DNA of 52,102 nucleotides from Clostridiales bacterium (GTDB lineage Bacteria; Bacillota; Clostridia; Christensenellales; Aristaeellaceae), in assembly GCA_015056315.1 (NCBI GenBank), contig SVGN01000018.1, forward strand, positions 1 to 52,102, given 5' to 3'. A model generated the notes under the pieces. It was not told the DNA's origin, searched no databases, and worked only from the letters and a program-made list of their open reading frames with translations. Both the position numbers and the translations under genes were made by a program. This document shows positions 1-52,102 of this stretch, one piece after another (the stretch's first letter is position 1; the number at the start of each line of letters is the position of its first letter).

Positions 1-1514
1 CCTTCTATGTTTCCAGCCGCGGCTACGGCTTCCTGTGGAACAACCCGGCCATCGGCACCGCCACCTTCGGCACCAACAAGACCGAATGGACGGCAAAGCG
101 CACCAAGAAGCTGGATTACTTCATCACCGCAGGCGACAGCCCTGCCGAGATCGAAAAGCAGTACACCTTTGCCACCGGCCGCACCCCCATGATGCCCGAA
201 TACGGCATGGGCTACTGGCAGTGCAAGCTGCGCTACCGCACCCAGGACGAGCTGATGGCCGTTGCCCGTGAGCACAAGCGCCGCGGCCTGCCGCTGGATG
301 TGATCGTGGTGGACTTCTTCCACTGGACCATGCAGGGAGATTTCAAGTTTGAGCCCCGCGATTGGCCCGACCCCGAAGGCATGGTGCGTGAGCTGCGGGA
401 GATGGGCATCGAGCCGGTGGTCTCCGTGTGGCCCACCATCGACGAGCGCAGCGAAAACTTCGGCAAGATGGCCTCCAAGGGCTATCTGGTCAGCGCCGAC
501 CGTGGCAGCAACCTGCACATGACCTGGATGGGCAACACCGTCTTCTACGATGCCACCCATCCCGGTGCCCAGAAGTTCGTCTGGGAGCGCTGCAAGGAGA
601 ACTACTACGATAAGGGCATCCGCTGCTTCTGGCTGGATGAAGCCGAGCCGGAGTACGGCCCCTACGATTTCGATAACTACCGCTACTGGGCAGGCCCTGC
701 CCTCAGCTGCACCAATACCTACCCTGTGGGCTATGCCAAGGGCTTCTATGAGGGCCTCAAGCAGGTAGGGGAGAAGGATATCATGAGTCTGGTGCGCTGC
801 GCATGGGCCGGCAGCCAGAAGTATGCTACCCTTACCTGGTCGGGCGATATCTACTCCTCCTTCCGCTCCATGCGGGAGCAGCTGCAGGCCGGCCTCAGCA
901 TGGCCATGGCGGGCATCCCCTGGTGGACCAGCGATATCGGCGGCTTCATCGGCGGCGATATCAGCGACCCCGCCTTCCGGGAGCTGCTGGTGCGCTGGTT
1001 CCAGTGGGGCGCATTCTGCCCGGTGTTCCGTATGCATGGCGAGCGCTCCCCCTGGCACGAAAGAGAGCAGGAGTTCATCAACAATGTGCGCCAGCTCACC
1101 AGCGGTCAGGATAACGAGCTGTGGTCCTTCGGCGAGGATGTGTACGAGCTTCTGAAGCCCTACCTGTTCATTCGCGAGCGGCTGCGCCCCTACATCCGTC
1201 AGCTGATGAAGGATGCCAGCGAGACCGGTGCCCCGGTCATGCGTCCCCTGTTCTACGACTTCCAGCAGGATGAAAAGTGCTGGAGCGTGGAGGATGCCTA
1301 TATGTTCGGCCCGGATCTGCTCATCGCCCCCATCATGGAGGCGGGCGCGGAGACCCGGGAGATCTACCTGCCCAATGGCTGCCGCTGGGTGGATGCTTAC
1401 ACCGGCGAAGTCTACGAGGGCGGCCGGACCGTTACCGTGCCTGCGCCTATCGGCATCATCCCCGTTATGATGCGCGAGGGCCACGAGTACCCCATTTACG
1501 TAAAGGAAAACTGA
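1..1514 (+). CDS. Glycoside hydrolase family 31 (alpha-xylosidase/alpha-glucosidase type), 5' end outside window
   Basis: The frame is open from the first bases of the window, so the N-terminal beta-sandwich domain is mostly missing; about 503 residues remain. The protein hydrolyses alpha-linked xylosyl or glucosyl residues, probably in the cytoplasm on imported oligosaccharides. Family GH31 landmarks are in order: DVIVVDFFHW, the catalytic nucleophile Asp in FWLDEAEPE (codon 636-638), the general acid/base Asp in TWSGDIYSS (codon 846-848) and the substrate-binding GIPWWTSDIGGF block, followed by the short C-terminal beta domain. Only 7 bases separate its stop from the MATE transporter, suggesting cotranscription. 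Xylosidase versus glucosidase cannot be settled because the N-terminus is absent. Confidence 0.93.
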   Translation, partial: FYVSSRGYGFLWNNPAIGTATFGTNKTEWTAKRTKKLDYFITAGDSPAEIEKQYTFATGRTPMMPEYGMGYWQCKLRYRTQDELMAVAREHKRRGLPLDVIVVDFFHWTMQGDFKFEPRDWPDPEGMVRELREMGIEPVVSVWPTIDERSENFGKMASKGYLVSADRGSNLHMTWMGNTVFYDATHPGAQKFVWERCKENYYDKGIRCFWLDEAEPEYGPYDFDNYRYWAGPALSCTNTYPVGYAKGFYEGLKQVGEKDIMSLVRCAWAGSQKYATLTWSGDIYSSFRSMREQLQAGLSMAMAGIPWWTSDIGGFIGGDISDPAFRELLVRWFQWGAFCPVFRMHGERSPWHEREQEFINNVRQLTSGQDNELWSFGEDVYELLKPYLFIRERLRPYIRQLMKDASETGAPVMRPLFYDFQQDEKCWSVEDAYMFGPDLLIAPIMEAGAETREIYLPNGCRWVDAYTGEVYEGGRTVTVPAPIGIIPVMMREGHEYPIYVKEN

Positions 1515-1521
1515 TGCTTCT

Positions 1522-2961
1522 ATGACTACTCTCGCGAAGGAACGCTTCCCCTGGAAGGCGTTCATCCAAAGCGTGATGACCATCGCCGTGCCGGTAGCGC
1601 TGCAAAACCTGCTCACCACCACCGGCACCGCCATCGATACCATGATGCTGGCCCCGCTGGGCGAGCTGACGGTAGGCGCTGTGGGTCTTTGCGCCCAGTT
1701 CTCTTCCCTGATGTTCACCGGTTATTGGGGCTTTGTGGGCGGCGGCATGCTGTTCTTTGCCCAGTATTACGGAGCTGGAGACGATGATGGCATCAACCGC
1801 TCCTACGGCATCACCCTCAGCTTTATGATGCTGGTGGGCTTCCTGTTCGGGTTGGCGGCCATCCTCTTCCCCGGTACCATCATGCAGGTGTATACCGATA
1901 AGACCAGCATCCAGCACATCGGTGTGGATTACCTGCGCATCGTGGGCTTTGCCTACCCGCTGCAGGTGTATGCCATGGCCTGCAGTGCGCTGCTGCGCAC
2001 CACGGGCCGGGTACGCATCCCGCTGTGCGGCGGCATTGCATCGGTATTTACCAACTGCTCGCTCAACTGGCTGCTGATCGAAGGCCATTGGGGTTTCCCG
2101 GCCCTGGGCGTGCGGGGCGCTGCACTGGCTACGGTGGCTGCTGCGGTGGTGAATGTAGCGGTGATCCTGCTCTTTGCCAAGGTGCAGAGGCATCCGTATC
2201 TGCTTCGGGTGAGCCGTCACTTCCGCTGGAAGGCTGAGAACCTGAAGGAGTACCTGAAAAAGTGCTTCCCCATCATCTGCAATGAGGTGCTCATCGGCGT
2301 GGGTGCCTTTGTGATGAACATCGTGCTGGGCCGACAGTCCGAGCAGGCCATCGCCGGTCTGGCGGTGTTCCGCACGCTGGAGGGCTTCATCATCGGGTTC
2401 TTTGCAGGCTTTTCCAACGCCGCCTCCGTGCTGGTGGGGCAGCAGGTGGGCGCGGGCAACCTGGATACCGCTTACCAGCGTGCCAAGCGCATCGTGCCCC
2501 TGTGCGATAGCTTCATCCTGCTGGGCTGCCTGATCCTGATCGCCGTGCATTCGCCCCTGCTCCGCGCCATGAGCCTGAGTGGCGAGAGCTTCCGTCTGTG
2601 CTTCGGTATGCTGCTCATCTACTCCCTGGCGGCGCTGTTCCGCATGGCCAACTGGACGCAGAACGATACCTACCGCTCCGCTGGTGATGCGGCTACCGGC
2701 ACCATTCTGGAGATCACCTTTATGTACCTGATGGTGCTGCCTGCGGTGTACTGGACCGGCATGGTGCTGAAGGCCCCCTTCCTGGCGGTGTTCGCTTGCT
2801 GCTACATCGACGAGCCCATCCGTTTCTTCATCATGCAGTGGCATATGTATTCCGGCAGATGGGTGCGCCCCGTAACGCCCGAGGGCCGGGAGGCGCTGCC
2901 TGCCTTTATGGAGCAAAGAAAACGCAGCCGGGAAGCCCGCCGGAGCGGCACAGTCGGCTGA
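1522..2961 (+). CDS. MATE family multidrug/cation efflux transporter
   Basis: The 479-residue protein is almost entirely hydrophobic helices, with the two-fold repeated layout of the MATE family (Na+ or H+ driven export of organic cations or metabolites at the cytoplasmic membrane). Family features seen are the N-terminal segment AVPVALQNLLTT, the GAVGLCAQFSS and GGGMLFFAQYYGAGD stretches in the first half, and NAASVLVGQQVGAGN in the second. The C-terminal tail of about 40 residues is charged and cytoplasmic. It follows the GH31 gene by 7 bases, and AAGGAAA lies about 14 bases before the ATG. The substrate is unknown; the position next to a glycosidase is only weak evidence for a sugar-related cargo. 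Confidence 0.93.
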   Translation: MTTLAKERFPWKAFIQSVMTIAVPVALQNLLTTTGTAIDTMMLAPLGELTVGAVGLCAQFSSLMFTGYWGFVGGGMLFFAQYYGAGDDDGINRSYGITLSFMMLVGFLFGLAAILFPGTIMQVYTDKTSIQHIGVDYLRIVGFAYPLQVYAMACSALLRTTGRVRIPLCGGIASVFTNCSLNWLLIEGHWGFPALGVRGAALATVAAAVVNVAVILLFAKVQRHPYLLRVSRHFRWKAENLKEYLKKCFPIICNEVLIGVGAFVMNIVLGRQSEQAIAGLAVFRTLEGFIIGFFAGFSNAASVLVGQQVGAGNLDTAYQRAKRIVPLCDSFILLGCLILIAVHSPLLRAMSLSGESFRLCFGMLLIYSLAALFRMANWTQNDTYRSAGDAATGTILEITFMYLMVLPAVYWTGMVLKAPFLAVFACCYIDEPIRFFIMQWHMYSGRWVRPVTPEGREALPAFMEQRKRSREARRSGTVG

Positions 2962-2982
2962 TAACGATTCGGTGAAGGAAGG

Positions 2983-4143
2983 ATGAATATGAACAGGAAT
3001 AAGCAGACAGCAAAAGCAAAGAAAAGAGCCACATGGGGCCAATGGCTCATGGTGGCATGCTATCTTTTGTTCGGTGCTTTCTTTGGTATTTTGATGGTCC
3101 AGACCATGGATACCGCTTCGCTCAACTATGCCACCGATGGGCAGGTGCTGTTGATCTGGCTGGCATTGCTGGTGGGATTGTATGTGATCTTTTTTCTGGA
3201 GATCGTGCTCCACGAGGCCGGACACCTGGTCTTTGGTCTTTTGACCGGCTATGGCTTTGTTTCCTTCCGCGTGGGCAGCCTGATGCTTCTCAAAAACGAG
3301 CAGGGCTGGCGTGTGCGCAAATTCCGTCTGGGTGGTACCGGCGGGCAGTGCCTGCTGGATCCGCCGCCGATCATAGATGGCAAAATGCCCCATGTGCTTT
3401 ATAATCTGGGCGGCGTGATCGTCAATCTGATCGCGGCGGTGGTGTGCTTTGGCTGCACCTTCCTCTGCGAGGACGGAACGCTGGTGCATGCGCTGCTGGT
3501 GACGGCTGCCTGCGTGGGCCTGTTGTTTGCCTTGACAAACGGTCTGCCCGTGCCCATGGAACAGGCCAACGACGGCAGAAATGCGCTGGATCTGGGCAAG
3601 GAACCGGAGGCGCTGACTGCCTTCCGTACCCAGCTGGTGGTCAACAAGCTCAACGTCAACGGCATGCGCCTGAAGGATATGCCTGCGGAATACTTTGTTT
3701 GGCCCGGGCAGGAAAGCCGCAGCAATGTGCTCATTGCAGGCATTGCCATCCTTTGCGCCAACCGCCTGCTGGACGGGCACCGCTTCGGGGAATGCGCTGT
3801 CCGGCTGGATGAGATGCTGGCGGATGAACCCGAAAAGCTGCCCGGTATGTTCCGCAAGCTGCTGCTGAACGACCGCATCTATCTCCACCTGCTGGAGGGC
3901 GAAAGCGAGATTGCTCAGCAGCTGATGACCAAAGAGCAGCTTAAGTTCATGAAGGTCATGAATGGCCAGCTGCCCATCCACCGCACCGCCTATGCCTATG
4001 CCCTTCTGGCAGAGGGGAACAGCGCCAACGCCGAATGGGCGCTGGAGGAGTTTGAGAAGGCAGCAAAGAACTATCCCCACGAGCAGGAGATCGCCTCCGA
4101 AAGAGAGCTGATCGCTCTGGCTCAGCAGCAGGCAGAAGCCTGA
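2983..4143 (+). CDS. M50-family membrane metallopeptidase (site-2-protease-like)
   Basis: This 386-residue membrane protein has TM helices at about residues 20-40 and 55-75, then a zinc-binding HEAGH at 77-81 inside the third hydrophobic segment, and two more TM helices at about 141-160 and 166-186. A second motif, NGLPVP with DG at 197-198, matches the Asp-containing third-ligand motif of M50 proteases. Residues 230-386 are soluble and helical, with a TPR-like look. M50 enzymes cut membrane proteins within the bilayer; the target here is unknown. The start is supported by AAGGAAGG 2-9 bases upstream of the first ATG; an internal ATG two codons later is possible. It stands between a transporter and the methionine genes without obvious functional linkage. 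Confidence 0.85.
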   Translation: MNMNRNKQTAKAKKRATWGQWLMVACYLLFGAFFGILMVQTMDTASLNYATDGQVLLIWLALLVGLYVIFFLEIVLHEAGHLVFGLLTGYGFVSFRVGSLMLLKNEQGWRVRKFRLGGTGGQCLLDPPPIIDGKMPHVLYNLGGVIVNLIAAVVCFGCTFLCEDGTLVHALLVTAACVGLLFALTNGLPVPMEQANDGRNALDLGKEPEALTAFRTQLVVNKLNVNGMRLKDMPAEYFVWPGQESRSNVLIAGIAILCANRLLDGHRFGECAVRLDEMLADEPEKLPGMFRKLLLNDRIYLHLLEGESEIAQQLMTKEQLKFMKVMNGQLPIHRTAYAYALLAEGNSANAEWALEEFEKAAKNYPHEQEIASERELIALAQQQAEA

Positions 4144-4187
4144 TGCAAAACAAACCAAAAAAGAACGATGCGCCCCTGCCGCTACCA

Positions 4188-4216
4188 TTGACGGCAGAGG
4201 CGCTTTCTGTTATGGT
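4188..4216 (+). promoter_or_regulatory. Sigma-A promoter of metY-metA
   Basis: TTGACG at 4188-4193 and TATGGT at 4211-4216 are separated by 17 bases. The leader to the metY start is only about 40 bases, too short for a SAM riboswitch or T-box. The -35 overlaps a small CTGCCG/CGGCAG dyad at 4176-4197. Confidence 0.6.
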
Positions 4217-4262
4217 ATACGGTAATATCCCGATTTTTTACCATGCAAGGAGGGGTTTCCCC

Positions 4263-5543
4263 ATGGCAAATACCCATATCGAGACCAAGGTGCTCCAGGA
4301 GGGCTACAAGCCCGAGAACGGCCAGCCCCGTATTCTGCCCATTTACCAGAGCACTACCTACCAGTACGAAAGCTCCGAGTTTCTCGGCCAGCTGTTCGAC
4401 CTGACCGCCGATGGCCACATGTACACCCGCATCTCCAACCCCACCACCGCCTGTGTGGAACAGAAGCTGGCTGCCATGGAGGGCGGCGTGGGCGCCATGC
4501 TCACCTCCTCCGGCCAGGCCGCCTCGCTGATGGCGGTGTTCAACATCGCTTCTGCGGGCGATAATATCGTTTCCTCCTCCACCATCTACGGCGGCACCCT
4601 CAATCTGTTTGCTGTTACCATGAAGCGCATGGGCATCGAGACCCGCTTCATCACCCCCGAGATGAGCGCCGAGGAAATGGATGCCCTCTTCGACGACCGC
4701 ACCCGTCTGGTCTTTGGCGAGACCATCGCCAACCCGGCCCTCACCGTGCTGGATATCGAAGCCTATGCCGAGCTGGCCCACCGCCACGGCGTACCGCTGA
4801 TCGTGGATAACACCTTTGCTACCCCCGTGCTGTGCCGCCCCTTCGAGTTTGGTGCCGATATCGTTACCCACTCCACCACCAAGTATCTGGATGGCCACGC
4901 CAGCGTGGTGGGCGGCTGCATTATCGACAGCGGCAATTTCAACTGGAATAACGGCAAGTACCCCGAGCTGTGCGAGCCGGACGAGAGCTACCACGGCGTG
5001 CGCTACACCGAGCAGTTCGGCAAGGCGGCCTACATCACCAAGGCCCGCGTACAGCTGATGCGCGACTTCGGCTGCACCCCCAACCCCATCGGCATGTTCC
5101 TGCTCAACAACAACATCGAGAGCCTGGCCGTGCGCATGGACCGCCACTGCGAAAACGCCCTGAAGGTGGCCCAGATGCTGGAGGCCGATGAGCGCATCTC
5201 TTGGGTCAACTATCCCATGCTGCCCTCCAACCCGGATCATGCTCTGGCCAAGAAGTATCTGCCCAAGGGTGCTTCCGGCGTTGTCAGCTTCGGCGTAAAG
5301 GGCGGCCGTGAGGCAGCCACCCGCTTTATGGACAGCCTGAAGATGGCTGCCATCGTGGTGCACGTGGCGGATGCCCGCACCAGCGTGCTGCACCCCGCCT
5401 CCACCACCCACCGCCAGTTGACCGACCAGCAGCTGGTGGATGCAGGCATCGGCCCGGATCTGGTTCGTATGTCTGTAGGTATCGAGCACATTGATGATAT
5501 CATCGCCGACATCAAGCAGGCGCTGGATCAGATCGGAGGTTAA
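4263..5543 (+). CDS. metY: O-acetylhomoserine sulfhydrylase (aminocarboxypropyltransferase)
   Basis: A PLP enzyme that makes homocysteine from O-acetylhomoserine and sulfide in the cytoplasm. At 426 residues it has the normal MetY length. It shows the Cys/Met-metabolism fold motifs: YTRISNPT at 54-61, SSGQAA at 82-87, DNTFATP at 182-188, and the Schiff-base lysine in HSTTKYLDGH at Lys207. The start at 4263 is chosen because GGAGGGG sits 7-13 bases upstream and the conserved N-terminus MANTHIETK begins there; the frame is open further upstream to 4143, but that part has no family similarity. Only 3 bases separate its stop from metA, so the two form an operon supplying methionine by direct sulfhydrylation. 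Confidence 0.95.
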   Translation: MANTHIETKVLQEGYKPENGQPRILPIYQSTTYQYESSEFLGQLFDLTADGHMYTRISNPTTACVEQKLAAMEGGVGAMLTSSGQAASLMAVFNIASAGDNIVSSSTIYGGTLNLFAVTMKRMGIETRFITPEMSAEEMDALFDDRTRLVFGETIANPALTVLDIEAYAELAHRHGVPLIVDNTFATPVLCRPFEFGADIVTHSTTKYLDGHASVVGGCIIDSGNFNWNNGKYPELCEPDESYHGVRYTEQFGKAAYITKARVQLMRDFGCTPNPIGMFLLNNNIESLAVRMDRHCENALKVAQMLEADERISWVNYPMLPSNPDHALAKKYLPKGASGVVSFGVKGGREAATRFMDSLKMAAIVVHVADARTSVLHPASTTHRQLTDQQLVDAGIGPDLVRMSVGIEHIDDIIADIKQALDQIGG

Positions 5544-5546
5544 TCC

Positions 5547-6461
5547 ATGCCCATCAAGATCCCCAACGCCCTTCCGGCCACCCGCACGCTGGAGGAGGAA
5601 AACATCTTCGTAATGACCGAGACCCGCGCCATTACGCAGGATATCCGTCCGCTGAAGATCCTCCTGCTGAATCTGATGCCCACCAAGATCGCCACCGAGA
5701 CCCAGTTCGCCCGCCTGCTGGGCAACACGCCCCTGCAGGTGGAGCTGACCCTCTTGCAGACCTCCACCCACAAAGCCACCCACACCGCCGAAGAGCACAT
5801 GATGGCCTTCTACAAGGTCTTCGACGATGTGAAGGATCAGAACTTCGACGGCATGGTCATCACCGGCGCACCGGTGGAGCAGATGCCCTTTGAGGAGGTC
5901 AACTACTGGGAGGAGCTTTGCCGCATCATGGAGTGGAGCAAGACCCATGTGCATTCCACCCTGCATATCTGCTGGGGCGCGCAGGCCGGTCTGTATTACC
6001 ACTACGGCATCAAGAAGCACGACCTGCCGGAGAAGCTCTTCGGTGTGTATCCCCACACGCTGGATAAGCCCCGGGCCATTCTGCTCCGCGGCTTCGACGA
6101 GGTCTTTATGGTGCCCCACTCCCGCTACACCACCGTACGCCGGGAGGATGTGGAGAACACCCCGGGCCTGAGCGTTCTGGCCTCCTCCGAAGAAGCGGGC
6201 GTGTTCCTGATCGCTGCCCCCGAGGGCAAGCATATCTTCGCCACCGGCCATGCGGAGTACGATGCCCGCACCCTGGAGAACGAATACCTGCGGGATAAGG
6301 CTGCCGGGCTGGGCACCGCTGTACCCGCCAACTACTACCCCGGCAACGACGATACCAAGGCCCCAAACGTTACCTGGCGGGGCCATGCCAACCTGCTGTT
6401 CTCCAACTGGCTCAACTATTTCGTTTACCAGACCACGCCCTACGACCTCAATACCCTGTAA
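5547..6461 (+). CDS. metA: Homoserine O-acyltransferase, predicted acetyl-CoA specific
   Basis: Activates homoserine for methionine synthesis. The 304-residue length and the class-I glutamine-amidotransferase-like fold of MetA are clear: catalytic Cys142 in HICWGAQ, His235 and Glu237 in TGHAEYD, and the NLMPTK block at 42-47. Residue 111, which in characterised MetA proteins determines the acyl donor (Glu for acetyl-CoA, Gly for succinyl-CoA), is Glu here in GAPVEQMP. This fits the O-acetylhomoserine sulfhydrylase encoded 3 bases upstream. Databases often label this family succinyltransferase; that name would probably be wrong here. A strong terminator follows. Confidence 0.95.
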
Positions 6462-6470
6462 GGTGCAGAA

Positions 6471-6511
6471 AGCCCCGCCGAAACGCGCTTGCGATCCGGC
6501 GGGGCTTTTTC
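6471..6511 (+). terminator. Rho-independent terminator after metA
   Basis: A perfect 10-bp stem AGCCCCGCCG (6471-6480) / CGGCGGGGCT (6497-6506) is followed by TTTTT. It separates convergent transcripts and may also stop the minus-strand operon that ends at 6513. Confidence 0.9.
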
Positions 6512-6512
6512 G

Positions 6513-7214
6513 TTATGCCTCCAAGAATTCGGGCACATCAAAGGTGATGCCGCCCTCCAGCAGATGATCGATGAACAGCCGGTAGTAGCCGGGCAGAATG
6601 GCATCGCTCTCGTCGTGGGCGTGCAGCAGAAGGATGTGCCTGTTGCCCTCCCGGAACAGCACCGCACCGCTCTGGGGTGCCGGGTCGTGCATCCGGGCCC
6701 AGATGCTCTCCTTGGTGAAATCCGGCTCGGAGTGCATGCGGTACTCGGCGAAGTCGAAGGTCCAGAAGGTGTCGATGGCCTTGTCCAGCCCGTTTTCCTT
6801 CCACCATGCATAGGGGATGTGGCGGTCATCCAGCTTGTGGATGCCGTATTCCTTCAGCATCTGCTGGAGAGCAGGGGTGTTTTCGCCGCCCTTGTCGCCG
6901 TAAGGGAAGCGAAAGGGCTTGTACCGGCGCTGAACGCCGCAGCGGGCGTAGAGCGCATCCAGCAGCTTTTCGGTCTCTTCGATCTCCCGGCGGGCCTCCT
7001 CAAGGTTCAGGGAAGAAAACGCCGGGTGGGAGTAGCTGTGGTTGCCCACGATCATGCCGTTCTTAACGGCATACTCGGCGGCTTCCGGGTACTTCTCCAG
7101 ATGCTGGCCGGTGGCGAACATCACTGCGGTGATGCCCTTTTCGTTCAGGTAATCCACAATGGCGGGGGTGTTGAGGGAGGGGATGTCGTCGATGGTCAGG
7201 ATCGCGGTGTTCAT
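6513..7214 (-). CDS. Polysaccharide deacetylase (NodB domain) family protein
   Basis: The 233-residue protein is one NodB homology domain: motif 1 TIDD at 7-10 (catalytic base and metal Asp), motif 2 NHSYSHP with metal ligands His59 and His63, and motif 3 RFPYG at 102-106. A late HAHDES segment matches the last motif. It has no signal peptide, so it is likely cytoplasmic and acts on a small carbohydrate or N-acyl substrate rather than on cell wall. It is the last gene of a four-gene minus-strand operon, 18 bases after the PHP gene, with its own AAGGAG site. The true substrate is not predictable. Confidence 0.88.
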   Translation of the reverse strand: MNTAILTIDDIPSLNTPAIVDYLNEKGITAVMFATGQHLEKYPEAAEYAVKNGMIVGNHSYSHPAFSSLNLEEARREIEETEKLLDALYARCGVQRRYKPFRFPYGDKGGENTPALQQMLKEYGIHKLDDRHIPYAWWKENGLDKAIDTFWTFDFAEYRMHSEPDFTKESIWARMHDPAPQSGAVLFREGNRHILLLHAHDESDAILPGYYRLFIDHLLEGGITFDVPEFLEA

Positions 7215-7232
7215 AAGTATTTCTCCTTGTTT

Positions 7233-8234
7233 TTATAGGATCTCATCCAAGAAATAAGCATTGCTGTCGGCACAGCGGCCTGCGGGGTCAATCACCGTCA
7301 CCCGCACATAGCTCATGCCCCGGTCAAGGGCAAAGCTGCCGCCGGTAAGGGGTTCGTCCTTCCGGGCAGTAAGGCGCAGGGCGTTTCGGCTGCCGGTGGT
7401 AAAGACGATCTCCCGGGCCGGGCCGGTCTTTACATGGATGCAGCCATCCTCCACCCACAGGCTGTGGATCTCCGGCCCCTGGGAGGCATAGAAATGCCCG
7501 CTCTCCAGCGCTTTGGTCACAGCGCGGTACTCCAGCCTGTCTGCCTTGAGCATGACCCAGGCACCGCCCATATCACCGGTGGAGTGGTTGTCATCCGCAC
7601 CGATGCAGAAGATGCGCTTGCCGCCCCGGAGCATATCATCGTACACACGGGGGCTGTATTCGTGGTAGCCCTCCAACACGCAGCCCCAGTTGCAGATCTC
7701 CATGGCGTGCATATGGTGGTAGCTCATGTACTCCGGATAGCTCTCCAGGCTCCAGGCCGGGTGGTTGTAGGTAACAAAGAAGCCCTTCTCCCGCCCGATG
7801 CGCATCATATCGCTCACCCCTTCGCCGCAGTAGCGGCGCAGGTAGGGAGAGGTCTCCTCGTCGATGCAGATCAGGTCTGCATGCTCCCGGGAATGCCCGA
7901 ACAGGTATTTCTCCGGGTGCCAGCACACCTGCTTGCGGTTCTTTTCCTCAAGGGCAATGAAGCACATGTGGCAGGTACGGGTGTTGGCCCAGGGAGCGGG
8001 GGTATCCTCGTTCACCTCCAGCTCGTAGCCGGTCAGGGTAAGGAAGGCTTCATCGTTCAGCTCCGGGTGGGGCACCATGATGTCGTGATCGGTGATGGCC
8101 AGCACGGAGTAGCCCATGCTTTTGTAGCGGGCCTTCAGCTCCACGGGGGTCAACTGACCGTCGGAGAGGGTGGAGTGGCAATGCAGATTGGCTTTGTAGA
8201 AGCTGCCCTCTTCCGGCAGCAGGTGTTTCTTCAT
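7233..8234 (-). CDS. PHP-domain metal-dependent phosphoesterase family protein
   Basis: A 333-residue protein whose N-terminus carries PHP motif I HCHSTLSDG (His18, His20) and motif II AITDHD (Asp49, His50); further His and Asp residues such as NHPAWS and GADDNHS complete the polynuclear metal site. PHP enzymes of this type hydrolyse phosphomonoesters or small phosphodiesters. The C-terminal 80 residues form a beta-rich extension. The start at 8234 overlaps the stop of the upstream gene in an ATGA and is preceded by GGAGGA; the frame runs open upstream to 8267, but that part overlaps the neighbour and has no family match. Its companions are an esterase and a deacetylase, suggesting a carbohydrate pathway. 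Confidence 0.85.
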   Translation of the reverse strand: MKKHLLPEEGSFYKANLHCHSTLSDGQLTPVELKARYKSMGYSVLAITDHDIMVPHPELNDEAFLTLTGYELEVNEDTPAPWANTRTCHMCFIALEEKNRKQVCWHPEKYLFGHSREHADLICIDEETSPYLRRYCGEGVSDMMRIGREKGFFVTYNHPAWSLESYPEYMSYHHMHAMEICNWGCVLEGYHEYSPRVYDDMLRGGKRIFCIGADDNHSTGDMGGAWVMLKADRLEYRAVTKALESGHFYASQGPEIHSLWVEDGCIHVKTGPAREIVFTTGSRNALRLTARKDEPLTGGSFALDRGMSYVRVTVIDPAGRCADSNAYFLDEIL

Positions 8235-8770
8235 AACGGTTCCTCCGGCAGGGCCAAGTCGCCCCACAGCTGTGCTTCGATGTAGGTGTGCGTCTTCTGT
8301 GCATCCCGCAGCCAGCCCTTTGCGCCTTCAGGGTGCTGCGCCATCGCCGCCTCCAGCATGGGCAGGGTGAGCAGGGTCAGCTCACCGTCGCGGGTCAGGG
8401 TGCTCATGCTGTCGCCCAGGGTAAAGGTAAGCAGATCCCCCGGCACTGCCGAAAGGGGAAGGCGCAGCACCTTTCCCGAGCCGAACCATTGGTGCAGATA
8501 ATCGCTGCTGCCCAGCACGAACGACAGGGGATGCTCGCTTTTGGGCCTGCCGCCCAGCGCAAGGAACCTGCCAAGCATGGCTCTGTCTGTCACGAGCCGC
8601 CGGGGGTAGTAGTTGGCAAAGTCGGCAAAGCGGTAAAAGGCGGTGGTCTCCGGGTGGGCATCCGCCAGTGCTTTGGCGAGGGCAAAGGCTTCCTGCCGGG
8701 GCAGACGCATGATGTTTTTCAGGGGCTCGCAATCCGGGTGGCAATAGTATTCCAGCCACAGTGGCTCCAT
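8231..8770 (-). CDS. Protein of unknown function in the esterase/PHP operon
   Basis: I do not recognise this 179-residue family. It has no signal peptide, membrane segment or classical nucleotide-binding motif. Visible features are an N-terminal EYYCHPDC segment, FYRFADFANYYPRR around residues 45-60, and the dense run HPLSFVLGSSDYLHQWF in the middle; such aromatic and charged blocks look conserved rather than random. The start at 8770 is preceded by GGGAGGGAG at good spacing; an alternative ATG at 8794 overlaps the upstream stop as ATGA but has a poor binding site. It overlaps the PHP gene by 4 bases, so the two are translationally coupled and probably work in one pathway. Confidence 0.75.
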   Translation of the reverse strand: MEPLWLEYYCHPDCEPLKNIMRLPRQEAFALAKALADAHPETTAFYRFADFANYYPRRLVTDRAMLGRFLALGGRPKSEHPLSFVLGSSDYLHQWFGSGKVLRLPLSAVPGDLLTFTLGDSMSTLTRDGELTLLTLPMLEAAMAQHPEGAKGWLRDAQKTHTYIEAQLWGDLALPEEPL

Positions 8771-8790
8771 GCTGCTCCCTCCCTGCCCGC

Positions 8791-9858
8791 TCATACCTGC
8801 CAGCCCTTGTGATCCAGAAAATCCATGAAGCGGTTCCAATCCTCCCGGCTCAGGTAGTGGGTGCCCCGGCGGATGTGGTAACCGATACTGCCCTCCCGGA
8901 GCGCTTCGCCCGGCAGGGGGTAGCGGTCGGGGGTGACCAGCCCGGCAAGGCCCAGCGCCTCCCATGCGGGCGAGGCGGCAACGCAGCCCAGAAACTCATG
9001 GGCCGGGCCTGCCCACAGATCCTCCTCGGCACTGCTCACGCACAGGAGCCTTGGGGCAATGCCGCTCAGCAGCCAATCCTGCTCAAAGGGCATGGCTTCC
9101 TCTGCGTTTGCATACTGCCGGTAGTGATCGCAGAACCAGTAGGGGAACTTATCGGTAATATCGCTCACATGCTCGCCGGTCTTGCCCCGGGTGATGGCAG
9201 CGCCGCTGCACCCGGAGGCGTTGGAGATGACGCAGGCAAAGCGGTCATCCATAAGTCCGGCCAAAAGGGCGGTCTTGCCCAGCCGGGAGTGGCCGATCAC
9301 CGCAGTGCGCTGCGCCGTTACACCGGGCTGGGCAAGCGCCCAATCCAGCATGCGGGAGAGCGTCCACGCCCAGATGGCGATCTTGCCGGGCAGCTGCTCG
9401 GCGGGCACGCTGGCCTTTTCGGCCTCCTGCCGCAAAAGCCTGCCAAGCCCGTCGGTATAGTCGTCGGCAGCATCTTTGGAAACGTCGTTGTAGCCCATAG
9501 AGAGCACGCCATACCCCCGATCGATGATCTCTTCCACCGGGAAATACTGATCCGGCACCTCCGGCGAGAAATTGGCCAGCACAAAAAGCGGGTAGCGCTC
9601 CCGCCCCTTGGGCACGGTGTGGTACATGGGAAAAGTGAAGCTGCCGCCCGGCAGGGTAAGGGTCAGCTCTACGGTAAAGAGAGCGGCTTTTCCGGCACAG
9701 AAACGGTCATCTTTCGCAACGATACGGGCTTCTGCGCTGCATTCCATCTGCGGGATGACTCCGTATTCCTGGGTGGTGAGCATCTCGATCAGCGCATGCC
9801 GATCCGCCGGCCGCCGGGGCAGGGAAAGCCGTTCCAGTTCGCTTTGCAAAAAGGACAT
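8791..9858 (-). CDS. Alpha/beta-hydrolase, carbohydrate esterase CE15-like (glucuronoyl/acetyl esterase type)
   Basis: The 355-residue protein has an alpha/beta-hydrolase core with the nucleophile elbow GHSRLGKTA (Ser191), which resembles the G-C-S-R-x-G-K elbow of CE15 glucuronoyl esterases. NASGCSGAAITRGKTGE (about 213-229) and the block SSAEEDLW follow, and the catalytic His is probably His334 in GTHYLS. CE15 enzymes cut ester links between glucuronic acid and lignin alcohols, but the family is often annotated as acetyl-xylan esterase. There is no signal peptide, so the substrate would be an imported oligosaccharide. It is the first gene of a minus-strand operon, divergent from a GH32 glycosidase, with AAAGGAGG 11-18 bases before the ATG. 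Confidence 0.8.
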   Translation of the reverse strand: MSFLQSELERLSLPRRPADRHALIEMLTTQEYGVIPQMECSAEARIVAKDDRFCAGKAALFTVELTLTLPGGSFTFPMYHTVPKGRERYPLFVLANFSPEVPDQYFPVEEIIDRGYGVLSMGYNDVSKDAADDYTDGLGRLLRQEAEKASVPAEQLPGKIAIWAWTLSRMLDWALAQPGVTAQRTAVIGHSRLGKTALLAGLMDDRFACVISNASGCSGAAITRGKTGEHVSDITDKFPYWFCDHYRQYANAEEAMPFEQDWLLSGIAPRLLCVSSAEEDLWAGPAHEFLGCVAASPAWEALGLAGLVTPDRYPLPGEALREGSIGYHIRRGTHYLSREDWNRFMDFLDHKGWQV

Positions 9859-9905
9859 GGTAAGGGCGCCTCCTTTATTGGCTGTTCAGTTGATCCGTTG
9901 CCTGT

Positions 9906-9935
9906 ATTGTAGCATAACGGGAGGAAAAAACGCAA
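9906..9935 (-). promoter_or_regulatory. Sigma-A promoter of the CE15-like esterase operon
   Basis: Reading on the minus strand, TTGCGT (9935-9930), an 18-base spacer and TACAAT (9911-9906). It is divergent from and only about 25 bases away from the promoter of the GH32 gene, so one regulator could serve both. Confidence 0.6.
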
Positions 9936-9960
9936 CGACCGTGCATAAACACCTCATCCG

Positions 9961-9990
9961 TTGACACCTCTCCCGCTTGGGTGGTATAGT
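9961..9990 (+). promoter_or_regulatory. Sigma-A promoter of the GH32 gene
   Basis: A perfect -35 TTGACA at 9961-9966, an 18-base spacer and TATAGT at 9985-9990. The leader of about 28 bases carries AAGGGGGA at 10012-10019. Confidence 0.75.
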
Positions 9991-10024
9991 AATTTGGTAT
10001 GTTTTTATCAGAAGGGGGATCTGT

Positions 10025-11536
10025 ATGCGCATCACCAAGCGGTATCTGGTCTTTCCCATCGACCGCAGCGCCGGGGAAAGAAGCGTCTCTTTTACCGTAG
10101 CCGGGCAGCTGGTCTACGACCTTACCATGCGCCTGACCGCCAACGCGCCGGATCTCTGGGCCTTTGTGGACGTGAGCCGTTTCCATGGCATGGAGGTGGC
10201 GGTGGAGGCGGAGGGTATGCCCCTGCCCGCCATCGAGCAGGCCGATGCCCTTGATCATCGTGCGCCGCTGGCGGCGGAGGAGCGCCCGCTCCTGCATTTT
10301 ACGCCCCGAAACGGCTGGAACAACGACCCCAACGGCCTGGTGTACGCCAATGGCACCTACCACATGTTCTTCCAGCATAACCCCTGCGATACGGTCTGGG
10401 GCAACATGCACTGGGGCCATGCCACCAGCACCGATCTCATCCGCTGGCAGGAGCAGGAGACCGCCCTTTTCCCCGATGAGCTGGGCGTGATGTTCTCCGG
10501 CAGCGCCATCGTGGATGAGCGCAATCTGCTGGGCCTGAAGCAGGGCGATACAGACGTGATCCTTCTCTACTACACCGCAGAGCCTATCAGCAGGCTGTCG
10601 GCAGGACGGGAGACCACCCAGTGCCTTGCCTGGTCCACCGATAATGGCAAGACCTTCGTCAAGTACCCGGGCAACCCCGTGGTGCCCACCATCGCAAACG
10701 GCAACCGGGACCCCAAAGTGCTCTGGGATGAAGCCTCTGCCCGCTACGTGATGGCCCTCTATCTGGACAGCGACCGCTACGCTCTTTTGCATTCCACCGA
10801 TCTTCTTCACTGGGAAAAGGTACAGGAGCTGCACATCGAAGGGGATAACGAATGCCCCGACCTGATGCTCCTTACCGCAGATGACGGGCAGCGTAAGGCA
10901 GTGATCGGCGGCGCCCACGGCTGCTATCAGGTGGGCGACCTGCGGGATGGGCTGTTCGTTCCCACCCAGCCGGTTCGGCGGCTGTACCTGAACGAATACT
11001 GCTATGCCCACCAGACCTATTCCGGTACCCCGGGCCGCGTGGTGCAGACCACCTGGCACCGGGCCAACGTGGAGGGCACGCCCTTCAGCCAGGAGCTGAG
11101 CTTCCCCTGCGAGCTTTCTCTGCACAGGCAGGGAGACGAATACCGGCTGTTCCTGCTCCCGGCAAGAGAGCTGCAGCAGCTGGAGAGCGCCGGGGAAACC
11201 ACCCCCGAAGCGGTCAGGCTGCCCTTCCTTTGCAGCCTTTCCCTGCCGGAGGATGGCGCACCCATCACCCTTTTGCTGGGCGGGCAGACCATCTGCCTGG
11301 ATGGGCAGCAGGGAATCGTGCAGGCGGCGGGGGAGTGCTGGCAGCTGCCGGAGCCTTTGGCAGGCAGCGAAGCACTCATCGTAGCGGATCGCTACACCCT
11401 CAAGCTGCATCTTCTGGGCGGCGCAGCCCTGCTGGCGCTGCCGGTGCGTTGGCAGGCGGAGGGCCTCACTCCCGAAGAGGCCGCTTCCCTGCGTCAGGCA
11501 GGGGCTGTGATCAAGCAACTGGCCCCGGCACGATAA
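10025..11536 (+). CDS. Glycoside hydrolase family 32 (sucrose-6-phosphate hydrolase/fructosidase type)
   Basis: The 503-residue protein shows all three catalytic motifs of GH32: the nucleophile Asp101 in WNNDPNG, the transition-state stabiliser Asp229 in NRDPK, and the acid/base Glu276 in ECPD. About 85 residues of beta-rich N-terminal domain precede the five-bladed propeller, and a C-terminal beta-sandwich follows from about residue 370. It has no secretion signal, so it likely cleaves sucrose, sucrose-6-phosphate or short fructans inside the cell. The start at 10025 has AAGGGGGAT just upstream; the frame is open 16 codons earlier but those overlap the promoter. No transporter or PTS gene is adjacent, so the route of substrate entry is not visible. 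Confidence 0.9.
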   Translation: MRITKRYLVFPIDRSAGERSVSFTVAGQLVYDLTMRLTANAPDLWAFVDVSRFHGMEVAVEAEGMPLPAIEQADALDHRAPLAAEERPLLHFTPRNGWNNDPNGLVYANGTYHMFFQHNPCDTVWGNMHWGHATSTDLIRWQEQETALFPDELGVMFSGSAIVDERNLLGLKQGDTDVILLYYTAEPISRLSAGRETTQCLAWSTDNGKTFVKYPGNPVVPTIANGNRDPKVLWDEASARYVMALYLDSDRYALLHSTDLLHWEKVQELHIEGDNECPDLMLLTADDGQRKAVIGGAHGCYQVGDLRDGLFVPTQPVRRLYLNEYCYAHQTYSGTPGRVVQTTWHRANVEGTPFSQELSFPCELSLHRQGDEYRLFLLPARELQQLESAGETTPEAVRLPFLCSLSLPEDGAPITLLLGGQTICLDGQQGIVQAAGECWQLPEPLAGSEALIVADRYTLKLHLLGGAALLALPVRWQAEGLTPEEAASLRQAGAVIKQLAPAR

Positions 11537-11558
11537 GCATTTGGAGGTAGAAAGACCG

Positions 11559-12584
11559 ATGAATATCAGCATTCTGGGTGCGGGCACCTGGGGCGTGGCG
11601 CTGGCAAGGGTGCTGGCGCTGGCGGGCCACAGTGTTACCGTATGGTCTGCGGTGGAAAAGGAGATCGATACCCTCCTTGCCACCCATGAGCACCCCAATC
11701 TGCCCGGTGTATCCATGCCGGAGGAGATCCGTTTTACCAAGGTGCTGGCCGAAGCCTGCCAGGGCACCGAACTGCTGCTTTTCGCCGTGCCCTCGGTGTA
11801 TGTGCGCAGCGTGGCGGCGCAGGTGCGTCCCCTCATCCCCGATGGGCTGGTGATCGCCGATGTGGCCAAGGGCATCGAGCCGGATACCCTCTACACCATG
11901 AGCCGGATTATTCTGGAAGAACTGGATCGGGATGGCTGCCACGGCCATGTGAAGGTGGTGGCGCTTTCCGGCCCCACCCATGCCGAAGAGGTGGCACGGG
12001 ATCTGCCCACCTTCATCGTATCCGCCTGCGAGGATGCGCAGGCGGCAAAGCTGGTGCAGGAGGCCTTTGCCAACACCTGCCTCCGGGCCTATACCAACAG
12101 TGATGTGCTGGGCGTGGAGCTCTGCGGCGCACTGAAAAACATTATGGCGCTGGCAGCGGGCATCTCCGCCGGGCTGGGCTATGGCGATAACGCTATGGCA
12201 GGGCTCATCACTCGCGGCATTGCTGAAATGACCCGCCTGGCCCGCATGATGGGCTGCCAGGAGCAGACCTGCGCCGGGCTGGCAGGCATCGGCGATGTGA
12301 TCGTTACCGCAGGCAGCGTGCACAGCCGCAACCGCCGTGCCGGTCTGTTGATCGGTCAGGGCGTGCCCCCCAGGGAGGCCATTGCCAGGGTAGGCATGGT
12401 GGTGGAGGGCGTCAATGCTTTGCCTGCCGCCATGCAGCTCATCCGCCGCCACGGGGTGCAGATGCCCATCATCGAGAGCGTAAACGCCATCATCAACGAA
12501 GGCGCATCGCCTGTCGAAGTTTCCCGGGCGCTCACCAGCCGCCGCCTGCAGGATGAGCTCAACTGGAAAGCCCATAAAGATTAA
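11559..12584 (+). CDS. gpsA: NAD(P)+-dependent glycerol-3-phosphate dehydrogenase
   Basis: Reduces dihydroxyacetone phosphate to sn-glycerol-3-phosphate for membrane phospholipid synthesis, in the cytoplasm. The 341-residue length is standard. The Rossmann motif GAGTWG is at 7-12, the AKGIE block with Lys104 and the SGPTHAEEVA block at 137-146 follow, and the catalytic lysine is Lys193 in CGALKN. The C-terminal helical domain carries GYGDNAMAGL and GIGDVIVT. The start at 11559 is set by GGAGGT 10 bases upstream; the frame is open a few codons earlier. It lies 22 bases after the GH32 gene and may be cotranscribed with it by chance, as gpsA is a housekeeping gene. Confidence 0.96.
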   Translation: MNISILGAGTWGVALARVLALAGHSVTVWSAVEKEIDTLLATHEHPNLPGVSMPEEIRFTKVLAEACQGTELLLFAVPSVYVRSVAAQVRPLIPDGLVIADVAKGIEPDTLYTMSRIILEELDRDGCHGHVKVVALSGPTHAEEVARDLPTFIVSACEDAQAAKLVQEAFANTCLRAYTNSDVLGVELCGALKNIMALAAGISAGLGYGDNAMAGLITRGIAEMTRLARMMGCQEQTCAGLAGIGDVIVTAGSVHSRNRRAGLLIGQGVPPREAIARVGMVVEGVNALPAAMQLIRRHGVQMPIIESVNAIINEGASPVEVSRALTSRRLQDELNWKAHKD

Positions 12585-12586
12585 AT

Positions 12587-12616
12587 TTGCAAACGAACGT
12601 TCCCTTGTGTTATAAT
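12587..12616 (+). promoter_or_regulatory. Sigma-A promoter of parE-parC
   Basis: TTGCAA at 12587-12592, an 18-base spacer and a perfect TATAAT at 12611-12616. Confidence 0.7.
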
Positions 12617-12628
12617 CAACCGTTGCAC

Positions 12629-12648
12629 TGCCTGCTTTTGGGCAGGCA
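12629..12648 (+). repeat. Leader hairpin upstream of parE
   Basis: Perfect 7-bp arms TGCCTGC and GCAGGCA around a TTTTGG loop lie between the promoter and the parE start. No U-tract follows, so it is not a terminator; it would form at the 5' end of the mRNA and may stabilise it. Confidence 0.45.
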
Positions 12649-12680
12649 CAGCCAAGAGAAAAACGGAGTGAGACAGATAT

Positions 12681-14747
12681 ATGGCAAAGGCATATAACGC
12701 TGGCAGCATACAGGTTTTGGAGGGTCTGGACGCAGTACGCATGCGCCCGGGCATGTATATCGGCTCCACCGGTTCCCGGGGTCTGCACCATATGCTGTGG
12801 GAGATCGTGGATAACGCCATCGACGAAGCCATGGCGGGCTACGCCTCTCAGGTGGATGTGGTGCTGCACGAGGACGGCTCTGCCAGCGTGCGCGATAACG
12901 GCCGCGGTCTGCCTGTGGATATCCACCCCACGATGGGCATCCCCGGCGTGGAGCTGATCTATACCCGCCTGCACGCGGGCGGCAAGTTCGATAACGAGAA
13001 CTACGCCTACTCCGGCGGTCTGCACGGCGTTGGCGGCTCCGTGGTAAACGCCCTCAGCCGCTGGATGACGGTGGATGTGTTCCACGACTTCCGCCACTAC
13101 CGGATCGGTTTCGAGAGCGCCGTCAGCGAGGAAACGGGCAAGATCGTCTCCGGCCGGGTGGCAGAGAAGCTGAAGGTGCTGGGCAACACCACCGACCGCG
13201 GCTCCCTCATCCGCTTCATGCCCGACGACCGGGTATTCGAGACCGTCAACTTCAACGGCGAGACCGTTGCCCGCCGCCTGCGGGAGCTGGCCTACCTGAA
13301 CAAGGGCCTCACCATCACCTTTGAAGATGAGCGGGTCAAAAAGCCCGCCGCCTTTGAGGAGACCGATGCCGAAGACCAGCTCAACGCCGCAGAAGGCAGC
13401 GATACAGCCGAGCGCAGCGCAAAGCAGCACGGCGGCAAGCAGGTGTTCTGCTTTGCGGGCGGCATCAGCGATTATGTGTGCTACCTGAACGCCGAAAAGA
13501 CCCCCATCCACGAAAGCCCCATCTATCTGGAGGGCACCCGGGAGGGCGTTATCTTCCGCTTTGCCATCCAGTATACCGATAGCTACACCGAAAACGTGTT
13601 TTCCTACGTCAACAACATCCCCACCGGCGAGGGCGGCAGCCACGAGACCGGCTTCAAGGCCGCCTACACCAAGGTGATGAACGATTTCGCCCGCCGTTTG
13701 GGCGGCCTGAAGGAAAAAGACAACAATCTGGGCGGCGAGGATTTCCGCGAGGGCATGACCGCCGTGATGATCGCTATGGTCAAGAACCCCCAGTTCGAAG
13801 GCCAGACCAAGGGCCGCCTGGGCAACACCGAAGTGCGCCCCGTGGTGGAGGCTATCGTTACCCAGCAGCTGACTGCCTACTTCGAAGACCTGAAGAACCA
13901 GGAGCTGTGCCAGCAGCTGGTGGAGAAGGCTGTCCGCGCCGCCAAGGTGCGCGAGGCCGCCCGCAAGGCCCGCGATAATGCCCGCACCCAGAAGGCGCTG
14001 GAGGCCACCCCGCTGGTGGGCAAGCTGGCCAGCTGCACCGGCCGCAAGCCGGAGCTGAACGAGCTGTTCATCGTTGAGGGCGACAGCGCCGGCGGCAGCG
14101 CCAAGCAGGGCCGCGACCGCCGCTTCCAGGCCATCCTGCCCCTGCGCGGCAAGCCGCTCAACGTAGAAAAGAAACGGCTGGATCAGGTGCTGGGCAACGA
14201 GGAGTTCCGCTCCCTCATCACTGCGCTGGGCACCAACATCGAGGGCAGCTTCACCCTTTCCAGCCTCAAATACCATAAGGTGATCATCCTCAGCGATGCC
14301 GACCAGGACGGTGCCCATATCCGCGCCATCCTGCTCACGTTCTTCTACCGCTATATGAAGGAGCTCATCACCTCCGGGCATGTGTACATCGGCATGCCGC
14401 CCCTCTACAAGGTGCAGCGGGGCAACAAGGTGCAGTACGCCTACGACGATAACGAGCTGCGCAAGCTCACCAAGGGGCAGACCAAGGGCTACCAGCTGCA
14501 GCGCTACAAGGGCCTTGGCGAGATGAACCCGGAGCAGCTCTGGGCCACCACCATGGATCCCGCCCAGCGCAAGCTGGTACGCGTGACCATCGAGGATGCG
14601 GCACAGGCCGAGCGCCTTGTCACCATCCTCATGGGCGACAAGGTGGATCCCCGCCGTGAGTACATCAACCAGTACACCAATTTCGACCGTGAAGACAGCT
14701 TCACGGCCATTGCCGACAGCATGGAGGAAGGGAGGCGCAAAGCATGA
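12681..14747 (+). CDS. parE: DNA topoisomerase IV subunit B (type IIA, GyrB/ParE family)
   Basis: ATPase subunit of a type IIA topoisomerase. The GHKL ATP site is complete: EIVDNAIDE (Glu41, Asn45), DNGRG with Asp72, and GGLHGVGG at 112-119. The TOPRIM cleavage domain has EGDSAGGSA with Glu466 and the DADQD metal triad at 539-543, followed by YKGLGEMNP near the C-terminus. At 688 residues it lacks the large insert of proteobacterial GyrB. About 30 extra residues rich in Ala and Glu lie near 220-255. It overlaps parC by 4 bases (ATGA), and this adjacent parE-parC arrangement plus the weak GyrA box of the partner favour topoisomerase IV over gyrase. Confidence 0.9.
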
Positions 14748-17239
14748 GCCGCAAGGATGAACCCATTGCCGTAGACCAGAACATCATCCAGATGCCTATG
14801 GAAGAGGTCATGCACATGAGCATGATCCCTTATGCGGAGCATGTTATCATGGATCGCGCCGTGCCCCGTGTGGAGGACGGTCTCAAGCCCGTGCAGCGCC
14901 GCATCCTCTTTACCATGAACGAGCTGGGCATCACCCCCGATACGCCCTACCGCAAATGCGCCCGTATCGTGGGCGATTGCCTTGGTAAATACCACCCCCA
15001 CGGCGACAGCAGCGTTTACGATGCCCTGGTGCGTCTGGCCCAGCCCTTCAGCATGCGCGGCACGCTGGTGGACGGACATGGCAACTTCGGCTCCGTGGAT
15101 GGCGACAGCGCCGCCGCCATGCGTTACACCGAAGCGCGCATGACGCCCCTTGCCATGGAGATGCTCAAGGATCTGGATAAGGAGACCGTCTCCTTCCGCC
15201 TCAACTTCGACGATACCCTCAAAGAGCCGGATATGCTGCCCGCCAGCTTCCCCAATCTGCTGGTGAACGGTGCCAGCGGCATCGCCGTGGGTCTGGCCAC
15301 CAACATCCCGCCCCACAACCTGCGGGAGAGCATCGCCGCCACCATCGCTTTGATCGATAACCCGGAGATCACCTCCGAAGAGCTGATGCAGTACGTGCCC
15401 GCCCCGGATTTTCCCACCGGCGGCATCCTGCTCAACACCGATGAGCTGAAGAACGCCTACCGCACCGGCCGCGGCAAGCTGCTGGTGCGCGCCCGCACCC
15501 ACATCGAAGATGGCAGCGCAGGCCGCAAGCTGATCGTGATCACTGAGCTTCCCTATCAGGTAAACAAGTCTGCCATGCTGGAGAAGATCCTCCGGCTGTC
15601 CGAAGAAAAGAAGGCCGCCCTTGGCTGCATCTACGACATCCGCGACGAGAGCGACCGTACCGGTATGCGCGCCGTGGTGGAGCTGCGCAAGGATGCGGAT
15701 GTGGACAAGGTGCTCTCCTACCTGTTCAAGTACAGCGATATGCAGGTCACCTTCGGCGTGAACATGGTAGCCATTGCCGATGGCAAGCCCAAGCTGCTCA
15801 GCCTCAGGCATATGCTCCGCTACTACGTGCGCCACCGCAAGAATGTGGTCACCGCCCGCACCCAGTACGATCTGGGCAAGGCCAAGGCCCGGGCTCACAT
15901 TTTGGAAGGCCTCATGATCGCGCTGGATCACCTGGACGAGGTCATCGCCCTGATCCGCGCCAGCGAGACCCCCAAGGCTGCCAAAGCCGGTCTGATGGAA
16001 AAATTCGGCCTGACCGACGTGCAGGCTCAGGCCATTCTGGATATGCGTTTGCAGCGCCTGACGGGTCTGGAGATCCTGGAGCTGCGCAAGGAATACGAAA
16101 AGCTGCTCAAGCTGATCGCCGAGCTGGAAAGCATCCTGGCCAGCGAGAAGAAGCTCCTCAGCGTGATCAAGAAGGAGCTGCGGGAGGTGGCCGACAAATA
16201 CGGCGACGACCGCCGCACCACCGTGGAGGAAGTACACAATGTGGTGGAAGCCCTGGTCAAGGAGGAAGTGGTGGCCGAAGAAGCGGTGGTCACCTTCTCC
16301 CGGGAGGGCTATCTGCGCCGCAGCGCTCCCCGCACGAGCCGCCGTGCCGCTGCCGCCGAGCCTGTGGATGAGTTCAACGACCCAGCCCTGTTCCGCTTCG
16401 AGACCGATAGCCTGCACACCCTCTACTTCTTTACCAATCTGGGCAACTGCTACCAGTACAGCGTTGGCGCCTTGCAGGAGATGAGCAAGCCCAAGGATCG
16501 GGGCCAGCTGCTCAGCGGTGTGCTGGCAGGCTTGGAGGATGACGAGAAGCCTGTGCTCATCCTCTGCGCCAACGGTCAGGAGCTGGCACAGATGCCCGAT
16601 CTGCTCTTTGTGAGCCGCAAGGGTCTGATGAAGCGCACCCAGGCAGCCGAATACGATGTGCGCCGCGCCAAGTTCGCCGCCCTCAACCTGCGGGAGGGCG
16701 ACAGCCTGCACAGCATTCTCTTGCTGGATCCCGCCAAGGATATGCTCATGTTCAGCCGCAGCGGCATGTGCATTCGCTTCCATACCGATTCCATCCCGGT
16801 CATGGGCCGCATCGCCGCCGGTGTAAAGGCCATGAATCTGGATATGGGCGATGAGCTGCTCTGGTGCGGTCAGCCTCAGGATACCGACCAGCTGCTGCTC
16901 TTCAGCGACCGTGGCTTTGCCAAGAAGATCCTGTATATCGACTTTGAACCCCAGGCCCGCGCCGGTAAGGGCGTTAAGAGCTTCTACTTCAACAAGAGCG
17001 GCTCCAACGGCTCCTGTCTGGCCGATGTGTGCCTGATCACCGGCCCCGGCCAGCAGGTGGAGGTGGTGCAGAAGGTGAGCGCCCCCAACATCGTCCATGC
17101 CGATGAGGTGATCCTGCAGGGCAAGACCGATAAGGGTATGCCCTATGTAATGGCTTTGATGGATGACGTAGTCACCCAGCTGCGCCTGATGCCCGGTGCC
17201 CCTGTGGAGGCTCCCGCCCCCGAGGATGCGCCCCAGTAA
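14744..17239 (+). CDS. parC: DNA topoisomerase IV subunit A (GyrA/ParC family)
   Basis: Breakage-reunion subunit of the type IIA topoisomerase, 831 residues. The catalytic tyrosine is Tyr128 in MRYTEARM. The quinolone-contact region reads [14 protein letters not shown] with Ser89 and Asp93 at the usual resistance positions, that is, the susceptible pattern. A coiled-coil tower lies at about 420-480, and the C-terminal beta-pinwheel begins near 515. At the place where gyrase has the QRRGGKG wrapping box this protein has TSRRAAAAE, so it should not wrap DNA like gyrase. Translationally coupled to parE; a strong terminator follows. Confidence 0.9.
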
Positions 17240-17253
17240 AAACAGATCCTACA

Positions 17254-17290
17254 GCCGCCCGGCTCCGAAATGCGAGCCGGGCGGCTTTTT
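17254..17290 (+). terminator. Rho-independent terminator after parC
   Basis: A perfect 12-bp GC-rich stem at 17254-17265 and 17274-17285 is followed by TTTTT. Confidence 0.93.
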
Positions 17291-17292
17291 GC

Positions 17293-17322
17293 GTATGCCC
17301 TGCGGCTGTGCTGCGCACACTA
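17293..17322 (+). promoter_or_regulatory. Candidate sigma-G (forespore) promoter of gpr
   Basis: GTATG at 17293-17297, exactly 18 bases, then CACACTA at 17316-17322. The Bacillus sigma-G consensus is GHATR-N18-CATXHTA, so there is one mismatch (C for T at the third base of the -10). gpr is a sigma-G/F target in Bacillus, which supports the reading. No sigma-A-like promoter is visible here. Confidence 0.55.
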
Positions 17323-17347
17323 CCCCAAAGAAAGGATGGGGTAAGCT

Positions 17348-18262
17348 ATGCGTGGTTTCCGTACCGATCTGGCCATGGAGAGCATCGGAGGCGAGAGAAG
17401 CCTGCCCGAAGGGGTATTGATGGATGAGCAGCAGCTGGGGGAGATCCTGCGCACAAGGATCGTGATCGAGAGCCCGGAGGCAGCGGGTGTGCTGGCAAGG
17501 CCCTGCGGAGAGTACATCACCCTCAGCTGCAGGGGGCTGTCCCATTGCAGCAGCCGCAGCCGTAAGCAGCTCATCCAGCTGGTGGCGCAGGCGGTGCGGG
17601 CCATGCTGCCCAGACAGGGCGATGTGCTGGTGGTGGGCCTTGGCAACCGGAACGTGACCGCCGATGCGCTGGGCACCCGTGTGGTGGAAAGGCTGCTGGT
17701 GACCCGTCATCTGGAAAGCGTGCTGGCGGAGGAGATGCGGGGCAGGCTCCGGGGCGTCAGCGCCATTGCACCGGGGGTGCTGGGGCTTACCGGCATCGAG
17801 ACCGCCGAGCTGTGCCGTGGGCTGGTCTCGCATGTGAAGCCCGCTGCGGTGATCGCCATCGATGCACTGGCAGCCTTCGACAGCGCCCGCATCTGCAGCA
17901 CCATACAGATCGCCGATACGGGCATCGAGCCGGGCAGCGGCGTGGGCAACCATCGCCTGGGTCTTACGGTGGATACCCTGGGCGTTAAGGTGATCGCTGT
18001 GGGCGTGCCCATGGTGGTGTATGCCTCCACCATCGCCCGGGATGCGATCGCCCAGCTGGCAGAAGGCTACGGCCAGCCGCCGGAGGCCATACAGGTGCTG
18101 CTGGAAAAGGTCTCCGAAGGCTATCTGGGCGAGATGGTGGTAACGCCCCGGGAGATCGATGAAATGGTGCTCTCTGTGGCCGATCTGCTCAGCGAGGGGC
18201 TGAACCGGGCTTTGCAGCCGGAGCTGGATGCAGAGACTTTGCATACGTTTCTGCATGGGTAG
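17348..18262 (+). CDS. gpr: Germination protease GPR (spore endopeptidase, family A25)
   Basis: Degrades small acid-soluble spore proteins when the spore germinates. The N-terminus FRTDLAMES matches the propeptide/processing-site pattern (RTDLAxE) of GPR zymogens, where autoprocessing activates the enzyme. The conserved core GLGNRNVTADALGTRV and the IDALAAFDSARICSTIQI block with the late GNHRLGL segment are present, including candidate catalytic Asp residues in TADAL and IDALAA. At 304 residues it is somewhat shorter than Bacillus GPR. GAAAGGATGGGG lies 8 bases upstream. spoIIP follows by 36 bases, the same order as in Bacillus, and the gene marks the organism as an endospore former. Confidence 0.93.
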   Translation: MRGFRTDLAMESIGGERSLPEGVLMDEQQLGEILRTRIVIESPEAAGVLARPCGEYITLSCRGLSHCSSRSRKQLIQLVAQAVRAMLPRQGDVLVVGLGNRNVTADALGTRVVERLLVTRHLESVLAEEMRGRLRGVSAIAPGVLGLTGIETAELCRGLVSHVKPAAVIAIDALAAFDSARICSTIQIADTGIEPGSGVGNHRLGLTVDTLGVKVIAVGVPMVVYASTIARDAIAQLAEGYGQPPEAIQVLLEKVSEGYLGEMVVTPREIDEMVLSVADLLSEGLNRALQPELDAETLHTFLHG

Positions 18263-18298
18263 CATAAGCTGGTGAGGAACAAAGGGGGTGCCTCATCC

Positions 18299-19273
18299 AT
18301 GAAAAAACAGGATCCGAATCGTATCGCTGCGCTGGTGCTGGCGGCATTTGCAGGGCTTTCCGCCGGGCTGCTGCTGCCCGGGCCGGACAGGTGGACGGGC
18401 TTGACCGAAGCCAACGAGGCGGCGGTGGTGGAGGCCTTCTCCATCTCGCCCATCGGCGGGGAGACAAGCATGGAGATGTCCGCGCCGCCGGCGGTGTCGG
18501 AAACACCGGCTGCGCTGCTGCCTGTTCAAACACCCGCGCCGCTGCCCTCGCCGGAGGAAACGCCGTTGCCCACCCCGGCCCCGGATGCCGCCGCTTTTTC
18601 CATCACACTGCTCAGTACCCAGCCGCCCAAAGAGTCGGGCAGCATCCTCATCTATCATACCCATACCTACGAGGCCTACGAGCAGAGCGAGCTGCGCTAT
18701 CAGGAGACCGAGAAATGGCGCACTGCCGACCCGGCCTGCAACATGATCCGGGTGGGGGAGGAGCTGGCAGCCTTGCTCCGTGGCCTTGGCTACCGGGTGG
18801 TACACGATACCACCGCCTTTGAGCCGCCCGAACTGAGCAGCGCCTACAGCCGCTCCCTAACCATGCTGGAAGAGCGCATCGCAGCGGGGGAGAGCTACGA
18901 TCTCTATATAGACCTGCACCGGGATGCCTATGTGGAGGGGCAGGCGGGCAGCAACACCGTTCAGGCGGGCGGCACGGCTGTGGCCAAGCTGATGCTGCTC
19001 ATCGGCAAGGGCGAAGGGTATACCGGCACAGGCTACGACCAAAAGCCCGATTGGGAGGCAAATCTGCAGGTGGCACAGGCCATTACCGATGCGCTCAACG
19101 AGCAGCTGGAGGGGCTTGGCAAGAATGTACGGCTCAAGTCCGGCAGGTTCAACCAGCATGTGGATACGGGCTGTGTGCTGGTGGAGGTGGGCAACAACCG
19201 AAACTCTCTTACCGAAGCGCTGGCGGCCATGCCATATCTGGCCGATGCCATCCACCGCACGCTGAGCCCTTAG
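18299..19273 (+). CDS. spoIIP: Stage II sporulation protein P (peptidoglycan amidase/endopeptidase)
   Basis: Part of the SpoIID-SpoIIM-SpoIIP machine that thins septal peptidoglycan and drives engulfment in the mother cell. The 324-residue protein has one N-terminal membrane anchor (about 9-24), a Pro/Ala/Thr-rich linker to about residue 100, and the catalytic domain with IYHTHTYEAY, DLHRDA and EVGNNRNSLTEA. These carry the His and Glu zinc ligands of the family. The start at 18299 is supported by AAAGGGGG 10-17 bases upstream; a GTG at 18272 is in frame but has no binding site. Likely cotranscribed with gpr, although Bacillus spoIIP also has its own compartment-specific promoters. Confidence 0.93.
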   Translation: MKKQDPNRIAALVLAAFAGLSAGLLLPGPDRWTGLTEANEAAVVEAFSISPIGGETSMEMSAPPAVSETPAALLPVQTPAPLPSPEETPLPTPAPDAAAFSITLLSTQPPKESGSILIYHTHTYEAYEQSELRYQETEKWRTADPACNMIRVGEELAALLRGLGYRVVHDTTAFEPPELSSAYSRSLTMLEERIAAGESYDLYIDLHRDAYVEGQAGSNTVQAGGTAVAKLMLLIGKGEGYTGTGYDQKPDWEANLQVAQAITDALNEQLEGLGKNVRLKSGRFNQHVDTGCVLVEVGNNRNSLTEALAAMPYLADAIHRTLSP

Positions 19274-19285
19274 AATTTGTTGCAC

Positions 19286-19314
19286 TTGAAAAACCGCCGT
19301 GCAACAGGTATAAT
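19286..19314 (+). promoter_or_regulatory. Sigma-A promoter of murI
   Basis: TTGAAA at 19286-19291, a 17-base spacer and a perfect TATAAT at 19309-19314. Confidence 0.8.
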
Positions 19315-19335
19315 GGCTTTCGGAGGTGGAGAGAA

Positions 19336-20106
19336 GTGACGGATCGTCCCGTGGGAATGCTGGACAGCGGTCTTGGCGGCATCAGTGTGCTGGCACAGGC
19401 GCTTCGGGCGCTGCCCCGGGAGAACTTTGTCTATTTTGGCGATACCGCCAACATCCCCTACGGCGATAAGGAGCCCGAAGAGGTTCTCCGCCTCACCCGT
19501 CTGGGGGTGGACAGGCTCATCGGTCATGGATGCAAGGCCATCGTTATTGCCTGCAACACCGCCACCAGCGTGGCTGCCCAGCAGCTGCGCAGCGAATTGA
19601 GCCTGCCGGTGATCGGCATCGAGCCTGCGCTCAAGCCAGCCTCCCTTTTGCCGGGCGAGGGGCAGATCCTCGTGCTGGCAACGCAGGTAACGCTCCGCCT
19701 GCCCAAGTTTCACGCATTGATGGAGCTCTACGGAGACCATGCCACCCCGGTGCCCTGCTCCGGCCTGATGGAGTGCGTGGAGGCGGGGCAGCTGGAGGGC
19801 GAGCGGGTAGAGAACCTCCTTCGGGAGCTGCTCTCGCCCTATCTGCAAACGCCCATCAAGGCGGTGGTGCTGGGCTGCACCCATTACCCCTTCCTGAAGA
19901 AAGCCATTGCGGCAATCCTGCCGCCGGGCACCCCTCTGGTAGACGGCAATGCGGGCACGGCCCGGCAGTTGGCCAGAAGGCTCAAAGAAGAGGGGCTGGA
20001 GGCCCCGCCGGAGCATGTGGGCGGCAGTGTCACCTTCCTCAGCTCCTCTCCCGGGCAGGAGGAACGTATGCAGAACATGCTTCAAATGGCGCTGGAGAGG
20101 CTCTGA
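19336..20106 (+). CDS. murI: Glutamate racemase
   Basis: Interconverts L- and D-glutamate for peptidoglycan synthesis in the cytoplasm. Both catalytic cysteines are present, Cys73 in IACNTAT and Cys180 in GCTHYPF, as are the Asp10-Ser11 pair in LDSGLGG and the FGDTANIPYG segment. Length is 256 residues. The start is a GTG at 19336, chosen because GGAGGTG lies 7 bases upstream and the family N-terminus begins there; the frame is open far upstream but overlaps spoIIP and the promoter. A sigma-A promoter precedes it, so it is expressed vegetatively unlike the sporulation genes before it. Confidence 0.95.
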   Translation: MTDRPVGMLDSGLGGISVLAQALRALPRENFVYFGDTANIPYGDKEPEEVLRLTRLGVDRLIGHGCKAIVIACNTATSVAAQQLRSELSLPVIGIEPALKPASLLPGEGQILVLATQVTLRLPKFHALMELYGDHATPVPCSGLMECVEAGQLEGERVENLLRELLSPYLQTPIKAVVLGCTHYPFLKKAIAAILPPGTPLVDGNAGTARQLARRLKEEGLEAPPEHVGGSVTFLSSSPGQEERMQNMLQMALERL

Positions 20107-20159
20107 GCGCCCACCAACGATGAACGCGGCACGGCCGCAAACGAAAGGTACGAACGATC

Positions 20160-21257
20160 ATGAAAAAAGTGATGCTCATTTTCGGCACCCGTCCCGAAGC
20201 GATCAAAATGTGCCCCCTGGTGCTGGAACTGAACAATCATCCCCATTTCGAAACGGTGGTCTGCGTTACCGGTCAGCACCGGCAGATGCTGGACCAGATC
20301 CTGGAGTGCTTCCATGTGGAGCCCAAGTACGACCTGTGCATCATGCAGCCCAAGCAGACCCTTTTTGATGTGACCATCAACATCCTGAGCCGCCTCAAGG
20401 AGATCCTTGAAGTGGAAAAGCCGGATGTGGTACTGGTGCACGGCGATACCTCCACCGCCTTTGTAACGGCGCTGGCCTGCTTCTATATGCAGATCCCCGT
20501 GGGCCATGTGGAGGCGGGGCTTCGTACCTACAACCTGTACTCGCCCTTCCCGGAGGAGTTCAATCGTCAGGCGGTGGATCTGATCACCCGCTTCTATTTC
20601 GCTCCCACCGAGATGAGCCGCGATAATCTGCTCAAGGAGAACAAGCCCGCAGAGCACATCCACGTTACCGGCAACACGGTGATCGATGCCCTTGCCACCA
20701 CCGTCCGGGAGGATTATGTACACCCGGAGATCGATTGGGCCAAGGGCAGCCGTCTGGTGCTGCTTACGGCGCATCGCCGCGAGAATCTGGGCGAGCCCAT
20801 GCGGGAGATGTTCACCGCCATCCGCCGCGTGGTGGATGAGACCCCCGATGTAAAGGTGCTCTATCCCATGCACATGAACCCTGTGGTGCGGGAGATGGCC
20901 CACAGCTGCTTCGATGGACAGGAGCGCATCCATATGATCGAGCCGCTGGATGTGCTGGATTTCCACAACCTGATGGCCCGCGCCCACCTGATCCTTACCG
21001 ACAGCGGCGGCATCCAGGAGGAAGCCCCCGCCCTTGGCAAGCCGGTGCTGGTGATGCGAGACACCACCGAGCGCCCCGAGGGCGTTGCTGCAGGCACGCT
21101 CAAGCTGGTGGGCACCAGCGAGAAGGTCATCTACGAGAACGTGCGCAAGCTGCTGGACGACCCGGAAGCCTACCATCAGATGGAGCAGGCTACCAACCCC
21201 TACGGCGATGGCAAGGCCAGCCAGTACATTGCCGCCATTCTGGAAAAAGAACTGTGA
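20160..21257 (+). CDS. wecB: UDP-N-acetylglucosamine 2-epimerase (non-hydrolysing)
   Basis: Interconverts UDP-GlcNAc and UDP-ManNAc, the first step to ManNAc-containing wall polymers or capsule. At 365 residues it has the standard length and the GT-B fold signature blocks: GTRPEAIKM at 9-17, HGDTSTAF, HVEAGLRT, AHRRENLGEP and DSGGIQEEAP. It lies 53 bases after murI on the same strand and may be cotranscribed, linking two cell-envelope precursor enzymes. No other UDP-ManNAc genes (wecC or tagA-like) are in the window, so the end product is unknown. A terminator follows. Confidence 0.94.
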   Translation: MKKVMLIFGTRPEAIKMCPLVLELNNHPHFETVVCVTGQHRQMLDQILECFHVEPKYDLCIMQPKQTLFDVTINILSRLKEILEVEKPDVVLVHGDTSTAFVTALACFYMQIPVGHVEAGLRTYNLYSPFPEEFNRQAVDLITRFYFAPTEMSRDNLLKENKPAEHIHVTGNTVIDALATTVREDYVHPEIDWAKGSRLVLLTAHRRENLGEPMREMFTAIRRVVDETPDVKVLYPMHMNPVVREMAHSCFDGQERIHMIEPLDVLDFHNLMARAHLILTDSGGIQEEAPALGKPVLVMRDTTERPEGVAAGTLKLVGTSEKVIYENVRKLLDDPEAYHQMEQATNPYGDGKASQYIAAILEKEL

Positions 21258-21280
21258 TCCCCGGGGGCACCGCCCCTTTA

Positions 21281-21319
21281 CCACCCGCACGGAGCATTTC
21301 TGTGCGGGTGGCTTGTTTT
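21281..21319 (+). terminator. Rho-independent terminator after wecB
   Basis: A perfect 10-bp stem CCACCCGCAC (21281-21290) / GTGCGGGTGG (21302-21311) with a CTTGTTTT tail. Confidence 0.85.
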
Positions 21320-21335
21320 GGTTTCAAAACAGGCA

Positions 21336-21364
21336 TTGCAATTGGGTTACAGCATTGTTATAAT
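21336..21364 (+). promoter_or_regulatory. Sigma-A promoter of the beta-galactosidase gene
   Basis: TTGCAA at 21336-21341, 17 bases, TATAAT at 21359-21364. The leader of about 65 bases shows no clear operator palindrome. Confidence 0.75.
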
Positions 21365-21433
21365 ATTTACAACGTAGAATTGCATTGGTACGGGTCTGCG
21401 CTTTTCTGTGCCGATTTTTGAAGGAGGATGCCC

Positions 21434-24400
21434 ATGTTCGATCTGTCCTGCCTGTATAAGCCCGAGGTGGTGCAGGTAAACCGCCTGCCCGCCGTTTCCG
21501 ACCACGATCTTTTCCGCAGCCTTTCAGAAGCGGAGGCGCAGGAGAGCAGCCTTACCCGCCTGCTGAACGGTACTTGGAAGTTTGCCTACGCCGAGCGCAT
21601 CGAAGACTGTCCCGATGGGTTTTATGCCTTGGAGCACGACAGCAGCGCATGGGCAGAGATCGCTGTGCCCGGGCATATCCAGCTGCAGGGCTACGGTACG
21701 CCCCAGTACGTGAATGTGCAGTATCCCTGGGATGGTCACCGCCGTCTGGTGCCCCCTGATTTCCCCGAGAAAAACCCCATCGGCTGCTATGTGCGCACCT
21801 TTGCCCTGCCCGAGGATTGGGCAGGCATGGGCGTTACCCTCACCTTCCACGGTGTGGAGTCGGTGCTTTTCTGCTGGGTGAACGGCCAGTTCGTCGGCTA
21901 CAGCGAGGATGGCTTCACCCCCTCCCGTTTCGATATCACCGATAAGCTGCACCCCGGCGAAAACAAGCTGGCGGTGCAGGTGTTCCGCTATGCCTCCTGC
22001 ACCTGGCTGGAGGATCAGGACTTCTGGCGCTTCAGCGGCATTTTCCGCGATGTGACGCTTTCCGCACGGCCCAAGGCCCATGTGGAGGATCTGTGCGTGC
22101 GCACCCCGTTGGAGGAACACTACCGCAAAGCCACCGTACAGGCCGAAGCCACTCTGAAGCTGGCCGAAGGCGTATGTGCAGAGGCTCATGCAGAGCTGCT
22201 GGATGCACAGGGCAGCATCGTTGCCCGGGCAGCGGCTGTACCTGCCTGCGAAAAACTGTATTTTGAGCTGCCGGTGGAAGCGCCGCAGCTCTGGAGCGGC
22301 GAGACCCCGTACTTGTATACCCTCCGCATCACACTTACCGAGGGCGATAACGTGCTGGAGGTGGCCCAGACCGAAGTGGGTCTGCGGCAGGTGGAGATCC
22401 GGGAGGGCATACTGCTGCTCAATGGCCGCCGCTTGCGCCTCAGGGGCACCAACCGCCACGAATTCTGCGCCGAGAGCGGCCGCTGCATCACCGAGGAGCA
22501 TATGCTGGAGGATATCCGGCAGATCAAGCGCAGCAACATCAATGCCGTGCGCACCAGCCATTACCCCAACAGCAGCCTGTGGTACAAGCTCTGCGACCGC
22601 TACGGCATCTACCTGATCGACGAAGCCAACATGGAGACCCACGGCACCTGGCAGACCGGCGGCCAGTACAAGGGCGGCCCGGTGCCCGGTGATAACGCCA
22701 TGTGGCTGCCTGTGGTGCTGGATCGTGCCAACAGCATGCAGCAGCGGGATAAGAACCACCCCTCCGTGCTCATCTGGTCCTGCGGCAACGAGAGCTTCGG
22801 CGGCAGCGTGATCTGGGAAATGTCCCGGCAGATGCGCCGCACCGATCCTACCCGCCCGGTGCATTACGAGGGCGTAGCCAACGATCAGCGCTACCCCGAT
22901 ACCACCGACCTGACCAGCCGCATGTATACCCATGCCTGCGATATCCCCGCCCTGATCGAAGCCACGCCCGATAAGCCCTTCGTGCTCTGTGAATACGCAC
23001 ACGCCATGGGCAACAGCTGCGGCGCCCTGCACAAGTATCTGGCGCTGGAGGAGGCTTACCCCCAGTATGCCGGTGCCTTTGTGTGGGATTATGTGGATCA
23101 GGCCCTGTGGGTGACCGCCCCCAACGGCAAAAAGCGCCTTGCCTACGGCGGCGATTTTGGCGACCGGCCCCATGACGGCGAGTTCTGCGGCAATGGCCTG
23201 GTCTTTGCCGACCGTACCCCCACCCCCAAGCTGATGGAGGTGCGCTGGCAGTACCAGCCGGTGCGCATCCTGCCCGATGCGTCCGGTGTGCTTTTGAAGA
23301 ACTACGCGCTTTTTGCCAACACGAACCGCTACGACCTGCGCTGGCAGCTTCTGAAGAATGGTGAGGCGATGGCAAGCGGCGTGATCGAAGCGCCGGATGT
23401 ACCCGCAGGCCGTGAACGCCACCTGCCCATCTCTCTGCCGCAGATGGAGCAGGATGGCGAATATGTGCTCTCCTGCGGCCTTTACCTGCGCAACGCCACC
23501 GATTGGGCGGATACCGATTTCGAACTGATGCATGGCCACAGCGTGCTCAAAGCCGCCAAGCCTGCCGGTGCAGAGGCAAAGCCCGTGCACACCGAGCTTA
23601 CCGACTACAATCTTTCCCTGACGGATGAGCGAGTCCGCATCATGCTGAACATGGGCAGCGGTCTGCTCTCCTTCAAGGGCCATGAGGGCGAAGAGATCCT
23701 GATGACCCAGCCCCAGCTGAGCCTGTTCCGTGCCCCCACCGATAACGATCGGGGCTGCGGCGGCAACCGGGATGATGCCTTCTGGCTGGGCGTGTGCCTG
23801 GCAGCCCGCCCCGGCCCGCTGGCCTGGCCGGAGGACCCCGAAAACCACCCTGCCAATAAGGCATACCGCTGGCAGCTGCCCTACACCGGCGGCGCTTACG
23901 CCGATGTTACCTACACCGCCCTTGGCGCAGGCCGCCTGAAGGTAGACTTCAGCTACCACGGTGCAGAAAACCTGCCCCCGCTGGGTGCGGTGGGTCTCAG
24001 CTTCCGTCTGCCGCTGGGCATGGATCGGGTCGCTTACTACGGCCTTGGCCCTCAGGAGACCTACCCTGACCGCAAAATGGGCGGCAAGCTGGCGCTGCAC
24101 CACACCACCGCCGGGCAGAGCTACACCCCCTACCTGCGCCCCCAGGAGTGCGGTGCCCACGAGGAGGTGCGCTTTGCCACCATCACCGATGAGCATGGCT
24201 ACGGCATTCGTCTTACGGCCCTGGAGAACCCCTTCAGCCTTTCCGTGCTGCCCTGGAGCGCTATGGAGCTGACCGCCGCCCGCCACCCGGATGAGCTGGC
24301 AGACCCCACCTACACCTATGTGGATATCGCCTGCTGCCGCAGAGGCGTTGGCGGCGACGACAGCTGGGGCAGCCCGGTGCACCCCGAATACTGCCTGCCC

Positions 24401-24445
24401 TCCGACAGGGACTATGCATTCAGCTTTGTTCTGGAACTGGCATAA
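21434..24445 (+). CDS. lacZ: Beta-galactosidase, glycoside hydrolase family 2 (LacZ type)
   Basis: Hydrolyses lactose and other beta-galactosides in the cytoplasm. The 1003-residue protein has the five-domain LacZ architecture: jelly-roll sugar-binding domain, Ig-like domain, TIM barrel, second Ig-like domain and the C-terminal Bgal small-chain domain. The acid/base is Glu453 in SCGNESFGG and the nucleophile is Glu520 in CEYAHAMGNS; GTNRHEF and TSHYPNSS of the barrel are present. The ATG at 21428 touches the ribosome binding site AGGAGG, so the ATG at 21434, six bases from it, is preferred. It has its own promoter and no lac permease nearby. Confidence 0.95.
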   Translation: MFDLSCLYKPEVVQVNRLPAVSDHDLFRSLSEAEAQESSLTRLLNGTWKFAYAERIEDCPDGFYALEHDSSAWAEIAVPGHIQLQGYGTPQYVNVQYPWDGHRRLVPPDFPEKNPIGCYVRTFALPEDWAGMGVTLTFHGVESVLFCWVNGQFVGYSEDGFTPSRFDITDKLHPGENKLAVQVFRYASCTWLEDQDFWRFSGIFRDVTLSARPKAHVEDLCVRTPLEEHYRKATVQAEATLKLAEGVCAEAHAELLDAQGSIVARAAAVPACEKLYFELPVEAPQLWSGETPYLYTLRITLTEGDNVLEVAQTEVGLRQVEIREGILLLNGRRLRLRGTNRHEFCAESGRCITEEHMLEDIRQIKRSNINAVRTSHYPNSSLWYKLCDRYGIYLIDEANMETHGTWQTGGQYKGGPVPGDNAMWLPVVLDRANSMQQRDKNHPSVLIWSCGNESFGGSVIWEMSRQMRRTDPTRPVHYEGVANDQRYPDTTDLTSRMYTHACDIPALIEATPDKPFVLCEYAHAMGNSCGALHKYLALEEAYPQYAGAFVWDYVDQALWVTAPNGKKRLAYGGDFGDRPHDGEFCGNGLVFADRTPTPKLMEVRWQYQPVRILPDASGVLLKNYALFANTNRYDLRWQLLKNGEAMASGVIEAPDVPAGRERHLPISLPQMEQDGEYVLSCGLYLRNATDWADTDFELMHGHSVLKAAKPAGAEAKPVHTELTDYNLSLTDERVRIMLNMGSGLLSFKGHEGEEILMTQPQLSLFRAPTDNDRGCGGNRDDAFWLGVCLAARPGPLAWPEDPENHPANKAYRWQLPYTGGAYADVTYTALGAGRLKVDFSYHGAENLPPLGAVGLSFRLPLGMDRVAYYGLGPQETYPDRKMGGKLALHHTTAGQSYTPYLRPQECGAHEEVRFATITDEHGYGIRLTALENPFSLSVLPWSAMELTAARHPDELADPTYTYVDIACCRRGVGGDDSWGSPVHPEYCLPSDRDYAFSFVLELA

Positions 24446-24495
24446 ATACAAATGTGGTTTTACCATCAAACCATCACGATACAGGAGGTACTTTC

Positions 24496-25656
24496 ATGAA
24501 GAACACCCGCAAACTGCTCGCTGTGCTGCTCGCCGCTGCGCTGCTCCTGGCCTTTGCCGCCCCCGCTTTGGCCGAATACGGCTTTGAGCGGCTCTATGTA
24601 AACGGTGTGGATGCCACCAAGGTGCACCTGCGCCAGCAGGCCACCACTGCCTCTGCCTCGCTGGGCCTTATCTACAGCGGCACTGAGGTCAAGGTGCTTT
24701 CCCGCGACTTCCCCGGCTGGATCCAGATCCAGATCGGCAGCGAAACGGGCTTTATGAGTGCCAAGTACCTCTCTCAGGTGCAGCCGGAGTCCAAGGCCCC
24801 GGTGGCCTATGTGTACAACCCCAACAGCAGCTGGTCGTACCTGCGCAGCGGTGCCGACCGGGAGGCTCAGGATGTGGGCCGTCTTTATAACGACGAGATC
24901 GTCTACGTACTGGGCGAGCTGGAAAGCGGCTGGAGCTATGTGCAGCGCGGTGCCCAGTCCGGCTTTGTGGTCAGCGACTTCCTGCGCAGCAATCTCCAGC
25001 AGGGTACGCAACAGGGCACCCAGCAGCCCTCCGGCACCGATTACAGCAGGATCCCCGTGCCCAACCCCAGCATGCAGGTGATGGGCCACACCTCCGCAGG
25101 CGATGCCATCTACTGCTTCATCGCCCCGGATAATGCCCAGTCGCTGTACTTTGTTGCCCCTGAAGGCGAGCATGCCGTGTACCGCGAGGATGTCAACTTC
25201 GACGGCCAGCCGGATCTGGCTGTGAACACCATCTCCGGCACCAGCAACCACTTCTTTGTGCTGTTTGTGCGCAGCGGCTCCATGTATGTGCCGGTGCAGG
25301 TGCCTCAGCTGGGCTACGACCTGTGCAACTACCAGCTCTACCCGCAGCAGAAGCTGCTCCTTTCCAGCGCCAATAACGGTGCAGCCGGTGCCTACCACGA
25401 TAAGGCCATCTTCCGCTGGAACGGTGCGGAGCTGGTGCTGGTGCGCCGCGCCACCGCCGAAATGCCTGTGGATGATTATGACCAGAACGGCCTTATCATT
25501 TCCGCGGCCAACCCCCAGCTGCTCAAGATCCGCGTGGTGGATTACACCTCCGGCACCTTCGAGGGCACTGTGCTCTACGAAAATGTGATCCTTCTGGCCG
25601 GTGCCGAGAGCAATATGCAGGTGGAGGAAGCCGCCTTCTGGCAGGATCTGCGCTGA
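24496..25656 (+). CDS. Secreted protein with two bacterial SH3 domains
   Basis: The 386-residue protein begins with a clear Sec signal peptide (charged start, hydrophobic core, ALA cleavage site near residue 26). Two SH3b-like domains follow at about 28-95 and 100-165; the first has the VHLRQQATTASASLGLI pattern and both end in GFV/GFM-type strands. A short Gln/Thr-rich linker (about 168-182) leads to a C-terminal domain with DVNFDGQPDL, which resembles a calcium-binding EF/FG-GAP loop. SH3b domains usually bind peptidoglycan peptides. GGAGGT 6 bases upstream sets the start. It lies 50 bases after lacZ and ends at a strong terminator. The function of the C-terminal domain is unknown. Confidence 0.82.
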   Translation: MKNTRKLLAVLLAAALLLAFAAPALAEYGFERLYVNGVDATKVHLRQQATTASASLGLIYSGTEVKVLSRDFPGWIQIQIGSETGFMSAKYLSQVQPESKAPVAYVYNPNSSWSYLRSGADREAQDVGRLYNDEIVYVLGELESGWSYVQRGAQSGFVVSDFLRSNLQQGTQQGTQQPSGTDYSRIPVPNPSMQVMGHTSAGDAIYCFIAPDNAQSLYFVAPEGEHAVYREDVNFDGQPDLAVNTISGTSNHFFVLFVRSGSMYVPVQVPQLGYDLCNYQLYPQQKLLLSSANNGAAGAYHDKAIFRWNGAELVLVRRATAEMPVDDYDQNGLIISAANPQLLKIRVVDYTSGTFEGTVLYENVILLAGAESNMQVEEAAFWQDLR

Positions 25657-25676
25657 ACCAAAAGAGCAAAATGAGA

Positions 25677-25714
25677 AGCACCGCTTTGGGCAACGGCTCA
25701 AAGCGGTGCTTTTT
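25677..25714 (+). terminator. Rho-independent terminator after the SH3 protein gene
   Basis: A 12-bp perfect stem at 25677-25688 and 25699-25710 followed by TTTTT. It lies between convergent genes and may also act for the minus-strand gene ending at 25727. Confidence 0.9.
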
Positions 25715-25726
25715 GGCTGTAATGTT

Positions 25727-27505
25727 TTACTTCTCGGGCAGGGTGGCCAGCACCATGCCCCGTGCCTTGCCGATAAACTCAGTATGGGCGGGGTTGAAGG
25801 GGAAGCGCTCCTCGTAGTCCTTCAGCTGCTCGCACAGCTCCCGCATCCGGGCCAGGCGCTTTTCCTTTTCCGGGTCGGCAGCGGTGGTCAGCGTGCCGTT
25901 TGCATAACGCTCCAGCAGCGCTTCGGGGCTGTCGGCCGTGGCGGTCATTCGGGTGTGCTCCGCGCTCAGCGCCAGCAGCTCTTTGATCAGCTGCATGGAA
26001 GCATCGAACAGCTTGGTATGCTGAGCGCTCACTGCATCGACTGCCTCCCGCTGCAGGTCTTCGGCCATTTTGCTGCGGTGGGCGGCTTCATGCTCATCCT
26101 TTGTGTTGCTGCAGAACAGCTTCAGGATCTCTGCCGCCTGGTCGGTCTGCTGATCCAGACTCACCGTCAGCAGCCTCAGAAACAGCTCCCGGAGCCTTGT
26201 ATGCGCCGGGTTCCGCTGCTCCTTTGTGAGCAGCGGCTCCAAACGCTGCAAAACCTCGTCGATGCGGCTCTTCAGCCTGCGGAAGCCCCGCTTCCAATCG
26301 GCTTCGATCAGTAAAGATTCCGTCTCCAGTACGCGCAGATCCTTTTCTTCGTAGTCTCTCAGCGTATCCTGCATATGCAGCCTTCTGCCCCTCAGGCAGA
26401 GCCATTGATCCGCAGCCTGCCGCAGATGCTCCCGCTGGGCGGTCTTCCGGTGCATGGCATAGGCGCAGAGACCTGCGTAGTAGCGTGCGGTCTCTTCGTC
26501 GTAGTGGCGAATGTCGCCGGTAACGGGGTCGATGAAGCGCTCCTCGATGCGCCCACGGCTCAGGGCGATCACACGCTCGCAGATGCTCTGGGCCTGCAGA
26601 TACTGTTCATCGCTTGCGTAGCCCTCTTCGATGCCCTGCGAAAGCCGTTGCAGCCATGTAACATCCAATGCGCAATAGGTCAGATCGGTCTCCATCCAGA
26701 GCATGGCGCATTTCAGGTAGCGCTGCCAGATGTAGCCGCAATCCCGGCAGCGGCGGGTCAGCTGCTCCAAATAGACTGCATCCCCCAGGGAGGAACGCAG
26801 CTTATCCAGCACCTGCCCGATCTGCTCATGGTCGTGAGCCCCATTCTTGCAAAGGCGCAGGGTCAGGGTGTCCAGCTTGTGCTTCAGCTCGTTCAGTGTG
26901 GCCTCCTCAACAGGGGTCAGCCTGCTGCGGGGCCGCAGATCCATGGGCAGCCTGGGGGCGGCGGGGGAGGCTTCCTCCGGCTGGCTTTGCAGCTTGTTGA
27001 GCAGCTCCTCCAGCTTTGCAAGCCCGGCGGGATCCTTGCCGCCTGCGGCGGCAGCCGAACGCCGGTCCGCATCCATCATTTCCAGATAGTTGCGCACAAA
27101 GGCATCCAGATCGCTGCGGGATTGGCGTATCTTTGCAGCCTGGCAGTTGTAGCTCACATATTTGCGGGAGGAGATATCCGCCGGGAGCGTATTCGCCTCC
27201 ACGCCCTCTTCTTTGATAAGAATGACAGGCTTTTTCAGCGCATCGGCCAGACCCAGCTCGTAGTACACATTGCAGTTGGGGTAGCTTACATCCACGATGC
27301 ACAGGTCGGCCTCCCGTATGCACTGGATCACATCCATGCCGATGTGGTTGGAGCTGGCGTTCTCATCCCCGCGCAGGTAGCGCAGGCTGTTCCTGCTCAG
27401 CACAGGGATCACCAGCATATCGTACACCTCGTTGGCGCGCAGGTTCACCTCGCTGCCCGGAGTGCCGATGGGGGTGATGAAAAAACAGCTGTATGGTTCG
27501 TTCAC
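25727..27505 (-). CDS. TIR/nucleoside-deoxyribosyltransferase-like N-terminal domain with long helical C-terminal region
   Basis: The 592-residue protein starts with a Rossmann-like domain (about 1-140) of the kind that unites TIR-like and nucleoside 2-deoxyribosyltransferase proteins: CFFITPIGTPGSE at 7-19, then ADLCIVDVS at 66-74 and NVYYELGLADALKKP at 79-93, with Glu83 in the catalytic-glutamate position. A low-complexity linker at about 150-200 is followed by 390 residues of charged helices that look like TPR or solenoid repeats, with a Cys-rich spot RRCRDCGYIW. Such fusions occur as NAD-cleaving effectors in antiviral defence, but also as uncharacterised chromosomal proteins. The start is a GTG with GGAG 9-12 bases upstream. 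It is monocistronic. Confidence 0.7.
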   Translation of the reverse strand: MNEPYSCFFITPIGTPGSEVNLRANEVYDMLVIPVLSRNSLRYLRGDENASSNHIGMDVIQCIREADLCIVDVSYPNCNVYYELGLADALKKPVILIKEEGVEANTLPADISSRKYVSYNCQAAKIRQSRSDLDAFVRNYLEMMDADRRSAAAAGGKDPAGLAKLEELLNKLQSQPEEASPAAPRLPMDLRPRSRLTPVEEATLNELKHKLDTLTLRLCKNGAHDHEQIGQVLDKLRSSLGDAVYLEQLTRRCRDCGYIWQRYLKCAMLWMETDLTYCALDVTWLQRLSQGIEEGYASDEQYLQAQSICERVIALSRGRIEERFIDPVTGDIRHYDEETARYYAGLCAYAMHRKTAQREHLRQAADQWLCLRGRRLHMQDTLRDYEEKDLRVLETESLLIEADWKRGFRRLKSRIDEVLQRLEPLLTKEQRNPAHTRLRELFLRLLTVSLDQQTDQAAEILKLFCSNTKDEHEAAHRSKMAEDLQREAVDAVSAQHTKLFDASMQLIKELLALSAEHTRMTATADSPEALLERYANGTLTTAADPEKEKRLARMRELCEQLKDYEERFPFNPAHTEFIGKARGMVLATLPEK

Positions 27506-27543
27506 GGCGATGGCTCCGTTTCTTGTGTGTTATCTGTTGGTTC

Positions 27544-27573
27544 ATTATCCCACAGGGCTCGGGCATTTGTCAA
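27544..27573 (-). promoter_or_regulatory. Sigma-A promoter of the TIR-like gene
   Basis: On the minus strand, TTGACA (27573-27568), an 18-base spacer and GATAAT (27549-27544). The leader is about 35 bases. Confidence 0.7.
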
Positions 27574-27598
27574 CCGAACGCACAGGGCGCTTTTTCGG

Positions 27599-27626
27599 TT
27601 GCTATCGGGCCTATCTGTGGTATACT
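27599..27626 (+). promoter_or_regulatory. Possible sigma-A promoter of the oxidoreductase gene
   Basis: TTGCTA at 27599-27604, 16 bases and TATACT at 27621-27626. The -35 is weak. Confidence 0.45.
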
Positions 27627-27701
27627 GGTGGCAGCAACAAAAGAGGATGGCGCACAGGCGGCAGCATTGCACCGTGCGCTGCAGAAGAAGGAGGCAGCAG
27701 A

Positions 27702-28691
27702 ATGATCAATGTAGCCATTTTGGGTTGCGGCGGTATTGCCCGCACCATGGCAAAGACCCTCCGGGGCATGGCGGCACGGGATGGCTCCGTGCGCCTGTAC
27801 GCGGTAGCCGCCCGGGATGAGGCCCGCGCCCGGGCTTTTGCAAGCGAAGAGGGCTTCGAGAAGGCTTATGGCTCCTACGAAGCCATGCTGGCAGACGATG
27901 GGGTGCAGCTGGTGTATATCGCCACGCCTCACTCCCACCATGCGGAGCACATCCGGCTCTGCCTCAAGTACAGCCGCCCGGTGTTGTGCGAGAAGGCCTT
28001 TACCGGCAATGCAAAGCAGGCCAGGGAGGTGCTGGCCCTTGCCGAGAAAAAGGGCGTTTTCTGCACCGAGGCCATCTGGACCCGCTATATGCCTTCCCGC
28101 CGTATGATCGATGAGCTGATCGCAGACGGGGCCATCGGCGAGCCGGTGATGCTCACCGCCAATCTGGGCTATTCTATCGCCCATGTGGAGCGCATGATCC
28201 GCCCCGAGCTGGCTGGCGGTGCCCTTCTGGATCTGGGCGTGTATGTGCTCAACTTTGCCTCCATGGTCTTCGGCACCGATGTGGAGCGCATGGAAAGCAG
28301 CGTAGTGCTGCACGAGACCGGGGTCGACCGCCGGGAGACCATCCATTTGTATTACAGGGATGGCAGAAGCGCCGAGCTGACCGCCGTGTTCGATTGCGCC
28401 ACCGACCGCCGCTGTGTGGTCTATGGCACCAAGGGCTGCCTGAAGGTGGATAATGTAAACAATCCACAGACGATCACCCTCTACAACGACCCCACCTCCG
28501 ATACCCCCAGCCGCATCATTCCCGTGCCGGAGCAGATCACCGGGTATGAATACCAGGTGTACAGCTGCATCCGCGCGCTGGAAAATGGCGAGCTGGAATG
28601 CCCGGAGATGCCCCATGTGGAGACTGTCCGTATCATGGAGGTCATGGATCAGCTCCGCAGCGACTGGGGCGTGGTCTATCCCTTCGACTGA
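27702..28691 (+). CDS. Gfo/Idh/MocA family oxidoreductase
   Basis: The 329-residue NAD(P)-dependent oxidoreductase has the Rossmann motif GCGGIA at 7-12 and, after ATPHSHH, the LCEKAF motif that replaces the usual EKP at the end of the dinucleotide domain. The C-terminal alpha/beta domain contains GGALLDLGVY, which holds the catalytic Asp/His region of the dihydrodiol/trans-1,2-dihydrobenzene-diol dehydrogenase-like branch. AAGGAGG 8-14 bases upstream sets the start; the frame is open upstream over the promoter but without family similarity. It precedes a small EamA-type membrane gene by 18 bases. The sugar or cyclitol substrate is not predictable. Confidence 0.88.
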   Translation: MINVAILGCGGIARTMAKTLRGMAARDGSVRLYAVAARDEARARAFASEEGFEKAYGSYEAMLADDGVQLVYIATPHSHHAEHIRLCLKYSRPVLCEKAFTGNAKQAREVLALAEKKGVFCTEAIWTRYMPSRRMIDELIADGAIGEPVMLTANLGYSIAHVERMIRPELAGGALLDLGVYVLNFASMVFGTDVERMESSVVLHETGVDRRETIHLYYRDGRSAELTAVFDCATDRRCVVYGTKGCLKVDNVNNPQTITLYNDPTSDTPSRIIPVPEQITGYEYQVYSCIRALENGELECPEMPHVETVRIMEVMDQLRSDWGVVYPFD

Positions 28692-28709
28692 TCCCCCGCA
28701 AAAGGAGAA

Positions 28710-29132
28710 ATGCCTGTGTACCTGCCCATTGTTCTCATCGTGCTTTCCAATGTGTTCTACCACATCTGCTCCAAGGAGACCTCCGCTGCCATCAACCCCT
28801 TCGCTTCCCTTACGCTGACCTATGCGGTGGGCTTCCTTGTCAGCCTGCTGCTGTTCTGGGTAACGGGCAAGGGGTCGGGGCTTCTGGCGGAGTACAGGCA
28901 TGCCAACTGGGCCAGCTTCGTGTTCGGGCTTACCATCGTCGGGCTGGAGGCAGGCTACATCGCCATGTATAAGGCGGGCTGGAACATCTCCACCGGCAGC
29001 CTGATCGCCAGCGTGCTGCTGGCCATCGTGCTCATTGTGGTGGGTGCGCTCATCTACCGGGAGCAGATCACCCTGCGCAAGCTGATGGGCGTGCTCATCT
29101 GTCTGGTGGGGCTGTATTTCATCAATCATTGA
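28710..29132 (+). CDS. Small one-repeat EamA/DMT-type membrane transporter
   Basis: The 140-residue protein consists of four or five TM helices ending in REQITLRKLMGVLICLVGLYFI, the typical last helix pair of an EamA repeat. Full EamA transporters have ten helices, so this half-size form must dimerise to transport. AAAGGAG lies only 2 bases before the ATG at 28710; a GTG at 28716 is better spaced and is a real alternative start that would drop two residues. It follows the oxidoreductase closely and ends at a strong terminator. Cargo unknown. Confidence 0.82.
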   Translation: MPVYLPIVLIVLSNVFYHICSKETSAAINPFASLTLTYAVGFLVSLLLFWVTGKGSGLLAEYRHANWASFVFGLTIVGLEAGYIAMYKAGWNISTGSLIASVLLAIVLIVVGALIYREQITLRKLMGVLICLVGLYFINH

Positions 29133-29151
29133 TCAACTCCCGGAACAACAC

Positions 29152-29210
29152 GAGCCGCAGCGCTGCGGCCTCCTCCCGCAGGGGAAGAAGCACAGCGCTG
29201 CGGCTCTTTT
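29152..29210 (+). terminator. Rho-independent terminator after the EamA-type gene
   Basis: A perfect 14-bp stem at 29152-29165 and 29193-29206 with a 27-base loop and TTTT tail. It lies between convergent genes and may act in both directions. Confidence 0.85.
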
Positions 29211-29233
29211 CTGTTGTTTCGCACCGGCAGCCC

Positions 29234-30400
29234 CTACTGGGCCATTTCTTCGCCCTGAGCAGGCCACAGCCGGAGCATCCTTTCCAGCTCATAGCCGTAG
29301 CTGCGCTGCCCGATGGTATCGCCGGTGACCAGCGGCACCGAATGGAGCACACGCCCCTCCAGCATCAGCTTTGCCGTACCTACCGCTTCGCCTGCGGGCA
29401 GCCCGGCGGGCAGGCTCTCCGGCAGCTCCAGCACCAGCGCAGGCAGATAGCCTCTGGGCAGCGGCGCGGCCAGATCGCTTTCCGCTACGATGCCTACAGT
29501 CTCCTGCACGCCGTTTTCCACCGGCAGGCGGCGCACGCTCTCTCCCTTGCTGAGGGCGGTAAAGAACTCGTATTTCTCAAAGCCCAGATCCATCAGGCGG
29601 GCGGCTTCGTCGAACCAATCGCCGCAGCCAAGCACCACACCGATCACCTCCATACCGTCCCGCTCTGCGCCAAACACCAGGCAGCGCCCGGCGGCCTTGG
29701 TGTAACCGGTCTTGATGCCGGTGGCCCCTTCATAGTCGGTCAGGAGCCGGTTTTTGTTGTTCAGTATGCGGTGGTAGCTGCGCCCCGCCCAGGAGATGGA
29801 GGCCCTGCGGGTGGAGACGATCTCCCGGAACAAGGGCTGCTGCATGGCCTCCCGGGCGATCAGCGCCAGCTCGTAGGCGGTGGTCTGGTGGCCCTGCATG
29901 GGCAGCCCGTGTGGGGTGAGGAACACTGTCTGGGTGCAGCCCAGCTCCGCTGCCCGTTCGGTCATCATGCGGCAGAAGGTGTCCACATCGCCGCCAATAT
30001 GCTCTGAGATGGCTACGGCAGCATCGTTGCCGCTGGCCAGAAGAAGCCCGTAGAGCAGATCCTTCAGCGAGATCTCCTCGCCCTCGGAAAGATAGATACT
30101 GGTGCCCGGTACCCCGAAGGCATTGCGGCTCACGGTAACGATATCATCCATATTGCCGTTTTCCAATGCCAGAAGCGCCGTCATGATCTTGGTGGTGGAG
30201 GCCATGGGCAGGGGCAGGTTCTCCTGTGCAGCCAAGAGGATGTTGCCGGTGGTACGCTCGATCAGCACCGCTGCTTTGGCGGAGGTGTTCACCGTAGCGC
30301 CTGGGGAGCCTTCCGCCTTCGCCTGCTGCCCCAGCAGCGAAAGCACCGTGCAGCACAGCAGCACCGCCAGCCTGCGGATGGAGAAGATGCATCTTTTCAT
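29234..30400 (-). CDS. D-alanyl-D-alanine carboxypeptidase, penicillin-binding protein family S11
   Basis: Removes the terminal D-Ala from peptidoglycan stem peptides outside the membrane. The 388-residue protein has a signal peptide (cleavage near AKA, residue 29), the SxxK motif at Ser68-Lys71 in MASTTKIM, SGN at 123-125 and KTG at 230-232 in GIKTGYT. A C-terminal beta domain of PBP5 type follows, ending in a weak amphipathic segment. It overlaps gerW by 4 bases (ATGA) in an operon with a sigma-G-like promoter, so it is likely the forespore enzyme (DacF-like role) that tunes cortex or germ-cell-wall cross-linking rather than a vegetative one. Confidence 0.92.
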   Translation of the reverse strand: MKRCIFSIRRLAVLLCCTVLSLLGQQAKAEGSPGATVNTSAKAAVLIERTTGNILLAAQENLPLPMASTTKIMTALLALENGNMDDIVTVSRNAFGVPGTSIYLSEGEEISLKDLLYGLLLASGNDAAVAISEHIGGDVDTFCRMMTERAAELGCTQTVFLTPHGLPMQGHQTTAYELALIAREAMQQPLFREIVSTRRASISWAGRSYHRILNNKNRLLTDYEGATGIKTGYTKAAGRCLVFGAERDGMEVIGVVLGCGDWFDEAARLMDLGFEKYEFFTALSKGESVRRLPVENGVQETVGIVAESDLAAPLPRGYLPALVLELPESLPAGLPAGEAVGTAKLMLEGRVLHSVPLVTGDTIGQRSYGYELERMLRLWPAQGEEMAQ

Positions 30401-30834
30401 GCCTTGGGCAGCTCCTCCTCCGTGGTAAAGGTCTCGGTCACCGCACTGCTGCCCTTTTGAGACTTGCCCTCCGTCATTTCTTCGATCAGCTGGGGCAGCA
30501 GCTCCACCACCCGCTCCACCGCGCCGTTGGTCTGGGCGGGCAGCATGCGCACTCCATCGCTGCTCACCACCAGAAAACCCACCGGCTGTACCGAGACCCC
30601 GGCGCCTGTGCCGCCTGCAAAGGGCAGCGCACCTTCCGGCGAGACCCGTACCCGTCCGTCTTGGGCTGCAAAATCGCCGCCGCCCGCAATAAAGCCGAAG
30701 CTGACCTTGGAAATGGGAATGATCGTGGTGCCTGCGCTGCCGATGACCGGTGCACCCACCACTGTGTTCACGTCCACCATGCTGCGGATGCTCTCCATGG
30801 TGTTCTGCATCATACTGTCAATGGGATGCTGCAT
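30397..30834 (-). CDS. gerW: GerW/YtfJ family sporulation protein
   Basis: The 145-residue protein matches the YtfJ/GerW family in Bacillus, a forespore protein needed for full germination with some nutrients. The family block HPIDSMMQNTMESIRSM at the start, VNTVVGAPVI and GTTIIPISKVSFGF with a Gly-rich AGGGDF segment are clear; the C-terminal 30 residues are acidic and variable. The start at 30834 has AAAGGAGG 7 bases upstream. It overlaps the end of the DUF2953 gene by 17 bases and the next gene by 4, which is tight operon packing. The order DUF2953-gerW corresponds to ytfI-ytfJ of Bacillus. Confidence 0.92.
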   Translation of the reverse strand: MQHPIDSMMQNTMESIRSMVDVNTVVGAPVIGSAGTTIIPISKVSFGFIAGGGDFAAQDGRVRVSPEGALPFAGGTGAGVSVQPVGFLVVSSDGVRMLPAQTNGAVERVVELLPQLIEEMTEGKSQKGSSAVTETFTTEEELPKA

Positions 30835-31375
30835 ACTCTTCCTCCTTTGATGAAGCTGCTCTGCGCTGCTGCCTGAGCCATGCAACAGCCGCCGGGAATA
30901 GGCTGCCCAGCCTCAGGCTGATTATGCAGCGTATGAGCACCTCCGACCCCTGACCCCGGTGGTCTGCATGCAGGTGGATGCGCAGGGGAAGCCGCCCCGA
31001 GCACAGCGGCAGCGCAGCCGCCCGCAGCGCTCCGTAGATCAGCGCCGTTCTGGCCGCATCCGGCTCGGAAACAGACACATAGCAGGAGAGCACCTCCACC
31101 CGCACTGCCCGCCTCAGTGCGCTGCGCACCGGTCGGGAGAGGAGGGTTCGGAGCATGCGCAGGTTTTCGGGCTTCAGCTGCTCGGTCATATCCTGCTGGC
31201 GGATAGGCTTTTCATCCCCGGCATCCTCGTCTCTGCGGCGCCGGTAGAAGGGCAGGCCCGCTGCCTGCAGCCGGAGCATATAGCCGGGTCTCCGACCTGT
31301 GCGCAGCCGCAGCGATATGCGCACAGGGGTGATCAGCACCAGATAAACCAGTAGGGAGAAAAAATACATATTCAT
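30818..31375 (-). CDS. DUF2953 (YtfI-like) membrane-anchored sporulation-associated protein
   Basis: This 185-residue protein starts with one TM helix (about 4-18) followed by short beta-rich stretches such as VRVEVLSCYVSVSEPDAARTA and a basic C-terminus, as in the DUF2953 family encoded before ytfJ in Bacillus and Clostridia. GGAGGT 8 bases upstream of the ATG sets the start. The frame is open far upstream antisense to dnaK; that part is not coding. Function is unknown; the genomic company of gerW and the sigma-G-like promoter put it in the developing forespore. Confidence 0.75.
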   Translation of the reverse strand: MNMYFFSLLVYLVLITPVRISLRLRTGRRPGYMLRLQAAGLPFYRRRRDEDAGDEKPIRQQDMTEQLKPENLRMLRTLLSRPVRSALRRAVRVEVLSCYVSVSEPDAARTALIYGALRAAALPLCSGRLPLRIHLHADHRGQGSEVLIRCIISLRLGSLFPAAVAWLRQQRRAASSKEEEYAASH

Positions 31376-31404
31376 CCGCAAAACCTCCCAAAAGCCGGTA
31401 GCCA

Positions 31405-31434
31405 TAGCATGTACAGGGCGCAGAGCGGGTATTC
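31405..31434 (-). promoter_or_regulatory. Sigma-G-type (forespore) promoter of the DUF2953-gerW-dac operon
   Basis: On the minus strand, GAATA (31434-31430), exactly 18 bases, then CATGCTA (31411-31405). This fits the Bacillus consensus GHATR-N18-CATXHTA at every specified position. The -10 lies 29 bases before the start codon. No convincing sigma-A promoter is visible on this strand, and all three genes downstream fit a forespore role. Confidence 0.7.
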
Positions 31435-31474
31435 GTGAGCACACCGGTGCATAAAGTTTACGGTTTGTCCATAC

Positions 31475-31489
31475 GAAAGCTTTGCTTTC
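31475..31489. repeat. Palindrome overlapping the dnaK-operon -35 box
   Basis: GAAAGC, three T bases, GCTTTC. It overlaps the -35 hexamer TTGCTT and could be an operator. It is not a CIRCE element (TTAGCACTC-N9-GAGTGCTAA), which is absent here. Confidence 0.4.
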
Positions 31490-31510
31490 CTCACAGATTT
31501 TGGGTATGAT
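31482..31510 (+). promoter_or_regulatory. Sigma-A promoter of the dnaK-DUF5685-dnaJ-like operon
   Basis: TTGCTT at 31482-31487, 17 bases, TATGAT at 31505-31510. The leader is about 35 bases with AGGAGG at 31536-31541. Confidence 0.65.
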
Positions 31511-31549
31511 ATATGGTGACCGCTTTTCTATGGTCAGGAGGTACATTTT

Positions 31550-33310
31550 ATGGGTAAAACGATCGGTATTGATCTGGGTACCACCAACTCGTGCGTTGCA
31601 TTTCTGGAAAACGGCGAGGCAACGGTCATCCCCAATGCAGAAGGCAGCCGCACCACACCGTCTGTTGTTGCTTTTTCCAAGGACGGCGAACGCATCGTGG
31701 GCAGCGCAGCCAAGCGGCAGGCTGTAACCAACAGCGCCCGCACGGTGTTTTCCATCAAACGTGAGATGGGCACCGACAACCGCACAAAGATCGATGGCAA
31801 GAGCTACACCCCGCAGGAGATCTCCGCTATCATTCTGCAAAAGCTCAAGCTGGATGCGGAAGCCTATCTGGGCGAGAGCGTGACCGATGCGGTCATCACC
31901 GTACCGGCCTATTTCAGCGACAGCCAGCGCCAGGCCACCAAGGATGCGGGCCGCATCGCAGGCCTCAACGTGCTGCGCATCATCAACGAGCCCACTGCTG
32001 CCGCCATGGCTTACGGCATGGATAAGGGCGGCGCACAGCGCATCATGGTCTACGACCTGGGCGGCGGCACCTTCGATGTATCCGTGCTGGATATCAACAA
32101 CGAGGTGATCGAGGTACTGGCCACCGCAGGCAACAACCGCCTGGGCGGCGACGATTTCGACAACTGCGTGGTCTCTTGGCTGCTGGAGGAGTTCCGGCGG
32201 CAGGAGAAGATCGACCTTTCCACCGATACGGCAGCCATGGGGCGCATCCGCGAGGCCGCCGAAAAGGCCAAGATCGAGCTGAGCGCCGCGCTGACCACCA
32301 CCGTCAGCCTGCCGTTCCTGTATTCCGACCGCAACGGCGCAAAGCATCTGGAGACCACCCTTACCCGTGCTAAGTTCGACGAGCTTACCGCCCATCTGGT
32401 CAAGGCCACCATGGGCCCGGTGGAGCAGGCGCTCCGGGATGCGGGCCTCAAGCCCGGCGACCTGAACCGGGTGCTGCTGGTGGGCGGCTCCACCCGCATC
32501 CCTGCGGTGCAGGCTGCGGTCAAGAGCATCACCGGCAGAGAGCCCAGCCGGGATATCAACCCGGATGAGTGCGTTGCCATGGGTGCTGCCCTGCAGGGCG
32601 GCGTGATGCAGGGCGAGGTGAAGGGCCTTCTTTTGCTGGATGTAACGCCGCTCTCCCTTGGCATCGAGACCATGGGCGATGTGTTCAGCCGCATCATTGA
32701 GCGCAACACCATCGTTCCCGTGCAGCGCAGCCAGGTGTTCACCACCGCTGCCAATTTCCAGACCTCTGTGGATATCCACGTCTTGCAGGGCGAAAGAGAG
32801 ATCGCCAGCTGCAACAAGACCCTGGGCAAGTTCCGGCTTAGCGGCATCCGCCGTGCGCTGCGGGGCGTGCCCCAGATCGAGGTCACCTTCTCGATCGATG
32901 CCAACGGCATCGTCAATGTATCTGCCAAGGATCTGGGCACCGGCAAGCATCAGGAGATCACGCTGACCCAGAGCTCCAATATGTCCTCTGCCGAGATCGA
33001 CCGCGCGGTGAAGGATGCGGAGCGCTATGCCGAGGAGGATGCCCTGCGCAAGCAGCGGGCAGAGCTGCAGAACCGGGCGGAGGAGCTGCTTTACCAGGCA
33101 AAGAATGCGCAGAAGAAGCTCAATGCCGTGGATAAGGAACGCATCGAGGGCATGCGCAAGCGGGTGAAGCAGGCCATGGATGCCGGCAACGATCGGGAGC
33201 TGAAGGCCGCCTGCGAAGACCTGACCGATGCCCTCAACGCCTGCGGGCGTTATGTGGACCCCTCCGATATGAACGATGACGACGGGGCCATGGATGCGGA
33301 CATCACCTGA
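31550..33310 (+). CDS. Variant Hsp70 chaperone (DnaK paralogue)
   Basis: The 586-residue protein has a fully conserved Hsp70 ATPase domain: [12 protein letters not shown] near 5-16, [35 protein letters not shown], and the [15 protein letters not shown] interdomain linker. The substrate-binding beta domain is close to DnaK, but the near-invariant loop GIPPAPRG reads GIRRALRG (432-439), replacing all three prolines. The lid is short and the C-terminus ends in an acidic tail. It is not in an hrcA-grpE-dnaK operon and has no CIRCE site. Its three downstream partners include a J-domain protein, so it is probably a dedicated chaperone for them; the canonical dnaK would lie elsewhere in the genome. 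Confidence 0.9.
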
Positions 33311-33337
33311 TGCCCGGCCCCCACGAAAGGAAACAGC

Positions 33338-34198
33338 ATGTTTGGCTACATCACCCTTGCGCCGGATGCACTGCCCAAGGATCGGTGCGACCGGTACCGG
33401 GCCTTCTACTGCGGCCTGTGCCGCACGCTGCGCCAGCGCCACGGCGGGCTGAGCCGCATCACCCTCAGTTACGACCTTACGTTTCTCTACATCCTGCTCA
33501 ACTCACTTTATGAGCCGCAGGAGACGCTGGGGCTGGAGCGCTGCTTTGTTCATCCCGTCGCGGGTACCAATTTCATCGTCAGCGAGGCAGCCGAGTACTG
33601 TGCGGATATGAATATCGCCCTCAGCTACCACAAATGCATGGACGATTGGCAGGATGACCGCAGCCTGCCGGGCCGCGCCGAAGCCGCCCTGCTGCGCAGG
33701 AGTTACGAGCGGGTAAAAGCGCTCTACCCGGAAAAATGCGCTGTGATCGAAGACTGCCTCCGGCAGATCGGTCAATTGGAAAAAGCGGGGGCGCAGAGCC
33801 TGGATGGCGCTGCCAACCTGACGGCGCAGCTCCTTGGCACCATCTATGCCTACAAGGAGCGGGATTACTGGGCCGAGACCCTTGCCCAGATGGGGCAGGG
33901 GCTGGGGCGCTTCATCTACCTGATGGATGCCTACGAGGATCTGCCCCAGGATCTGCGCAAAAAGCGCTACAATCCGTTGGCGGCTTATCATCAGCGGGAG
34001 GATTACGAGGTCTTTGCACGGGAGTGCCTCACCATGCTCATTGCCGAGTGCACCGAGGCCTTTGAGACCCTGCCCGTGGTGCAGGATGCAGACCTCCTGC
34101 GCAACATCCTCTACAACGGCTGCTGGTCGCGCTACCACGCACTACAGAAACGGCGGGATAAGAACAAGCCTGCCGTCGTGAAAGAAGGTACAGCATGA
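33338..34198 (+). CDS. DUF5685 family helical protein with two aspartate-rich motifs
   Basis: The 286-residue, all-helical protein begins with [15 protein letters not shown] (Cys25, Cys28), typical of DUF5685. Two Asp-rich motifs stand about 95 residues apart: [10 protein letters not shown] at 98-107 and [16 protein letters not shown] at 190-205. Their form and spacing resemble the DDxxD and FQxxDDxxD metal-binding motifs of class I isoprenoid synthases (polyprenyl, squalene and phytoene synthases), so an enzyme or pseudo-enzyme of that fold is possible; this is inference, no function is established. It follows the DnaK variant by 27 bases and overlaps the J-domain gene by 4 bases. AAAGGAAAC precedes the ATG. 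Confidence 0.75.
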
Positions 34199-34971
34199 GA
34201 GATCCTTACGAGGTGCTGGGCATTTCTCCCGGCGCAAGCGATGATGAGATCAAATCTGCCTACCGCAAGCTGGCAAAGAAATACCACCCCGACCTGAACG
34301 GCGGCAGTGCCGAGGCAGAGCGCAAGATGAAGGAAGTAAACGATGCCTATACCTACCTGATCAAGAACAAGGGTCAGGGCAGCTATGGGGCAGGCGGTTA
34401 CGGCTCTTCTCAGGGCGGGTACGGCTCCCAGAGCAGCTATGGCGGCTATAGCGGCTATAGCGGTTACGGCTCCCAGGGCAGCTACGGCTCTCAGGGCAGC
34501 TATCGGGGCAACGGCCAGCAGTACGATTTCGGGGGCTTTGAGTTCTTCAATTTCGAAGACCTTTTCGGCGGCCGGAGCCGTTCCTACCAATCCACCACCT
34601 ATTACGAGAACGATCCTGTTTTCAAGAATGTGGAGCAGATGGTGCTGGCGGGCCGCTACAGTGAGGCGCTCAGTGCCCTTGGGCGCATCGACCAGCGCAA
34701 GGCAGCCTGGTATTACTGGAGCGCCCGTGCCAACATGGGCGCAGGCAACCGGCTGGCAGCCCTGAACGATGCCCGCACCGCCTCCCGAATGGCACCGGAT
34801 GAGGTAGCCTACCGGGAGCTGCTGGCGCAGCTGAACGCAGGCGGGCAGGCTTACGGCTACCGGGGCGGCAACGCAGGCGGCCTCAACTGCTGCTCCAACC
34901 CGATGATGACCTGCTGCTTCCTGAATATGCTTTGCAACTGCTGCTGCGGCCGCGGCTTCGGCTGCTGCTGA
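34195..34971 (+). CDS. J-domain protein with Tyr/Gly/Ser/Gln low-complexity region and cysteine-rich tail
   Basis: A 258-residue Hsp40-type co-chaperone. The J domain (1-58) is complete, with HPD at 31-33 to stimulate Hsp70 ATPase. Residues 61-104 are built from GY, SY, GS and SQ units with nine tyrosines. Next comes a [16 protein letters not shown] segment like the G/F region of DnaJ, then about 75 residues of TPR-like helices (141-215), and a tail with ten cysteines in pairs and triplets (232-258), such as NCCS, TCC, CNCCC and GCC. The canonical DnaJ zinc-finger and C-terminal domains are absent. The low-complexity part is encoded by imperfect 18-base tandem repeats (34468-34503). Partner of the DnaK variant in the same operon. 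Confidence 0.88.
34468..34503 (+). repeat. 18-base tandem repeat inside the J-protein gene
   Basis: Two adjacent copies, GGCTCCCAGGGCAGCTAC and GGCTCTCAGGGCAGCTAT, differ by two bases and encode GSQGSY twice. Looser related units surround them from about 34382 to 34507. Confidence 0.85.
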
Positions 34972-34989
34972 TGAAAGGAGATAACGACC

Positions 34990-35436
34990 ATGTCCTTTTG
35001 GGAAAAGATCAAACAGACCCTTCGTTCTTTCATGAACGGCCGTAACGGTGCCGACCAGCTGAGCATGGCGCTTTTGTGGGGCGGCCTGATCGTTTACCTG
35101 CTCAGCTCGATCCTGGGCAGCTTTGTGGGCCGTCCGCTGCTGGCCATTCTCAGCATGCTGCTTTCGTTTGTGGGTATGGCCATGTATGCCCTGTGCATTT
35201 ACCGTATGTTCTCCCGCGATCTGGAGAAGCGCCGCGCCGAGAACCGCCGCTATCTGGCTTTTGCCGATCGGCAGAAGAAGAAGGCCTCCCAGGCGGTGAA
35301 GCGTTTCCAGAACCGCAAGGTATACAAGTACTTCAAGTGCCCCGGCTGCAAGGCCTGGCTGCGCCTGAAGCGGGGCAGCGGCGTGGTGACCGTTACCTGC
35401 AGCCGCTGCCATACCAGCTTTACCCAGAAGAGCTGA
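34990..35436 (+). CDS. Two-TM membrane protein with C-terminal zinc ribbon
   Basis: The 148-residue protein has two TM helices (about 24-44 and 48-72), a basic helical linker (75-112) and a treble-clef/zinc-ribbon with Cys117, Cys120, Cys137 and Cys140 in FKCPGC and VTCSRC. With two helices the basic linker and zinc ribbon face the cytoplasm if the N-terminus does. It ends the operon of the DnaK variant, 18 bases after the J-protein gene, with AAAGGAG 9 bases upstream of the ATG. A role as membrane docking site for the chaperone pair is inference from context. The family is not one I can name. Confidence 0.8.
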   Translation: MSFWEKIKQTLRSFMNGRNGADQLSMALLWGGLIVYLLSSILGSFVGRPLLAILSMLLSFVGMAMYALCIYRMFSRDLEKRRAENRRYLAFADRQKKKASQAVKRFQNRKVYKYFKCPGCKAWLRLKRGSGVVTVTCSRCHTSFTQKS

Positions 35437-35551
35437 GGAGGGGCGGGGGCGCTGCAACTGTCTGACAAGAAAACTCGTAAGAGCCTGCCAAGTCGGCGAG
35501 GATGATGCAGGGGGAGGCGTTATCCCTCACTTGCCATTCCGTAAACGATGG
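35437..35551. other. Intergenic stretch without an identified gene
   Basis: 115 bases between the zinc-ribbon gene and the operon terminator. It holds one short dyad, GGGGGA (about 35510-35515) with TCCCTC (about 35523-35528), and no reading frame that looks coding. I could not match it to 6S, SRP, tmRNA or RNase P RNA. Confidence 0.5.
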
Positions 35552-35584
35552 AAGCGCAAGCCTCGACCGGCTTGCGCTTTTTTT
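35552..35584 (+). terminator. Rho-independent terminator of the chaperone operon
   Basis: A perfect 11-bp stem AAGCGCAAGCC (35552-35562) / GGCTTGCGCTT (35569-35579) runs into seven T bases. Confidence 0.93.
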
Positions 35585-35593
35585 GCGCTGCTG

Positions 35594-35602
35594 TGATAGA
35601 AT
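35594..35602 (+). promoter_or_regulatory. Possible extended -10 element of the DUF3784 gene
   Basis: TGA-TAGAAT fits an extended -10 (TGN-TATAAT). No good -35 is visible; TTGCGC at 35572 is 19 bases away inside the terminator. The 14-mer from 35592 recurs exactly at 52072. Confidence 0.4.
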
Positions 35603-35637
35603 GAAAGCGACAAACTTGAATTTGTGGAGGCATCAAT

Positions 35638-35946
35638 ATGTTAGTGTATTCCATTATTATGTTTCTGGTTGCAGCTCTGTTTACGGTATTGGGTATTTCA
35701 ATTTACAAGGGCAAAACCGATTTGATTCATGATTACCACCAAACAAAAGTCACAGATAGATCAGCCTACGGAAAAGCCTTTGGAAAAGCAATGCTTGTTA
35801 TCGCAACTGTAATGCTGCTCAGTGGCATTATAGGATTATTTGCTAATTTGCTTATGCTTGCCGTTGCTATACTTATCATAGGCTTGGTGATTGGCATAGG
35901 CTGTATTGTTACTGTACAAAGGAAGTACAATAAGGGAGTTTTCTAA
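35638..35946 (+). CDS. DUF3784 family small membrane protein
   Basis: The 102-residue protein has an N-terminal TM helix (1-20), a conserved polar segment YKGKTDLIHDYHQTKV at about 23-38, and two further TM helices (about 52-70 and 73-92). This is the DUF3784 pattern. TGTGGAGG 7 bases upstream sets the start. Its codons are markedly AT-rich (AAA, GAT, TTT, ATA) compared with the GC-rich neighbours on both sides, which suggests recent acquisition. It is flanked by terminators and stands alone. Function unknown. Confidence 0.8.
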   Translation: MLVYSIIMFLVAALFTVLGISIYKGKTDLIHDYHQTKVTDRSAYGKAFGKAMLVIATVMLLSGIIGLFANLLMLAVAILIIGLVIGIGCIVTVQRKYNKGVF

Positions 35947-36166
35947 ATTCCGATTTGTCGCGTGGTTTTACCCCCTTGCCGCATCATCTCAGGGAGCACA
36001 ATGATTCGCCCTATTCCGGTGCAGTGCCTTCATACACCCACATAAGCAAAACAAGCAAAGGAGCATCCGAGTGCGGGATGCTTCTTTGTTCGTTGTAGGA
36101 TCGATCATTCCTTGAAATTCATTCCCGCCATGCAGGCTCTTTTCCCATCTGCTTACCGCTTTTTGC
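35947..36166. other. Intergenic region between DUF3784 and the zinc operon
   Basis: About 220 bases with no coding frame I can support. Base composition stays lower in GC than the neighbouring operons. A terminator-like hairpin lies at 36061-36090. Confidence 0.6.
36061..36090 (+). terminator. Probable terminator of the DUF3784 gene
   Basis: Arms AGCATCC (36062-36068) and GGATGCT (36076-36082) are followed by TCTTTGTT. The stem is short and the tail interrupted. Confidence 0.5.
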
Positions 36167-36195
36167 TTGACAGAACCACCACGCCCGTGTATACT
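36167..36195 (+). promoter_or_regulatory. Sigma-A promoter of the zinc uptake operon
   Basis: TTGACA at 36167-36172, 17 bases, TATACT at 36190-36195. Confidence 0.82.
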
Positions 36196-36202
36196 TGCGA
36201 TC

Positions 36203-36223
36203 TGAAAATGAAAACCATTTTCA
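36203..36223. promoter_or_regulatory. Candidate Fur/Zur-type operator
   Basis: A perfect inverted repeat with 8-base arms TGAAAATG (36203-36210) and CATTTTCA (36216-36223) separated by 5 bases. It covers the transcription start just downstream of the -10 box, where bound regulator would block transcription. The AT-rich arms resemble Fur-family boxes. Confidence 0.65.
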
Positions 36224-36241
36224 AATACAGGAGGCGTATGT

Positions 36242-36664
36242 ATGCAGCGTGGCAGCTATCAAACCAAACAGCAAGAGGCCGTGGCAGAGCTTTTTCAGCG
36301 CTGCCAAAGCAGCTGCCTTACCGCAGAGGAGGCCCACCGCCTGTTGCTGGAAAACGGTATGGAGGTGGGGAAGACCACCGTGTATCGTGCCATTACCAAG
36401 CTGTGCGATCAGGGCATCCTTCGCCGCTATGCGCCCGAGAGCAGCAGCGGCTCTGCCCGCTACCAGTACAACCCCTGCCGGGAGAGCCATCTGCACATCC
36501 GCTGTGCGGGCTGCGGTGCCATGGAGCACCTGCATTGCAGCGATGTGGAGGCCTTCAGCGCCCATATCCGGGCCCACCACGGCTTTGTGCTGGATGAAGG
36601 CCGCACCATGCTGTGCGGGCTGTGCGAAAGCTGCGCAAGCAAGAGAGAAAAGGTGCAAGCATGA
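36242..36664 (+). CDS. Fur-family metalloregulator, probably zinc-responsive (Zur)
   Basis: The 140-residue protein has the Fur winged-helix domain (about 1-80) with EVGKTTVYRAITKL as recognition helix region, and a C-terminal dimer domain with two CxxC pairs, RCAGCG and LCGLCESC, for the structural zinc. The regulatory His cluster HLHIRC and IRAHHGF is present. It heads an operon with a zinc ABC transporter and overlaps the next gene by 4 bases, so Zur is the best guess; Fur or Mur roles cannot be excluded. GGAGG lies 7 bases before the ATG, and the palindrome at 36203-36223 suggests autorepression. Confidence 0.88.
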   Translation: MQRGSYQTKQQEAVAELFQRCQSSCLTAEEAHRLLLENGMEVGKTTVYRAITKLCDQGILRRYAPESSSGSARYQYNPCRESHLHIRCAGCGAMEHLHCSDVEAFSAHIRAHHGFVLDEGRTMLCGLCESCASKREKVQA

Positions 36665-37668
36665 GAAACAGAACCATATTCGGAAAAGTGTACCGCCGTT
36701 GCCTGTGCCTGTGGGCGGCGCTGTGCCTGCTGCTCTGCGGCAGCGCGGCGGGGGAGGGGGCAAGCGCCGGTGAGACCCTCAGCATCGTTGCCCTCAACTT
36801 TCCGGGCTTCGATTTTGCCCGCCATGTGGCCGGTGCCGATGCAAGCGTGACCATGCTGCTAAAGCCCGGGGCAGACAGCCACAGCTACGAGCCCTCGCCT
36901 AAGGATATCCTGGCCATCCAGAACGCCGATCTGTTCATCTATACAGGCGGCGAAAGCGATACCTGGGTGGAGCGCATCCTGCTCTCGCTGGGGGAGGATG
37001 CCCCCGAAACGCTGCGCATGACCGATGTGGTCACCCTGCTGGCGGAGGAGCATACCGCCAGCATGCAGGCGGATCACGCTCACGACCACGGGGAGGAAGC
37101 CTGCGACGATCCGGAGCACCACCACGAAGCCCATGCCGAGGAAATGGATGAGCACGTATGGACGGCTCCCCTCAACGCTGCCGCCATCGTGGATGCGGTG
37201 GCTGAAAAGCTGTGCCTGTTGCGTCCCGAAGGCAGCGAAGCCTTCCTTGCCAATGCGGCAGACTACACCGCCCGGATCCGGGAGGTGGATGAGGCCTTCC
37301 GCATGGTGGTGGCAGAGGGCAAGCGGGATCTGATCATCTTTGGCGACCGTTTCCCGCTCAGGTATTTCGCCGCTGCTTACGGTCTGCGCTACGATGCCGC
37401 CTTCCCCGGCTGCAGTGAGGACAGCGAACCCAGCGTGCGCACTGTGATCTCTCTGGTGGATACCGTGCGCGAGGAGCAGATCCCGGTGGTGTTCCACATT
37501 GAGTATTCCAGCCAGAAAACGGCGCGTATCCTGGCAGAAGAGACCGGGGCAAAGCTCTGCCTGTTCCACGGCTGCCATACGGTATCGGCTGCGGAGATCG
37601 AAGCCGGTGCCACCTATGTATCCCTGATGCTGCAAAACGTGCAGGCACTGAAGGAGGCTTTGAACTGA
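36661..37668 (+). CDS. Zinc ABC transporter substrate-binding protein (ZnuA/AdcA-like)
   Basis: The 335-residue extracytoplasmic binding protein has a signal sequence with CLLLCGS, which could be a loose lipobox. Metal ligands expected from the family are His74 in DSHSYEP and His165 in DEHVW. Between them is a His/Asp/Glu-rich loop at 139-165 with HAHDHG and HHHEAH, typical of zinc-specific members. At the third-ligand position, where ZnuA usually has His, the sequence reads IFGDRFPLRYF, so an Asp may serve. The last ligand region is AAFPGCSEDSEP. The start at 36661 overlaps the regulator stop as ATGA. Confidence 0.88.
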   Translation: MRNRTIFGKVYRRCLCLWAALCLLLCGSAAGEGASAGETLSIVALNFPGFDFARHVAGADASVTMLLKPGADSHSYEPSPKDILAIQNADLFIYTGGESDTWVERILLSLGEDAPETLRMTDVVTLLAEEHTASMQADHAHDHGEEACDDPEHHHEAHAEEMDEHVWTAPLNAAAIVDAVAEKLCLLRPEGSEAFLANAADYTARIREVDEAFRMVVAEGKRDLIIFGDRFPLRYFAAAYGLRYDAAFPGCSEDSEPSVRTVISLVDTVREEQIPVVFHIEYSSQKTARILAEETGAKLCLFHGCHTVSAAEIEAGATYVSLMLQNVQALKEALN

Positions 37669-38366
37669 TGGCCCTCATCACATGCGAAAAGGCGACCTTT
37701 GCTTACGAAGGTGTGCCTGTGGTCAAGGAACTGGATCTGAAGATCGAACGCGGCCAATATCTTTGTATCGTGGGCGAGAATGGCTCCGGTAAATCCACTC
37801 TGGTCAAGGGGCTGCTGGGGCTGCTTCGCCCTGTGAGCGGTAAAGTGCTCTTTGGGGATGGGCTCAGGCAGAACGAGATCGGCTATCTGCCCCAGCGCAC
37901 CGATGCCCAATCCGACTTCCCTGCCTCGGTGTGGGAGGTGGCCTCCTCCGGCTGCCACGGCCTGTGGATGACCGCCAGGAAGCGGGAGAAGGTACGCGAA
38001 CTGCTCAAGCTGCTGGGCGTTGCCCATTTGGAAAAACACAGTTTTGCCCGCCTCAGCGGCGGCCAGCAGCAGCGGGTGCTGCTGGCAAGGGCTCTGTGTG
38101 CCACCAGTTCTCTGCTCTTGCTGGATGAGCCCGTGGCAGGGCTGGATCCCCTGGTCACCCGGGAAATGTACGATGTGATCCGTATGCTGCATAAGGAGCA
38201 GGGCCTTACCGTGGTCATGATCTCTCACGATGTGCAGGCCGCTATGCAGGAGGCAGACTGCATCCTGCACCTTTCCAACGGCGGCAGCTTCTACGGCACG
38301 CCCTTTGAGTACCGCCATTCCGAGCTGGGGCTCAGGTTCTTTGGAGGTTGCTGCTGCCATGAATAA
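37668..38366 (+). CDS. znuC: Zinc ABC transporter ATP-binding protein (ZnuC-like)
   Basis: The 232-residue cytoplasmic ATPase energises zinc import. Walker A is GENGSGKST at 36-44, the signature is LSGGQQQR, Walker B is LLLLDEP with the catalytic Glu, and the switch His lies in ISHD. The Q-loop segment YLPQRTD is present. Its ATG shares one base with the stop of the binding-protein gene, and its 3' end overlaps the permease start by 8 bases, so all three subunits are translationally coupled. The C-terminal CCCHE is an odd cysteine-rich ending that could touch metal. Confidence 0.93.
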   Translation: MALITCEKATFAYEGVPVVKELDLKIERGQYLCIVGENGSGKSTLVKGLLGLLRPVSGKVLFGDGLRQNEIGYLPQRTDAQSDFPASVWEVASSGCHGLWMTARKREKVRELLKLLGVAHLEKHSFARLSGGQQQRVLLARALCATSSLLLLDEPVAGLDPLVTREMYDVIRMLHKEQGLTVVMISHDVQAAMQEADCILHLSNGGSFYGTPFEYRHSELGLRFFGGCCCHE

Positions 38367-39192
38367 CGAAGTTTTTCAGCTGCTGGGCAAGATGTTCAGC
38401 TATCATTTTATGGTCAGGGCAGCCGTGGTGGGCCTGCTGGTGAGCCTGTGCGCCGCCCTGCTGGGGGTGAGCCTGGTGCTCAAGCGCTATTCCATGATCG
38501 GCGACGGCCTGAGCCATGTGGGCTTCGGTGCGCTGGCGGTGGCCTCTGCGCTGGGGCTGGCCCCCATGTGGGTCTCCATCCCTGTGGTGATGGCGGCTGC
38601 CGTTCTGCTGCTGCGCCTCTCCAGCCATGCCAAGGTAAAGGGCGATGCCCTCATCGCCATGATCTCCGCTGCCTCGCTGGCGGTAGGCGTCATCGTTCTC
38701 AGCCTGTCCTCCGGAACCACGGGCGATGTGAACAATTACCTCTTCGGCAGCGTGCTGGCCATGACCGGCGAGGACGTGTGGCTGAGTGTGGGGCTGGCGG
38801 CGGTGGTGCTGGTGCTGTTCGGCATCTTCTACCGCAAAATGTTCGCCGTTACCTTCGATGAGACCTTTGCCCGCGCTACCGGCGAAAAGGTGGAAGGTTA
38901 CCATCTGCTGCTGGCCTGCCTTACGGCATTGACCATCGTGCTGGGCATGCGGGTGATGGGTGCCATGCTCATCTCCAGCCTGATCATCTTTCCGGCGCTT
39001 ACGGCCATGCGGGTCTGCCGCAGCTTCCGCAGCGTAACGATCTGCGCCGCGGTGGTATCGGTAGTCTGCTTTATGCTGGGCCTTTGCGCCTCCTACCTGC
39101 TGGATACCCCCACCGGTGCCAGCGTGGTGGTGGCCAATGTGGTGGCCTTCCTCGCCTTCTCTCTGGCGGGCCGCATCCGGGAAAAGGGCTGA
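38359..39192 (+). CDS. znuB: Zinc ABC transporter permease (ZnuB-like, ABC-3 family)
   Basis: The 277-residue membrane protein has eight or so TM helices and the ABC-3 landmarks VLKRYSMIGDGLSHVGFGA near 38-56, FGSVLAM, and GMRVMGAMLISSLIIFPA. GGAGG lies 11 bases before the ATG at 38359; the frame is open upstream within znuC but has no hydrophobic pattern there. It is the last gene of the regulator-binding protein-ATPase-permease operon and is followed by a bidirectional hairpin. Confidence 0.93.
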   Translation: MNNEVFQLLGKMFSYHFMVRAAVVGLLVSLCAALLGVSLVLKRYSMIGDGLSHVGFGALAVASALGLAPMWVSIPVVMAAAVLLLRLSSHAKVKGDALIAMISAASLAVGVIVLSLSSGTTGDVNNYLFGSVLAMTGEDVWLSVGLAAVVLVLFGIFYRKMFAVTFDETFARATGEKVEGYHLLLACLTALTIVLGMRVMGAMLISSLIIFPALTAMRVCRSFRSVTICAAVVSVVCFMLGLCASYLLDTPTGASVVVANVVAFLAFSLAGRIREKG

Positions 39193-39225
39193 GCCCGCCT
39201 GGGCCAACGGTCGATCTGTATACAA

Positions 39226-39260
39226 AACTGCCTCTGCGGCTATGTACCGCAGAGGCAGTT
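39226..39260. terminator. Bidirectional terminator between znuB and the oxidoreductase gene
   Basis: A perfect 14-bp stem at 39226-39239 and 39247-39260 with a 7-base loop. On the minus strand it is followed by TTTGTAT, so it is the better terminator for the minus-strand operon; on the plus strand the tail is weak (GTCATT). Confidence 0.75.
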
Positions 39261-39273
39261 GTCATTCCGATAT

Positions 39274-40452
39274 TTACTTCTTTACACCGCTGTAGCTGTC
39301 GCTTGTGTCGGCAAAGACGGCTTTCACACCGGTCTTGCGGCGGGAGGTGGCTACCCGCTTCATCAGCTCCTGGTAGAAGAGATCCTCATCCATGGGCAGG
39401 TCGATCTTCTTGCCCAGGAAGCCGGAAAGGTGCATGGCGTTGGAAAGGGTCAGGCCGTTGATGCCTTCCTCGCCGCCGGCCACCAGCGGCTCGCCCCGCA
39501 GGATGGCACCGGCCCAGGCATTGAGCACGCCCACGTGCTGAGGGTTCTGGCCGTCGGTCTCCACGGGCACATCCTTGGCGGGCATGGAGGCAAAGGGCTG
39601 GGTATTGGTCTTGGTCCATTCGGGCTCGCTCACATCAAACTCCAGCAGGCTCAGCTTGTCGTGCTCCACAATGATGCGGGCACGCTCCAGCTGCACCTCG
39701 AAGCGGTTGGTGCCGTGGGCATCGCCGGTGGTGGTAACGAATACGCCGGTGGCGCCGTTTTCGTACTCCACGTAGGTGGTCACTTCGTCCTCCACCTCGA
39801 TGTCGTGCCACTGGCCAAAGCGCATATGGCTGTGTACGCTTACCGGCATACCGCAGATCCACTGCCACAGATCCAGCTGATGGGGGCACTGGTTCAGCAG
39901 CACGCCGCCGCCTTCACCGGCCCAGGTAGCACGCCAGTCGCCGGAATCGTAGTAGCACTGGGGGCGGTACCAGTTGGTAATGATCCAGTTGGTACGGCGG
40001 AGCTTGCCATATTTGCCGCTCTGCACCAGCTCGCGCATCTTGCGGTAGAGGCAGTTGGTGCGCTGATTGAACATCATGCCGAAGACCACCTCCGGGTGGC
40101 GGGCGGCTTCTTCGTTCATCTCACGCACCTGCTTGGTATAAACACCCGCAGGTTTTTCTACCATCACGTGGATGCCGCGGCGCATGCACTCCATGGCCAG
40201 GCCGGGGTGGTCGTAGTGGGGCACGCTGACCAGACAGGCCTCGATGAGGCCGCTGTCCAGCATATCGATGGCGTTATCGAAGCAGGCCAGATCGGGAGAG
40301 AGCTTCTCCTTGGCCCACTGGAGACGGGCGGGGTTGATGTCGGCTACTGCCACCAGCTCCAGCTCGGGGCATTCGCCCTTGATGACGTTGCTTGCATGGC
40401 CGGAGCCCATGTTGCCGATGCCGATGATGCCCATTCTGATCTTCTTGCTCAT
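39274..40452 (-). CDS. Gfo/Idh/MocA family oxidoreductase
   Basis: The 392-residue NAD(P)-dependent dehydrogenase has Rossmann motif GIGNMGSGH at 11-19 and the MVEKPAG motif near 95-101, then the catalytic-domain block GGGVLLNQCPHQLDLWQW with the His that polarises the substrate. The C-terminus is beta-rich with a lysine-rich end. It is 22 bases downstream of a sugar isomerase/epimerase-like gene, a pairing common in inositol, 3-keto-glucoside and related sugar catabolic loci. The ATG is preceded by AAAGGAA. The precise substrate is not predictable. Confidence 0.9.
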   Translation of the reverse strand: MSKKIRMGIIGIGNMGSGHASNVIKGECPELELVAVADINPARLQWAKEKLSPDLACFDNAIDMLDSGLIEACLVSVPHYDHPGLAMECMRRGIHVMVEKPAGVYTKQVREMNEEAARHPEVVFGMMFNQRTNCLYRKMRELVQSGKYGKLRRTNWIITNWYRPQCYYDSGDWRATWAGEGGGVLLNQCPHQLDLWQWICGMPVSVHSHMRFGQWHDIEVEDEVTTYVEYENGATGVFVTTTGDAHGTNRFEVQLERARIIVEHDKLSLLEFDVSEPEWTKTNTQPFASMPAKDVPVETDGQNPQHVGVLNAWAGAILRGEPLVAGGEEGINGLTLSNAMHLSGFLGKKIDLPMDEDLFYQELMKRVATSRRKTGVKAVFADTSDSYSGVKK

Positions 40453-40474
40453 GGTTGGATTCCTTTCTGTGCGG

Positions 40475-41224
40475 TCAATGGAAGCCGCAGGCTTTCAGGT
40501 AGAGATAGGAGCGCTTCAGGCACTCCAGAGGGTCTTCGCCGTTGCAGTTATCCTGCTCGACGAGCATATATTCCGTACCGCCCGCCTCTGCTTTGGCAAA
40601 GACGCGGTCGAAGTTGATGTTGCCTTCGCCCACGGCCTGCATGCTGTGGTCGAAGCCGTGATCCTTCAGGTGGATGCAGGGGATGCGGCCCGCCAGCTTC
40701 TCCAGCCACAGTGCCGGGTCGCCGCCTGCGGTCTGCACCCAGTAGGTATCCAGCGTAAAGCCCATCTCTTCGGGGGTGAGGGCCTCCATCAGGGTCTCCA
40801 TGATCAGCTTGCCGCCGATGCGCTTGAACTCGTTGTGGTGGTTGTGGTACATGAAGTACGCGCCGCCCTCACGGATGGCTTTTGCCACGGGCACAAAGGT
40901 AGAGAGCCACTTTTCCAGAGACATATCCTGCTCCGGGTCGAAGCTCCAGTATCCCAGACCGATGTTATGGCAGCCGAAGATCCTGTGGTCGCTGAGTACC
41001 TTGTCCGTTTCGCCGGTCAGCCGGGGCACAGGGGTGTGGGTCAGTACGCAGGTAAGGCCGTTTTTGGCAAGCTGCTCTTTGAGCCACTCGGCCTCAAAGG
41101 GGCAGGTGCCCGATACCTGTACGTATTCGTAACCGATGTCTGCAATACGTTTGAGGGTATCGGCAAAGCCTTCCAGCGTCTGGCAGGTGTCTCGGGTGGT
41201 GAACATCTGAGCGCCGATCCGCAT
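40475..41224 (-). CDS. Sugar phosphate isomerase/epimerase-like TIM-barrel protein
   Basis: The 249-residue protein belongs to the xylose-isomerase-like TIM-barrel family (AP_endonuc_2): MRIGAQMFTTRDT at the start, LTHTPVPR, then the metal-site strands with YHNHHNEF, GFTLDTYW, CIHLKDHG and LVEQDNC, which supply Glu, Asp, His and Glu ligands. Family members isomerise or dehydrate keto-sugars and inositol derivatives. AGGAGG lies 8 bases before the ATG at 41224. It is the first gene of a two-gene minus-strand operon with the Gfo/Idh/MocA dehydrogenase. Confidence 0.88.
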   Translation of the reverse strand: MRIGAQMFTTRDTCQTLEGFADTLKRIADIGYEYVQVSGTCPFEAEWLKEQLAKNGLTCVLTHTPVPRLTGETDKVLSDHRIFGCHNIGLGYWSFDPEQDMSLEKWLSTFVPVAKAIREGGAYFMYHNHHNEFKRIGGKLIMETLMEALTPEEMGFTLDTYWVQTAGGDPALWLEKLAGRIPCIHLKDHGFDHSMQAVGEGNINFDRVFAKAEAGGTEYMLVEQDNCNGEDPLECLKRSYLYLKACGFH

Positions 41225-41632
41225 GGGGGGTACCTCCTTACTGTTCCTTCCGGGCTGGAAGGCGTTTCCTTAACTGTTACCTTAATCATTCGCCTATGGT
41301 TTCTCTATTCCTGCCGGGTGGGCGAAATATGCCGGATACGCATGCAAAAAATCGAAGATCATGCAAATGTAGCAATGCAGCAGCCCTCCGCGGAAAAAAC
41401 GAAGGGCTGTTGCTATCAAGGGCACGCCGAGCGTGGAGCACGTAGGCGCACCGGGATACGGTGGGGGAAAAGCAGGGCAAATAATCGTCCTGTGGCTTTT
41501 TATGTTCCGGAGTCATCCTGCGCAGGAGAGCACCCCAGCCGTATCCGGTGCTTGGTGTCTTTCGACGGTATCATCATACCAGAAAGTTGTGGCCGGGGTG
41601 TGAAGGCAGGTGGAACAAGTAGGGAAGAAATA
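41225..41632. other. 408-base intergenic region upstream of the isomerase/oxidoreductase operon
   Basis: No coding frame here is convincing. It holds two direct copies of CATGCAAA (41341-41348 and 41360-41367), 19 bases apart, about 120 bases upstream of the isomerase start, and a near-perfect 11-bp inverted repeat (41377-41387 with 41403-41413). They may be regulatory sites for the minus-strand operon. I found no clear sigma-A promoter. Confidence 0.5.
41377..41413. repeat. Inverted repeat in the intergenic region
   Basis: GCAGCAGCCCT (41377-41387) pairs with AGGGCTGTTGC (41403-41413) with one G-U pair. No T-run follows on either strand, so it is not a standard terminator. Confidence 0.5.
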
Positions 41633-42097
41633 TCAACCGATCATCAAGAAATTGCGTATGCAGAAATACAGGTGGCAAAGCGTAAAGACCGTTGCCGGTA
41701 TGAGCGCGATGCCGTTTCGCCGCTCCAGCGCAAACAGGATAAATGCTGCACAGGGCATGAGCGTCATGCACAGAAGCACCGCCGGGTGCGCTATGCCTGC
41801 ATAATACAGCCCCCAGGCAGCCCAGTAGACCAACACGCAGCCGATACAGCCGCCAATGGTTCCGTTCAGCCGCAGGGGCTTGCGGTCTGTACGGCATATG
41901 CAAACGAGGCAGAAGACCATCAGCATCTGGCAGAAGGAGGCGATGCCATCTGCCACAGGGGTGACCGACTCGGCCCTCAGAACGTCGTTGGGGGCAGGCA
42001 GAAACGCCCAGAGAAGGTTGGGCAGCATGATCGCCGCAAACAGGGTAAGCGCCCAGCCCTCAAAGCCCATGGTGTACTTTTTCAGCAGCTTTTGCAT
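41633..42097 (-). CDS. Small integral membrane protein of unknown function
   Basis: The 154-residue protein has about five TM helices and recognisable conserved-looking blocks: MGFEGWALTLF near the start, MLPNLLWAFLPAPNDVLRAES in the first loop, and FTLCHLYFCIRNF at the end. It resembles a family widespread in Firmicutes with no established role. The start at 42097 has GGAGG at suitable distance; the ATG nine codons later is an alternative. It is the last gene of a minus-strand operon, 5 bases after the acetyltransferase-like gene. Confidence 0.72.
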   Translation of the reverse strand: MQKLLKKYTMGFEGWALTLFAAIMLPNLLWAFLPAPNDVLRAESVTPVADGIASFCQMLMVFCLVCICRTDRKPLRLNGTIGGCIGCVLVYWAAWGLYYAGIAHPAVLLCMTLMPCAAFILFALERRNGIALIPATVFTLCHLYFCIRNFLMIG

Positions 42098-42102
42098 GGT
42101 TG

Positions 42103-42765
42103 TCAGCCTCCATTCGTGCTTTGCAGCGCAGTCAGCTCCCGGGCGTTCCGGGCGATGGACGCCTCCAGATGCTCACAGAATCGGGCGATGTGCAGCCCGT
42201 CCACCAGCCCGTGGTGTACACAGATCGACAGCGGCAGCATCAGCCGCCCACGATAGTCCGGCTCGTATTTGCCCCAGGTGAAGCGGGGGTTGGAGTCGAT
42301 GCCGGTGGGGTTCACAAGCTCGGTAAAATGCAGCCAGGGCAGGCAAGAGATAAAGTACTGGCTGTCCGCCTCGGCTGCTTCCTCTTCGATGGTGGCATTG
42401 CCGCGGGCTGCTGCCCGGGCAGCCTCTGCCTGCGGCAGGTATTCCGCAAGGGGCATATGGTGGTGCACCGTGCAGTAGCAGTAGGTATCATCCGGCAGAA
42501 GCTCTGTATGGGAGGTGGAGCAGCTTTCGTATTCCACGATCCCCTCGCCCCGGATGCGCTGCCTGAGCTGAGGCACAAGGTCGGCTGCCTGCGCCACCGC
42601 GTGCAGGAACAGCATATAAAAGGAGGCACCGCATTCCTTGCAGGCAAGGGTCAGCTCCGTGACATCCACCTGTATGGTCAGGCTGAGAAAAGGGTTGGCA
42701 AGCGACAGAAAATAGCGGAAGTGATCCCGGCGGGGGTAGTGATCCATAGGTATGCGCTTCGGCAT
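42103..42765 (-). CDS. Chloramphenicol acetyltransferase-like (CatA family) protein
   Basis: The 220-residue protein has the type A CAT fold: RRDHFRYFL at the N-terminus and the catalytic HHGLVDGLH block with His185 as base and Asp189 as the structural Asp. The active-site partner segment YESCSTSHTE is altered relative to classic CAT enzymes. Many chromosomal CatA-like proteins of gut Firmicutes do not confer resistance and may act on other small hydroxyl compounds, so resistance should not be assumed. GGAGGG lies 11 bases upstream of the ATG. Middle gene of a three-gene operon with a P-loop protein and a membrane protein. Confidence 0.82.
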   Translation of the reverse strand: MPKRIPMDHYPRRDHFRYFLSLANPFLSLTIQVDVTELTLACKECGASFYMLFLHAVAQAADLVPQLRQRIRGEGIVEYESCSTSHTELLPDDTYCYCTVHHHMPLAEYLPQAEAARAAARGNATIEEEAAEADSQYFISCLPWLHFTELVNPTGIDSNPRFTWGKYEPDYRGRLMLPLSICVHHGLVDGLHIARFCEHLEASIARNARELTALQSTNGG

Positions 42766-42791
42766 GGCGGTCGTTTCCCTCCGTGTTGCAG

Positions 42792-43457
42792 TTATTCCAG
42801 CCCGAAATGGGTCGCCAGCGAGTGGAGCATGGCTTCCCGGGTGTCCTTGTCCGGATCCCGTTCCAGAAAAAAGAAACCGCTGTTGCGAAAGGCACTGTAG
42901 ACCTCCGGGCTGTTGATGCGGGCAATGCAGGCCTTGAAGTTATCCAGAGCAGCTGCCGGATCCGGGCAGGAATGGATAACAGACAGCAGAAACTGCTTCT
43001 CAGGATCCTCCCGTTCGAAAAAACGCTCCACAGACACGCTCTGGGGTGAAAGCAGGATAGCTACATGGTCGTAATCGGAGATCTGCCACAGCAGCTCGCA
43101 GGGGATGTTGGTATCCACGATCACCTTCTGCCCGCCTGCGGCCCGCCGGATCAGCTCCGGCACCTCAAACTGGGCCAGCTCCAGCTCGTTGCCTTTGACC
43201 CAGCGCTCGTATTCATCGGGGGTACGCAGTACGAAATCCTGCCAGGAGTTCATTTGGCGGGTGTAGCACAGGTTGGGCTGCAATGCGGGGTCGGCAACGG
43301 CCTGCATCTCGTCCAGCCCGTAGTTCTCGCCGCAATGCACCATGTGGTAACGTTCGGCCAGCAGCTTGCACATGGTGGATTTTCCTGCATAGGCGGTGCC
43401 GTTGAGAAAGTAGCAGTTGCGCAGCGCATGCTTTACGATGTTGTTTGCGATCTCCAT
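42792..43457 (-). CDS. P-loop kinase-like ATP-binding protein
   Basis: The 221-residue protein carries a Walker A GTAYAGKST (Gly20-Thr28) in the N-terminal strand and a Walker B-like KVIVDTNIP (about 110-118), in the style of small-molecule kinases (AAA_33/shikimate- or chloramphenicol-phosphotransferase-like fold). A lid-like charged helix with RFFEREDPEKQF follows. The substrate is unknown. It heads the operon with the CAT-like gene; chloramphenicol phosphotransferases also belong to this fold, but the evidence does not reach that far. CGGAGGT lies 4 bases upstream of the ATG. Confidence 0.7.
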   Translation of the reverse strand: MEIANNIVKHALRNCYFLNGTAYAGKSTMCKLLAERYHMVHCGENYGLDEMQAVADPALQPNLCYTRQMNSWQDFVLRTPDEYERWVKGNELELAQFEVPELIRRAAGGQKVIVDTNIPCELLWQISDYDHVAILLSPQSVSVERFFEREDPEKQFLLSVIHSCPDPAAALDNFKACIARINSPEVYSAFRNSGFFFLERDPDKDTREAMLHSLATHFGLE

Positions 43458-43504
43458 AAGTACCTCCGGGGCTATTCAGGGTAGGATGAGAATGTTCTGC
43501 CACT

Positions 43505-43534
43505 ATTGTAGCGCACAAGCACGCAGACAGGCAA
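43505..43534 (-). promoter_or_regulatory. Sigma-A promoter of the P-loop/CAT-like/membrane protein operon
   Basis: On the minus strand, TTGCCT (43534-43529), 18 bases and TACAAT (43510-43505). Confidence 0.6.
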
Positions 43535-43540
43535 CAAAAA

Positions 43541-43566
43541 AACCCGCCGACTTTCATCAACGGGTT
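43541..43566 (-). terminator. Terminator of the tRNA array
   Basis: On the minus strand AACCCG, a 14-base loop and CGGGTT, then a run of T. It starts a few bases after the last tRNA. The structure reads similarly on the plus strand (TTTTTA tail). Confidence 0.7.
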
Positions 43567-43570
43567 TTTA

Positions 43571-43644
43571 TGGAGCGGGTGATGGGAATCGAACCCACGT
43601 AACCAGCTTGGAAGGCTGGGGCTCTGCCATTGAGCTACACCCGC
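43571..43644 (-). tRNA. tRNA-Gly (anticodon TCC)
   Basis: The cloverleaf reads on the minus strand: acceptor GCGGGTG, anticodon loop CTTCCAA between CCAGC and GCTGG, T-loop TTCGATT, and an encoded CCA end. It is the last gene of the five-tRNA array. Confidence 0.96.
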
Positions 43645-43683
43645 CTGTACAAGAGGTGGGGGAACCTGTCACTCACACAAAAG

Positions 43684-43758
43684 TGGAGCGGTAGACGAGA
43701 TTCGAACTCGCGACATCCACCTTGGCAAGGTGGCACTCTACCACTGAGCTACTACCGC
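43684..43758 (-). tRNA. tRNA-Gly (anticodon GCC), copy 2 of 2
   Basis: Acceptor GCGGTAG, anticodon loop TTGCCAA between CCACC and GGTGG, T-loop TTCGAAT, encoded CCA. It appears identical to the copy at 43807-43881. Confidence 0.96.
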
Positions 43759-43806
43759 ATGTTCCACCTCGAAGAGGTGGGCAAGACCAAAGGTCTTAAG
43801 AAGAAA

Positions 43807-43881
43807 TGGAGCGGTAGACGAGATTCGAACTCGCGACATCCACCTTGGCAAGGTGGCACTCTACCACTGAGCTACTACCGC
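43807..43881 (-). tRNA. tRNA-Gly (anticodon GCC), copy 1 of 2
   Basis: Same sequence as the downstream copy, with acceptor GCGGTAG and anticodon loop TTGCCAA; encoded CCA. The 48-base spacer between the copies differs from other spacers of the array. Confidence 0.96.
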
Positions 43882-43914
43882 ACGTTCCATGTTCTTCTGC
43901 CGGGAAGCAAGAAA

Positions 43915-43997
43915 TGGTGCGGGCGAAGAGACTCGAACTCTTACGCCGTAGGCACTGGAACCTAAATCCAGCGCGTCTGCCATTCCGCCACGCCCGC
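43915..43997 (-). tRNA. tRNA-Leu (anticodon TAG)
   Basis: Acceptor GCGGGCG, anticodon loop TTTAGGT between CTGGA and TCCAG, a long variable arm (class II) and encoded CCA; 83 bases. Confidence 0.96.
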
Positions 43998-44020
43998 AGG
44001 GTTACCTTCACAAGAAGGGA

Positions 44021-44096
44021 TGGTGACCCATCGGAGGCTCGAACTCCGGACACCTTGATTAAAAGTCAAGTGCTCTGCCTACTGAGCTAATGGGTC
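44021..44096 (-). tRNA. tRNA-Lys (anticodon TTT)
   Basis: Acceptor GACCCAT, anticodon loop CTTTTAA between CTTGA and TCAAG, T-loop TTCGAGC, encoded CCA; 76 bases. First gene of the array. Confidence 0.96.
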
Positions 44097-44169
44097 ACAC
44101 TGGGGTGTTTACCACTGCTTGGCATCAGACCCCTTGACGGTGGCCGAGGTTATTCAAACCACGACTGAT

Positions 44170-44198
44170 ATAATAACATGGCTGAGTGGGGGTGTCAA
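44170..44198 (-). promoter_or_regulatory. Promoter of the tRNA array
   Basis: On the minus strand, a perfect TTGACA (44198-44193), 17 bases and TATTAT (44175-44170), about 75 bases before tRNA-Lys. Confidence 0.8.
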
Positions 44199-44235
44199 GT
44201 GCTTTTTTTCAAAAATTTCAAACGGGCATGGTTTC

Positions 44236-44277
44236 GGCAGGCAGGAAGCATGCTGTGTAAGCATTCTCCTGCCTGCC
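44236..44277 (-). terminator. Possible terminator of the LysM gene
   Basis: An 11-bp inverted repeat GGCAGGCAGGA (44236-44246) / TCCTGCCTGCC (44267-44277) with a smaller inner stem. No U-run follows on either strand, so termination efficiency is doubtful. Confidence 0.45.
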
Positions 44278-44286
44278 TTCGGTGGT

Positions 44287-44775
44287 TTACGGCAGACAAA
44301 TGACCCGCCCGGGCACAAAATCGCCGGGGGCAAGGGTGGGGTTGGCGGCCAGCAGCAGAGCGGGGGAGATGCCCTCGGTCTCTACCAGCGTTTCCAGGCT
44401 TTCGCCAACGCCCATGGCATAGGAGCGGGCACCGTAGGGGCACAGGCGGCGGCTGTAGGCGGGCGGAGCGCAATAGGGCGTACCGGGAGCCAGCCGCGTG
44501 GTGGGCAGGTTGGGGTTGGCCAGCTGCATGGCCCGGTAGGAAACATTGTTCTCCAGCAACAGATCGGTAAAGGTCTGGCTGCCGGTGGTCACTTTTGGGG
44601 TATAGTTCAGCGGGCAACGGTATACGATGGTACCGCTGCCGGGCAAAGAGGGGGTGGGCAGCTCCGCAGGGCCTTCGCCGGGCTGTGCGGGCATGTTCTC
44701 CATATCCGGCACAGAAGGCGTGGGCAGCCCTTCGGGGCCGATCTCCGGCTGGGCCGGGATGTTGATCATGGTCAT
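44287..44775 (-). CDS. LysM-type protein with proline-rich N-terminal repeats
   Basis: The 162-residue protein begins with two related Pro-rich units (IPAQPEIGPEGLPTPS and MPAQPGEGPAELPTPS), then two LysM-like modules (about 55-105 and 110-160) with the pattern of a hydrophobic start, a TFTDLLLENNVS helix, NPNL and PGTPYC, and the matching ESLETLVETEG, NPTL and PGRVICLP in the second. LysM modules bind GlcNAc-containing wall polymers; spore coat and cortex proteins of Firmicutes often carry them. No signal peptide is visible. AAAGGAG 9 or so bases upstream supports the ATG at 44775. Confidence 0.75.
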   Translation of the reverse strand: MTMINIPAQPEIGPEGLPTPSVPDMENMPAQPGEGPAELPTPSLPGSGTIVYRCPLNYTPKVTTGSQTFTDLLLENNVSYRAMQLANPNLPTTRLAPGTPYCAPPAYSRRLCPYGARSYAMGVGESLETLVETEGISPALLLAANPTLAPGDFVPGRVICLP

Positions 44776-44828
44776 ACTTCCATCTCCTTTGAGTCTTGTA
44801 AAGGGAAACATCCCACGATCATTCTATG

Positions 44829-44845
44829 CCGGGAGCGCTTCCCGG
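44829..44845. repeat. Palindrome between divergent LysM and DUF3877-like genes
   Basis: CCGGGA, GCGCT, TCCCGG. It lies between the divergent genes, 6 bases from the -35 of the rightward promoter, and may be an operator. Confidence 0.4.
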
Positions 44846-44851
44846 TTCCGG

Positions 44852-44880
44852 TTGACGGCAGCGTGCCGCCGTGCTATAGT
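44852..44880 (+). promoter_or_regulatory. Sigma-A promoter of the DUF3877-like gene
   Basis: TTGACG at 44852-44857, 17 bases, TATAGT at 44875-44880. Confidence 0.7.
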
Positions 44881-44912
44881 GGAGCCGCACTCAGAACAGG
44901 AGGCGTTTTTTC

Positions 44913-45461
44913 ATGAACATCCGCCCGCTTTTGCAGGATATCACCGACCAGCTCAAGGAGGCCCAGATCAAGCTGGGTTTTGGCCCCAGCACCGTAAAGC
45001 TGTACTATACCACCGCCGGGCTTTCGGCCCTTACCGGTGTGCGGGCTGCCGATGCCGCAGGGGTCGCTGATGCGCTTACGGAGGCTGCGGCAGCAGAAAA
45101 AGGCCCTCTTGGCAGCATCACCTTCCGGCCCCACGAAGACCGGGTGGAGGTGACCGTGCCCGAAAGCGGTGTGCGCTATGTACACGAGCATGTGGAGGCC
45201 TCGCCCTTTCTCTGCGGCCTCATCCGGCGGTTTGCCGGTCATCACCATACCACCATGGCCGAGGTGACCGCCCTTTTTGATGCCCAGCAGACCCCCTATG
45301 AGCGCCGGGATATGCCCGAGGGTGCAGAGTTCGACTGCATGCTGCATTTTCCCGGCGGTGAGCCGGACGGTTACTGCTACTTCTTCAAGGAGGAGATGGG
45401 GCACCTGAGCTACCATCGCTTCCGCCCGGAGGATGCTGCCCATCTGCTGGAGGAAAATTGA
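44913..45461 (+). CDS. DUF3877-like protein
   Basis: The 182-residue soluble protein has the EAQIKLGF and VKLYYTTAGLSALTG blocks near its start that I associate with DUF3877, and a strongly conserved-looking VRYVHEHV followed by FAGHHHTTMAEVTALFD in the second half. No membrane segment or known catalytic motif. GGAGGC lies 9 bases before the ATG. Monocistronic, between its own promoter and a bidirectional terminator. The function is unknown and the family name is from memory. Confidence 0.65.
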   Translation: MNIRPLLQDITDQLKEAQIKLGFGPSTVKLYYTTAGLSALTGVRAADAAGVADALTEAAAAEKGPLGSITFRPHEDRVEVTVPESGVRYVHEHVEASPFLCGLIRRFAGHHHTTMAEVTALFDAQQTPYERRDMPEGAEFDCMLHFPGGEPDGYCYFFKEEMGHLSYHRFRPEDAAHLLEEN

Positions 45462-45467
45462 GCAAAA

Positions 45468-45506
45468 AACGCCGCCGACCGGATCGAAACGGTCAGCGGC
45501 GTTTTG
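45468..45506. terminator. Bidirectional terminator between convergent genes
   Basis: Arms at 45468-45481 and 45490-45503, about 13 of 14 bases paired; TTTT follows on the plus strand and TTTTTT on the minus strand. Confidence 0.88.
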
Positions 45507-45536
45507 CTCTACTGTATTTGGCAGCCTGTGAGCACA

Positions 45537-45788
45537 TCAGCCCTGCAGACCGGCCTCCTGGCGCTCCATGTTCTCTACCACCACATCGTAGATCTCGCCC
45601 AAAGAGGCGCAGTACTCCAGCAGCTGCCAGGGCTCGTTGGTGTGGAAGTGGATCTTGATGAGATCCTCATCGCCCACGGCCAGCAGGCAGTCGCCCTTCA
45701 GGTTGGCGGTGATGTAGTCGTTGATGGCATCCTCGTCCAGGTTGGTGCCTTCGATCAGCAGCTGGGTATCAAACTTAAACTCAAGCAT
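45537..45788 (-). CDS. Stand-alone domain similar to the C-terminal part of FakA (DAK2-family kinase)
   Basis: The 83-residue protein reads like a piece of the fatty acid kinase FakA (YloV) C-terminal half: LEFKFDTQLLIEG at the start, GDCLLAVGDEDLIKIHFHTNEP in the middle, and LGEIYDVVVENMERQ at the end. In FakA this domain sits next to the one that contacts the fatty-acid-carrying FakB. No DAK2 kinase domain or partner fakB is nearby, so this is a separate small protein with its own promoter, AAGGAGT binding site and terminator. It may be a regulator or adaptor, or a domesticated fragment. Confidence 0.65.
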   Translation of the reverse strand: MLEFKFDTQLLIEGTNLDEDAINDYITANLKGDCLLAVGDEDLIKIHFHTNEPWQLLEYCASLGEIYDVVVENMERQEAGLQG

Positions 45789-45814
45789 GGTGGTACTCCT
45801 TATCAAATCAAAAA

Positions 45815-45830
45815 TTGCGTGTGTACGCAA
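45815..45830. repeat. Palindrome in the leader of the FakA-domain gene
   Basis: TTGCGT, GTGT, ACGCAA. It lies just downstream of the -10 box. A second, related palindrome TTTGCGCAAA is in the promoter spacer at 45847-45856, so the two may be operator half-sites of one regulator. Confidence 0.5.
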
Positions 45831-45835
45831 AACTC

Positions 45836-45864
45836 ATTATAGCGTATTTGCGCAAAAGAGGCAA
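45836..45864 (-). promoter_or_regulatory. Sigma-A promoter of the FakA-domain gene
   Basis: On the minus strand, TTGCCT (45864-45859), 17 bases and a perfect TATAAT (45841-45836). Confidence 0.75.
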
Positions 45865-45900
45865 GGCAAAGCGCCTGCCGTTCACCGCCCGCTGCAACGC

Positions 45901-45930
45901 TTGACAAGCCTTTCTTTTCGTTGCTATGAT
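45901..45930 (+). promoter_or_regulatory. Possible plus-strand promoter pointing at the 3' end of cysK
   Basis: TTGACA at 45901-45906, an 18-base spacer and TATGAT at 45925-45930. No sense gene lies downstream; the hairpin at 45951-45968 could end a short RNA. It may be chance. Confidence 0.35.
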
Positions 45931-45950
45931 GGCTTTGGGTACAGAAGGAA

Positions 45951-45968
45951 AACAGCCGCCGGGCTGTT
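45951..45968 (-). terminator. Terminator of cysK
   Basis: On the minus strand AACAGCC, CGGC, GGCTGTT followed by TTCCTTC; the stem is 7 bp and perfect. Confidence 0.6.
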
Positions 45969-45992
45969 TGCGGCTGTGCCGCCGCAGACGCA

Positions 45993-46925
45993 TCAATCCG
46001 CCAGCATGGGCGTGGAAAGGTACCTTTCGCCGGTATCCGGCAGAAGGGCAACGATGGTCTTGCCTGCGTACTCCGGCTGCTTTGCCAGCCCGATGGCCGC
46101 ATGCAGCGCTGCGCCGGAGGAAATGCCCACCAGCAGCCCTTCGCTGCGGCCCAGCATACGGCTGGCACGATAAGCATCCTCTTCGGTAACGGGCACGATC
46201 TCGTCATATACGGTCTTGTCCAGCACAGAGGGCACAAAATTGGCACCGATGCCCTGCAGGCCGTGTGCGCCTGCCCGGCCCTGACTCAGCAGGGGAGAGG
46301 AGGCAGGCTCCACCGCCACCACCCGGATGGCAGGATCCTGCTCCTTCAGGTAGCGGCCCGTGCCGGTAATGGTGCCGCCGGTGCCCACGCCCGCCACGAA
46401 GCAATCCACCTGCCCATCGGTATCCGCCCAGATCTCGGGGCCGGTGGTCTCGTAATGAGCCTGCGGGTTGGCGGGGTTGTCGAACTGGCCCATCACCATG
46501 CTGCCCGGGTTCTCCCGGGCCAGCTGTTCGGCCTTTTCGATGGAGCCCTGCATGCCCTTTGCGCCCTCGGTGAGCACCAGCTCGGCACCGTAGGCCTTCA
46601 TCAAAAGTCTGCGCTCCATGGACATGGTATCCGGCATCACGATGATCACCCGGTAGCCCCGGGCAGCACCCACCGCCGCCAGACCGATGCCGGTGTTGCC
46701 GCTGGTAGGTTCGATGATCGTGGCCCCGGGTTTCAGACGACCGCTGCGCTCCGCCTCGTTCAGCATGGCAACGGCAACCCTGTCTTTGGCAGAACCGCCG
46801 GGGTTGAAGCACTCCAGCTTAACCAGCAGGCGGGCCTTCAGCCCCAGCGCTTTTTCGATGTTGCCAAGCTCCACCAGCGGCGTTTTGCCGATGAGCTGCT
46901 CGGCAGAAGAATATACATGAGCCAT
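45993..46925 (-). CDS. cysK: Cysteine synthase A (O-acetylserine sulfhydrylase)
   Basis: PLP enzyme that makes cysteine from O-acetylserine and sulfide in the cytoplasm. The Schiff-base lysine is Lys47 in GGSAKDR, TSGNTG binds the substrate carboxylate, and the PLP phosphate loop is [10 protein letters not shown]. The 310-residue length is standard. AAGGAGG lies 8 bases before the ATG. It has its own promoter and no cysE neighbour. Together with metY-metA it shows assimilation of sulfide into both cysteine and homocysteine. Confidence 0.96.
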
Positions 46926-46961
46926 AGAAATGCCTCCTTAACGATCTTGGATACGCTTCGT

Positions 46962-46991
46962 ATGGTAGCACAACAAACACATGCAGCGCAA
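46962..46991 (-). promoter_or_regulatory. Probable sigma-A promoter of cysK
   Basis: On the minus strand, TTGCGC (46991-46986), 18 bases and TACCAT (46967-46962). I could not identify a CymR-type box. Confidence 0.5.
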
Positions 46992-47047
46992 GAAAAAAAC
47001 ACTCTCCATACAGCCTTTTGGCACCTGCAGGAAAGGAACAGGAAACC

Positions 47048-48073
47048 ATGCAGCCATTCTTTACCGATGTATGCGCCCGGTGGCAGCTGGGCAGCCTTGC
47101 CGAGGCCCCCGAGCCGGTTTCCGGCGGGTATATGCACAAAATGTTCAGGCTCACCACCACCTCCGGCTGCTACGCCATCAAGCTGCTGAACCCGGAGGTG
47201 ATGGCCCGCCCAACGGCGCTTGATCATTACCGAAGAGCCGAAGCACTGGAAAACCTGCTGGAGACAAACGGCCTGCCCATCGTGCCCGCCATGCGGCTGG
47301 AAGGCAAGAAGCTGCAAAAGCTGGGGGAGCGGTACTACTATCTCTTCCGTTGGGTGGAGGGGAAAGCACTTTCCGGGCAGCAGATCACCCCGGAGCATTG
47401 CGGCATCATCGGCGGTCTGCTGGCAAAGCAGCACAGCATCATGGCAAGCACCGGCCGGGAGCAGGGCTGCTCACAGCCGGTGCCTGAGGCGCAAGAGGCC
47501 TCCCGCCCGGAGCCCTTCACCTTCGATTGGCCGATTTTGGCACGTTCGGCAGAGGAAAGCTGCCCCGCCATTGCTCCTGCTCTACGGCAGGCGCTGCCTC
47601 TTCTGGAGGAAGCGCAGAACGCCTACAACCATGCCCTTGGCGTCCTGCCGGAGCTGCGCTGCATCTGCAACGGCGATATGGATCCCAAGAACGTGCTCTG
47701 GCAGCAGGGGCAGCCGTTGGTGATCGATCTGGAATGCCTTGCGCTGGGGAACCCGATACCGGATCTGGTACAGCTCTCGCTCATCTGGGCGGGCGGAGAC
47801 GTGAACCGGTTCGACCGGCAATGCTTTGCCGCGTTCCTTGCGGCCTACCGTCGGCAGGCAGGCCCACAGCGCTGCGATTGGCAGGCCCTTACCGGGCTTG
47901 GCTATGCCTGGCTGGATTGGCTCAACTACAGCGTGTACCGCGCCTGCAACGAAATGGATGCTGCTCTCCGGCAGACGGGCATTGAGCAGACCCTGGAAAC
48001 GCTGGAAAGGATCCGTTTTCACCGCTCGATCCTGCCCGAAGCAGCGCAGCTGTTTGGCACCGCCCTGTTGTAA
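47048..48073 (+). CDS. Aminoglycoside/choline-kinase-fold phosphotransferase family protein
   Basis: The 342-residue kinase-fold protein has Lys45 in YAIKLL, a hinge near YLFRWVEG, the catalytic loop CNGDMDPKNVLW (Asp210 and Asn215) and the metal Asp227 in VIDLE, as in the APH family. The usual His of HGD is Asn here. These chromosomal APH-like proteins generally phosphorylate small metabolites; an antibiotic role is not implied by the sequence. The ATG at 47048 has AGGAAA just upstream; ten codons further upstream are also open. Monocistronic, divergent from cysK. Substrate unknown. Confidence 0.8.
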   Translation: MQPFFTDVCARWQLGSLAEAPEPVSGGYMHKMFRLTTTSGCYAIKLLNPEVMARPTALDHYRRAEALENLLETNGLPIVPAMRLEGKKLQKLGERYYYLFRWVEGKALSGQQITPEHCGIIGGLLAKQHSIMASTGREQGCSQPVPEAQEASRPEPFTFDWPILARSAEESCPAIAPALRQALPLLEEAQNAYNHALGVLPELRCICNGDMDPKNVLWQQGQPLVIDLECLALGNPIPDLVQLSLIWAGGDVNRFDRQCFAAFLAAYRRQAGPQRCDWQALTGLGYAWLDWLNYSVYRACNEMDAALRQTGIEQTLETLERIRFHRSILPEAAQLFGTALL

Positions 48074-48182
48074 TGCGGGATTGTGAACAAACCGTGAATT
48101 CGCTTTTTCAACTCAACATCAACTGCCGGAAAAACCAACGCATACAATGTTTTTGCTTGCATCCTGTATGGACTTTTCGAGC

Positions 48183-48210
48183 TTGCCAAAGCCCAAAAAC
48201 CCCGTATAAT
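48183..48210 (+). promoter_or_regulatory. Sigma-A promoter of the ABC exporter operon
   Basis: TTGCCA at 48183-48188, 16 bases, TATAAT at 48205-48210. The leader is about 50 bases and includes GGAAAGGAAG before the start. Confidence 0.65.
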
Positions 48211-48269
48211 AGAAACGTTACCAATCATCAGCCCCGAACAAAGAAACAGGGCGGGAAAGGAAGATACGA

Positions 48270-50009
48270 ATGGTCAAACGATTGATTGGATGCGTGCGCG
48301 AGTTCAAAACGCCCACCATCCTTACGCTGATCTTTATCGTTTGCGAGGTCATCATCGAAACCTTCATACCGTTCATCACGGCCAATCTGGTCAACCAGAT
48401 CAAGGCGGGCGTGGCGCTTTCGCAGCTATTGAAGGTGGGCATCCTCATCGTTGGGTTGGCTTGCCTCAGCCTCTGCTGCGGCGGTATTGCGGGTTTCACC
48501 TGCGCCAAGGCCTCTGCCGGTTTTGCCCGCAATGTGCGGCACGATGTGTTCCACAAGGTGCAATCCTACTCCTTTGAGAACATCGACAAGTTCTCCTCCT
48601 CCTCTCTGGTCACCCGTATGACCACCGACGTAGGCAATGTGCAGATGGCCTTTATGATGCTCATCCGTATTGCCGTGCGCAGCCCCCTGATGCTGATCTT
48701 CTCCGTGATCATGGCGTTCCGCATGGGCGGCATGATGGCGATGTCCTTCGTGGTCATCGTGCCGGTGCTCACGCTGGGCCTGTTCATGATCAGCCGCAAA
48801 GCCATGCCCGCCTTCCGCAATGTTTTCCGAAAGTACGACCGGCTCAACGAGACCATTGAGGAAAACATCCGCGGTATGCGCGTGGTCAAGGGCTTCTCCC
48901 GCGAGGAGCATGAGAAGGCCAAGTTCGGCACCGCTGCCGAGGATATCTGCGCAGACTTCACCCATGCCGAGCGCATCGTGGCCCTCAACAGCCCGCTGAT
49001 GCAGCTCTGCCTCTACGGCAACATGGTCTTTGTGCTGCTGATGGGCTCCCGCCTCATCATCACCGGGCAGGCGGGCATCGATGTGGGCCAGCTCTCCGCC
49101 ATGCTCACCTACGGTATGCAGATCCTGATGTCGCTGATGAGCCTGAGTATGATCTATGTTATGCTCACTATCTCCTCCGAGTCTATCAAGCGTGTGAGTG
49201 AGGTGCTGGAGGAGACTCCCGCCCTTACCAGCCCCGAGGATGCCATTACCGAAGTGAAGGATGGCTCCATCCGCTTTACCGATGTCAACTTCAAATATTC
49301 CGCCAAGGCAAAGAAGTATGCCCTGTGGGATATCGACCTGTTCATCCCCTCCGGTGCCACTGTGGGCATCATTGGCGGTACCGGCTCCAGTAAATCCACC
49401 CTCGTGCAGCTGATCCCACGCCTGTACGATGTTACCGAGGGCAGCGTAGAGGTGGGCGGCGAGGATGTGCGCCGCTACGATCTCAACGCCCTGCGCGGCG
49501 CTGTGGCCATGGTGCTGCAGAAGAACCAGCTGTTCTCCGGCACCATCAAGGAAAACCTGCGCTGGGGCAACCCGGAGGCTACAGACGAGGAACTGGTGGA
49601 GGCCTGCAAGCTGGCTCAGGCCGATGAGTTCATCTCCACCTTCCCCGATGGCTACGATACCATGATCGAGCAGGGCGGTACCAACGTTTCCGGCGGCCAG
49701 AAGCAGCGCCTGTGCATTGCCCGTGCGCTGGTCAAAAAGCCGAAGATCCTTATTCTGGACGACTCCACCAGCGCCGTGGATACCCGTACCGATGCACTGA
49801 TCCGTGCGGGCTTCAAGGATTACATTCCCGAGACCACCAAGATCATCATTGCGCAGCGCATCGCCTCTGTGATGGATGCGGATATGATCCTCGTTATGGA
49901 GAATGGCCGCATCGCGCAGATTGGCAGCCATGAGGAGCTGCTCAAGACCAGCCAGATCTACCGCGAGGTCTATGAGCAGCAGACGAAGGGAGGCGAAGAG
50001 GATGAATAA
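48270..50009 (+). CDS. Heterodimeric ABC exporter, subunit with degenerate ATPase site
   Basis: The 579-residue protein has six TM helices (about 15-310) and a C-terminal ATPase domain. Its Walker A is GGTGSSKST (369-377), the signature is VSGGQKQR, but after Walker B LILDD the catalytic Glu is Asp498 and the switch His is Gln529 (IIIAQRI). This is the pattern of the non-catalytic half of heterodimeric exporters such as TM287/288. It exports lipids, peptides or drugs; the cargo is unknown. It overlaps the second subunit gene by 8 bases. Confidence 0.93.
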   Translation: MVKRLIGCVREFKTPTILTLIFIVCEVIIETFIPFITANLVNQIKAGVALSQLLKVGILIVGLACLSLCCGGIAGFTCAKASAGFARNVRHDVFHKVQSYSFENIDKFSSSSLVTRMTTDVGNVQMAFMMLIRIAVRSPLMLIFSVIMAFRMGGMMAMSFVVIVPVLTLGLFMISRKAMPAFRNVFRKYDRLNETIEENIRGMRVVKGFSREEHEKAKFGTAAEDICADFTHAERIVALNSPLMQLCLYGNMVFVLLMGSRLIITGQAGIDVGQLSAMLTYGMQILMSLMSLSMIYVMLTISSESIKRVSEVLEETPALTSPEDAITEVKDGSIRFTDVNFKYSAKAKKYALWDIDLFIPSGATVGIIGGTGSSKSTLVQLIPRLYDVTEGSVEVGGEDVRRYDLNALRGAVAMVLQKNQLFSGTIKENLRWGNPEATDEELVEACKLAQADEFISTFPDGYDTMIEQGGTNVSGGQKQRLCIARALVKKPKILILDDSTSAVDTRTDALIRAGFKDYIPETTKIIIAQRIASVMDADMILVMENGRIAQIGSHEELLKTSQIYREVYEQQTKGGEEDE

Positions 50010-51936
50010 GGGTCCCGCAAAGGGCGGCCCCAAGGGCGGTATGCCCGGCGGCCGCAGGATCGACGGCAGCATGCTCAAGCGCGTGCTGAAGATGCTCTTT
50101 GAGTTCTACCCGGTACTGGCCCCCGTGGCCGTGGCGTGCATCCTTATCTCTGCCGCCGCCTCTGCGCTGCCGCCCATCTTTATGCAGCAGGTCATCGCCG
50201 CTATCGAGACCTGGCAGCAGAGCGGCGATTGGGCAGGCGCCAGCCGCATCATCGTGCCCAAGGTGCTGTCTCTGGCGGGTATGTATTGCTTCTCCATCGT
50301 TGCGGTCATTCTGCAGACCCAGCTGATGGCCATCATCACGCAGGGCTTTCTGGGCAAGATGCGCTGCCGCATGTTCGACGGCATGCAGAACCTGCCCATC
50401 AAGTATTTCGATACCCACAAGCATGGCGATATCATGAGCCACTACACCAACGATATCGATACCCTGCGTCAGCTCATCTCCCAGTCCATGCCCTCACTGA
50501 TCCAGTCCTGCGCCATTATTCTGTGCGTACTGGGCATCATGCTCTCCTTCAGCGTATGGATGACGCTGGTGGTGCTGGCGGGCGTGTTCGTCATGTTCCT
50601 GGTATCCGGCAAGATCGGCGGCGGCTCTGCCAAGTACTTCATGCGCCAACAGAAGGCCATGGGCCGTACCGAGGGCTTTGTGCAGGAGATCATGAGCGGG
50701 CAGAAGGTGGTCAAGGTCTTCTGTCATGAGGAGCAGAGCAAGGCAGAGTTCGACAAGATCAACGATGCCCTCTACGAGGACAGCTTCCGTGCCCATGCCT
50801 ACGCCAACATGCTGGGCCCCATCATTTCCAATATCGGCAATGTGCTCTATGCCTTTGTTGCGCTCATGGGCGGTGTGTTCCTGCTTACGGGCGTTAAGAA
50901 TCTGAGCCTTTCCGGCATGGCGTTCTCCATCAGCATCGTCATCCCCTTCCTGAACATGACCAAGCAGTTCACCGGCAATGTGAACGGCCTCTCCCAGCAG
51001 TTCAACTCCATCATCATGGGTCTGGCGGGTGCCAGCCGCATCCTGAGCCTGATGGATGAGCAGCCCGAAGCAGACGATGGCTATGTAACGCTGGTCAATG
51101 CCAAGGTGGCAGAGGATGGCACCATCACCGAGACCGAGGAGCGCACCGGCACCTGGGCCTGGAAGCACCCCCATAGCGACGGCACCCTCACCTATACCCT
51201 GCTCAGCGGCGATGTGCGCCTCAATCAGGTGGACTTCGGCTACGTGGAGGATAAGCAGGTGCTCTACGATGTATCCGTCTATGCGGAGCCGGGCCAGAAG
51301 GTGGCCTTCGTGGGCGCTACCGGCGCAGGTAAGACCACGATCACCAACCTGATCAACCGCTTCTACGATATTGCTGATGGCAAGATCCGCTACGACGGCA
51401 TCAACATCAACAAGATCAAGAAGGACGATCTCCGCCGCTCGCTGGGCATCGTTTTACAGGAGACCAACCTGTTCACCGGCACGGTGATGGAGAACATCCG
51501 CTATGGCCGCCTGGATGCCACCGACGAGGAATGCATCGAGGCTGCCAAACTGGCAGGTGCGGACGATTTCATCACCCGTCTGCCCGGCGGCTATGAGACC
51601 GAGCTCACCGGCAACGGTGCCAACCTGTCTCAGGGCCAGCGGCAGCTGATCGCCATCGCCCGTGCGGCTGTGGCCGATCCGCCTGTAATGATCCTGGACG
51701 AAGCCACCTCCTCGATCGATACCCGCACCGAAGCCATTGTGCAGAAGGGTATGGATAAGCTGATGGAGGGCCGCACCGTATTCGTGATCGCCCATCGCCT
51801 TTCCACCGTTATGAACAGCGATGTGATCATGGTGCTGGAAAAAGGCCGCATCATAGAGCGGGGCAGCCACGAGGAGCTCATCGCCATGAAGGGCACCTAT
51901 TACCAGCTGTATACCGGCGCATTCGAGCTGGAGTAA
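50002..51936 (+). CDS. Heterodimeric ABC exporter, catalytic subunit
   Basis: The 644-residue protein has a Gly/Lys-rich cytoplasmic N-terminus of about 25 residues, six TM helices to about residue 330, and an intact ATPase domain: Walker A GATGAGKTT, signature LSQGQRQ, Walker B MILDEATS with Glu567 and switch His598 in VIAHRLS. An insert of about 40 residues between the TM part and the ATPase domain (about 355-400) reads like a beta hairpin. The start at 50002 is chosen because it overlaps the partner gene stop and GGGAGG precedes it; the frame is open further upstream inside the partner. Its partner has the degenerate site. Confidence 0.94.
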   Translation: MNKGPAKGGPKGGMPGGRRIDGSMLKRVLKMLFEFYPVLAPVAVACILISAAASALPPIFMQQVIAAIETWQQSGDWAGASRIIVPKVLSLAGMYCFSIVAVILQTQLMAIITQGFLGKMRCRMFDGMQNLPIKYFDTHKHGDIMSHYTNDIDTLRQLISQSMPSLIQSCAIILCVLGIMLSFSVWMTLVVLAGVFVMFLVSGKIGGGSAKYFMRQQKAMGRTEGFVQEIMSGQKVVKVFCHEEQSKAEFDKINDALYEDSFRAHAYANMLGPIISNIGNVLYAFVALMGGVFLLTGVKNLSLSGMAFSISIVIPFLNMTKQFTGNVNGLSQQFNSIIMGLAGASRILSLMDEQPEADDGYVTLVNAKVAEDGTITETEERTGTWAWKHPHSDGTLTYTLLSGDVRLNQVDFGYVEDKQVLYDVSVYAEPGQKVAFVGATGAGKTTITNLINRFYDIADGKIRYDGININKIKKDDLRRSLGIVLQETNLFTGTVMENIRYGRLDATDEECIEAAKLAGADDFITRLPGGYETELTGNGANLSQGQRQLIAIARAAVADPPVMILDEATSSIDTRTEAIVQKGMDKLMEGRTVFVIAHRLSTVMNSDVIMVLEKGRIIERGSHEELIAMKGTYYQLYTGAFELE

Positions 51937-51945
51937 AAGAAACAT

Positions 51946-51978
51946 CTGAGGAGGGCAGGGGAAACCTGCCCTCCTCAG
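51946..51978 (+). terminator. Hairpin after the ABC exporter operon (1 of 3)
   Basis: A perfect 14-bp stem with arms at 51946-51959 and 51965-51978 and a 5-base loop. The downstream A-run means no U-tract on the plus strand; it acts better as a minus-strand terminator or as an mRNA 3'-end stabiliser. Confidence 0.6.
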
Positions 51979-51995
51979 CTCGTCAAAAAATAAGC

Positions 51996-52015
51996 ATGCC
52001 TCCGTCGGGAGGCAT
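51996..52015. repeat. Hairpin after the ABC exporter operon (2 of 3)
   Basis: ATGCCTCC, loop GTCG, GGAGGCAT. Perfect 8-bp stem without a T-run. Confidence 0.6.
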
Positions 52016-52025
52016 CACAAAGGAT

Positions 52026-52057
52026 GAAAACGAGAGTCGAGTGAGACTCTCGTTTTC
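52026..52057. terminator. Hairpin after the ABC exporter operon (3 of 3), terminator-like
   Basis: A perfect 13-bp stem, arms at 52026-52038 and 52045-52057, with four A bases on the 5' arm and four T bases on the 3' arm, as in bidirectional terminators. Confidence 0.65.
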
Positions 52058-52073
52058 ATATAGAGAGATAATG

Positions 52074-52082
52074 TGATAGAAT
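52074..52082 (+). promoter_or_regulatory. Possible extended -10 element at the window edge
   Basis: TGA-TAGAAT within the 14-mer TGTGATAGAATGAA that also occurs at 35592-35605. A gene would begin beyond the right edge. Confidence 0.35.
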
Positions 52083-52102
52083 GAACACAAGGCAAAGAGT
52101 TC

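Follow-up and report, generated by a model that had tools for sequence, protein, structure and literature searches.

The window, i.e. the whole stretch of DNA analysed here, comprises 52,102 nt from a Clostridiales bacterium (Aristaeellaceae; assembly GCA_015056315.1, contig SVGN01000018.1). By combining ORF calls with Pfam domain identification, we found on its plus strand the four genes that a first-pass annotation had described, in the same order (Table 1). The first three products matched the Pfam families HSP70 (E 4.7e-223), DUF5685 (PF18937, E 1.3e-94) and, as listed in the table, the DnaJ domain, while all matches of the fourth were sub-threshold. The spacing is as tight as had been claimed, in that successive genes lie 27 bases apart, overlap by 4 bases (ATGA) and lie 18 bases apart, and the fourth gene is followed by the reported terminator, a hairpin folding at -25.3 kcal/mol (z -4.0) that is absent from the list of a simple terminator scan. 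A single promoter had also been proposed, but this is unsupported, since the scan gave no plus-strand promoter-like site in 31300-35800. The absence of heat-shock operon features was confirmed: no CIRCE element occurs in the window at up to 3 mismatches, and neither hrcA nor grpE is among the six neighbouring genes scanned with Pfam.

Table 1. Features of the four-gene locus; fractions refer to the 161 loci compared.
Feature	Positions	Strand	Evidence or conservation
Second genomic DnaK, an Hsp70 paralogue of 586 aa	31550..33310	+	ORF, Pfam, NCBIfam, tree
DUF5685 protein of 286 aa with the predicted fold of class I isoprenoid synthases	33338..34198	+	ORF, Pfam, predicted structure
C25xxC28 of DUF5685, possible metal (zinc) site	33410..33421	+	both Cys 159/161 (2 gaps)
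C69 of DUF5685, candidate metal-site residue	33542-33544	+	160/161 (1 gap)
First aspartate motif, D102-D103-x-x-D106 (DDxxD)	33641..33655	+	D102 161/161, D103 127/161, D106 159/161
Second aspartate motif, D197-x3-D201-x3-D205	33926..33952	+	D197, D201 161/161; D205 160/161
J protein, 258 aa: HPD J domain, Gly/Ser/Tyr-rich linker, TPR-like pair, Cys-rich tail	34195..34971	+	
J domain, residues 1-59	34195..34371	+	PF00226, E 1e-20
TPR-like helices, residues 151-213	34645..34833	+	sub-threshold TPR_19 match; conserved pattern
Cys-rich C-terminal tail	34882..34968	+	sequence, Cys counts
Zinc-ribbon protein, 148 aa: membrane (by hydrophobic sequence), C-terminal zinc ribbon with 4 Cys	34990..35436	+	
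Intrinsic terminator, 11-bp stem and T run	35552..35584	+	fold energy

The DnaK had been called a variant. It shares 63.4% identity with the housekeeping copy and, since it passes the NCBIfam DnaK equivalog cut-off (TIGR02350, 834.4 vs 822.55 bits), represents a diverged paralogue and not an odd type of Hsp70. The housekeeping copy lies in an hrcA-grpE-dnaK-dnaJ operon elsewhere in the genome (contig C18), which like the window locus combines an Hsp70 with a J protein, and a branch with support 100/99 splits the module DnaKs from the housekeeping DnaKs. Housekeeping identity was consequently rejected on tree position and the separate operon: the window DnaK is a second copy outside the housekeeping operon and group, and not the sole dnaK of the genome, the case in which the module proposal had been said to fall.

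All 10 Cys of the J protein are located within its last 40 residues. J proteins of classes A and B are defined by the DnaJ_C domain, and those of class A also by the CXXCXGXG domain; both are absent here, Pfam recognizing the J domain only, and with the HPD motif present this places the protein in class C by architecture. Five out of 155 J matches lack the HPD, so action on Hsp70 is not universal. Among relatives (tail counts excluded 4 of the 155 matches, being shorter than 150 aa), the tails contain up to 20 Cys with recurring spacing and conserved acidic residues, and many share the pattern CADxxCECxGGD.

For the DUF5685 protein, Foldseek comparison of the predicted structure pointed to an all-helical isoprenoid-synthase fold, with MoeN5 as best match (E 1.2e-3, probability 1.00, TMq 0.54, 15% identity) and no match at E <= 0.001. 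Both aspartate motifs are conserved, as are E148 and Y194 (each 161/161), although the second motif is not DDxxD, position 198 being Ala in 160/161. Weak hhalign alignments to the squalene/phytoene synthase (SQS/PSY) and polyprenyl synthase profiles (probability 20% and 17.5%, E about 1e-3) place the second motif on that of both. In the Pfam scan neither the chain-elongating trans-prenyl synthase family PF00348 nor squalene/phytoene synthase PF00494 was matched, PF18937 being the sole family at E 0.01. Phmmer found no PDB relative, and the PDB matches by hmmsearch, i.e. designed helical proteins and prefoldin subunits at E 0.024 and above, were attributed to composition; hmmsearch E-values from our scripted searches refer to small sequence sets. 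By fold and both motifs together, DUF5685 is predicted to belong to the class I isoprenoid-synthase superfamily. C25, C28, C69 and H72 (133/161) may in addition form a metal (zinc) site.

DUF5685 is present in 152 out of 293 sampled genomes of the class, i.e. about half, and in 16 of 17 genomes of the genus, the 15 other than the window genome being retrieved together with their flanking sequence. Eighty class loci were chosen for family spread from 155 positive genomes (G045 twice), while a further 80, the named loci, were the top-ranking ones among 587 relatives and are therefore biased towards the window. Throughout the 161 loci surveyed, the pairing of DUF5685 with a J protein gene is conserved. 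DnaK adjoins DUF5685 in 14 of the 15 genus loci (window excluded), but is linked to it in only 11/161 loci, in two cases as a fragment at the end of a contig; a zinc-ribbon gene lies near the pair in 53/161, in 49 cases on the same strand. Occurrence of DUF5685 without these neighbours had been named as a refutation of the module, and most loci show it: within the flanks retrieved, some of them short, 150/161 have no DnaK and 108/161 no zinc ribbon. All four genes together thus form a local extension of a wider DUF5685-J core. An alternative neighbour in other lineages, family c2, tentatively resembles ECF S components and is not part of the window's operon; four members scanned gave nothing above cut-off in Pfam or NCBIfam. 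As a strict marker c2 was weakened by matches away from any Cys tail in the window's own genome (C52), G228, G240, G187 and others.

The Cys tail co-occurs with DUF5685 (in the underlying 2x2 table, genomes with sub-cut-off DUF5685, namely G145, G191 and G287, and 33 weak tail-profile matches were scored negative), even where the J domain is gone (locus L114). In the family f51, DUF5685 is mostly missing and the J-TPR protein is kept, its Cys tail replaced by a hydrophobic, membrane-type one. Sixteen f51 genomes without DUF5685 retain the J-TPR protein, with a zinc ribbon in 16/16 loci and a DnaK neighbour in two; 11 of the 16 hydrophobic-tail proteins were included in the tail tree. The swap suggests that DUF5685 attaches lipids to the tail, and the persistence of the J protein with an exchanged tail fits DUF5685 acting on the J protein better than the reverse. 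The f51 contrast (Fisher p 0.001) stems from one evolutionary event, so that this p, like the class-wide one, overstates the case.

Certain genomes, and the tail pattern itself, argue against lipidation. CADxxCECxGGD could represent a metal-binding fold, and DUF5685 carries a CxxC...CxxH site besides. In G060 and G230, DUF5685 accompanies a J-TPR protein with only two Cys, both in the tail; in G044, G225 and G057 no tail protein was found despite DUF5685; and G182, which lacks DUF5685, encodes a short-tailed J-TPR protein with 5 Cys overall. G002 and G108 carry a hydrophobic-tailed TPR protein together with a DUF5685 gene, which is truncated in G108 and represented by two matches in G002. A candidate stand-alone Cys-tail peptide gene in G002 turned out to be a remnant of a TPR protein.

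From the computed fold, motifs, gene pairing, Cys tail, tail-DUF5685 co-occurrence and hydrophobic swap, we infer that DUF5685 may be catalytic, with the tail as its substrate, prenyl as the transferred group and the membrane as destination. The enzyme would bind a prenyl diphosphate via both aspartate motifs and move the prenyl group onto the tail cysteines of the J protein encoded next, and the lipidated tail would hold the J protein at the inner membrane face. There it would recruit Hsp70, for which most of these bacteria would use their general DnaK and the window's genus and a few other lineages a dedicated paralogue, often with a membrane partner encoded adjacently (the zinc-ribbon protein here, a putatively ECF S component-like protein in other lineages). 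That DUF5685 prenylates the tail and thereby anchors a membrane Hsp70 station has, in our estimate, somewhat less than an even chance of being right. More tentative is the general form, in which about half of the class would possess Cys prenylation by a class I-fold S-prenyltransferase of J tails, and the resulting chaperone station at the membrane would be a convergent counterpart of the lipid-anchored J proteins of eukaryotes, equipped in some lineages with an Hsp70 of its own.

Among known systems, comQ and comX are likewise neighbouring genes. In Bacillus, the trans-isoprenyl-diphosphate-synthase (trans-IDS)-like ComQ prenylates a peptide, keeping a DDxxD first motif and an altered second one (excerpts of PMC5331326); the proposed DUF5685 reaction would similarly be that of a bacterial trans-IDS-like enzyme with DDxxD on a peptide. 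The ComQ target, however, is a tryptophan of a short pheromone, whereas the acceptor proposed here is a chaperone Cys tail. In ComQ-type trans-IDS-like enzymes the second motif is said to be directly preceded by a Gln (PMC13290415), where DUF5685, by our own reading of the equivalent position (third before D197), has Tyr in 161/161. MoeN5, the moenomycin prenyltransferase, belongs to a fold group with DDXXD and DXXXD and joins a prenyl chain to a lipid acceptor (excerpts of PMC7839719). It is similar to DUF5685 in motifs as well as in structure, but differs in its low sequence identity and small-molecule acceptor, and the excerpts mention no Cys-rich metal site.

The likeness to cysteine-string protein is one of working principle only, i.e. 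a J domain with a clustered Cys segment, and the bacterial protein differs from lipidated eukaryotic J proteins in its TPR-like pair. Ydj1 is a farnesylated Hsp40, and the eukaryotic lipidating enzymes have folds other than the isoprenoid-synthase type. Lipids are carried on cysteines by eukaryotic Hsp40 (farnesylation) and by the cysteine-string protein DNAJC5 (palmitoylation), membrane anchoring being stated for the latter (PMC8262983, PMC10604809, PMC10903463, PMC9876576). In archaea, archaeol on the Cys of a C-terminal lipobox aids membrane location (excerpts of PMC13290415), which also puts an isoprenoid-type lipid on a C-terminal Cys, although archaeol is not prenyl and the host is archaeal.

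In a full-text literature search DUF5685 was mentioned in one paper, as a listed domain, and no report of bacterial Cys prenylation or of a prenylated bacterial J protein was found among the papers listed. If DUF5685 does lipidate J proteins, bacteria possess a Cys prenylation that has escaped notice in a widespread class; judging from excerpts of reviews, it would be the first bacterial case and the first Cys-directed trans-IDS-like enzyme. It would also parallel the eukaryotic lipid-anchored co-chaperones and supply a testable enzyme-substrate pair, with a new handle on Hsp70 delivery to the bacterial membrane. Even with other chemistry, a family without an assigned function gains a testable hypothesis from the predicted fold and from the link between enzyme and tail.

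An alternative is metal handling, the Cys tail being an element that binds zinc, iron or iron-sulphur and DUF5685 a partner loading, receiving or sensing the metal via its CxxC...CxxH residues, with the aspartate motifs holding metal and no prenyl chemistry involved. The near-invariance of C25, C28 and C69 and the frequency of H72 are consistent with this, as are the many regularly spaced Cys and acidic residues of the tails and the frequent zinc-ribbon neighbour. We nevertheless consider it unlikely, since the two Cys in G060 and G230 lie in Gly/Asn-rich sequence, one of them at the last residue, and would make a poor metal cluster, while a hydrophobic replacement suits membrane anchoring better than metal binding. 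A zinc-uptake operon near the module (Fur, ZnuA, ABC ATPase and ABC-3 permease, 36242-39192) was rejected as part of it, as three of the 15 genus loci contain Fur, ZnuA and permease, while among the 161 loci, within flanks of limited length, the window alone has Fur and ZnuA, and two loci have the permease. Distinctly unlikely is that DUF5685 makes a small terpenoid or joins two prenyl chains in the manner of squalene/phytoene synthases, the J protein and membrane partner handling the lipid or the enzyme and the tail not being a substrate. The predicted fold and the motifs match isoprenoid synthases, the second motif aligns weakly with SQS/PSY, and c2 tentatively resembles ECF S components, which bind small molecules, but no terpenoid gene was recognized among the 45 largest neighbour clusters listed, some of which were scanned against Pfam, and DUF5685 is tied to the tail even without a J domain and the tail altered where the enzyme is missing.

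The first-pass annotation had instead proposed a dedicated Hsp70-J pair folding DUF5685 as its client, with the zinc-ribbon protein as anchor. The conserved DUF5685-J pairing and the existence of a dedicated DnaK paralogue agree with it, and the idea that the four proteins work as one system is upheld in part by the non-housekeeping DnaK and the recurring zinc ribbon. The client role did not hold up and is improbable: in f51 the J-TPR protein and the zinc ribbon persist without DUF5685, mostly without adjacent DnaK and with a hydrophobic tail for the Cys tail; the DnaK link is rare; and the Cys tail is left unexplained. Finally, non-catalytic members of the isoprenoid-synthase fold exist, e.g. 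NDUFAF6, and DUF5685 could as such be a catalytically dead binding platform for the tail; this is very improbable, as the invariance of D102, E148, Y194, D197 and D201, and of D205 in all but one sequence, would be unusual for a dead enzyme.

The point of interest in the window is the pairing of DUF5685 with a Cys-tailed J-domain protein (J), not the Hsp70 operon as such. DUF5685 scored above the family cut-off in 152 of the 293 genomes sampled from the class (taken as Clostridia, from the named relatives) and in 16 of the 17 genomes of the window's genus; the control genome, Thermotoga maritima, also has a match to the family. We compared 161 loci, namely the window itself plus 80 each from the class sample and from named nearest relatives. 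A J gene accompanied DUF5685 in 155 of these (74 of the 80 in the class sample), counting one locus, L055, where it lies 2 kb away, versus 53 with a zinc-ribbon gene (class sample, 8/80) and 11 with DnaK (class sample, 4/80), the latter including fragments at contig ends in L078 and L119. The order also varied, with the zinc-ribbon gene upstream of DUF5685 or downstream of the J gene, and DnaK upstream of DUF5685 or, in L093 and L160, downstream of the J gene. The conserved core is thus DUF5685-J, with DnaK and the zinc ribbon as recurring additions in several lineages; within the genus, 14 of the 15 other loci include DnaK. The first-pass annotation, which joined all four genes in one chaperone system, was confirmed in its observation and partly supported in its interpretation.

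The window DnaK is a spare copy. Being the only dnaK of the genome would have spoken against the first-pass reading, but a second, higher-scoring one is found on contig C18, in an hrcA-grpE-dnaK-dnaJ operon. Among 12 genomes checked, nine had a single full DnaK of each kind, module-type and housekeeping, G217 and G063 had one each, and G239 had one full and two partial matches. A 100/99 branch separated 14 module-type from 11 housekeeping DnaKs, not counting one G239 copy that groups on the module side.

All 151 full-length J proteins had at least four Cys within the last 45 residues, where 1,164 of their 1,259 Cys are found; 98 had none elsewhere, and 121 had one within the last two residues. 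The HPD motif was present in 150 of 155 J matches. Tails came in two styles, namely a CECxGGD style, accompanied in 55 of 60 cases by a neighbor resembling ECF S components, and that of the window, with a zinc ribbon in 51 of 91 versus such a neighbor in 11. Three loci lack the J domain and keep a Cys-rich TPR protein (15 to 20 Cys), immediately 3' of DUF5685 in L114 and apart from it in L287 and L288. In another, L374 (G259), the tail protein is apparently duplicated, as DUF5685 occurs with both a TPR protein containing 17 Cys and a J-TPR protein (J domain, TPR-like pair and tail) that has GMC at its C-terminus.

Of the class-sample genomes, 146 had both DUF5685 and a match to the TPR-Cys-tail profile and 136 had neither, with six having DUF5685 alone and five the profile alone. 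Two of the six (G021 and G098) carry Cys-tailed J proteins (L055, L084), and in G083 a contig ends near DUF5685. Two of the five (G079 and G255) belong to family f51, where DUF5685 was found in 3 of 40 genomes and J-TPR proteins, searched with a profile excluding the tail, in 19. The three accompanied by DUF5685 have 6 to 8 Cys, located in the tail; the other 16 have 0 or 1 Cys per protein and, instead of a Cys tail, a hydrophobic segment of the type FSPLGTIVKLFIGFYAIQFLLSFLGLIF. A zinc-ribbon gene adjoins all 16, and DnaK as well in L295 and L297. In a midpoint-rooted tree of the tail-less parts, the f51 hydrophobic-tail proteins (11 of the 16 included) form one clade (100/99) that groups with two Cys-tailed proteins (97/79), so the tail swap in f51 looks derived. 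A second hydrophobic-tail group, f7, is separate in the tree, the tail labels requiring two changes. It is less clean, with DUF5685 kept in two of four genomes (as two matches in G002, truncated in G108). The G108 gene (L362) apparently ends after D197 and adjoins an S-component-like gene; the hydrophobic-tailed TPR protein of this genome is located elsewhere.

The Cys-tailed protein is tightly linked to DUF5685 and would be its substrate. Since the tail accompanies a protein of predicted isoprenoid-synthase fold, and a hydrophobic segment is found where that protein is gone, the simplest reading would be a lipid-attachment site, the fold pointing to prenyl as the attached group. Such an anchor would let the J protein stimulate Hsp70 at the membrane; in the window's genus, its natural partner would be the DnaK paralogue encoded in the operon. 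We put forward such prenylation by DUF5685 tentatively, at somewhat short of an even chance. Counting against it, G060 and G230 have DUF5685 and a J-TPR protein with only 2 Cys, no tail protein was found in the DUF5685-containing G044, G225 and G057, and G182 lacks DUF5685, yet encodes a short-tailed J-TPR protein containing 5 Cys. Also counting against it, Cys spacing recurs in many tails and DUF5685 has a CxxC...CxxH site, both of which speak for a metal-based role, itself rather unlikely; a terpenoid function of DUF5685 is unlikely. That the Hsp70-J pair is dedicated to DUF5685 as its client, as first proposed, appears improbable, and a dead enzyme serving as a binding platform highly improbable.

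Precedents exist in part. ComQ, a bacterial enzyme of the isoprenoid-synthase type, prenylates the peptide ComX according to a 2017 review, which describes cysteine isoprenylation as undetected in prokaryotes (PMC5331326). ComQ has Gln before the second motif, unlike DUF5685, with Tyr there in 161/161 by alignment reading. According to a 2026 review, the characterized trans-isoprenyl-diphosphate-synthase-like peptide prenyltransferases all act on tryptophan, and archaea attach archaeol to the Cys of a C-terminal lipobox (PMC13290415), which comes close to a precedent and makes an isoprenoid-type lipid on a prokaryotic cysteine less novel. Eukaryotic J proteins are reported with farnesyl (PMC8262983, PMC10604809) and palmitoyl groups (PMC10903463, PMC9876576). 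The pair offers a predicted fold for an unknown family, and a linked substrate candidate, in about half of the sampled class genomes.

Features of the window, and the family f51 loci with hydrophobic tails
Feature	Location	Strand	Remark
D-Ala-D-Ala carboxypeptidase-like gene (sequence reading) and YtfJ-type sporulation protein	29234-30885	-	Upstream of module
Open frame, 874 codons	30818-33442	-	Part lies antisense to dnaK; presumably a shadow frame due to high GC
Module: DnaK; DUF5685 protein (PF18937, E 1.3e-94); J-domain protein; small zinc-ribbon protein	31550-35436		Four co-directional genes; ORF reading
Zinc-uptake operon: Fur-family regulator, ZnuA, ABC ATPase, ABC-3 permease	36242-39192		About 0.8 kb past module
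J-TPR genes with hydrophobic C-terminus and zinc-ribbon neighbor, no DUF5685 (f51)	L283, L284, L294-L301, L304-L311

Re-reading of the module ORFs gave the same gene gaps as the first-pass annotation, folding confirmed a strong hairpin-T terminator 3' of the module, and no CIRCE site was found anywhere in the window, as had been stated. The single promoter also proposed was not recovered, a consensus scan of 31300-35800 giving no promoter-like site on the + strand. The small protein combines its zinc ribbon with hydrophobic segments. The zinc-uptake operon was seen with the module only within the genus, in 3 of 15 loci. Lastly, the two genes upstream of the module hint that the host is, or formerly was, a spore former.
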